Notes: generated by a model from the letters alone, not told the origin. A DNA stretch of 31,382 nucleotides from a virus (IMGVR_UViG_3300022540_000446:1-31382); one strand, 5' to 3'. Counted from the stretch's first letter, positions 1 through 31,382 are shown. Numbers and translations are program-made.

Positions 1-631
1 ATTCCTTAAACATATCAGATTCATCGATATAATCTTTAATGCTATTTACACCCTCATGAATCTTTATGTACTTTTTATCCTGAAGATCCTCAAGTACTCC
101 TTTACCAATTTTATAATACAACTCCTCAATACGTTGAGCTGAACCAGTAGATCTTTCTACTGTCTTAAAGCGATAACCTTTCTGGAATAGTATTTTTCTG
201 CCAATACTAGCAGCTACTCTTGATAAAGGAAGTACTGGAAGTATTCCATCATTAGTTACACTAGATAGCTCAATATTATTATTACGTGCTTTATCCGATT
301 CTCCTTTAACGGATTCCATCACTTCATGCAAAGCAATAGAATGAGCAATGATATCTCTATCGCTCATAATATCTTTTTGGAACTGTTTTGCAGGATGATT
401 AGGGTTAGTAGCCCTAATTAGTGAATTTACTATTTTAGACACTACATGCCTAGATTTATCACCGTCAGATAATCCATCTACACTTTTATTTTTAATCATA
501 TTAATTACATAATCAGGAGTAATACCCCACACATTAAAGCGTAAATTTCTATCTTTCTTTTTATCTATTGTAGTAATTTCTTTAAACTTAAATAGATCTT
601 GAGCAAATTGTACTAAGTCAGGACAAGCCAT
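1..631 (-). CDS. N-terminal part of a late virion-region protein, cut by the window edge
   Basis: An open frame of 210 codons starts at ATG 631-629 and runs off the left edge. Its start overlaps the stop of the upstream 949-residue gene (TAATG), so the two are probably translationally coupled. The visible product starts MACPDLVQFAQDLF, is mixed in charge and shows no signal peptide or membrane span. I do not recognise a family. It sits at the distal end of the leftward late operon, after three probable internal virion proteins. In N4-like phages that position holds the giant virion-encapsidated RNA polymerase, so this could be the start of such a protein or another ejected protein. No polymerase motif is visible in the part seen. 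Confidence 0.75.
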   Translation of the reverse strand, partial: MACPDLVQFAQDLFKFKEITTIDKKKDRNLRFNVWGITPDYVINMIKNKSVDGLSDGDKSRHVVSKIVNSLIRATNPNHPAKQFQKDIMSDRDIIAHSIALHEVMESVKGESDKARNNNIELSSVTNDGILPVLPLSRVAASIGRKILFQKGYRFKTVERSTGSAQRIEELYYKIGKGVLEDLQDKKYIKIHEGVNSIKDYIDESDMFKE

Positions 632-3480
632 TATTTACCTTTACACTCTGGGTGAAGTTCATCACGAAGCTTACTAGCTTCTTCCATTGTAGCTGATTGT
701 CCTGGTAGATTATCAGTATCTTCATACATTACAACCTCTGATTCAAATTCAGCTTGGAACTTTTCAAAAAACTCTTTATCTTCTTTAATGCCTGGAAACT
801 GGTTTGCCAGGTCATTAAAGTCGTCTGCTGTAACATATTCAGCTTTTTTCATTTTAGTTACTAGTGCTGGTATATTAGCGATAAGTCCTTTAGGATCACT
901 TTCCAATCCAGTTTCTACTACTGTCATAAATTTAGCTATAGAAGAACCTTTTTCAGCTTCTTTAGCAGTACGAGTACTATCTGGTCCTACTATAGTTTCT
1001 TTAATAGTTTTAAAGTGATCTTCTACTTGTTTTTCAAACTTAGCAGTAGTTATTGGATCATTTAAGTCTGGAAGATCAGGTAACTTTTCTTTAACCTTTT
1101 TAATAAGATCTTGTGCAGTGTCTGATTTATAAACTTCAGCTAATTTATTTACTAAAGCTGTATCAGAAAAATAGGGGATTAGCCCTTTTTCTTTAATATC
1201 TTTAGCAGCTTTTACGTAGTATTCTTTATCTGTGATAGAAGGTTTAGTCAGTCTTGTACGAGCATCTGTAAGTTTCTTGCCAAGAATTTTTATACTGACA
1301 GCATTAATAGCACCTTTAGTTCCTGGAACAGTAGATTTTTTATATGCTGAAAATGCTTTTTCTATTGTATCAAGAGTTTCTAAGTCAGCAATTTTATTTT
1401 TCAATGTTGAATTAAGAATCTTACTGGCAGATGCAATCTCTTTAGTAATAACTATTCCTTTTTCTGCCATATCTACTATTACAGGAGAAATAGTATCTTT
1501 GTTAATTAGATCTTTACCAAACTGTCCTGCGGTAGTAAGACCTGATTCTTTAAGTTCAACTAGTTTATCAAATTGCTTACCTAGTTTAGGATGATCTTTG
1601 CTTATTACTTTGGCAGCTATTTTTAAGTCATTAAGTCCAAGATTACTTGCAGCTTTAAGTAAAATTTTAGCTTGTTTATCACCTTCTTTGACTCCCATCT
1701 CAATAATACCAAGAGCTGTACTGGATCTTATTTCTTTTACAGCTTCGACAGTTTTGGCACCATATTTGGTAACAGTTTTTACTACTTCATCTACTGGGAT
1801 ATCTTTAACTAATTCTTTAGCAGCTGCTACAGTTTTATCTTGAATATTCTGACTAGCTTTTTTAACCATTCTGGCAGCACTAGAAGCTTCAAGAGCAGCT
1901 TTTATTTTAAACTTATCTGCTTTATATTCCCGGACAACTCTATCCTTAAACTGCTTAAATGTTCCTTTATCCTGAAGATCTATATCTGTATATCCATAGT
2001 CATTTTGAACTTTATCTGAGTGTTTTTTCAGATCAGAATTCTTTTGAAGTTCTTCTATTGTAGTAGATTTAATTACTCTTTCTGCTTTATCATCAAGTGC
2101 AATTATTTCCTGATCAGCAACAGTTTTTTGTATCTCGTATTCATTCTTTAGTACTGCACGTTCTTCTTCATTTAGTACCTTAAGACTAGCTTTATTTGCC
2201 ATTCCTTTGCTGATTTTACCTGCAAGTCTAGCAGTTCCAGATGTTGCACTTACACCTGTACTAATTGCTAAACTTACAGATGTAACAGGTGCAGAAGTAA
2301 CAGCCTTAATTGTTCCAGATGCAGCTGCACCAGCAAATAATCCAAATAATGCTTTATCCTGGTTACTTTTAGAGTCTAAAAATTCTTTACCCAATTCATC
2401 CAAAGTAAGAGCATCCATTTTTGTAGCAAGTATTTCATGCCATGACTGCAGGTATTCCTGTCCAGCTTCCATACCACTTGCAGCAGCAACTTTTTTAGCT
2501 AATTTGAATACTTGTCTTGCTGAAGCTTTAGTAAGAGACCCAGGAACTCCAGTAATTATATCTTTGACTTCATTGGCGTATAATTTACCTTCTTTTGGCA
2601 TTGCCTTAATGCCTTTCTTTGAAGGAAGAAAACTTTTGAATATTCCTAATTCTATTGATTCTAAAGCTAATGCAGGTAGAGCATTAAATGCTCTCCATTT
2701 AAGACTAGGCATTTCATCATTTTCTCTAACATAATCTTCTACCATGTTCTGCATAACAGCAGCAGTCATAATACTGGCATTACCTGCAGTTTTAAGAGCT
2801 TTCTTTCCAAGGTCTAATAACCTGTTTCCTTTCTTTTCAGCAGCTACAGCCTTCTGAGCCTTCTCATATGACTTCTTGATACCAAGAACTGACTTACCGA
2901 CTTTAGCTCCTGTACGGGCTAGTACAGGTAATCCAGACCCGCCTAACGCAGTCATTGCTGTACCAGCAATACCGCCAACTAATGAACCTGCACTATCAGC
3001 AGCTAATTGTGGCCCTAGTTTAGCTGTTTCATATGCAGCTCCGGCCAAACTACCCATACCTTCTAAATATTGGCCTTCACCAATACTGGAAGTTCCTCTG
3101 GCAATATCCATCATTATTGCTTCTTGATCTTGACTAAATTGCTGTCTGACAGTTGGATCAACTTGTGCTCTGGCATCAGCTTCAGCTCTTCTATCTAAGT
3201 TAACTTCACCTGTAAGAAAGTCTTTAGTACCTTCATAATCAGCATATACGCTAGACAAAGCTAAACTGCTTAAGCCGAGACCAGGGTCTGCTTGTCCACC
3301 AGGTAATGCAGCTAGTTGTTCAAATATGTCAGGCTGACCAGTAGCCCTACTAGTCTTACCAGATAATTTTTTTCCAACATTAGCAGCTTTAACATTTGCT
3401 AAAGATACAATAGGCAAAGGTTCTGCGTAGGCAGAAGAGTTTTGATTTTTGCTATTTACTAAATCTTCGTAGTAACCCAT
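631..3480 (-). CDS. Large internal/ejected virion protein (949 aa)
   Basis: The gene starts at ATG with AGGA eight bases upstream and ends in a TAATG overlap with the next gene. The protein is rich in Ala, Lys and Gly. Two Gly/Ala-rich hydrophobic stretches (about residues 145-200 and 375-425) flank the segment EAGQEYLQSW; the C-terminal half is lysine-rich helical sequence. This plan, amphipathic and membrane-active in front with long helices behind, is typical of ejected podovirus proteins such as T7 gp16. It also recalls the N-terminal part of the N4 virion RNA polymerase, from memory rather than alignment. It follows two smaller proteins that look like gp14- and gp15-type internal core proteins. 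The function is inferred from position and composition; no enzyme motif was seen. Confidence 0.8.
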   Translation of the reverse strand: MGYYEDLVNSKNQNSSAYAEPLPIVSLANVKAANVGKKLSGKTSRATGQPDIFEQLAALPGGQADPGLGLSSLALSSVYADYEGTKDFLTGEVNLDRRAEADARAQVDPTVRQQFSQDQEAIMMDIARGTSSIGEGQYLEGMGSLAGAAYETAKLGPQLAADSAGSLVGGIAGTAMTALGGSGLPVLARTGAKVGKSVLGIKKSYEKAQKAVAAEKKGNRLLDLGKKALKTAGNASIMTAAVMQNMVEDYVRENDEMPSLKWRAFNALPALALESIELGIFKSFLPSKKGIKAMPKEGKLYANEVKDIITGVPGSLTKASARQVFKLAKKVAAASGMEAGQEYLQSWHEILATKMDALTLDELGKEFLDSKSNQDKALFGLFAGAAASGTIKAVTSAPVTSVSLAISTGVSATSGTARLAGKISKGMANKASLKVLNEEERAVLKNEYEIQKTVADQEIIALDDKAERVIKSTTIEELQKNSDLKKHSDKVQNDYGYTDIDLQDKGTFKQFKDRVVREYKADKFKIKAALEASSAARMVKKASQNIQDKTVAAAKELVKDIPVDEVVKTVTKYGAKTVEAVKEIRSSTALGIIEMGVKEGDKQAKILLKAASNLGLNDLKIAAKVISKDHPKLGKQFDKLVELKESGLTTAGQFGKDLINKDTISPVIVDMAEKGIVITKEIASASKILNSTLKNKIADLETLDTIEKAFSAYKKSTVPGTKGAINAVSIKILGKKLTDARTRLTKPSITDKEYYVKAAKDIKEKGLIPYFSDTALVNKLAEVYKSDTAQDLIKKVKEKLPDLPDLNDPITTAKFEKQVEDHFKTIKETIVGPDSTRTAKEAEKGSSIAKFMTVVETGLESDPKGLIANIPALVTKMKKAEYVTADDFNDLANQFPGIKEDKEFFEKFQAEFESEVVMYEDTDNLPGQSATMEEASKLRDELHPECKGK

Positions 3481-3492
3481 GTTTATTCCTAA

Positions 3493-4998
3493 TTAGTTAC
3501 GAAAACCTGAGATACCTGAACGTGGAATAAACATATCCATAAGTCTAAAATCTTTTCTTCGATTTCTCATAATTTTTGCGTTTTCTTCTAATTCTTCAGC
3601 TTCAAGCTGCTCTTTCCTAAGAGCAAATATCTTACGATCTTCAGGAGTTGAGTACATACCCCCTGCTATCTCTTCTTTGGTTAAACCAATATTAAATTCG
3701 GCTTTCTGTTTTTTCTTTTTGGTAGCACTAGACATTATTTTATTATCAACTGCTGAACTCCCTTCACCGGGTTCTTCCGTAAGAATATTTACAGCATCAT
3801 TTTTAGTTGGTGCTGGCTTATCTGCTTTAGGAGCAATATTAACTTGTGATTGTCCTAATGCAGACATCATTCTATCTGTAATCTGTTTATTAGTAGTTCC
3901 TTTATTGGGACCAACTCCTGCAAATAACTTATTTATACCAGCAATTCTGTTGTTATTAGCCTGTTGTATTAGAATACTTTGCTCAGCTGAACTTGCAGTA
4001 CCTGATTGCTGTGTTTGGTATTGTTTAGCACCTTGAATAATAAGATCTGTTTGGTCTTTGGTAAGATTATCAAAGTCCAAACCTCTGATACTTGTTGTAT
4101 CACCAGGATCTTTAAAACCATAATCTATAAAACTGTACATAGCTACTGGATCTATATTTTGCAGTGAACCCTTAGCTATAATTGCTTTTAAATTCTTTTT
4201 AGTCAGATTATTATTGTTGATATCAGTATCGATATTAACAAAAGGAATTTTGTCATTGTCATTATACTGATCAAGCTGTTCATCCATATATTTTTTGGAT
4301 GCTATCATAGTCTGTACTGTATTTAATTTATCAGCAGAGCCTCTATTTCCTCCACCAGAGGCACCAAAAACTTTTTGTGGACCAGAACCGTAATACAGAT
4401 TAGCTAAATCTTTTGTTTCATCAAACGATCTTCCACCACTAAATTCTCTTTTTGTTTCACTGTCAGCAAAAGCAGTTATGTCTGCAGGAGACATTCCAGA
4501 ATTAGCTAAATTTTTGAATATACTTTCTCTGTAAGCAGCTGATGTAGTGTTATCACTAATGTCACCAGAATATGCACTTTTAGCGTAGTCACCTAGTATA
4601 GCTCCTACCTGTTTTCTTCCTTCATCAGTTTGCATCAACTTAGTTACTTCAGGAGAACTCATATAAGCATCTACAGCTTCAGGTCTAGCAGTATTTGCTA
4701 CTTTACCTGCCAGGTCTACAGCTTCCATTTGGCTAGTAACATTTTTAATATTTTGATCTCTAAGGAGTTGTGTAGAACCTTCCGCAAAATCTTGCTTACG
4801 TGTAGCAAGTGCGAGTGAAGCATTCTGCTGTTCAAGAGCAGCAGCTCTATTGGCAGCAAGTGCAGCAGCTTTTTCATCTGCTGCAAAAGATTCATTAATA
4901 CCAGCAAAAGATTTTTGTGCTAAAGCAAGTCCAGCATTAGGATTAAACGTTGGTTGTCTTATCCTACTTGCATTAGGATTCCAGTTTATTTGAGTCAT
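3493..4998 (-). CDS. Probable internal virion protein (501 aa)
   Basis: Starts at ATG five bases after the stop of the upstream gene and ends 12 bases before the next start. The N-terminal third is Ala/Gln-rich predicted helix (residues about 20-110) with low complexity. The middle is Asn/Asp-rich and the C-terminus is Lys/Glu-rich with ELEENAKIMRNRRKDFR. There is no signal peptide or membrane span. Placed between a small Gly/Gln-rich protein and the 949-residue protein, it fits the middle member of a three-protein internal core (compare T7 gp14-gp15-gp16). I cannot confirm homology to gp15. Confidence 0.75.
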   Translation of the reverse strand: MTQINWNPNASRIRQPTFNPNAGLALAQKSFAGINESFAADEKAAALAANRAAALEQQNASLALATRKQDFAEGSTQLLRDQNIKNVTSQMEAVDLAGKVANTARPEAVDAYMSSPEVTKLMQTDEGRKQVGAILGDYAKSAYSGDISDNTTSAAYRESIFKNLANSGMSPADITAFADSETKREFSGGRSFDETKDLANLYYGSGPQKVFGASGGGNRGSADKLNTVQTMIASKKYMDEQLDQYNDNDKIPFVNIDTDINNNNLTKKNLKAIIAKGSLQNIDPVAMYSFIDYGFKDPGDTTSIRGLDFDNLTKDQTDLIIQGAKQYQTQQSGTASSAEQSILIQQANNNRIAGINKLFAGVGPNKGTTNKQITDRMMSALGQSQVNIAPKADKPAPTKNDAVNILTEEPGEGSSAVDNKIMSSATKKKKQKAEFNIGLTKEEIAGGMYSTPEDRKIFALRKEQLEAEELEENAKIMRNRRKDFRLMDMFIPRSGISGFRN

Positions 4999-5003
4999 TA
5001 GAC

Positions 5004-5447
5004 TTAACCTGTAATTGGTGCGCCAGATACTTGAGTAGCGTTTTCAATATCTTGTTGATGTTGTGTTGAGCCATAACCAGCTCCACCCATTTGAGATGCC
5101 ATAGATGCCTGATTGCGTAAGTTCAAATTAGTAGTAGCCGCATAATTAGCAATATTTTGATTTCTATCTGCAATAGAAGCTCTGTACTGTTGTTCCATCA
5201 ATTTGTTTTGATTATAGGAATTGTATGCACCAGCCAGACCAGCCAGACCTTGTGCTCCAAGAGAGAAATTTTTCATTGCTCCTCCCCAGTCAAATCCACC
5301 ACTACCTCCAAGACCAAGACTTTTAGCCATATCTGGATTTTGCTGTAAATTATTTATTCCTTGTACTTCACCTGCTGAACCTAAGTTTCCTGTAAGATCA
5401 AAACCATATTGTCCAGGTTGGGGCAGTGCTAAACTTGTTGCTACCAT
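5004..5447 (-). CDS. Small Gly/Gln-rich internal virion protein (147 aa)
   Basis: The start is ATG behind a strong Shine-Dalgarno (AGAGAGGAAT). The protein has a Gly-rich N-terminal half with the hydrophobic segment LGAQGLAGLAGAYNSYNQNK around residues 65-85. A polar Gln/Asn-rich helix follows and the tail is Gly/Gln-rich. Podovirus gp14-type internal proteins commonly have this short hydrophobic GLAGAYNSYNQ-like stretch followed by a Gln-rich helix. The position, just before two larger helical proteins, supports a role in the ejected core complex. Assignment rests on composition and context. Confidence 0.75.
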   Translation of the reverse strand: MVATSLALPQPGQYGFDLTGNLGSAGEVQGINNLQQNPDMAKSLGLGGSGGFDWGGAMKNFSLGAQGLAGLAGAYNSYNQNKLMEQQYRASIADRNQNIANYAATTNLNLRNQASMASQMGGAGYGSTQHQQDIENATQVSGAPITG

Positions 5448-5458
5448 GATATTCCTCT

Positions 5459-8242
5459 CTATACTACGCCTATCAGTAGACGATTTTTTACAAAGTTACT
5501 AACAAGTGCATCAAAGTCATACACTTGATCAAATTCATACTGTAATTGTATAGCAGGGAATCTAGTCATTTCAACAGAATTCAGTGCTGCCATGAAAGTG
5601 GGATCTACAGTTTGGTCTAAACCTTCTCCAGCTTCTCTTATCTCTTCTAAGCGTGCATCAGCTTCCTCATTTAAATTTTGGAGATCCTGTGCAAGCTCTT
5701 CACCTAGAACAGTATAACTTGCTGCTAGATTATTAGCAAAATTAGTACTGTAAGACAGTAGCTGCTCTGCAGTAGTCATGTTGGTCATGTCTACAACACC
5801 AGTATTTGATAGTACAATCATTGCTACTATAGCCACTAAAGCAGCAAATTCAGCATTACCAGTAAGTTCTGCAACATATATAACAACTTCCATTACTGCA
5901 TAAGATACCAATAAATTATATAAAGCAGTGAGAGGACCAGCCGCTGTAAAAAGTGAAAACACAGTTATAGCTATTAGTACAAATTTAAACAGTGTGGTAA
6001 ATGCTGATGTTTCATACCATTCCAATTCTGTTACCTGGATAGCATAGAAATCAAGCCTAAGCATATGTTGGTATAACTCTAAAAATTCCTCAGGTTTAAA
6101 GTCTTGTACAACAAACCAGGATATAGGAAGAGTAAAGTCATCATCACCGAGAGTATTAAATGCTATATTATGATGTGCTCCATAAGCTATAGCTGCCATA
6201 CCATTCAAATTTTTAATACGTATTTCATCATACTCAGTAGCTGAAATTTGATGCTGTAGCACAAGAGTTTTTACAGTAGTATCCTGAGGAACTCCAAACT
6301 CATCAGGTATAGATTCAATAACCGTAGACACACTATGAGTAAATACTCCTACTTCAGCGATAACGCCTACTATAGCTGAAATGTATTCTTGATCTGTCCA
6401 TACGATTGCGTTATTAATATCCTGCTCTGTAAATGATATTGAGTACTCATTAGTATTTGATGTAAGACCGTTTGTAACTATAAGCTCATAAAAGCTCATA
6501 TATATAACCCTGGAGACAAGATGGTTTGTGCTATTAGTACATACGGCAAAGTTAATATACACATCATCTATTACAGCAATATCAGGGTTTGCCTCTATAT
6601 TATCAATCATATCATCAAGATTTAAAGCTAATTTATTTGTCAACTGTTTTGTAGTTTTGTACTCAGGTGTTGTTTTATCAGAGTTGATACTTACTTTATC
6701 CTTTCTAAGTATTGCTACAGGAAGCATCTCTAAATTGGTTATAAGGCTTAATGTAGGCTCTAAATTAGCATAAGTGAGAGCAGAGTACTCATATAACCAA
6801 AAGAACCACTCAGAAGCAGGAGCAGAAGATTCATGGTATCTTAGAATAAGTGTACGTTCCGCAATGTAATTTGGTCTTGTAATTACCCCAGTAACAATAG
6901 CAGTACCTGGAAGTGGTGTATCTGCAGTACCATCAACTATTGTCACTACTCCAACATAGCTGATATCTACCAGTGCATCAGAACAATTAGATAACTCCAC
7001 ACTAAATTGTTCATTATCATCATCTGCCACATCTGGAGTGATTGGAACAGTAATAGTCTGAACTTCGCCTGCTGTACCTACAAAATTTAAGGTACCTGGA
7101 GTATTATCGTAATCAAGACCTGCAACTGCAGTAATATTAGTAAAGGAATAATCTACTGTAAATGCAGTTGCTGTAGCTTCGGTTAGTGTTACATTTATTA
7201 ATGCGTTGGTATCATTCTCTCCAATTATTACATGAGGAATAGTTAGCATAAGCGCATCATCATCTGTAATAGCGGTAGTTATGCTATTTAATGTATCTAT
7301 TGCAACTTCTTCGAATGCAGCATTTGTATTTGTTATGGAGTCAATAGTTATAATCATATCTCTGACACCATCAACTACAATATTTTCTATTGTAGCGATT
7401 ACTATATCAATAGTATCGGTAGATGCCAGCATTGTTACTGATGCAACTGAAGTATAATCAGTACCATCAATAGCTGTTCCGGTGTAAGCAAAATTTATAT
7501 TTACTGACTCACCTACTGGAACTAACCTATTTGAATGCACTGTGTATGTTACTGAACCACCCTCAATTACACTCTCAATGCCTGTTATCCAAAATATGGC
7601 CAATTCTGCAATTCTTGATATATTTAAGGAATAGTCATTGGTGCCGGAATTAAATACAACACTATCTAAAGAATAATCAGTTCTAACAACACCATGAGGA
7701 TCTGTAAAAGTAAGCGTATTTAGGTATGGAAAGTAAAAATACGGAGTAGCTTGTAAGTAGTACTGAAAATATCTATCAGCATCTGGAAACGTACTATCAG
7801 TAGACAGTACAGTAAAGGTTCCACCTAAATCAGTATTTAATGCTGCTGCTATTGCTACATGATCAGCTGTACCTCCTTTAATTTGCATTTCAGGTAATCC
7901 ATGTGTATATCTGCTTTTACCGTATCGATGATAGCTTCTCATCTGAGCAGTTGCAGTATATATTTCTACCATGTAGTTAGCGAAGAAGGATGTATCAGTT
8001 TTTACGTGTTTAAGTACAGCTCTAACAATAGATTTATGGACTACATCTTCAGTATTATCTCCAAATACTAAAGTAGAAACTTTTTGTACACTTACAACAG
8101 TTTCATCCTCAATACCAAACCATGAGAATATTTCCTCTAATATAGGCATGCATACATAATCCCAAATAATTTGTACAATATCTACTACTGCTTCCCATGC
8201 ATCTTCAATAAAGTCCGTTACTGCAGCTTCTACATCTCCCAC
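5459..8242 (-). CDS. Large virion protein with two Calx-beta domains and a C-terminal hydrophobic region (927 aa)
   Basis: The start is GTG with AGGGGGATAAC immediately upstream, overlapping the previous gene by 13 bases; no in-frame ATG lies nearby. The N-terminus (residues about 5-45) is an amphipathic Trp/Ile/Val-rich helix. Two Calx-beta-type beta-sandwiches follow at about 220-330 and 333-440, recognised by IEGGSVTYTV, GTAIDGTDYT, AGLDYDNTPGTLNF and DDDNEQFSVEL. A mixed alpha/beta region follows, then long hydrophobic segments at about 735-800 (VLIAITVFSLFTAAGP) and an acidic coiled coil at about 835-870. Calx-beta modules bind calcium and occur in surface adhesins. The whole looks like a virion or tail structural protein with inserted adhesive domains and a membrane-interacting part. 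The exact role is not known. Confidence 0.8.
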   Translation of the reverse strand: MGDVEAAVTDFIEDAWEAVVDIVQIIWDYVCMPILEEIFSWFGIEDETVVSVQKVSTLVFGDNTEDVVHKSIVRAVLKHVKTDTSFFANYMVEIYTATAQMRSYHRYGKSRYTHGLPEMQIKGGTADHVAIAAALNTDLGGTFTVLSTDSTFPDADRYFQYYLQATPYFYFPYLNTLTFTDPHGVVRTDYSLDSVVFNSGTNDYSLNISRIAELAIFWITGIESVIEGGSVTYTVHSNRLVPVGESVNINFAYTGTAIDGTDYTSVASVTMLASTDTIDIVIATIENIVVDGVRDMIITIDSITNTNAAFEEVAIDTLNSITTAITDDDALMLTIPHVIIGENDTNALINVTLTEATATAFTVDYSFTNITAVAGLDYDNTPGTLNFVGTAGEVQTITVPITPDVADDDNEQFSVELSNCSDALVDISYVGVVTIVDGTADTPLPGTAIVTGVITRPNYIAERTLILRYHESSAPASEWFFWLYEYSALTYANLEPTLSLITNLEMLPVAILRKDKVSINSDKTTPEYKTTKQLTNKLALNLDDMIDNIEANPDIAVIDDVYINFAVCTNSTNHLVSRVIYMSFYELIVTNGLTSNTNEYSISFTEQDINNAIVWTDQEYISAIVGVIAEVGVFTHSVSTVIESIPDEFGVPQDTTVKTLVLQHQISATEYDEIRIKNLNGMAAIAYGAHHNIAFNTLGDDDFTLPISWFVVQDFKPEEFLELYQHMLRLDFYAIQVTELEWYETSAFTTLFKFVLIAITVFSLFTAAGPLTALYNLLVSYAVMEVVIYVAELTGNAEFAALVAIVAMIVLSNTGVVDMTNMTTAEQLLSYSTNFANNLAASYTVLGEELAQDLQNLNEEADARLEEIREAGEGLDQTVDPTFMAALNSVEMTRFPAIQLQYEFDQVYDFDALVSNFVKNRLLIGVV

Positions 8243-8715
8243 GTTATCCCCCTGGCAGTATGCAATTCATGAATTTTTTCTTTAAGTCTATCAATACGTA
8301 TCATTAATGGATAATTAATATTGGCATGCCTTTTAATAGATGTAAGTGTAAGTAGACTTTTATACTCATTTAGCATTTTACCTGGATGAAGTCTAAATTC
8401 CATAGCAAAAGTATCTTTATCTATTTCCCGGAATACACCTGTAAACAGTGCAATCATTTTCATAGGAACACCTTCACCAAAGAGTGCTATGCCGGTAGCT
8501 CTATGTTTGGTTGTACTCATATAGTAAATAAAACAAGTATCATCAGTCAATGCAAATGCAGTACCTTCAGCAATACATCTACGCATTCTGTTCTGAAAAG
8601 GTATACGGTCAGACTCTATTATATACTTTTCTACACAAGCAAAATGCTTAGAAACATCCTCTTCCGTACAAGATTTTATAAAGTGGTGGTTGCCAATAAG
8701 GTCTGTAGTCTTCAT
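8230..8715 (-). CDS. Unassigned 161-aa protein next to the ketosynthase; possible GNAT-like acyltransferase
   Basis: I place the start at ATG 8715-8713, which overlaps the ketosynthase stop (TGATG); a GTG one codon upstream is possible. The protein has an N-terminal helical part, then a predicted beta-rich core around residues 45-110 (TAFALTDDTCFIYYM, ATGIALFGEGVP, MIALFTGVF). It ends in a basic helical tail. This size and beta-alpha order is compatible with a GNAT fold. Podovirus gp13-type internal proteins and HlyC-type ACP-dependent acyltransferases are of similar size and would suit this position. No acetyl-CoA P-loop (RxxGxG/A) is clear, so the fold is a guess. It lies directly after ACP and ketosynthase genes and before the 927-residue virion protein. 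Confidence 0.7.
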   Translation of the reverse strand: MKTTDLIGNHHFIKSCTEEDVSKHFACVEKYIIESDRIPFQNRMRRCIAEGTAFALTDDTCFIYYMSTTKHRATGIALFGEGVPMKMIALFTGVFREIDKDTFAMEFRLHPGKMLNEYKSLLTLTSIKRHANINYPLMIRIDRLKEKIHELHTARGITWEM

Positions 8716-9545
8716 CACTTATCTAATGTAAAGGCTCCATAGAAGCCACCTAGTCCGTTAGCGGTTACTAACACTTTACCCTTGATTGATGGATCAAATA
8801 GTACCATAGCTGTCTCAAGCAATGCACTAATGCCTTGTGTGTGACCTATACCTGATTTATAGGTTATTGGTGAAGCAATTTTAGCGATTCCTGCTTCAGC
8901 AGCTGTATTTGCCTGAGTACCAGTACCGTGTAACTTTACAAAATCTACTGGGTAATCAGGTATTAAAGTATCGATAACTTCCCGTGAAAACATAAAAGGA
9001 TTACGGTTATACGCATACTTCCATTTGATATCAGAAATACCTTTACCTTTTTGAAGCTTCATATAAATAAATCCGTCACCACAGGTAACAGGTATACGAA
9101 GTTCTTTGAACAGTCTCATCGTATCATTTGTGGTACGTTCTCCACCAATAATGATGACTTCTTCAACATATCCTTCTTTAAGCATCCTATTAGCCTCATA
9201 CAATGCCTGTATACCTGCAGCACAGGTACTGGAGATAATGTCTACCTTACGCAAATACTCCTTACCTTTAAACGTATAGACCCATTCATGAGCAATATAT
9301 GCTGCACCTGACTTTATTATCGGGGAGTAATTTTCTACGTTGGTAGTATTAAGGCCACTTTCTGAAGGAGACATAGAAAAACCATCCAAGTACAAAAATG
9401 CAGTTGGTCTGGTAAGTTCTATATTTAGTTTGGATAGCTTTATAAACTGTAAAACAGAAGATTTATACCGATCAAGTTCAGGTATTGCTATATATCCTTC
9501 TCTTGCTTCTGTTCCGTGGGCATAGACAAAATCGATAATCTGCAT
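8715..9545 (-). CDS. Compact beta-ketoacyl-ACP synthase (ketosynthase, 276 aa)
   Basis: Ketosynthases of the FabB/FabF class condense an acyl group with malonyl-ACP. All catalytic landmarks are visible: Cys108 in ISSTCAAGIQAL (nucleophile), His206 in KLHGTGTQAN, Lys230 and His235 in YKSGIGHTQG, and a glycine loop ANGLGG near residues 262-267 that matches the family NSFGFGG loop. EEVIIIGGER (128-137) fits the conserved strand after the nucleophile helix. At 276 residues it is far shorter than the usual 400 or more: the N-terminus is shortened by about 55 residues relative to FabF Cys163, and the Cys-to-His and His-to-His spacings are also reduced. It overlaps the upstream ACP gene by 58 bases. 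Activity is likely; the natural acyl substrate is unknown. Confidence 0.88.
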   Translation of the reverse strand: MQIIDFVYAHGTEAREGYIAIPELDRYKSSVLQFIKLSKLNIELTRPTAFLYLDGFSMSPSESGLNTTNVENYSPIIKSGAAYIAHEWVYTFKGKEYLRKVDIISSTCAAGIQALYEANRMLKEGYVEEVIIIGGERTTNDTMRLFKELRIPVTCGDGFIYMKLQKGKGISDIKWKYAYNRNPFMFSREVIDTLIPDYPVDFVKLHGTGTQANTAAEAGIAKIASPITYKSGIGHTQGISALLETAMVLFDPSIKGKVLVTANGLGGFYGAFTLDK

Positions 9546-9775
9546 AGTGTAATAAGGTCTCTCATAGTTAAATTGGCAACGTCTAATTTTTCAAAGGCAT
9601 CTTTTTCATCTTCATTTTGAAAGATCTTAAACTCTGCGTCAATAGTTATTAATGCTATTGTAGTGCCCAAGCTATCCAAATTACTGTCCATAAACATCCC
9701 TGTTATTGGAACTGCTTCACCTTTTTCATCAATAATTATGTCATTAATACGATCCAATATTTCAGTTTTATTCAT
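9488..9775 (-). CDS. Acyl carrier protein (95 aa)
   Basis: The start is placed at ATG 9775-9773; a GTG three codons upstream, overlapping the previous stop (GTGA), is the alternative. The product is a small acidic helical protein with the phosphopantetheine site MDSNLDSLGTT, in which the Ser of the DSL motif (Ser35 from this ATG) would carry the 4'-phosphopantetheine arm added by a host or phage transferase. Helix I (KTEILDRINDIII), the DSL-initiated helix II and an acidic helix II-III region follow the ACP pattern. It is slightly longer than E. coli AcpP (78 aa), with a basic Gln/Lys tail. It overlaps the ketosynthase gene by 58 bases, which strongly suggests a functional pair. Confidence 0.85.
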   Translation of the reverse strand: MNKTEILDRINDIIIDEKGEAVPITGMFMDSNLDSLGTTIALITIDAEFKIFQNEDEKDAFEKLDVANLTMRDLITLCRLSILSMPTEQKQEKDI

Positions 9776-9780
9776 AGTTA

Positions 9781-10488
9781 TCACAACGGTAAAGGTGGAG
9801 TATCTATACCTAAATCAATTGCTGGAGCAGAGTTAATAATTTCAGTAACACCAACTTCAGACAGAATATTTTCAACTAAATTATCTATTGCAGTATCTTG
9901 TGCAGCTTCTGGTACATTACCAACCCCGGCTATTGAAAGGTTAACAGCATAGTTCTCAAACATCTGTTTAAGTACTTTCTGCTTAGTATCACTTGCAAAT
10001 CCTAAAGTTTGTGCAGCCATAAGTGTTACTTTTTGAGCAGATTCACTATCCATTCTAGTAGTTTTAGCGATTGTTTCTAAATCTTGTGACTGGAGTAAAT
10101 CTACTTTTTCCTGCGTTTCAATTATTTGTTCAGCATTAATAAGGTTTTCTCGTACTGTTGCAGCTTTAGTAGCTGCAATGTCTTCATATGCTTTTGCTGT
10201 TTGTGCAATAATTAAATCAGTTTCTTCTTGTGCTTTTATTATTTGTTGAGCAAGTAACTCAATTTCCTTACTAGCTTTTTGCTCAGACAAAAGAAAAGTT
10301 AGTGATTGCTGTAAAACAGATTGTAGTGCTCCAAGGTATACTGTGCTGTACTCTACACCTGTAATTCGACCTAATGTAAATTGATCAGTTAAATGAAGGT
10401 CAATAGACTTCATCAAGATATCAAAAACACCTGTACCATCAGTTACATCTGTTTTATTCGTAAGATCTGTAATTGCTATATCAGTCAT
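9781..10488 (-). CDS. Coiled-coil virion structural protein (235 aa)
   Basis: The start is ATG after AAGAGATATTT. The N-terminus contains GVFDILMKSIDLHL and FTLGRITGVEYSTVYLGALQ, a motif I associate with a conserved structural protein of several podophage groups. Residues about 65-185 form a long Ala/Gln/Glu-rich predicted coiled coil. The C-terminus is acidic and ends in PPLPL. It lies between the tail/propeller proteins and the ACP gene, in the structural operon. A tail or internal connector role is plausible. I give no more exact function. Confidence 0.75.
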   Translation of the reverse strand: MTDIAITDLTNKTDVTDGTGVFDILMKSIDLHLTDQFTLGRITGVEYSTVYLGALQSVLQQSLTFLLSEQKASKEIELLAQQIIKAQEETDLIIAQTAKAYEDIAATKAATVRENLINAEQIIETQEKVDLLQSQDLETIAKTTRMDSESAQKVTLMAAQTLGFASDTKQKVLKQMFENYAVNLSIAGVGNVPEAAQDTAIDNLVENILSEVGVTEIINSAPAIDLGIDTPPLPL

Positions 10489-10583
10489 AAATATCTCTTA
10501 AAGTAAGGAACCAGGTATAAATTTTTTGGTGCAGTAGCCGATAATTTCAAAGTAATAGTAAGTAAAGTATCTATTAAATACAT
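10485..10583 (-). CDS. Possible 32-residue mini-ORF between tail protein and coiled-coil protein
   Basis: An ATG five bases after the stop of the propeller protein opens a 32-codon frame (MYLIDTLLTITLKL...) that ends in an ATGA overlap with the next gene. It fills an otherwise empty 99-base gap. It begins MYL, like the two tail proteins upstream (MYLLN), so it could be a small coupled leader or the eroded start of a third copy. No clear Shine-Dalgarno is present and the length is small, so it may not be a gene. Confidence 0.3.
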   Translation of the reverse strand: MYLIDTLLTITLKLSATAPKNLYLVPYFKRYL

Positions 10584-10587
10584 GATA

Positions 10588-11697
10588 TTAAGTTAATTCA
10601 TATTGATATATTAAATCATTTTCAAGACCAAGTATGTACATAAATCTGCCATCCTCAGTAAAAAATAATTCTGTTGGCCATATATCTTGATCTGCTACAC
10701 TAAAGAAATTGCCTGTATAAACAGCAGTAGTTATATCAAAATTAACAGATAGAGTATATTGATGAACAGCACTAGATAAACCAGTTATGTACATCTGTGA
10801 TCCATCAGTACTAAAGAAAACTCCCGTTGGAGTACCTTCCTGAGCAATTACACTAAATAACTCATTAGTGTAGCTTGCAGTACTTAAATCAAAATTAATA
10901 GATAAGTTATATTGGTATACTTCATCATTAGTAGATCCAAGCACATACATTTTTGCTCCGTCAGTACTAAATACCAAACTACTTGGAGAAGAATCAGGAA
11001 TACTAACTGATACACCAGAATAAGTAACTGTACTTATATCAAAATTAACACTTAAATTATATTCATAAACAAAGTCACTCCACCCAGTAATAAATATTTT
11101 TGATCCGTCAGTATTAAATGTTATACCTGATGGCGTTGGATCTTGTGCTTGTACAGAAATTGAGTTACCTGTGTAAATAGCAGTAAATATGTCAAAGTTA
11201 ACAGATAAATCATATTGGTAAATTCTACTATTAGTACTATCTACAACATATACTGATGACCCATCAGTATTAAATGTAATACCCCAAGCATTTGGTGCTT
11301 GAGTAAGTACACTAATAAATTTACCAGTGTAAACAGCTTTAGTTATATCCCATGCATATAACTCATAAAGGTTATCCATAGGTGCAAATTTTTTAGTATA
11401 AATATCATTTTTACTTATAAAAAGTTTAGATGATGAGTATATTGTATTTATGGCTTCTGTGCCGTTTGTAAGTGTTATAATCCATAAACCTAATATTGAA
11501 GCTGTAAAAGTATATGATACAGAACCTTTTGAATTTTCTGTGGGTTGTACATAATTTTCAGCAGTTATAGCATTAGGTATATAATCTGATAAACCTGATG
11601 GTTGTTCTATTTTAATGTCCAAATCAGATAGTAAAATAGTATCACTTGTAACATTTAGTACCCAATTTACTGTAATATCTGTATTTAATAAATACAT
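10588..11697 (-). CDS. Tail fibre/receptor-binding candidate with a five-repeat beta-propeller (369 aa)
   Basis: The start ATG directly abuts the stop of the upstream gene. Residues 1 to about 95 form an N-terminal domain (MYLLNTDITVNWVL, LSDLDIKIEQPSG, GLWIITLTNG) closely similar to that of the next gene upstream. Residues about 110-369 contain five repeats of about 46 residues with the signature GITFNTDGS..Y(V/I)..S...VYQY(D/N)LSVNFD. This is typical of YncE/SMP-30-like or WD-like beta-propeller blades. Five blades is at the low end for a closed propeller. With its neighbour it probably forms tail fibres or spikes attached to the virion through the shared N-terminal domain. Confidence 0.8.
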   Translation of the reverse strand: MYLLNTDITVNWVLNVTSDTILLSDLDIKIEQPSGLSDYIPNAITAENYVQPTENSKGSVSYTFTASILGLWIITLTNGTEAINTIYSSSKLFISKNDIYTKKFAPMDNLYELYAWDITKAVYTGKFISVLTQAPNAWGITFNTDGSSVYVVDSTNSRIYQYDLSVNFDIFTAIYTGNSISVQAQDPTPSGITFNTDGSKIFITGWSDFVYEYNLSVNFDISTVTYSGVSVSIPDSSPSSLVFSTDGAKMYVLGSTNDEVYQYNLSINFDLSTASYTNELFSVIAQEGTPTGVFFSTDGSQMYITGLSSAVHQYTLSVNFDITTAVYTGNFFSVADQDIWPTELFFTEDGRFMYILGLENDLIYQYELT

Positions 11698-13287
11698 TTA
11701 AACTATCCCATTTGTCGATCTACATATTTGACCATTATTTGCTACTGCGATAAAAATTTTATCTTCTTCATCATAATGTACATCATTAATATTCGCTGTT
11801 GGTATAAATCCATTACTTACCTGAATAAATGTATCACCATAATTTGAGGAATAAGCTATTTTTCCATTGTCACCTACAGCCACAAATAATCCGTTTAGTG
11901 CTATTGCTCCTACTACACCATTTACGTTACTTAACCCAAAAGAAGGTACTGAAGCTGCTGCAAAGATTAATAAATTAGCATCAGTAGATCTTATTACCTG
12001 ACCTTCATCACCTACAATCACACAGCGATCAACACTAAGTGCTTTTATCATAGAACCGTCTTGGAAGTACTCAGATCCTGAAGTATATGGAAATGAGTAA
12101 CTTCCATAATTAGTACCATAGCTTCTTCTTAAAGAACTAATACCAGAATGTCGAAAAAGTACATCATTATCAGAACCTAGTGGTGATACAGTCAGTAAAC
12201 CACAATTGTACGAAGTAAGAATATCTGTCCAGGTAACTCCAAAATCTATGCTTTTAGCTGTACCGTGTTGAGGCCAATTAAGTGTCTGTTCGTGAAAAGT
12301 AATCATAAAATCTGTAGACACTGAATAAGTAATAGCTATTATATTTCCTGTTCCTGGAGTACTAGCCCATACAAGAGTACTAAGAACAGTTGTTGTATCA
12401 AGAGTCCAATCAGTACAGTTTACAGATTTTAGTAAAACTCCTACATTTCCTCCTACTATAAATCGTTCATTATCATAGTCATAACCTACACAGTTTAAAT
12501 TCTCTGTAGTACTGGTAGCTCTTTGTACCCATGTAATACCTTTATCCTCAGAGGTAAAAAGCTTTCCTCCATCACCAACAGCAACCCACCATACCTGTAA
12601 ACCTATTTTTCCAGAATGGATGGCATTAATAGATGTAGATTCGAATGGAGAGGTTACTATAGGAATCCAACTAACTGCACTAGTAATAAGACATACTTGA
12701 GTTAACCCTGCAGTTAATACTGCTCCATCATCCATATCTACTACTACTGTTGTATTTCCAGCAGAAGTTGTTCCAAAATCACTAGCAGAAATAGTACCAT
12801 AAAGTGTTTCTCCATTTACTGTAAATGTTAATTTACGAGAAACGCTAAATAAATTTATTACATTTAACCCATCAACTCTAAAAGTTGAAGAGTCTACATA
12901 AACAGGTGTATAGCCAGGACAATACACAGAAGGAACCGTACTGGTACAGGCACAACACTCTGAATATTCAATATCGACAGGATTTACTTCAGTAGAATTA
13001 TTTAACACATACATATCTACTTTTGATAATACTTTGTAGTCTAAGGATGTACCGATAACTAAGTTAATTTTCCACAATCCTTCTATATTTGGTGTAAATA
13101 AATAAGATGCAGATCCAACAGCTACTATTGTTGGAGCTACAAATCTTGCAATATTGATAGGTGAATCAATATAAGTTGAATTGCCTTCTGGATCTATAAG
13201 TATTAAATCCAGATCAGATAGCACTATAGTATTAGGAGTTTTTCCTAATACCCAGGCTATCTCTGTCTCTGCATTTAATAGGTACAT
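11698..13287 (-). CDS. Tail fibre/receptor-binding candidate with BNR (Asp-box) beta-propeller (529 aa)
   Basis: The N-terminal domain (about residues 1-95: MYLLNAETEIAWVL, LSDLDLILIDPEG, GLWKINLVIG) is paralogous to that of the 369-residue protein downstream. A Cys-containing linker (ECCACTSTVPSVYCPG, about 108-124) leads to a small beta-domain. A propeller from about 210 carries Asp-box/BNR signatures (SEDKGITW, SIDFGVTW, SSNYGDTF) and repeated (A/G)VGDxGK/Q strands. BNR repeats occur in sialidases and photosystem-assembly-like propellers; here they are more likely a binding scaffold, and no sialidase active site was identified. The gene precedes its paralog without a gap. Confidence 0.8.
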   Translation of the reverse strand: MYLLNAETEIAWVLGKTPNTIVLSDLDLILIDPEGNSTYIDSPINIARFVAPTIVAVGSASYLFTPNIEGLWKINLVIGTSLDYKVLSKVDMYVLNNSTEVNPVDIEYSECCACTSTVPSVYCPGYTPVYVDSSTFRVDGLNVINLFSVSRKLTFTVNGETLYGTISASDFGTTSAGNTTVVVDMDDGAVLTAGLTQVCLITSAVSWIPIVTSPFESTSINAIHSGKIGLQVWWVAVGDGGKLFTSEDKGITWVQRATSTTENLNCVGYDYDNERFIVGGNVGVLLKSVNCTDWTLDTTTVLSTLVWASTPGTGNIIAITYSVSTDFMITFHEQTLNWPQHGTAKSIDFGVTWTDILTSYNCGLLTVSPLGSDNDVLFRHSGISSLRRSYGTNYGSYSFPYTSGSEYFQDGSMIKALSVDRCVIVGDEGQVIRSTDANLLIFAAASVPSFGLSNVNGVVGAIALNGLFVAVGDNGKIAYSSNYGDTFIQVSNGFIPTANINDVHYDEEDKIFIAVANNGQICRSTNGIV

Positions 13288-13297
13288 ATTACTTTAC

Positions 13298-13822
13298 TTA
13301 TTCAATATTTTGTCTGGCATAACTTATTGCAAACTTTTTCACAGTAACAGCAACTTTATTGCCAGTGGGTTTACCGTTTAGTGTTTCCGTTTTGTGTAAA
13401 GTCATCATGGTACCTTCTGCCAGATCGACTAATGCCTGTTCAACTTCTACAGGAATATCGAGTGGAACAATACGAGAAATACCAAAGTACTGATTTTCGA
13501 AGCCAAGACTTACAGTAGTCATAACATCGTTTTCACGACTGTCTTTATTAGTAATAGTTACAACAACCATCTTCATAGCCTTTGCTCTGGCTTGAGCAAT
13601 TTTTTGACGTAATTTAGAACGTTTGCTTAAAGCTCGTTTAGGAGTTGTAGTAGTAACAGCGGTAGGTTCAGTAATAGTAGTTTCTTCAACTTCTACCTCA
13701 GGTTTTGTAGTAGGACTCTTAGACTCAGCAATTATTTGCTGTAGTTTAAGAGTGGGAATATTATTTGGGAATTCTAACTGTAGCTCATTGGCTTCAGCTA
13801 ATAGAATATCGCGATCAGTCAT
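13298..13822 (-). CDS. Capsid-adjacent small virion protein with HeH/LEM-like N-terminus (174 aa)
   Basis: The start is ATG with AGGA upstream. Residues about 5-35 (DILLAEANELQLEFPNN...LQQIIAESK) fit a helix-extended loop-helix (HeH/LEM-like) motif. A Thr/Val/Glu-rich linker and a basic helix (KRSKLRQKIAQARAKAMK) follow. The C-terminal beta-rich domain (about 85-174) includes MVVVTITNKDSREND and GTMMTLHKTETLNGKPTG. It is the first gene after the major capsid protein terminator. A decoration, minor capsid or head-associated role is plausible from position and the beta domain; I do not know the family function. Confidence 0.7.
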   Translation of the reverse strand: MTDRDILLAEANELQLEFPNNIPTLKLQQIIAESKSPTTKPEVEVEETTITEPTAVTTTTPKRALSKRSKLRQKIAQARAKAMKMVVVTITNKDSRENDVMTTVSLGFENQYFGISRIVPLDIPVEVEQALVDLAEGTMMTLHKTETLNGKPTGNKVAVTVKKFAISYARQNIE

Positions 13823-13841
13823 ATTAAGTCCTAAATGGTTA

Positions 13842-13873
13842 TTTAATAAGATAAAGCCTCCCCGGAGGGAGGC
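13842..13873 (-). terminator. Intrinsic terminator after the major capsid gene
   Basis: On the minus strand a 7-bp GC stem (GCCTCCC/GGGAGGC) with a TCCG loop is followed by TTTATCTTATT. It lies 12 bases after the capsid stop codon. It probably lowers expression of the tail genes relative to capsid, with read-through. Confidence 0.75.
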
Positions 13874-13885
13874 AATATCATTGGT

Positions 13886-15142
13886 TTACACGGAAGCAGC
13901 AACCAGGATTTTCATCAGACGCTCTTCACGCAGGATGATACCGGAATACCACATATTGTAGCTAAAGAATCCTTGTGTACCGTAAGGATTGGTTAGTTCA
14001 ATCTTCGATGGTGCCTGAGAGTTGAACTTGATCTTACCATGACCTTTTAGACCAACTGTGGCAAAAGAGCCTTTAGTAGGTAATAGAACAGGGAATACAT
14101 CAAAACGCTCTTCAGTGTCTGCATAATCCGATCCACCAGTAAAGGTGTTCAGAGCAGCAGCAGAACCAGCAGTATGAGTAGTAACAGCTAATTCTCCACC
14201 ACCAGCTACATAGCCAAGAGGTACAACATCACCACCACCACGATAAACTAGAGCAGTTTCAGACTCAATAAAACGTAAGTCATTCATTGCACCAACTTCA
14301 CCTTCAGCCAGGTTAGCAGCATCAGCATACTTATACGCAGGAATGTAGGCAAACTCTTCAGTTGAACCAGCACCCTTAGTAATACCTTCAAGGTCATACT
14401 TTACTTCTGGACCGATGATAGCGTAAAACGACTTGTTAATTACACGAGTATCAATCTTGGTGGAACCAGTAATGATAGAAGTGTTCTTTTGAGCACGATT
14501 ACGAACCAGTCTACGAACAGACTTACGAACTAGGTCATAGCTAATACGAGATAGGTCATCGTCAGTACCGTCAACTGCAGTAATTTCAGCACCAATAGTA
14601 ATCAGAGAAGAAGCTGCACCGGAATACATAACAGTAGTAGTAGACAACATATCCAACTGAATTAAATCTTCAGCTCGTACATTGGCCAGACCACCAAGCT
14701 CTTCACGATAATGAACTTGTACAGCATCTTCAGAAAACATCTCAACTTCATCACTGTAATCCAGCATTTCACCGTAACGAGCGAAGTTAGTTTCAATAGT
14801 AATTTTCTTAATGCTTTGTTTGTTAACAACACCTGCACCTTCAGCAAGAGCAGCATCAGTCTCAATACCAGCAGATACATCTGCAATATTACGAGAAGAC
14901 AGAAAACCATTTGTACCGAATTCAGCAGATTGTGTTACTTGATCACGATCATAGATATGTAACCATTTGCTGACTTTAAAAGTTCTACCGCGTTTAAGTG
15001 GCATAGAACGACGATCTGCAAACTGTGCATACACAGCCATAGCATTAGCAGCTTTTACACCTGCTTTGTCGTAGTAGTGGACAATGGTATTTTGTCCGTG
15101 GGACGAGAGTCCCGTTTCATCACCATATACATTATCGACCAT
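13886..15142 (-). CDS. Major capsid protein, N4-gp56 family (418 aa)
   Basis: The start is ATG behind AAGGTGACCGACT. The sequence has features I associate with the N4-gp56 major capsid family: a short N-terminal arm with TGLSSHGQNTIVHYYDKAG; KRGRTFKVSKWL and TQSAEFGTNGFLSS; the helix spine region with IETNFARYGEMLDYSDEVEMF; and a C-terminal GSFATVGLKGHGK followed by NPYGTQGFFSYNMWYSGIIL. Length is close to N4 gp56 (about 400). It is preceded by a scaffold-like gene and followed by a strong terminator, as expected for the most abundant late product. It should adopt the HK97 fold. Confidence 0.88.
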   Translation of the reverse strand: MVDNVYGDETGLSSHGQNTIVHYYDKAGVKAANAMAVYAQFADRRSMPLKRGRTFKVSKWLHIYDRDQVTQSAEFGTNGFLSSRNIADVSAGIETDAALAEGAGVVNKQSIKKITIETNFARYGEMLDYSDEVEMFSEDAVQVHYREELGGLANVRAEDLIQLDMLSTTTVMYSGAASSLITIGAEITAVDGTDDDLSRISYDLVRKSVRRLVRNRAQKNTSIITGSTKIDTRVINKSFYAIIGPEVKYDLEGITKGAGSTEEFAYIPAYKYADAANLAEGEVGAMNDLRFIESETALVYRGGGDVVPLGYVAGGGELAVTTHTAGSAAALNTFTGGSDYADTEERFDVFPVLLPTKGSFATVGLKGHGKIKFNSQAPSKIELTNPYGTQGFFSYNMWYSGIILREERLMKILVAASV

Positions 15143-15166
15143 AGTCGGTCACCTTTCTCAATTAGT

Positions 15167-16267
15167 TTAACCTGCCATGGTCTTTTTGTACCAGGCATTA
15201 AATGCTTCATCATTGTCATCGTCTAAATAGTCGATAACTCCAGGGCGTCCAGCTCTTGATCCAGTGGATGCAGCTGCTCGCTTCTTTTCTGCCTCTGATG
15301 ATGCTTTGTCAAATTGAGATTTTGCGTCATTTGCTGGTTTATTAAGCTCATCTACTTTCTTCTCAGATTTGGTAGATGCTTGTTGCCTTTGAAACTCAGC
15401 TCCTGCTTGCATGTAATACTCAAGATTAGATTTAGTATTTCCATCCGAGATTCTTAATTTTGTTGCCATTGGTGCTACTTTATCGTAAACACCAGATTTA
15501 ATATCATTGTGTAGTCCCTGTATCATAGCAGGGTTATTAGACAATGCTTGTCTTGATTCCTGATCCCATTGGTTATCTATAACATCTACTGTTATAGGAT
15601 ACTCTGGATCTGCTTCCATGTTACCAGTAATTTCCTGAAGTGCCAACTGTCCTTCATTTTTACCGTAATCAGTTGGAGTGTAGCCATCTTCATTTTCTGA
15701 AACATCGAAACTATCTATACTATTTAATTCAAGTATTTTCTGAATTGCACCTTTATCACCTTTCAGTGCATCAATAGCAGTATTCAAACTTTCCTGGGTA
15801 ATTCCTTCATCTTCTAATGCAGATATCATTTTACGATATGGTGCAATGTGTTGTAACTTTTTGGTGTAATCCATTGCCTGTCCAAATACAGTCTCAAACT
15901 GTGATTGTACTTCTTCTGGAGTAAACTCAAAATCTTGACCGTTAGCTTTAAACTTTAATAGTTCTGCTACTGGTTCAACAGCTTTATCTGTTTCTTTGAC
16001 AGGATCTTCACTTAAACCATCATCAGCATCACCGGCTGATAATTCTTCAGTACCAGAATCAGGATCCTTAACTTCCTTGTTAGGCTCATCCAGTTCATCC
16101 GGTAATTCTTCAACAGCTTTCTCAGTAGTAGCAGAAGAGTTCTCTTCAATAGCTTCTTCTAACTGTTCAGTATTAGCATTTTTGTCTTCTTCTTTACGAA
16201 TTGCGACAATAGCTTCAAGTGGATCTTTATCATCAGCAAATACTTCTTCTTGAGAAAGCTCATCCAT
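15167..16267 (-). CDS. Capsid assembly scaffold protein (366 aa)
   Basis: The start ATG overlaps the stop of the upstream gene (TAATG) and the gene lies directly before the capsid gene. The protein is very acidic and low in complexity at the N-terminus (residues 1-100). It has mixed helical middle segments (LLKFKANGQDFEFTPEEVQSQFE) and a basic, Ala/Lys-rich helical C-terminus. That composition and the position between portal and capsid are characteristic of scaffold proteins, whose C-terminal helix binds capsid subunits. No protease motif was seen. Confidence 0.8.
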   Translation of the reverse strand: MDELSQEEVFADDKDPLEAIVAIRKEEDKNANTEQLEEAIEENSSATTEKAVEELPDELDEPNKEVKDPDSGTEELSAGDADDGLSEDPVKETDKAVEPVAELLKFKANGQDFEFTPEEVQSQFETVFGQAMDYTKKLQHIAPYRKMISALEDEGITQESLNTAIDALKGDKGAIQKILELNSIDSFDVSENEDGYTPTDYGKNEGQLALQEITGNMEADPEYPITVDVIDNQWDQESRQALSNNPAMIQGLHNDIKSGVYDKVAPMATKLRISDGNTKSNLEYYMQAGAEFQRQQASTKSEKKVDELNKPANDAKSQFDKASSEAEKKRAAASTGSRAGRPGVIDYLDDDNDEAFNAWYKKTMAG

Positions 16268-16605
16268 TAGTGTACTGCTCCTTCATCTTCGAGTTCAGCT
16301 TCTTCTTCATCACTTAATATAGGATCAAGTGCTCCAGCGTAAGCAGCACTAATCATCTGAAAGTAGTACTTTAAGTTACTGGCAGAGATCATATCTTCAA
16401 TAACTCCAGGTCGTCTACCTTGTGCTTGTATTTGTGGTACAGCTAGCAAACTCATAGAAGCAAGAACTTTTTGTTCTAAGTACCCATTAAGCACAATAGT
16501 CTTAAAATCAGGATTAAGCATTAAGCGTTCTAGTGCTTCTCCCATCATAATATCGTGATCTATTTCTTCTTGTTCAATATCTACAGCGTTTTCTTGGTTG
16601 CTCAT
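16267..16605 (-). CDS. Small acidic portal-scaffold intergenic protein (112 aa)
   Basis: The start is ATG with AGGA 12 bases upstream; it ends in a TAATG overlap with the scaffold. Both ends are acidic. The core is helical (EALERLMLNPDFKTIVLNGY, ASMSLLAVPQIQAQGRRPGV). Similar small proteins are found between portal and scaffold genes of several podoviruses. Its function is unknown to me; a role in head assembly follows from position only. Confidence 0.7.
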   Translation of the reverse strand: MSNQENAVDIEQEEIDHDIMMGEALERLMLNPDFKTIVLNGYLEQKVLASMSLLAVPQIQAQGRRPGVIEDMISASNLKYYFQMISAAYAGALDPILSDEEEAELEDEGAVH

Positions 16606-16658
16606 TTGTGTTGAGTCCTAATTAGTTAATTAAAAGTGTCTATATGTTATACCAAACT

Positions 16659-18632
16659 TTACTGTTTAGTCAAATTATCCATTGTTTTTAATCCAGCAGC
16701 TGTTTCTCTGTCATGATCTTTAATAGCCATTTCTTTCTTGAAGTCATCACCATTAGCTTTTTCGATGTAATCCAGATCTTTCATATCAGTATCGGCACCT
16801 ATCTGTTTAGCACGAGCTTCATCAAGAATTGCTCTAGCCATTTTAGCCCGGATATCAACAGCATTCTCTCTTGAACGAGATTGACGCTCTTCAATTTCAG
16901 ACTCAAGCTTTCGCATCTCAAGTTGTTTCATCTGTTCAACATATGGATCAGGTTGAGGTTCATACTCTTCAAGCTGTTTAGCCAGGTCTGGCATTCTATG
17001 CAGCTTAGCTATCTGTCCCATAAGCAAGTTTTTCATTGCTGCATCCATACCTTGTCCAAGAGTCTGCAGCAAAAAGCTAAGTTCTTGAGCTTTAGATGAA
17101 TTATCCTCAGCAGTAGACACTTCAATTTGAATATCTACTGTGCCTTCGACGTTATCTAAATCTGGCTGTATGAATTGAGTGTTAGTTATCCTCATAACTT
17201 CTTCGGGAGTTAAAAACTCACTGTTGTAGGCCATCCACTTACGCATAAGAGGTTTAATAAGATTCTCTGCAATATTGCGTACAATGTCTAATCTACGTAC
17301 AGAGACAGCATCCAATACTCCTCCAGCAGCTCTTGCTGTGCTGCCTAGACCTTTACCTTGTATACCTCCTGCAAATCCTTTAACTCCTGTAATAGACTCA
17401 GTTTCGTTATTAACTAATTCTAGTACTTGAAATACACTTTGTGGAATTTGATTATAGTTTCCATCAAAGAAATCTTCTTTAGTACCGTTGTATTCAAAAT
17501 TCTTATTGTTGAGGAAACGTTTCTTATTTAACTTATCTAATGCACCTGTACGAATGCCTTTCTGTGCGTTATTGGAATTGGCCATGTTATCAATCAATCC
17601 ACGTTTAATAGCTGTGGATATCTTCTGATTATCGCCTATTAACTCTGCATTGGCTTCACCGTACAACTGAAATGGAATAGAGTTATTGGCAACAATAAGG
17701 AATGGAATCTTTTGATCTGGGTATGGATTTGATCCTAATAGGATAAGAGTATCATTTACCCAGGTAGCCTGGATAGGAACTGCAATACCTGTACCTTCAA
17801 TATCGTAGTTACCCCAATATTCATAGACAACAAGCTTTTTTCTTGCCTGGTCCTGGAAAACAAATTCACTTTCATCTTCTGGATCATAGTCAGCTCTGCT
17901 ATCAGAGGATGACTTATCAGCCATACCAATAGCAACTTTTTTCAAATTTTTGTATTTTTTAGCTCTTTTTAAAGAACTTAAGTCTGATTCATATCGGTGA
18001 ATAACAAATTGTGCTTTATCAATATCACCCTGAGCAGTTGGGTCCATATAAATATCTTCAATACGACAAAGCTCTGCATCTGGTTTATTTACCAGTACCT
18101 TCAAACGTTTAACTGTTTTAGTTCTAACTTGTCGTGGTTGTCCAGATAAAGGATCTGCCATGTATACAGGTATTTCTTCTTCAAATTCTTTATCTTCATA
18201 AGCCCACGATGTCTTGACGATAACAGTACCTTCAGAACTCAGTAGCTTAACAACATTTGTCATGAACCTATATCGAGAGAACTGCATCGTAAATTGATGA
18301 TTTAGCACTAGCTGTGCTTGTTCAGCAGCAGCTCTATCTTCAAATGTAACTGGTGCTGCTTTAACTATGTCAGAATCTGCTACAAACGGATCTTTGACAG
18401 AAGCATGCTGCCATTCATCTTGACGTTTGATATCACGGGAAACAAGAGCAGATTTACCTGTTTGCTCATTTCCATATGGATCACCGTTATAAGCTTTTTT
18501 CCAGGACTCTACGTTAGCGACTGTCTCTAATCGTAATGTATCAGCTGCATCAAGATCAGCCTTAAAAGCTTTAAGAAGCTGAACTTTAGTAGGTTTCTTG
18601 TTATTGTCTTCAGTAGTATTCGTATCTGACAT
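16659..18632 (-). CDS. Portal protein (657 aa)
   Basis: The portal forms the dodecameric head vertex through which DNA passes. The sequence shows the podovirus portal pattern: early VESWKKAYNGDPYGNEQTGKSA; the wing region with PFVADSDIVKAAPVT; MDPTAQGDIDKAQFVIHRY; and PFLIVANNSIPFQLYGEANAE before the helical stem region. A TGVKGFAGGIQGKGLGSTA segment comes next, followed by a long charged helical C-terminus (about 545-657) rich in Glu, Arg and Lys. The length suits T7- and N4-type portals (about 540-760). It is encoded upstream of scaffold and capsid, as is normal. Confidence 0.85.
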   Translation of the reverse strand: MSDTNTTEDNNKKPTKVQLLKAFKADLDAADTLRLETVANVESWKKAYNGDPYGNEQTGKSALVSRDIKRQDEWQHASVKDPFVADSDIVKAAPVTFEDRAAAEQAQLVLNHQFTMQFSRYRFMTNVVKLLSSEGTVIVKTSWAYEDKEFEEEIPVYMADPLSGQPRQVRTKTVKRLKVLVNKPDAELCRIEDIYMDPTAQGDIDKAQFVIHRYESDLSSLKRAKKYKNLKKVAIGMADKSSSDSRADYDPEDESEFVFQDQARKKLVVYEYWGNYDIEGTGIAVPIQATWVNDTLILLGSNPYPDQKIPFLIVANNSIPFQLYGEANAELIGDNQKISTAIKRGLIDNMANSNNAQKGIRTGALDKLNKKRFLNNKNFEYNGTKEDFFDGNYNQIPQSVFQVLELVNNETESITGVKGFAGGIQGKGLGSTARAAGGVLDAVSVRRLDIVRNIAENLIKPLMRKWMAYNSEFLTPEEVMRITNTQFIQPDLDNVEGTVDIQIEVSTAEDNSSKAQELSFLLQTLGQGMDAAMKNLLMGQIAKLHRMPDLAKQLEEYEPQPDPYVEQMKQLEMRKLESEIEERQSRSRENAVDIRAKMARAILDEARAKQIGADTDMKDLDYIEKANGDDFKKEMAIKDHDRETAAGLKTMDNLTKQ

Positions 18633-18660
18633 AGTAATTTATTACACTTTTAAGTAAGAG

Positions 18661-18990
18661 TTATGGCGTATTAGATATCTTTGCCCAGGTAACTGCTAAA
18701 GCTACAATACCGGAGGCTACTAACATTGCAAGCCAATTAAATATTTTACCTCTACCTGAAGTAGTACCTTCTACTACTGTAACACGATCAGATAATAAAC
18801 GTAATCCTTCAGTGCTATCTCTTACTTCTTCACCAATACGACTAATAGTACTTCGATCAGTAAGCTGCCTCTCTTCAAGTCGAGCTATGATTACCAGATT
18901 TTTATTAATCTCTTTTATCTGAGCAAACAACTCAGTTTGGTTATTCATAATCTGAGTTAGTATAATAGTCTGTTGCTGTTCAGTACTCAT
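18661..18990 (-). CDS. Coiled-coil protein with C-terminal membrane span, XhlA-like, in the lysis cassette (109 aa)
   Basis: I use the internal ATG at 18990 (MSTEQQQTII), which has GGAAA upstream and overlaps the holin stop (ATGA); the longer frame from 19113 is a shadow of the holin gene. Residues 1-75 are a polar coiled coil (ELFAQIKEINKNL...RVTVVEGTTSG). One transmembrane helix follows near the C-terminus (IFNWLAMLVASGIVALAV). This matches the plan of XhlA-type holin-associated proteins. It is the last gene of the lysis group, before the portal. Confidence 0.7.
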   Translation of the reverse strand: MSTEQQQTIILTQIMNNQTELFAQIKEINKNLVIIARLEERQLTDRSTISRIGEEVRDSTEGLRLLSDRVTVVEGTTSGRGKIFNWLAMLVASGIVALAVTWAKISNTP

Positions 18991-19181
18991 TTTCCTTTGG
19001 TTTCCACATAGATTTTGAAATAGCCCACTGCTCCGGCAACAATTGCCATAGCAAAGTAGTGTTGATACTCTGATAATTCTGGAGTTAGTTTTACCCATTG
19101 CCATACATCCCATGTCAGAAATAAATAAAATCCTGCAAATATCCTTGGAAATACTCGATATTGAGTTAAAAAATCACTCAC
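18987..19181 (-). CDS. Holin, probably two-span (64 aa)
   Basis: The start is GTG 19181-19179, overlapping the end of the o-spanin gene by 8 bases. Two hydrophobic segments are visible, IFAGFYLFLTWDVWQWV and HYFAMAIVAGAVGYFKIYV, separated by a short polar loop with a charged C-terminus. Size and topology fit a small phage holin that permeabilises the inner membrane and releases the endolysin or triggers lysis. It lies in a cassette with spanins and an M23 endolysin, which supports the call. Confidence 0.75.
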   Translation of the reverse strand: MSDFLTQYRVFPRIFAGFYLFLTWDVWQWVKLTPELSEYQHYFAMAIVAGAVGYFKIYVETKGK

Positions 19182-19431
19182 TGCAAAACTCTCTAATATG
19201 CTTTCTATCTGAGATTAGACTACTTAAGTCAGTTTGTAACTGTTTAGCATATTCTGCTATACCTTTCCAGCTGATGTCTTCAACTTCTGATATTTCCTGT
19301 TCACTATAATATATAGGACTTGGGCAAATCCTTCGTACTTCGGTATCAGTCACTACTCTCGGTCTTTTTGACCCGCAGGAAATCAATAATGGCAGTAGGA
19401 GCAATAGAATGTAAACATACTTTTTCTTCAT
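19174..19431 (-). CDS. Rz1: Outer-membrane spanin subunit (Rz1-like lipoprotein, 85 aa)
   Basis: The N-terminus is a lipoprotein signal: MKKK, a Leu-rich core and the lipobox LLISC with Cys19 as the lipidated residue. The mature part is short and polar with a Pro-containing segment (CPSPIYYSE). The gene begins inside the i-spanin gene in a different frame (overlap 19346-19431), the usual Rz/Rz1 nesting, although o-spanins are often shorter. Together with the i-spanin it fuses inner and outer membranes in the last step of lysis of a Gram-negative host. Confidence 0.82.
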   Translation of the reverse strand: MKKKYVYILLLLLPLLISCGSKRPRVVTDTEVRRICPSPIYYSEQEISEVEDISWKGIAEYAKQLQTDLSSLISDRKHIREFCSE

Positions 19432-19708
19432 TTGTGACAGCCTCTAATTGTTTATCTAGTTTATTTTGCATTTTACGCAAACGAATATTTTGTAATCGAT
19501 TTTGTTTATCTTTAGCTATTACCTGTAGAGCTGTCTCATTGTTAATAGCGTCAAGTTCTGCTATGGCTGTCTGGAAGGTAGAGTTCGCATTTTGTTGAAT
19601 TGCTAGTTCTGAGTACAACTGTTCGTTCTCTCGAATTATATGTACACCCCAAGCAACCGATGCTCCTACCCCTGTCACAATTAATAATATTACTGCAGCT
19701 TTGATCAT
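19346..19708 (-). CDS. Rz: Inner-membrane spanin subunit (Rz-like, 120 aa)
   Basis: A single N-terminal membrane span (IKAAVILLIVTGVGASVAWG) is followed by a long periplasmic helical coiled-coil region (about residues 25-95) rich in Gln, Asn and Lys. This is the i-spanin plan. The start overlaps the end of the endolysin gene (ATGA). The downstream o-spanin frame starts within this gene. Frames, order and neighbours all support a spanin pair. Confidence 0.82.
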   Translation of the reverse strand: MIKAAVILLIVTGVGASVAWGVHIIRENEQLYSELAIQQNANSTFQTAIAELDAINNETALQVIAKDKQNRLQNIRLRKMQNKLDKQLEAVTNEEKVCLHSIAPTAIIDFLRVKKTESSD

Positions 19709-20133
19709 GAGTAGTTTTCCGGGTCAACAGGTTTGCCATTAATTAAAATCTCATAGTGAACATGGTTTTTCATAACTTTAGTTGGTTTGCTGTATCTTCC
19801 AGCAATATCTTGTGCTTCACCAATAATTTCATCCATTTCGATAAGTTGATTAATTTTAATGAATCTACTGGGTTTCACATAGAACATTCTGTGACGGTAT
19901 AAATCTTTATCTGTGATCTCAACATATCGAAAAGATAAGTCACTGGAGTATGGATAACCAAATTTAGTAATACGTCCTGCTATAGGTGAGTGTATTATCG
20001 TACCCGGGTAGCATGCAAAATCAATACCTTTATGAGTTTTTCGGGTACCATCTTTATGTGTTCCTCTGGGAGAAGCGAAATCTCCAGAACCCCAGGCATC
20101 AATACCTCTTAATGGTAGAGTAGCAAAAAACAT
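19705..20133 (-). CDS. M23-family zinc endopeptidase, probable endolysin (142 aa)
   Basis: The start ATG overlaps the upstream stop (TAATG). The sequence carries the LytM/M23 zinc site: THKGIDFACYPGT gives His34 and Asp38, and NHVHYEI gives His124 and His126. PGTIIHSPIAGRITKFGY is the typical strand pattern after the first motif. M23 enzymes cut peptide cross-links of peptidoglycan. There is no signal peptide, so release would need the holin. N4 itself carries a muramidase here, so this is a different lytic activity in the same place. No binding domain is attached. Confidence 0.85.
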   Translation of the reverse strand: MFFATLPLRGIDAWGSGDFASPRGTHKDGTRKTHKGIDFACYPGTIIHSPIAGRITKFGYPYSSDLSFRYVEITDKDLYRHRMFYVKPSRFIKINQLIEMDEIIGEAQDIAGRYSKPTKVMKNHVHYEILINGKPVDPENYS

Positions 20134-20750
20134 TATACAAAACCTCTTAAATCAAAAGATTCTGAACTGATGTCATCTGCTATGATAAGCCCTTCTGCAA
20201 TTGCTCTTTTACAGCTTGCATCAAATCTTATATAGTGAGTATTGTTCTCATCTTTGATTCCACCCTTAATAGAGGAATGTCCTTTGTATCCAACGTAATG
20301 AAGTAGAGCTTCTAGTAATTGTGGAGGTAGCCTTAGTGTTTCTGCGGCAAGTACTACAAAAGGAGGAGCTGCTCTGTAATGAACAGTTAGTATAGCATCT
20401 TGTACAACTGTTGGGACTTTAATTACATTATATGAAGGTGTCATTACACCTGTAGCATCATTATACTTATTAACAGTTAACTGCTCATCATCACCGTCAT
20501 ACACTTCAAGTATCGTAAGCAGTGCATCAGTACTGCTCATTACTACATTTTCATCTACACCGTCAAGTGTGTATGTCGATACATTGTCCTGCAATGTTAT
20601 AATGGCATCTTCAGTCTTTAAACTGAAACGCTTATACAACTCCAATAGCCCTAAGTTAATATACCTTATGATTTCAGCTTCATCTGCCACCATCGGTAGT
20701 TGTTTTAGTTCAACTGCTTGAGCTGTTTCTATGACTTCACTGATTAACAT
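20133..20750 (-). CDS. Putative head-tail adaptor/connector (205 aa)
   Basis: The start is ATG with AGGACTGTGTAA upstream. The N-terminal helical region (EVIETAQAVELKQLP, EIIRYINLGLLELYKRF) leads into a beta-rich middle (ITLQDNVSTYTLDG, AILTVHYRAAPP). A C-terminal helical segment follows (LPPQLLEALLHYVGYKGHSS, YIRFDASCKRAIAEG). This order is typical of small phage adaptor proteins of the gp6-like or tubular-protein-A-like type that bind below the portal. It follows the large terminase gene. The call rests on pattern, not on a catalytic motif. Confidence 0.6.
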   Translation of the reverse strand: MLISEVIETAQAVELKQLPMVADEAEIIRYINLGLLELYKRFSLKTEDAIITLQDNVSTYTLDGVDENVVMSSTDALLTILEVYDGDDEQLTVNKYNDATGVMTPSYNVIKVPTVVQDAILTVHYRAAPPFVVLAAETLRLPPQLLEALLHYVGYKGHSSIKGGIKDENNTHYIRFDASCKRAIAEGLIIADDISSESFDLRGFV

Positions 20751-20793
20751 TTACACAGTCCTATTAAGTTTTAAGTAATGTTACCATACACAA

Positions 20794-22377
20794 TTAAAAA
20801 ACTGTACTATTCTTATACTCATCATCATCAGCTTCATCAAGAAACATAGCATGTGATCCATTTTCATCTACTGTGTATGTAGTATCTATTTCCTGACTTG
20901 GCTTATAAGGATTCATTTCAAGTAACATTGATAAGGTATCTGATATATCATCATGCTTAGACCTAAAGCCATCATTAGTTACAAAAGTCAGTTCCTCTAT
21001 CAGTTCATTCATATATTCAGAATCGCGTAACTCTTCTGGTAACCATACCTTCTTGGCTTTAAACATAGGAACGAATAGTTTGAAGTAATCTATTTTATTT
21101 CCAGTTCTTCGAATACCTTCAGTTTTACCTTTACCTGCTAGATTGAAGAAAATATTTTTAGTTAGCATTTCTCCTTTGATCCATTGGATAAATCCGCCTT
21201 GTTGGCCATTGACCTCAATACCTACTCCTAATGGATGGTAAGTAGCAGCAAATCTAAATAAATCATTAATATTGTCATCCATTAATTGTCGTTTACACAT
21301 TCCATCTACTAGTAGCCAGTCACCATTATTTGTATAAGCCCAAACAGATATAACACTATAATCAGATTTTTTACCATTGGTAGTGGCAAAGTCAGTAGTT
21401 ATGTAAAAATTATACAACTGCCTATTTCTGATAACTAAATCTTTTTTATACCAAACAATGTCATGATTTTGTATAAGTCTATCTTCATCACTTGTAATTC
21501 TCAACATAAGCTCCTGGTTGAATGAGGCAATTTCACCACTTGCCAAAAGACTATCATACTCTCCTTTAACAAAATCATAATTAAAACGATCTTCCCATCC
21601 ACCACGAAAGTCTTTTTTGGCTACTGGAAATTTCTCGCATATCGGATAAATCCTAGTATTCCATGCATCACTACTTGCAGCTTCATACAGTGGATCTGCC
21701 TTATTAAAAGGTGTACCTGTCCACACCTGCATTCTTTTTTTAGGGTGTAATCCTTGTCTTACGGCTTTATATATAATATGCTTAATATCTCTAGTAATAG
21801 TAGGAGATTCGGCGTTTTTATCAGACATTAAGTCATCAAATCCTGCCCAAGTAGGTCTTAATCCATACTCTTTAAACCCACGAAATCCTGTACTAGCCCC
21901 GTAACCTCTAACACAAAATCTTTTACCATCAGCATTGACAAATTCCCATCTAACATCTGTAAAATTAGTTTCTTTAGTAAGATACTTTTGCAAGAATTCA
22001 GAGTTATCATACCTAAATTGTAAATTTTGTCTCATGGATTTTACACCATTATCAACAGTATCACTGACATAAATGGCTACATCTACTTTTCCAAATCCTG
22101 GTATTTCTCCATATACAGCGATGTAAAGAAATAAGTATTCATGCAGGACAGAAGTTTTAGCACTACCTCTAAATGATACAAATAAGTTTTGTCTCTTGAA
22201 AACTAGCTGATCTACCATATCGTAGTGTATTACAGGAGACTTATTCTCCTCACCCATAGCACCATTAACTAATTTAATGAAGGCAATAAACTGCATAGCA
22301 AATTTAGATGGCTTATAATCATTTAATAGATACTTATAATCTACATGATTAAGCCTTTCTTCTAAATCCATTGCCAT
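20794..22377 (-). CDS. terL: Terminase large subunit (527 aa)
   Basis: The packaging motor ATPase and nuclease. The Walker A region is SFRGSAKTS (Lys74, Thr75), an atypical loop with Arg70 in front. Walker B is WAGFDDLMSD (178-187), and the coupling motif is WTGTPFNKADPLY (219-231). The nuclease domain shows YITTDFATTNGKKSDYSV (Asp329, Asp339) and a C-terminal SKHDDISDTL acidic motif. The DD-x-SDKN context after Walker B is like T7-type terminases. The start overlaps the small terminase stop (TAATG). Confidence 0.92.
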   Translation of the reverse strand: MAMDLEERLNHVDYKYLLNDYKPSKFAMQFIAFIKLVNGAMGEENKSPVIHYDMVDQLVFKRQNLFVSFRGSAKTSVLHEYLFLYIAVYGEIPGFGKVDVAIYVSDTVDNGVKSMRQNLQFRYDNSEFLQKYLTKETNFTDVRWEFVNADGKRFCVRGYGASTGFRGFKEYGLRPTWAGFDDLMSDKNAESPTITRDIKHIIYKAVRQGLHPKKRMQVWTGTPFNKADPLYEAASSDAWNTRIYPICEKFPVAKKDFRGGWEDRFNYDFVKGEYDSLLASGEIASFNQELMLRITSDEDRLIQNHDIVWYKKDLVIRNRQLYNFYITTDFATTNGKKSDYSVISVWAYTNNGDWLLVDGMCKRQLMDDNINDLFRFAATYHPLGVGIEVNGQQGGFIQWIKGEMLTKNIFFNLAGKGKTEGIRRTGNKIDYFKLFVPMFKAKKVWLPEELRDSEYMNELIEELTFVTNDGFRSKHDDISDTLSMLLEMNPYKPSQEIDTTYTVDENGSHAMFLDEADDDEYKNSTVF

Positions 22378-23105
22378 TATTTGGTATCCTCTTCAACTTC
22401 AATAGGAGTAATGTCAATTATCTTTGACTCAGCAATTTGCTTGAGAGGTATTCCAGCCTGTACACTTTGATACTCTTGAGCTGCTAAACTTTCAGCAGCT
22501 TGACGTAACTGCTCTATAACAGATAGTGAACCATCATCTACTGATATATTAATTACCTGCTCTTCAGTAGGCTTTAATTCTCGTATAAGAGTCTCAGCAG
22601 CTTTCTGCTGAACAAGTTCACTCTTAGCACTTTTCATCAGCTTAGCGGTCTTAAGGATAGCCTTATGTAGTAAATGTCTATGAATCAGTTGAACAGGTAT
22701 ACCTGCAATTTTTCTGATTTCATTAACCATTTGGGTATTATTGAATCTACTGGCTTCTCCTCTCATTGCTTTCTTGTCACCCCTTCCACGGGCATTGAAG
22801 CGTTTAGGGAAAACTTTAATATAAGCGTCAGTAAGAGAATTTCCAGCTTCTACAAGGCTGAAGAACTTTACAGCTTCAAGGTAGTTTTGATGATTTCTTT
22901 TTGGATTTTCCTTCAATACGTTGAGATGATCGATGTAACAATCTACGAACTCTTCACCATAATCAGGATCTTTGACCAATTTCTGTATTTCATGAATTGT
23001 ATCTTCACTTACAGTTAACTGCTGTCTTGGGCGTAACTGTGACTGAACTAAATCCAAAGTAAGTTCTGATGAAGGTAAACTCTCTTTTTTAAAGTAACTA
23101 CTCAT
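22377..23105 (-). CDS. terS: Terminase small subunit (242 aa)
   Basis: The gene lies directly upstream of the large terminase and overlaps it by TAATG. Its own start overlaps the preceding stop (ATGA). The middle has the TerS-type HTH region LVEAGNSLTDAYIKVFPKR with basic RGRGDKKAMRGEA. A helical oligomerisation region follows (HRHLLHKAILKTAKLMKSAKSE), then an acidic tail (IDITPIEVEEDTK) that could contact the large subunit. Length is normal to slightly long for TerS. The role is recognition of packaging DNA. Confidence 0.8.
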   Translation of the reverse strand: MSSYFKKESLPSSELTLDLVQSQLRPRQQLTVSEDTIHEIQKLVKDPDYGEEFVDCYIDHLNVLKENPKRNHQNYLEAVKFFSLVEAGNSLTDAYIKVFPKRFNARGRGDKKAMRGEASRFNNTQMVNEIRKIAGIPVQLIHRHLLHKAILKTAKLMKSAKSELVQQKAAETLIRELKPTEEQVINISVDDGSLSVIEQLRQAAESLAAQEYQSVQAGIPLKQIAESKIIDITPIEVEEDTK

Positions 23106-23515
23106 AAATACAACAACTCACATAAACGTCTACATTCTTCATCTGATAACGCTGCTAGGGAATCTACCAGGCTATCGTCAAAACTGCGTAGGTAGTGCAG
23201 AACACGAAGCTCATTAATATCAATAAACATCTCGGTACCACCTTCCACCTTTTCATTTGGTTCAAATCTTTTACTGCTCAGGACACGGTGAATATGCTGC
23301 TCCAGTATTAATGGATAATTACACTCCATATCCAGTCTCAATTCACTGTAAGGAACAAACCTATATCTGGCAAACCATGATCTCAGTATCTCCATCATTC
23401 TATCAGTTGAGCGATTAGAATGCGTCATACCAATCTTATGAATAACAGAATCATCAGGTAATACCATCTTTATGACATATACTCTGCCGATAGGTTTTTG
23501 CTTAAAGAATGCCAT
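23102..23515 (-). CDS. GIY-YIG-fold protein of T5orf172/MUG113 type (137 aa)
   Basis: The N-terminal GRVYVIKM...HKIGMTHSNRSTDR replaces GIY-YIG with VYVI...KIGMT, as in T5orf172/MUG113 proteins. EQHIHRVLSSKRF and GGTEMFID follow, the usual EFha and E-x-F motifs with a candidate catalytic Glu. The core is complete, so nuclease or DNA-binding activity is possible. It sits just upstream of the small terminase (ATGA overlap) and 14 bases into the preceding winged-helix gene. It could be a regulatory DNA-binding protein, a packaging-linked nicking enzyme, or a passenger homing-type gene. Confidence 0.75.
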   Translation of the reverse strand: MAFFKQKPIGRVYVIKMVLPDDSVIHKIGMTHSNRSTDRMMEILRSWFARYRFVPYSELRLDMECNYPLILEQHIHRVLSSKRFEPNEKVEGGTEMFIDINELRVLHYLRSFDDSLVDSLAALSDEECRRLCELLYL

Positions 23516-23750
23516 CGATATTTCTCAACTGGTACTGACCATTTCGAATTTTTACCAGAAAGTCTTCTTTATACATTTTCTGAAACAATTTGCTGACTGT
23601 TACTTTAGTGACTTCACAAGAAACGGCTACTGAGTCTAATGTGACATAAAGTCTATCATTATTGTCACGATTCATAAGCATCCACACCATAACATTTACT
23701 GATTTCGAGTCAGCTATTTTAAAGTATTTTTCTATATTTTCGTTTTTCAT
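23502..23750 (-). CDS. RepL-like winged-helix DNA-binding protein, second copy (82 aa)
   Basis: I use ATG 23750 (MKNENIEKYF); a TTG six codons upstream extends the frame. Neither start has a clear Shine-Dalgarno. The pattern MVWMLMNRDNNDRLYVTLDS, followed by VAVSCEVTKVTVSKLFQKM and a wing ending NGQYQLRN, is that of RepL-type winged-helix proteins (PF05732-like). It is a shorter relative of the protein at 23962-24372, with a zinc ribbon between them. RepL proteins start rolling-circle plasmid replication, but in a phage late operon a transcription-regulator role is as likely. Confidence 0.68.
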   Translation of the reverse strand: MKNENIEKYFKIADSKSVNVMVWMLMNRDNNDRLYVTLDSVAVSCEVTKVTVSKLFQKMYKEDFLVKIRNGQYQLRNIDGIL

Positions 23751-23809
23751 AGTGCTAAGTAAAGCCAAATTTAGCAGATAGTATACTTTACTTTACTGAG
23801 GAATTGCAA

Positions 23810-23965
23810 TTACCTGAGTAATGGCTTCTGGCCCGGGTCTAAATTCCAAGGTATCTGAAAGTTACAATCAGTACACCACTTCACATTATGTGTCCTGACT
23901 AAAGCTAATTTCGTATTACCACACTTAGGACATTTCTTTGTTGACACTTTTTCAGTTTTGCTCAT
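23810..23965 (-). CDS. Zinc-ribbon microprotein (51 aa)
   Basis: The ATG at 23965 overlaps the stop of the upstream winged-helix gene (ATGA). The frame encodes 51 residues with two CxxC knuckles, KKCPKCGNTKL and VKWCTDCNFQIPW, separated by 15 residues, then a short Pro-rich end. This is a compact treble-clef or zinc-ribbon fold. Similar small zinc ribbons of phages bind nucleic acid or host RNA polymerase. Its place between two winged-helix proteins at the head of the late operon suggests a regulatory function. Confidence 0.72.
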   Translation of the reverse strand: MSKTEKVSTKKCPKCGNTKLALVRTHNVKWCTDCNFQIPWNLDPGQKPLLR

Positions 23966-24372
23966 TTTGACTCATTCCATAATCTCATTACCATGGCACC
24001 TCGCGTATAACTTCCGTGCTTTATAACTTTCGGGGAAAGCATGTAAGCACCACTTCTAATCATTTTTATAAATCCGTGATCTCTCAATTTTTTCATAACA
24101 TTTGAGATAGTGCCTTTAGCAACTCCTACACTTTCAGCAAACTCTCTAACGGTACCATAAACCATATTATTGGCATCTTTACTTTTCAATATATGAGTTA
24201 GCACCCTGGTAGGAGCATCACCAACTAAATCAAAATACTCAGCTAAAGTTTTAGCATACGCTTTTTCCCAATATTCTGGCTTAACATCCTGTAGGAAAAT
24301 TTGTACTGGCATTTCTTCCCCTGTCTCCTTATCAAATACAGCATATCGTTCTGGATCAAAATAATCTTTCAT
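23962..24372 (-). CDS. RepL-like winged-helix protein, first gene of the late operon (136 aa)
   Basis: The N-terminal part (DKETGEEMPVQIF, YWEKAYAKTLAEYF) precedes a winged-helix domain: TRVLTHILKSKDANNMVYG, FAESVGVAKGTISNVMKKLR, and the wing GAYMLSPKVIKHGSYTRG. This order is the RepL (PF05732-like) signature. The gene lies 29 bases after the presumed start site of a sigma70-like promoter and may bind the inverted repeats upstream of it. Alternative roles are replication initiation or late-gene activation. Confidence 0.72.
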   Translation of the reverse strand: MKDYFDPERYAVFDKETGEEMPVQIFLQDVKPEYWEKAYAKTLAEYFDLVGDAPTRVLTHILKSKDANNMVYGTVREFAESVGVAKGTISNVMKKLRDHGFIKMIRSGAYMLSPKVIKHGSYTRGAMVMRLWNESK

Positions 24373-24407
24373 AATTGTCTCAATTCTATTAGTACATAAA
24401 GTCAGTC

Positions 24408-24436
24408 ATTTTAGCATATGCAAGTTCATATGTCAT
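24408..24436 (-). promoter_or_regulatory. Sigma70-like late promoter, leftward
   Basis: On the minus strand the -35 box ATGACA (24436-24431, five of six consensus bases) is separated by exactly 17 bases from the -10 box TAAAAT (24413-24408, five of six). Transcription would begin near 24401 and enter the RepL-like gene at 24372. In N4, late genes are read by host RNA polymerase, which fits a sigma70-type element here. Confidence 0.65.
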
Positions 24437-24449
24437 ACTATAAATGACA
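24431..24449. promoter_or_regulatory. Inverted-repeat operator over the -35 box
   Basis: TGTCAT and ATGACA form a perfect 6-bp inverted repeat around a 7-base centre. One arm is the -35 box of the leftward promoter, so a protein bound here would block or alter initiation. A RepL-like winged-helix protein encoded just downstream is a candidate binder. Confidence 0.55.
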
Positions 24450-24460
24450 CAACATGCCGA

Positions 24461-24506
24461 TTTGTCCCATGGGGGTGGGACATAGACCCTACAGCGGTGG
24501 GACAAA
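24461..24506. repeat. Cluster of three TGGGACA sites upstream of the late promoter
   Basis: The heptamer occurs inverted at 24463-24469 (TGTCCCA) and direct at 24476-24482 and 24498-24504 (TGGGACA). The outer pair extends to a perfect 9-base inverted repeat (TTTGTCCCA/TGGGACAAA). The GC-rich cluster stands out from its AT-rich surroundings. It lies 25-70 bases upstream of the -35 box, a usual place for activator sites. Confidence 0.55.
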
Positions 24507-24547
24507 ATAGCGGCAACTAAAAACATTAAATCTTTATAAATCAGCAA

Positions 24548-24624
24548 CTTACAAATTTACAGGGCCAATCTTCTATATATACTCTTACGTAGTGAGCGAA
24601 GCGAACATGAGAGCCGTTTGTAAG
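24548..24624. repeat. Hairpin element 1 enclosing GAGCGAAGCGAA
   Basis: Perfect arms CTTACAAA (24548-24555) and TTTGTAAG (24617-24624) enclose a second short pairing (CTCT/AGAG) and the 12-mer GAGCGAAGCGAA at 24594-24605. The same 12-mer recurs in element 2, 95 bases away. It is either a folded RNA domain or a DNA site; no reading frame explains it. Confidence 0.5.
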
Positions 24625-24662
24625 ATATAAACAAAACAGTAAAGAAAGTTACTATGAGTAAA

Positions 24663-24725
24663 TTTATACTTATCAAGTAACAAAGAATGAGCGAAGCGAA
24701 TTCGACTTACGCAGATAAGTATAAA
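24663..24725. repeat. Hairpin element 2 enclosing GAGCGAAGCGAA
   Basis: A perfect 12-bp inverted repeat, TTTATACTTATC (24663-24674) and GATAAGTATAAA (24714-24725), surrounds a 39-base loop. The loop carries the 12-mer GAGCGAAGCGAA at 24689-24700 and the palindrome CGAATTCG. There is no T-tract on either side that would make it a standard terminator. Confidence 0.55.
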
Positions 24726-24882
24726 ATTAGGAGTAGTAAGTTTATTTACGTAATAATTCACAACAGCAGCGTGTGTGTCGAAGACATACTGCAACGTAAC
24801 CAAAGGCAGAGCCTTGGTTTAAGTTGTAAGCTGCGGTATAAGCCTGGAATGTAGAATATCTACTGGGTATACAGCTGTAATG

Positions 24883-24956
24883 TGGAAGCACTGTATGGAA
24901 TCGAACCATAGTTGTCTGGGTCAAATCCAGATGTCTTGCCACTAGACGACAATGCT
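24883..24956 (-). tRNA. tRNA-Gln (TTG)
   Basis: Read on the minus strand: acceptor AGCATTG pairs with CAGTGCT (one G-U). The anticodon stem TCTGG/CCAGA has loop ATTTGAC (anticodon TTG), the T-arm is TATGGTTCGATTCCATA, and CCA is encoded. The discriminator base is T, not the G usual for glutamine tRNA. Confidence 0.88.
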
Positions 24957-24963
24957 GTAAAAT

Positions 24964-25038
24964 TGGTATCCCAGGCGAGAATCGAACTCGCTATCTCAGC
25001 GTGAAAGGCTGATGACTTGACCAGTTGTCCACTGGGAT
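24964..25038 (-). tRNA. tRNA-Glu (TTC)
   Basis: Acceptor ATCCCAG/CTGGGAT is fully paired. The anticodon stem TCAGC/GCTGA has loop CTTTCAC (anticodon TTC), the T-arm is GCGAGTTCGATTCTCGC, and discriminator A and encoded CCA are present. All parts are regular. Confidence 0.9.
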
Positions 25039-25043
25039 ATAGT

Positions 25044-25119
25044 TGGTCGGAGAGGTCAGATTCGAACTGACGTATACCGGCATCCAAGACCGGACGATAA
25101 CCACTTTCGTTACACTCCG
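25044..25119 (-). tRNA. tRNA-Pro (TGG)
   Basis: Acceptor CGGAGTG/CTCTCCG starts with the C1-G72 pair typical of proline tRNA and has one U-U mismatch (position 6). The anticodon loop CTTGGAT gives TGG, the T-arm is GTCAGTTCGAATCTGAC, and A73 and encoded CCA are present. Confidence 0.88.
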
Positions 25120-25124
25120 TAATT

Positions 25125-25200
25125 TGGCTGGTATGACAGGCATCGAACCTGTGCGCTTCTGATTAACAGTCAGATGCTCTACCTACTAAGCTACATACCA
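25125..25200 (-). tRNA. tRNA-Asn (GTT)
   Basis: Acceptor TGGTATG/CATACCA is fully paired. The anticodon stem-loop has GTT in CTGTTAA, the T-arm is ACAGGTTCGATGCCTGT, and discriminator G and encoded CCA are present, as usual for asparagine tRNA. Confidence 0.9.
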
Positions 25201-25214
25201 AAAATTCTATTAGG

Positions 25215-25285
25215 GGTGACTACTGAGAATTGAACTCAGGTACAGTGAGTCACAGTCACATGCTTTACCATTAAGCTATAGTCAC
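25215..25285 (-). tRNA. tRNA-His (GTG), without encoded CCA
   Basis: Acceptor GTGACTA/TAGTCAC is paired. The anticodon loop CTGTGAC gives GTG and the T-arm is CTGAGTTCAATTCTCAG. The discriminator is C as expected for histidine. However, the base before position 1 is T rather than the G(-1) that histidyl-tRNA synthetase reads, and the 3' end continues CCT, so CCA is not encoded. The variable loop is short and one anticodon-stem pair is U-U. Confidence 0.8.
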
Positions 25286-25305
25286 ACCTAATAAAATTCA
25301 GACAT

Positions 25306-25336
25306 AAAAAAACCCCCAATCTTGCGAGAGGAGGTT
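25306..25336 (-). terminator. Intrinsic terminator before the tRNA cluster
   Basis: On the minus strand AACCTCC pairs with GGGGGTT (one G-U) around a loop containing CGCA, and is followed directly by a run of seven T. It would end leftward transcripts from the acb2 unit just before tRNA-His. Confidence 0.8.
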
Positions 25337-25372
25337 CCTAGGAGAAATAATTAATTTACAGTCTCACAGGCT

Positions 25373-25401
25373 AAAACCCCCACGTTGTAGTGGATTCGGT
25401 T
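25373..25401 (-). terminator. Second terminator-like hairpin, similar to the first
   Basis: On the minus strand AACC and CCAC pair with GGTT and GTGG in a two-part stem ending in GGGGGTTTT. It shares AGGAACC at the start and GGGGGTTTT at the end with the terminator 65 bases further along. Its T-run is shorter, so it may be weak or an attenuator. Confidence 0.5.
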
Positions 25402-25441
25402 CCTGATGATTTTGTTGATTAAATGATTTCATGTAGTTACT

Positions 25442-26044
25442 TTAACCTAATATTCTTCCTGTTACAACACCATCTTCGTTTTTAGTTTCAATTATTCGAA
25501 CACCAGGAACGTGGGTAATAGCTTCTGCTACAGAATAACTTCCATCAGAATTTTTCTGTTGAGTTGTGACTTGAACTACACAACCAGTAGGAGTCTGCAT
25601 TGCTTTAGATGATTTCATCCAACCTTCAATTTTAGAACTTGCCTTGCTAAGCAACTTAAACAGATCTTCACCAAAAATAACAACATCACTAACATTGCTG
25701 CGACAAGTATTCTGATCTGTGTTACCAAGTGATTTTTCTTTTACATCTACAAAAGGATAATCCTTATTTGGTTTTTCTTTAGAAAGTTTTGTGTATCCAT
25801 CATCAAACTGTTTTTTAGGACTCCAGCTAATATATCCATCAAATCCAGGTACATTAGGTTCACCACCATCTAGGTATTCAACCATGTAACCTTCGTCTGC
25901 ACCATTTTCATCTTCAGGTAATTCCCACTTACGAAGATTATTGTATTCGAGTCTGGTCATAGGAAGTCTTTTCACAATTTTATGCGAAATGTATTCTTGT
26001 TCTTCCATTACAACTGCTTCAGATTCTTGAATTTCTTGTTCCAT
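25442..26044 (-). CDS. Two-part phage protein of unknown function (200 aa)
   Basis: The start ATG lies 12 bases after the Acb2 stop codon. After an acidic N-terminus, residues about 28-85 (MTRLEYNNLRKWELPEDENG, GYMVEYLDGGEPN, GYISWSPKKQFDDGY) match, from memory, a small domain found in many phage proteins. The C-terminal part (about 115-200) has VIFGEDLFKLLSKASSKIEG, TGCVVQVTTQQKNSDGSYSV and EAITHVPGVRI. There is no signal peptide, membrane span or catalytic motif. It is the last gene of the short leftward unit with acb2, which suggests a host-takeover or accessory role rather than a structural one. Confidence 0.75.
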   Translation of the reverse strand: MEQEIQESEAVVMEEQEYISHKIVKRLPMTRLEYNNLRKWELPEDENGADEGYMVEYLDGGEPNVPGFDGYISWSPKKQFDDGYTKLSKEKPNKDYPFVDVKEKSLGNTDQNTCRSNVSDVVIFGEDLFKLLSKASSKIEGWMKSSKAMQTPTGCVVQVTTQQKNSDGSYSVAEAITHVPGVRIIETKNEDGVVTGRILG

Positions 26045-26056
26045 TATACTTCTCAG

Positions 26057-26281
26057 TTAAAAAGTGGTTGGTTGTGCAACAGATCGTACTAACGACATGA
26101 TGCCTTTTTGCAAATCAGTTTGGCCGATAGTTACCCACCGATGATCTACATCATTATAAGACTGCAATTCTTCAATCAGCTTTTGCAGATTCTCCCCTTG
26201 AGCCTTAATTTTGTTCATTAAATCAATTTCTTCCTGATTTAGCTCCCGGTATCCTTTAATCTTTTTATGTTGATTATCCAT
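26057..26281 (-). CDS. acb2: Acb2 anti-CBASS cyclic-nucleotide sponge (74 aa)
   Basis: Acb2 proteins (T4 Vs.4 family) form hexamers that sequester the cyclic di- and trinucleotide signals of CBASS immunity. The protein matches the family end to end: KKIKGYRELNQEEIDLMNKI at the N-terminus, HRWVTIGQTDLQKGIMSLVR, and the terminal SVAQPTTF. Tyr11 and Lys26, residues I recall as contacting the nucleotide in Acb2, are both present at those positions. The start overlaps the stop of a 56-residue gene (TAATG), so the two are coupled. A sigma70-like promoter lies in front of the pair, consistent with expression by host polymerase. Confidence 0.87.
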   Translation of the reverse strand: MDNQHKKIKGYRELNQEEIDLMNKIKAQGENLQKLIEELQSYNDVDHRWVTIGQTDLQKGIMSLVRSVAQPTTF

Positions 26282-26451
26282 TACTTTAATACCTCTCTAA
26301 CTGAAACTTCACGACTACCATAAACAACTAATTCATGCTCTTCATTATCTTGAATAGTGGTATCTTCTACAACCGCCTCACCGTTACGTACCAGAATTTT
26401 CACTTCTTTGTCATCGGCACAATGTGCTTTTATAATTACTGTAGTTGTCAT
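26281..26451 (-). CDS. Small beta-rich protein coupled to Acb2 (56 aa)
   Basis: The ATG at 26451 has GAGATAAAA directly upstream and the stop overlaps the Acb2 start (TAATG). The product (MTTTVIIKAHCADDKEVKIL...) is acidic, with alternating hydrophobic strands (TTTVIIKAH, KEVKILVRNG, HELVVYGSREVSV) that suggest a small beta-barrel or beta-sheet protein. I do not recognise it. Its position suggests it works with, or is dosed together with, Acb2. Confidence 0.72.
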   Translation of the reverse strand: MTTTVIIKAHCADDKEVKILVRNGEAVVEDTTIQDNEEHELVVYGSREVSVREVLK

Positions 26452-26481
26452 TTTTATCTCTGTGTTATTTAAAGAAGCACA

Positions 26482-26510
26482 ATTGTACCATTAAAATTAG
26501 CTCATGTCTC
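26482..26510 (-). promoter_or_regulatory. Sigma70-like promoter for the acb2 unit
   Basis: On the minus strand GAGACA (-35, 26510-26505, four of six consensus) and TACAAT (-10, 26487-26482, five of six) are separated by 17 bases. The next gene starts about 30 bases downstream. Confidence 0.55.
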
Positions 26511-26517
26511 TAAAAGA

Positions 26518-26700
26518 TTAAAAACGTATGCAGTCTACTGTAGCATCAAAATCTGTAACAGTAATCGCTGTGTAAACTACTTTTAGCTGTAGTGGACATG
26601 AAGGTATAAATAACGATTGTTGTCCTATTGCACTTATTAAAGTAAAACTTGCAACAACAATATCAACACCATTAATAGTAGTAACAATATCTACTGCCAT
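26518..26700 (-). CDS. C-terminal part of an open frame that lacks a normal start codon (60 aa from first ATG)
   Basis: From the first ATG (26700) the frame encodes 60 residues. The same frame stays open upstream to 26904 and the sequence there reads like real protein (KQKINRLATLVNVIASGEGS, then PDGSKTYDVESPDARILLD), but it contains no ATG, GTG or TTG. AGGA at 26882-26879 precedes ATT 26877-26875 closely and ACG 26871-26869 at a more usual distance. Either a rare start codon is used, or a mutation or sequencing error removed the start. Function is unknown; the product is beta-rich and hydrophobic. Confidence 0.5.
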   Translation of the reverse strand: MAVDIVTTINGVDIVVASFTLISAIGQQSLFIPSCPLQLKVVYTAITVTDFDATVDCIRF

Positions 26701-26983
26701 AGATGTTCCAGTGAATCCTGTACAGTCAAGCAGTATTCTGGCATCTGGTGATTCAACATCATAAGTTTTGCTACCATCAGGCTTTTCTACTATTCCTGAG
26801 TTTACAAAACTTCCTTCGCCTGACGCTATTACATTTACTAATGTTGCTAATCTATTAATTTTTTGTTTCGTGCTAATTTTCCTGTAATGTAATTTATTGA
26901 ATTTTCATTATAAAGTGTTTCTACCTATTTTGTGTGTATTATTGGTATATAAGTGGTTGCTAATATTGCAGTACTAAAATTTT

Positions 26984-27003
26984 ATAATTTTGTACAGCTT
27001 CAG
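26984..27003 (+). promoter_or_regulatory. Early promoter-like repeat, copy 1
   Basis: A 20-base sequence, ATAATTTTG then TAC then AGCTTCAG. It recurs 58 bases later with 17 of 20 matches. It overlaps an AT-rich hairpin. It is not a good sigma70 promoter, so a phage-polymerase element is likely. Confidence 0.5.
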
Positions 27004-27041
27004 ATGGGAATGATTAGCGTTTGGGCCTTAAGAGATTTTTA

Positions 27042-27061
27042 ATAATTTTGCGTAGCTTCAG
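27042..27061 (+). promoter_or_regulatory. Early promoter-like repeat, copy 2
   Basis: ATAATTTTG then CGT then AGCTTCAG, the second copy of the repeat. It lies 80 bases before the first rightward start codon and is followed by a partial inverted repeat (TATATAG...CTATGTATA). Confidence 0.5.
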
Positions 27062-27141
27062 TATATAGTCAGTCGGCTATGTATAACCTGGATACCCCCC
27101 GGAGTTGTTCCAGAGGGACCCATTTAAAATAGGAAATTATC

Positions 27142-27468
27142 ATGAATACAATCAAAAACTTAGCTACAGCTACAAAGACCCTTCTTAACGTTGCTTCATC
27201 TACCATTTCAGTAACAGCTGAAGTATTAGTAGATAGCGTTGAGCTATTACATACTGGTATCAAAGCTACTCCTGCTACTATCAAGGCAACACTCGAAGTA
27301 CCCTTCGCAGCTGGTAAGGGCTACATCATGGAGTCAGAAGGTATCGATGCTGAAGAAGCTGAAGCAAGAGCATATAAGTATGTAAATCAATCAGTTGCAC
27401 AGACTATAAAGGATAGTTCGGAAGGAGCAGGAAAATTGTTAGCTGACATGCTTAAAGAAGAAGCATAG
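27142..27468 (+). CDS. First early protein (108 aa), unknown function
   Basis: The start ATG has TAGGAAATTATC upstream. The protein is helical and Ala/Thr-rich: NLATATKTLLNVASSTISVT, then DSVELLHTGIKATPATIKAT, APFAAGKGY-like PFAAGKGYIMESEGI, and an acidic/Ala C-terminus (GAGKLLADMLKEEA). Mild amphipathic hydrophobicity but no clear membrane span. It is the promoter-proximal gene, so probably strongly expressed on entry into the host. I do not recognise a function. Confidence 0.75.
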   Translation: MNTIKNLATATKTLLNVASSTISVTAEVLVDSVELLHTGIKATPATIKATLEVPFAAGKGYIMESEGIDAEEAEARAYKYVNQSVAQTIKDSSEGAGKLLADMLKEEA

Positions 27469-27491
27469 TAATACCTACAATGTCTACAGGC

Positions 27492-27551
27492 TGAGCATCC
27501 TTAACTGCTCACTTACTACCAAGCATCTGTAATTAGGTGCTTGTTAGTAAG
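27492..27551 (+). promoter_or_regulatory. Strong double hairpin between early genes
   Basis: The first hairpin is TGAGCA/TGCTCA (27492-27511). The second, 27512-27551, pairs CTTACTA with TAGTAAG and, past one mismatch, CAAGCATCT with AGGTGCTTG around a six-base loop, 16 pairs in all. No T-tract follows, so it is more likely a processing site or a translational/stability element than a terminator. Confidence 0.6.
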
Positions 27552-27584
27552 TAATTCTACTTACCGTTTGAAAAGGATACTATT

Positions 27585-27779
27585 ATGAGTATATATTACT
27601 GGGAAAATACCAAGTTTGTTGGTTATCATAATGATAAGGCTTGGAGTGAATTTTATGATAAACACTGTGTAAATGTATCTGAAGAAGAAGAAGAAGATGT
27701 GACTGAAGAAATTACTCAATTAGATATTGATAACTTCTTCGGTTGTGAAGATACAGTAACTGTAAATAAGGAGAAATAA
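27585..27779 (+). CDS. Small acidic early protein (64 aa)
   Basis: The start ATG follows AAAAGGATACTATT. The N-terminal half is aromatic (MSIYYWENTKFVGYHNDKAW); the C-terminal half is a run of Glu/Asp (SEEEEEDVTEEITQLDIDNF). Highly acidic small early proteins often mimic DNA or bind host enzymes, but nothing specific identifies this one. It ends one base before the next start, in an operon with 27781-27969. Confidence 0.68.
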   Translation: MSIYYWENTKFVGYHNDKAWSEFYDKHCVNVSEEEEEDVTEEITQLDIDNFFGCEDTVTVNKEK

Positions 27780-27780
27780 A

Positions 27781-27969
27781 ATGAAAACAGTAGAAGTTGA
27801 TGCTAAAGCTTTAAGTAGTGTTCTTACTGCTTTAATTGGTCCATCTTATTTAATTAGAGAGCTGATAGTTGTCAGTAATCTTCCTGGTGGTGATAATGCT
27901 ATAAATTTGCTTGTTACTCAGTATAACAAAGCAGTTGAAGTTTATAATTTAGAAGAGAAGGAGAAATAA
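27781..27969 (+). CDS. Small early protein (62 aa), unknown
   Basis: The start ATG follows AAGGAGAAATAAA, a strong ribosome site that contains the previous stop. The product has a hydrophobic helical centre (ALSSVLTALIGPSYLIRELI) and a charged C-terminus (LEEKEK). There is no clear membrane span. Function unknown. Confidence 0.68.
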   Translation: MKTVEVDAKALSSVLTALIGPSYLIRELIVVSNLPGGDNAINLLVTQYNKAVEVYNLEEKEK

Positions 27970-27970
27970 T

Positions 27971-28138
27971 ATGAAAATGTTAATTGTGTTGTCTGTGTTT
28001 CTGCTTATTGGCTGTGATACTACTGTTCCTGTTAGTGATAAAACTGTTGAAGCAATGGTTAAACATTGTGAAACTATAGGTAAAGAAGCTTATGTATTTA
28101 ATGGCATAGTTTCTTATGTTAGGTGTGAGGAGAAATAG
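27971..28138 (+). CDS. Small early lipoprotein (55 aa)
   Basis: The ATG at 27971 follows AGGAGAAATAAT. The N-terminus MKMLIVLSVFLLIGCD is a lipoprotein signal with lipobox LIGC and Cys15 as the lipid-bearing residue. The residue after it is Asp, the classic inner-membrane retention signal in enterobacteria-like hosts. The mature 41-residue domain has two more Cys (CETIGKEAYVFNG, VRCEEK) that may form a disulphide. Early phage lipoproteins of this kind often exclude superinfecting phage; here that is inference. Confidence 0.75.
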   Translation: MKMLIVLSVFLLIGCDTTVPVSDKTVEAMVKHCETIGKEAYVFNGIVSYVRCEEK

Positions 28139-28139
28139 C

Positions 28140-28211
28140 ATGTTTGAAGTTTCTTATGTAATAGTTGCTGTTGTGGTAGTTCTTTTTACTGTAATTGGTT
28201 TAAGAGGTTAG
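28140..28211 (+). CDS. Single-span membrane microprotein (23 aa)
   Basis: The start ATG lies one base after the lipoprotein stop and has GAGGAGAAATAGC upstream. The product MFEVSYVIVAVVVVLFTVIG plus LRG is one transmembrane helix with a short basic end. The good ribosome site and tight spacing support translation. Function unknown; it could regulate a host membrane protein. Confidence 0.55.
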   Translation: MFEVSYVIVAVVVVLFTVIGLRG

Positions 28212-28215
28212 AGAT

Positions 28216-28305
28216 ATGATTGTAAAATATATTGGTGTTGAAGATCTTACTTTTAAGGAGTTTGGTATGTATTGTAATTGGTTATTAAGAAATGGAGGTA
28301 AATAG
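28216..28305 (+). CDS. Microprotein (29 aa)
   Basis: An ATG four bases after the preceding stop, with TTAGAG upstream, opens 29 codons (MIVKYIGVEDLTFKEFGMYC...). Its end carries the GGAGG ribosome site of the next gene. It is aromatic and mixed in charge. Translation is supported by the tight packing only. Confidence 0.45.
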   Translation: MIVKYIGVEDLTFKEFGMYCNWLLRNGGK

Positions 28306-28307
28306 TT

Positions 28308-28607
28308 ATGCTTCGTATAACTCCTAATCAAAGAGAGGTATTAGACTTGTTGAAGACTGATATTACATTGCAAGCTATAACACTTAAACTCGGTATTTCT
28401 CGTGCTGTCTTAAATTCTCGTGTTCATAGAATGTATAAGTTATTTAATTTACCTAAGAAGTTTAAACGTAAGGATTTTAAGAATAGGGATATTGAAGCTA
28501 AACTAGAGCGTTTGCAGGCGTTAGCTGATGAGAAAAGGCATGCTTTTGTTGTTTTTACAAGTAAAAATGATCAAGTGGTTATTGATATATTATTTGGAGG
28601 TAAATAA
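28308..28607 (+). CDS. LuxR-type HTH DNA-binding protein (99 aa)
   Basis: The start ATG follows GGAGGTAAATAGTT. Residues 4-50 (ITPNQREVLDLLKTDITLQA, ITLKLGISRAVLNSRVHRMY, KLFNL) match the LuxR/GerE or sigma region-4 type helix-turn-helix, in which I-S-R begins the recognition helix. A basic linker (KKFKRKDFKNRD) and a C-terminal helix-strand part follow (LERLQALADEKRHAFVVF). No receiver or ligand domain is present. It is probably an early transcription regulator acting on phage or host promoters. Confidence 0.72.
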   Translation: MLRITPNQREVLDLLKTDITLQAITLKLGISRAVLNSRVHRMYKLFNLPKKFKRKDFKNRDIEAKLERLQALADEKRHAFVVFTSKNDQVVIDILFGGK

Positions 28608-28609
28608 CT

Positions 28610-28750
28610 ATGTATATCGTAGTTTGTACTAAAGATAGATGTGTTATTAAAGCATCTAAGAATGGCCGTATTGTTACAAGTATTGCTAAAAATTATGTAT
28701 TAGCTAAGGCTAACATGACTTTTTTATTGGAGAGAAGAGATGGATGTTGA
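28610..28750 (+). CDS. Small early protein (46 aa)
   Basis: The ATG follows TTTGGAGGTAAATAACT. The product MYIVVCTKDRCVIKASKNGR continues basic and Cys-containing to ERRDGC. It overlaps the next gene by 11 bases in another frame. Unknown function. Confidence 0.55.
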   Translation: MYIVVCTKDRCVIKASKNGRIVTSIAKNYVLAKANMTFLLERRDGC

Positions 28751-28835
28751 AGGTAGTGTTTATGCACTTGGTTTAATACTGTTGATTGTAGGAGCAGAAG
28801 CTGTCTACAACTTAGTGGAATGGCTACTACTTTAA
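28740..28835 (+). CDS. Single-span membrane microprotein (31 aa)
   Basis: The ATG at 28740 follows GGAGAGAAGAG. The product MDVEGSVYALGLILLIVGAE followed by AVYNLVEWLLL is a single hydrophobic helix with an acidic N-terminus. It ends 23 bases before an intrinsic terminator, so it closes the first early transcript. Unknown function. Confidence 0.55.
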   Translation: MDVEGSVYALGLILLIVGAEAVYNLVEWLLL

Positions 28836-28858
28836 GCAGTTATCACAGTAGATATTAT

Positions 28859-28881
28859 AGCCCTTTGAGTAGGGCTTTTTT
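28859..28881 (+). terminator. Intrinsic terminator of the first early unit
   Basis: AGCCCT pairs with AGGGCT around TTGAGT and runs straight into six T. It is the clearest terminator on the plus strand. A frame starting at 28820 reads through it, which argues that the real downstream gene starts after it. Confidence 0.82.
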
Positions 28882-28906
28882 ATGTTTAAAATTTGGAGAG
28901 ATAGTT

Positions 28907-29203
28907 ATGAGGTATATAAAACAGGTATTACCTGATTTTGAAATTCAAGTGTATTCAGATCATGGTCTTGATCGTGAGGATGCTATTTGTTGTTTACAGC
29001 ATCCTGTTCGAACTGTTAGTACTATCGAAGCTTTGCGTATTGCTAATGAATATTATATAGGAAAGTTTCATTCTGATATTAATATTTGGCTTATTCATAA
29101 AGGTTATGAATTACAGTGTATTGTAACCCCTAATGATTCAGAGGTTACTGGTTTTGTGTATTGGCCTGGTGATGATAAATTTGATCCTAATAACATTTAT
29201 TAA
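28907..29203 (+). CDS. Small early protein (98 aa), unknown
   Basis: I choose ATG 28907, which has TTGGAGAGATAGTT upstream, over the in-frame ATG 28820 that lies before the terminator. The product MRYIKQVLPDFEIQVYSDHG has mixed alpha/beta character and a Pro/Asp-rich end (YWPGDDKFDPNNIY). It also has a paired-Cys segment (AICCLQHP). I do not recognise a family. No signal peptide or membrane span. Confidence 0.7.
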   Translation: MRYIKQVLPDFEIQVYSDHGLDREDAICCLQHPVRTVSTIEALRIANEYYIGKFHSDINIWLIHKGYELQCIVTPNDSEVTGFVYWPGDDKFDPNNIY

Positions 29204-29297
29204 ACCCTAGTTATGAGTGCATCTGGATGGTGTGCTCACTAGTAGTGTTTGCTACTGCTGCTTAACAATTTAGGCAGTTAATTTAAAGGAGAAATGT
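29204..29297 (+). promoter_or_regulatory. Folded leader between early genes
   Basis: A 10-pair hairpin (TGAGTGCATC/GGTGTGCTCA, 29214-29238, three G-U pairs) is followed by the palindrome CACTAGTAGTG and by a hairpin CTGC/GCAG enclosing TAACAATTTAG (29263-29273). The ribosome site AAAGGAGAAATGT of the next gene follows. TAACAATTTAG recurs in front of the polymerase gene. Confidence 0.5.
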
Positions 29298-29783
29298 ATG
29301 TCTCAAATAACTATAAGTATTCTTAATAAGTGTTTGAAAGTAATTGAAGAAGAGTTTGATGATGTTAGCTGTGGCGGGTGTGCTTGTGTAGCAGCTATGG
29401 TTGCAAGAAAGTTACGTCACGAGTTTCCTGTTATGCGTATTTTAGTTACGTCCGGTAGGTTTAATGATAATAAAGCAGTAAATTTAGATGAGATTAGGAG
29501 TAATAACTCTGGTGTATTAAGTAAATGGGATTGGAAGAGTAACGGTGTAGGTTTTAATCATGTTTGGTTAGAAATATGGAGGAAAGGTAGGTGGTATGTG
29601 CTTGATGCTTCAGGTGTTAGCAAAAGAGGTAAGTTTTATGCTGAGTGGGGAGCACCACATATAGGAAGTTTTAGTATTGATGAGGTTGAGTTAATGGCTG
29701 CAGATTCTAATGGTTGGAATAGTTGGTTTGATAGAAGGAATTTACCTCAAATAGAATTGATGATTGAAGCTATTCCTGTTTAA
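29298..29783 (+). CDS. Papain/transglutaminase-like early protein (161 aa)
   Basis: The start ATG follows AAAGGAGAAATGT. The sequence shows a Cys-His-Asp arrangement of the papain/transglutaminase superfamily. A Cys cluster at the start of a helix (SCGGCACVAAMVARKL, Cys28 or Cys30 as nucleophile) is followed by His88 in GFNHVWLEI and Asp103 in WYVLDASG. The spacing fits small transglutaminase-like or peptidase-like phage proteins. It could cleave or modify a host protein, but substrate and activity are unknown. A zinc-binding role for the Cys cluster is an alternative. Confidence 0.62.
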   Translation: MSQITISILNKCLKVIEEEFDDVSCGGCACVAAMVARKLRHEFPVMRILVTSGRFNDNKAVNLDEIRSNNSGVLSKWDWKSNGVGFNHVWLEIWRKGRWYVLDASGVSKRGKFYAEWGAPHIGSFSIDEVELMAADSNGWNSWFDRRNLPQIELMIEAIPV

Positions 29784-29900
29784 TACTTAACTAGTAACCC
29801 TTCTTTGGAGGGGTTGCAATGGTGAGTGTTCGCTTACCGCAGTAGCTTCCGTACCTGGTTGCAACTGTCCTTTTAACTCTAACAATTTAGAGAGAATATT
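29784..29900 (+). promoter_or_regulatory. Folded leader of the RNA polymerase gene
   Basis: An 8-pair hairpin AACCCTTC/GAGGGGTT (29796-29815) is followed by an inverted pair GTTGCAA (29813-29819)/TTGCAAC (29859-29865) enclosing a smaller hairpin GGTGAG/CTTACC. CTCTA/TAGAG then folds around ACAATT at 29876-29891, and its right arm overlaps the AGAGAG ribosome site of the polymerase. The last hairpin could limit translation of the polymerase. No T-tract is present. Confidence 0.5.
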
Positions 29901-31382
29901 ATGTATAAATTTAATGTATTACCAACAAGAGCTGCCTTTGATTTAATTAAAGGTGATATGTCTGTAATTGGTTTAGCTGTTCATCAGGAGGTGTTATATG
30001 GTGACTTTTTTAAGAAATCAGGTAATTTTATTAACAAACAGTTGGCTCATATGGAGGCTAATAACGAGTCTATGCTTTATCAAGCAGCTGTGGGTGATTT
30101 GTCTAAGCGTGTTCGTATTAAGGTTCCTGGTAAATGGAGTGATTTTGAACGTGAGGAGATGAAGAAGATTGCTGCTGCACTTGTCTTTGAGATACTTCTG
30201 GATACTGAGGTGTATTCATTGCATACGAAGGTTAAGTATGTACCGAGTAAGAAGGGATTGGTTCCTAAAAGTGAGTTACATTTTGTGTTCGGTGGGTCAG
30301 CTCCAAAGCGTGAGCTTGGATATGGTCTTGAGACTGAACCTGGTATTGTTAGTCAGGAGTGGGTAGGCAATATTCGTTTGAATACTGAGTTTAAGTATTT
30401 TCTTAGTCGTATTTCAAGTATGGCATTTAAGGTGTCAGATGTGGCTTCTTACGATCTTATTATGAAAGGCTTTGAATTGTCTAAGGATTACAATTATCGC
30501 CCTAAGAAAGGCGAGAAAGGCGAAGATCCTATCAAGAAGAAGAGACGTTATAAGTTTTATGCTAATTACATTATGGATCAGTTAACTCGTATTCCTAAGT
30601 TCTTTCTTCCTATGAAGTTTGATGATCGAGGAAGGATGTATTACATCTTTCAGCTTGTTGGATTACGTCCACAAGGTCATTTGTGGGAGACACTGTTGAT
30701 TGATAGAGCTGATCCTAAAGTACTTGATGATAGTGCTATTAAGCACTTGAAGCATATTATTTATACAGCTAAGTATGGTCGTTGTTCTGTTGATTATGCA
30801 GTAGGTAATATTACTTCTTTGGATATGTTATGGGCTGCTGAAGTTGATCCAATGGAAGCTACTAATGAAAAGGAATTTGGTGAAGCTATTATGGTTAATA
30901 AAGCTATTATTGCATTTGATCTTACTGTACTTGGTTTGCCTTGTAGTTATATGTTTGGCAAGGATCTTACTAACTCTGGTCTTATTATGGGTGGAGCTAG
31001 TTTTAAGTCTGAGAAGATGTCCAGGGTGGCTAATATACTTGAGTCTGATGTTGTTCATGACAGTCATACTGATTTGCAGGATGCATATGGATTGGAGCAT
31101 TTGACAAGGAAGGATATGAAGAAGCTCAGTAATCCACTGTTGCATGGTGGTACAGCTCATTCTATGGCTGCTGATGTAAGAGCTTCTCTTGCTTCTCATG
31201 GTGAAGATGAAGATATTATCAGTAGTGTTACTGAGTCATTTGTTACAGGTAGTAATCTTAAGGCATTTGGTCCGGAAGTAAGTAATTTGGATACTATTGC
31301 TACATGGGGATCATTGGCTGTGAGTAATGATTGTACTACCTTGAAGTTTACTTCACCTGATGGCTTTAAGGCGTGTCATAAG
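29901..31382 (+). CDS. T7-fold single-subunit RNA polymerase, N4 RNAP2-like, cut by the window edge
   Basis: The frame is open from ATG 29901 to the right edge (494 codons) without a stop. Motifs of the T7 family are visible in order: DDRGRMYYIF (241-250, the T/DxxGR motif) with NPQG-like LRPQG; motif A KDLTNSGLIM with catalytic Asp355; and motif B TRKDMKKLSNPLLHGG with Arg403 and Lys407. Motif C (HDS) must lie beyond the edge. Motifs A and B resemble the N4 RNAP2 type more than T7. In N4 this enzyme is split into two subunits (gp15 and gp16); here the regions are in one chain. The position where T7 has Tyr639 is His415. It would transcribe the middle genes. Confidence 0.88.
   Translation, partial: MYKFNVLPTRAAFDLIKGDMSVIGLAVHQEVLYGDFFKKSGNFINKQLAHMEANNESMLYQAAVGDLSKRVRIKVPGKWSDFEREEMKKIAAALVFEILLDTEVYSLHTKVKYVPSKKGLVPKSELHFVFGGSAPKRELGYGLETEPGIVSQEWVGNIRLNTEFKYFLSRISSMAFKVSDVASYDLIMKGFELSKDYNYRPKKGEKGEDPIKKKRRYKFYANYIMDQLTRIPKFFLPMKFDDRGRMYYIFQLVGLRPQGHLWETLLIDRADPKVLDDSAIKHLKHIIYTAKYGRCSVDYAVGNITSLDMLWAAEVDPMEATNEKEFGEAIMVNKAIIAFDLTVLGLPCSYMFGKDLTNSGLIMGGASFKSEKMSRVANILESDVVHDSHTDLQDAYGLEHLTRKDMKKLSNPLLHGGTAHSMAADVRASLASHGEDEDIISSVTESFVTGSNLKAFGPEVSNLDTIATWGSLAVSNDCTTLKFTSPDGFKACHK

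What the first reader, a model, noticed from the sequence alone, without database searches (positions are those of the whole stretch)
8230..9775. Acyl carrier protein and ketosynthase cassette inside the virion structural operon
Two overlapping genes encode a complete ACP (DSL serine) and a ketosynthase with Cys108, His206 and His235 intact. They lie between a coiled-coil virion protein and the ejected-protein genes, not among metabolic genes. Late co-expression with structural proteins suggests acyl chains are made or loaded for a virion or ejected protein, or for remodelling host membrane at assembly. I know of no such pair in N4 or T7.
Basis: partly seen in the sequence, partly recalled or inferred. 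Interest (0 to 1): 0.9.

Follow-up and report, generated by a model that had tools for sequence, protein, structure and literature searches.

The report
Phage tail-plug acylation cassette (inferred)
Between the genes for its tail tube and tail plug, this N4-like virus of bacteria carries its own fatty-acid carrier protein, a chain-building enzyme and a transferase-like protein, and the plug of every such phage examined has an extra membrane-loving tip, which suggests that these viruses attach a fat to their own tail, something I found described for no phage.

Summary
The ACP and ketosynthase (KS) are real. The ACP keeps the DSL serine; the KS keeps Cys108, His206 and His235, plus the KAS-type Lys230 and Glu244, and the homologous sites are invariant in 43 KS of a second phage lineage. 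The order tube-ACP-KS-X-plug recurs in 8 N4-like contigs (one cut before X). Two Alteromonas phages keep ACP+X without KS. An unrelated podovirus lineage carries ACP-KS-GNAT (Y) in ~45 contigs, again just before a long virion-type gene. Plugs of all 9 block-bearing N4-like phages carry a ~45-aa acidic amphipathic N-terminal extension, absent from 11 relatives lacking the block. The protein after Y starts with a related segment (hhalign E 1e-6; 0/400 shuffles as good). Best explanation (about 50%): X/Y moves an acyl chain from the phage ACP to this tag, making a lipidated plug that helps seal the tail or enter the host envelope. Families and synteny are shown; acylation and target are inferred. 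I found the block described nowhere.

The parts
9781..10488 (-). N4 gp54-like tail tube protein (235 aa)
   Evidence: phrog_2050 E 2.5e-35; N4 gp54 is phrog_2050 and is the tail tube (PMC12633501)
9488..9784 (-). Acyl carrier protein (98 aa from GTG 9784; ATG at 9775 better supported by relatives)
   Evidence: Profile vs PDB ACPs E 6e-6; DSL invariant in 10 N4-like members
9671..9673 (-). ACP Ser38 codon, presumed phosphopantetheine attachment site
   Evidence: Invariant D-S in alignments
8715..9545 (-). Compact FabB/F-type ketosynthase (276 aa)
   Evidence: Profile vs PDB KS E 1.6e-10; catalytic residues aligned; invariant
9222..9224 (-). KS Cys108 codon (nucleophile)
   Evidence: Invariant in N4-like KS; homologous Cys 42/42 in the second lineage
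8841..8930 (-). KS catalytic stretch His206 ... Lys230 ... His235
8230..8718 (-). X: GNAT-fold protein (162 aa), candidate ACP-dependent acyltransferase
   Evidence: AlphaFold2 pLDDT 82, pTM 0.79; Foldseek top hits GNAT; VIA Z 10.5 with 136 residues at 3.1 A
8105..8242 (-). N-terminal acidic amphipathic extension ('tag', about 46 aa) of the tail plug, candidate acylation site
   Evidence: 9/9 block-bearing vs 0/11 block-free Schitoviridae plugs; related to the N-terminus after Y in the second lineage
5459..8242 (-). N4 gp53-like tail plug (927 aa, GTG start) with internal Calx-beta domain
   Evidence: phrog_2220 E 2.4e-46; N4 gp53 is the same PHROG; Calx-beta

Best explanation
A virion-protein acylation cassette. 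(1) The host phosphopantetheinyl transferase converts the phage ACP to its holo form on Ser38 (inferred). (2) The phage KS elongates or fixes the length of an acyl chain on that ACP, with host reductases and dehydratase completing each cycle; some relatives lack the KS and would take a host-made acyl group (catalytic residues shown, reaction inferred). (3) The GNAT-fold protein X transfers the acyl group from the ACP to the N-terminal amphipathic extension of the next-encoded protein, the tail plug, perhaps to its Gly/Ser alpha-amine (GNAT fold predicted; transfer and site inferred). (4) The acylated amphipathic segment at the tail tip helps cork the tube or, when the plug is displaced on receptor binding, anchors it in the host outer membrane (inferred from the position of the N4 plug).
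For: ACP and KS families with intact, invariant residues and dN/dS about 0.06. X predicted as GNAT with good confidence. Order tube-ACP-KS-X-plug in 8 distinct N4-like contigs, one truncated before X; ACP+X without KS at the same spot in PT11-V19 and R22Y, whose whole genomes have no KS match. Second, unrelated lineage: ACP-KS-Y in 48-49 of 52 loci, with Y also GNAT (pLDDT 90.8; Z 12.3 HP0935, 11.8 RimI), directly before a long virion-type gene. Plug extension present in 9/9 block-bearing and 0/11 block-free Schitoviridae; the latter lack X and ACP matches genome-wide. Tags of the two lineages are related: hhalign probability 90.5, E 1.4e-6, score 32.3, against a best of 23.2 in 400 column shuffles; reciprocal HMM hits at 6.6e-6 and 3.5e-6 among 2752 ORFs, with no hit at any block-free plug N-terminus. 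X and Y show no conserved CoA-binding [RQ]xxGx[GA] motif, which fits a donor other than CoA. The N4 plug has a hydrophobic knot corking the tube base.
Against: No biochemistry, no virion mass spectrometry and no visible acyl group. X and Y show no detectable sequence similarity to each other or to any Pfam family. X catalytic residues unknown; Y has no invariant His. Three Y loci lack ACP and KS but keep the tag, so a phage ACP is not always needed. The N4-like block carriers may be one clade, so the 9/9 vs 0/11 contrast is not 20 independent events. Position 2 is Gly in most block-free plugs too, so the N-terminal Gly/Ser is not specific evidence.
Confidence: 0.5

Rival explanations
1. Acyl-ACP works as an assembly chaperone: ACP with X (not necessarily catalytic) shields the hydrophobic amphipathic plug tip until it docks in the tube, as mitochondrial acyl-ACP stabilises LYR proteins, and the KS sets the chain length. 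Nothing is covalently acylated.
For: ACP+X retained without KS in two isolates; T7 gp13, at the equivalent place, is called a probable scaffold protein in Pfam; tag co-occurs with X/Y.
Against: A chaperone role does not explain a GNAT fold in both lineages nor a catalytically conserved KS.
Confidence: 0.2
2. Metabolic block: ACP, KS and GNAT make an acylated small molecule or shift host fatty-acid flux or membrane composition during infection; its place among tail genes is incidental.
For: R22Y's ACP was interpreted this way (PMC11705849); acyl-ACP-using GNAT-like synthases of small molecules exist (own knowledge).
Against: Same position beside tail genes in two unrelated lineages; co-occurring tag on the next protein; no accompanying FabG/FabZ/FabD-type genes seen among the neighbours and no PPTase in nine records.
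Confidence: 0.15
3. X acylates a different virion protein (tail tube, gp52 pore or another ejection protein), or an internal Lys/Cys/Ser rather than the plug N-terminus.
For: GNAT-like proteins precede internal virion proteins in T7-like phages (PMC6775973; ZP6 and T7 maps); ejection proteins must enter membranes.
Against: The tag is the only co-varying feature found, and it lies on the next-encoded protein in both lineages.
Confidence: 0.15

Closest known systems
RTX toxin-activating acyltransferases (HlyC/ApxC) and the CdiC/CdiA system
   Same: GNAT-type fold (HlyC/ApxC, own knowledge); acyl donor is acyl-ACP; gene lies directly upstream of its protein substrate; the acyl group promotes membrane action.
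   Different: The phage block brings its own ACP and often its own KS; no sequence similarity detected; proposed target is a phage tail plug with an N-terminal tag, not a secreted toxin.
T7 gp13 (PF11090) and GNAT genes beside internal virion proteins (cobavirus pc40)
   Same: Small GNAT-like gene just before internal/ejection protein genes of podoviruses.
   Different: No ACP or KS beside them in the maps seen; T7 gp13 has a CoA-type RxxGxA motif, X/Y do not; X and Y do not match PF11090.
Acyl carrier protein of Alteromonas phage R22Y reported as an auxiliary metabolic gene (PMC11705849)
   Same: Same ACP family at the same locus.
   Different: Published role is host fatty-acid metabolism; the passages read do not mention the GNAT neighbour, the KS of relatives or the plug tag.
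FabB/FabF-type (KAS I/II) ketosynthases
   Same: Cys-His-Lys-His-Glu catalytic set conserved.
   Different: 276 aa instead of about 410; shorter between Cys and the first His, and shorter at both ends.
N4 tail plug gp53
   Same: Same protein family (phrog_2220).
   Different: N4 and ten other Schitoviridae lack the N-terminal extension and the block.

Membership tests
KAS I/II-type ketoacyl synthase | Cys-His-Lys-His-Glu catalytic set (FabB C163/H298/K328/H333/E342, own knowledge) | tested here: met
   C108, H206, K230, H235, E244 invariant; homologous sites invariant in the second lineage; Cys and His motifs align to PDB synthases
KAS I/II-type ketoacyl synthase | Significant profile similarity to known synthases | tested here: met
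   E 1.6e-10 to 9s5h with A8; single sequence below Pfam cut-off
KAS I/II-type ketoacyl synthase | Condensing activity on ACP substrates | not testable with these tools
   Needs biochemistry
Acyl carrier protein (PP-binding) | DSL serine in an ACP-like sequence | tested here: met
   Invariant DSL; profile vs PDB ACP E 6e-6
Acyl carrier protein (PP-binding) | 4'-phosphopantetheinylated in vivo | not testable with these tools
   No PPTase (PF01648) in nine relatives' records; host enzyme presumed
GNAT superfamily (X) | GNAT fold | tested here: met
   Predicted model: Foldseek E 6e-4 and VIA Z 10.5, all leading hits GNAT; prediction only
GNAT superfamily (X) | [RQ]xxGx[GA] CoA pyrophosphate-binding motif | tested here: not met
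   Absent or not conserved in 9 X and 39 Y; this is expected of ACP-dependent GNAT-like enzymes
HlyC/ApxC toxin-activating acyltransferase | Catalytic His in the first helix plus Asp, acyl-ACP donor | tested here: inconclusive
   X has invariant D21 and H25 in helix 1, but no Pfam match and no HlyC/ApxC row in the fold search; equivalence not shown
T7 gp13 (PF11090) | Profile match | tested here: not met
   T7 gp13 matches at 1e-47, X and Y do not
N4 gp53 tail plug (phrog_2220) | Profile match and synteny between tail tube and gp52/51/50 region | tested here: met
   E 2.4e-46 over residues 464-884, same PHROG as N4 gp53; same order

The most novel reading that the evidence does not exclude
Two unrelated groups of short-tailed phages carry a mobile acylation module (ACP, KS, GNAT acyltransferase and an N-terminal substrate tag) that lipidates a virion protein, the tail plug in N4-like phages, during assembly: a phage counterpart of toxin acylation or N-myristoylation.
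Probability: 0.45. Interest if true: 0.93.

Novelty: categorically new. Interest (0 to 1): 0.87.

Why it matters
Fatty-acylated virion proteins are known in animal viruses, but I know of no tailed phage with dedicated acylation machinery and found none in the literature searched. If true, it gives short-tailed phages a chemical way to make the tail tip membrane-active, bears on how N4-like phages gate and breach the outer membrane, and shows that some phage 'metabolic' ACP genes are virion-maturation genes. R22Y and PT11-V19 are cultured isolates carrying ACP and X, so one mass-spectrometry experiment could test it.

Tried and rejected
Single-protein back-translation scans of viral contigs with the window's KS, X, tube or PT11 ACP found nothing; alignments did. 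X and Y are not detectably related in sequence, and X gives no PDB sequence match. HlyC/ApxC did not appear among the listed fold matches; this excludes nothing, and toxin-system proteins were not fetched as controls. Residue 2 = Gly/Ser downstream of Y (38 of 42) looked like an acylation signal, but Gly2 also prevails in block-free plugs, so it is not used as evidence. Apparent jumbo-phage (Serratia 2050HW) and marine-virus hits to tag or Y were checked: the first lies inside an ORF, the second is a weak partial hit. KS hits in Listeria/Enterococcus/Staphylococcus 'phage' records look like host-derived contigs and were not used. A prophage search by Y found only one betaproteobacterial MAG contig. 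Metabolic-gene reading judged weaker (see rivals).

Full report
What is there. On the minus strand, in order of transcription: gp54-like tail tube (9781-10488), ACP (9488-9784), ketosynthase (8715-9545), X (8230-8718), gp53-like tail plug (5459-8242), a gene weakly like N4 gp52 (5004-5447) and further large genes. Tube, ACP, KS, X and plug genes each overlap the next. The ACP may start at the ATG at 9775, as relatives align there. N4 itself has gp54 followed directly by gp53. A recent N4 structure paper assigns gp54 to the tail tube, gp53 to the tail plug and gp52-gp50 to the ejected proteins (PMC12633501). So the block sits between tube and plug.

ACP and KS are real. Single-sequence matches are sub-threshold, which would leave doubt, but profiles from phage relatives hit PDB ketosynthases at 1.6e-10 and PDB ACPs at 6e-6. 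The KS keeps the complete KAS I/II set: Cys108, His206, Lys230, His235, Glu244, invariant in eight N4-like sequences, with the homologous residues invariant in 42-43 sequences of a second lineage. It is compact: 276 aa against about 410 for FabF. dN/dS is about 0.06 for KS and ACP in the second lineage. These are selected enzymes, not relics.

The third gene. X has no Pfam match. An AlphaFold2 model from seven sequences (pLDDT 82, pTM 0.79) has GNAT topology; Foldseek's leading PDB matches are GNATs, and VIA-align gives Z 10.5 (3.1 A over 136 residues) with 2pc1, 10.3 with Ard1 and 9.6 with RimI. X has no conserved CoA-pyrophosphate motif.

Distribution in N4-like phages. Scans with alignments found the same order, tube-ACP-KS-X-plug, in IMG/VR contigs L010/L011, L006/L019, L012, L014, L015 and L016-18, plus L013, which ends inside the KS. 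Alteromonas phages PT11-V19 and R22Y have ACP and X there but no KS between them and no KS match elsewhere in their genomes. The R22Y authors reported the ACP as an auxiliary metabolic gene for host fatty-acid metabolism (PMC11705849).

A second lineage. Podovirus-like contigs with a P22 gp10-type stabilisation protein, including MW202545, carry ACP-KS-Y followed by a long gene and, in MW202545, by a transglycosylase gene. Of 52 Y loci, 49 have the KS and 48 the ACP; L035/L036 and L064 have Y without the pair. Y is predicted with high confidence (pLDDT 90.8) and is also a GNAT (Z 12.3 HP0935, 11.8 RimI). X and Y are not detectably related in sequence, so either they diverged far or two GNATs were recruited.

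The tag. Aligning plugs showed that all nine block-bearing N4-like plugs carry about 45 extra N-terminal residues, acidic and amphipathic, absent from eleven block-free Schitoviridae. X and ACP profiles find nothing in those eleven genomes; the KS profile also finds nothing, though that search had no positive control. The protein encoded right after Y starts with M[GS]AVxxAVxDV and continues with a similar pattern. The two tag alignments match by hhalign from residue 1 (probability 90.5, E 1.4e-6, score 32.3). Two hundred column shuffles reached at most 15.6 and two hundred that preserve the hydrophobic pattern at most 23.2. Tag HMMs cross-hit between lineages at 6.6e-6 and 3.5e-6 among 2752 ORFs and find no block-free plug N-terminus. 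Against named phages, the tag finds only R22Y and PT11-V19 convincingly. This co-occurrence of tag and GNAT in two different protein contexts is the main reason to see the tag as the substrate.

Mechanism. Shown: families, residues, synteny, co-occurrence. Inferred: loading of ACP by a host transferase (no PPTase in nine relatives' records), chain elongation by the KS, transfer by X/Y to the tag, and the role of the acylated tip. In N4, plug residues 29-56 and 670-716 form a hydrophobic knot corking the tube; an N-terminal acylated amphipathic segment would lie near that site, where it could strengthen the seal or engage the outer membrane on release. The three Y loci without ACP/KS, and the two N4-like phages without KS, fit a core of transferase plus tag with a donor that the host can also supply.

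Limits. The structures are predictions; the N4-like carriers may be one clade; no acyl group has been observed; the modified residue is unknown; the long protein after Y in the second lineage is only presumed to be a virion protein. The literature search covers open-licence papers only.

Noticed in passing
L003 (MW202545) 8768-11929: The two proteins after Y in this phage are strikingly Cys-rich, one with a CCSCCCSCCC-type tail that led to an automatic 'coronavirus S2 glycoprotein' label; L060, L062, L066 and L067 have Cys at regular spacing in the N-terminal tag. S-acylation is conceivable.
   Followed up: no
L004, L069-L078 plug N-termini: Most block-free Schitoviridae plugs start with MG, often MGLFS-type sequences followed by basic residues, resembling a eukaryotic N-myristoylation consensus (N4 gp53: MGLFSSKTK).
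   Followed up: no
L035, L036, L064: Y and the tag are present but ACP and KS are both missing, so the donor pair is lost or gained as a unit.
   Followed up: partly
window 5459-8242 (plug residues ~332-422): A Calx-beta domain region lies in the plug; the corresponding stretch is absent from the shorter PT11-V19 plug (695 aa).
   Followed up: partly
window 10588-13287: Two proteins with beta-propeller-like matches (SGL/lactonase, BNR repeats) are inserted between the gene after the capsid gene and the tail tube; N4 has none there.
   Followed up: no
L069 2417-2917 (Vibrio phage SBP1): A putative HNH homing endonuclease on the opposite strand lies between gp54 and gp53, the same gap that holds the block in other phages.
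   Followed up: no
window 24883-25285: Cluster of five tRNA genes (Gln, Glu, Pro, Asn, His).
   Followed up: no
L082: A betaproteobacterial MAG contig carries the C-terminal part of a Y gene; probably phage sequence binned with a bacterium.
   Followed up: no
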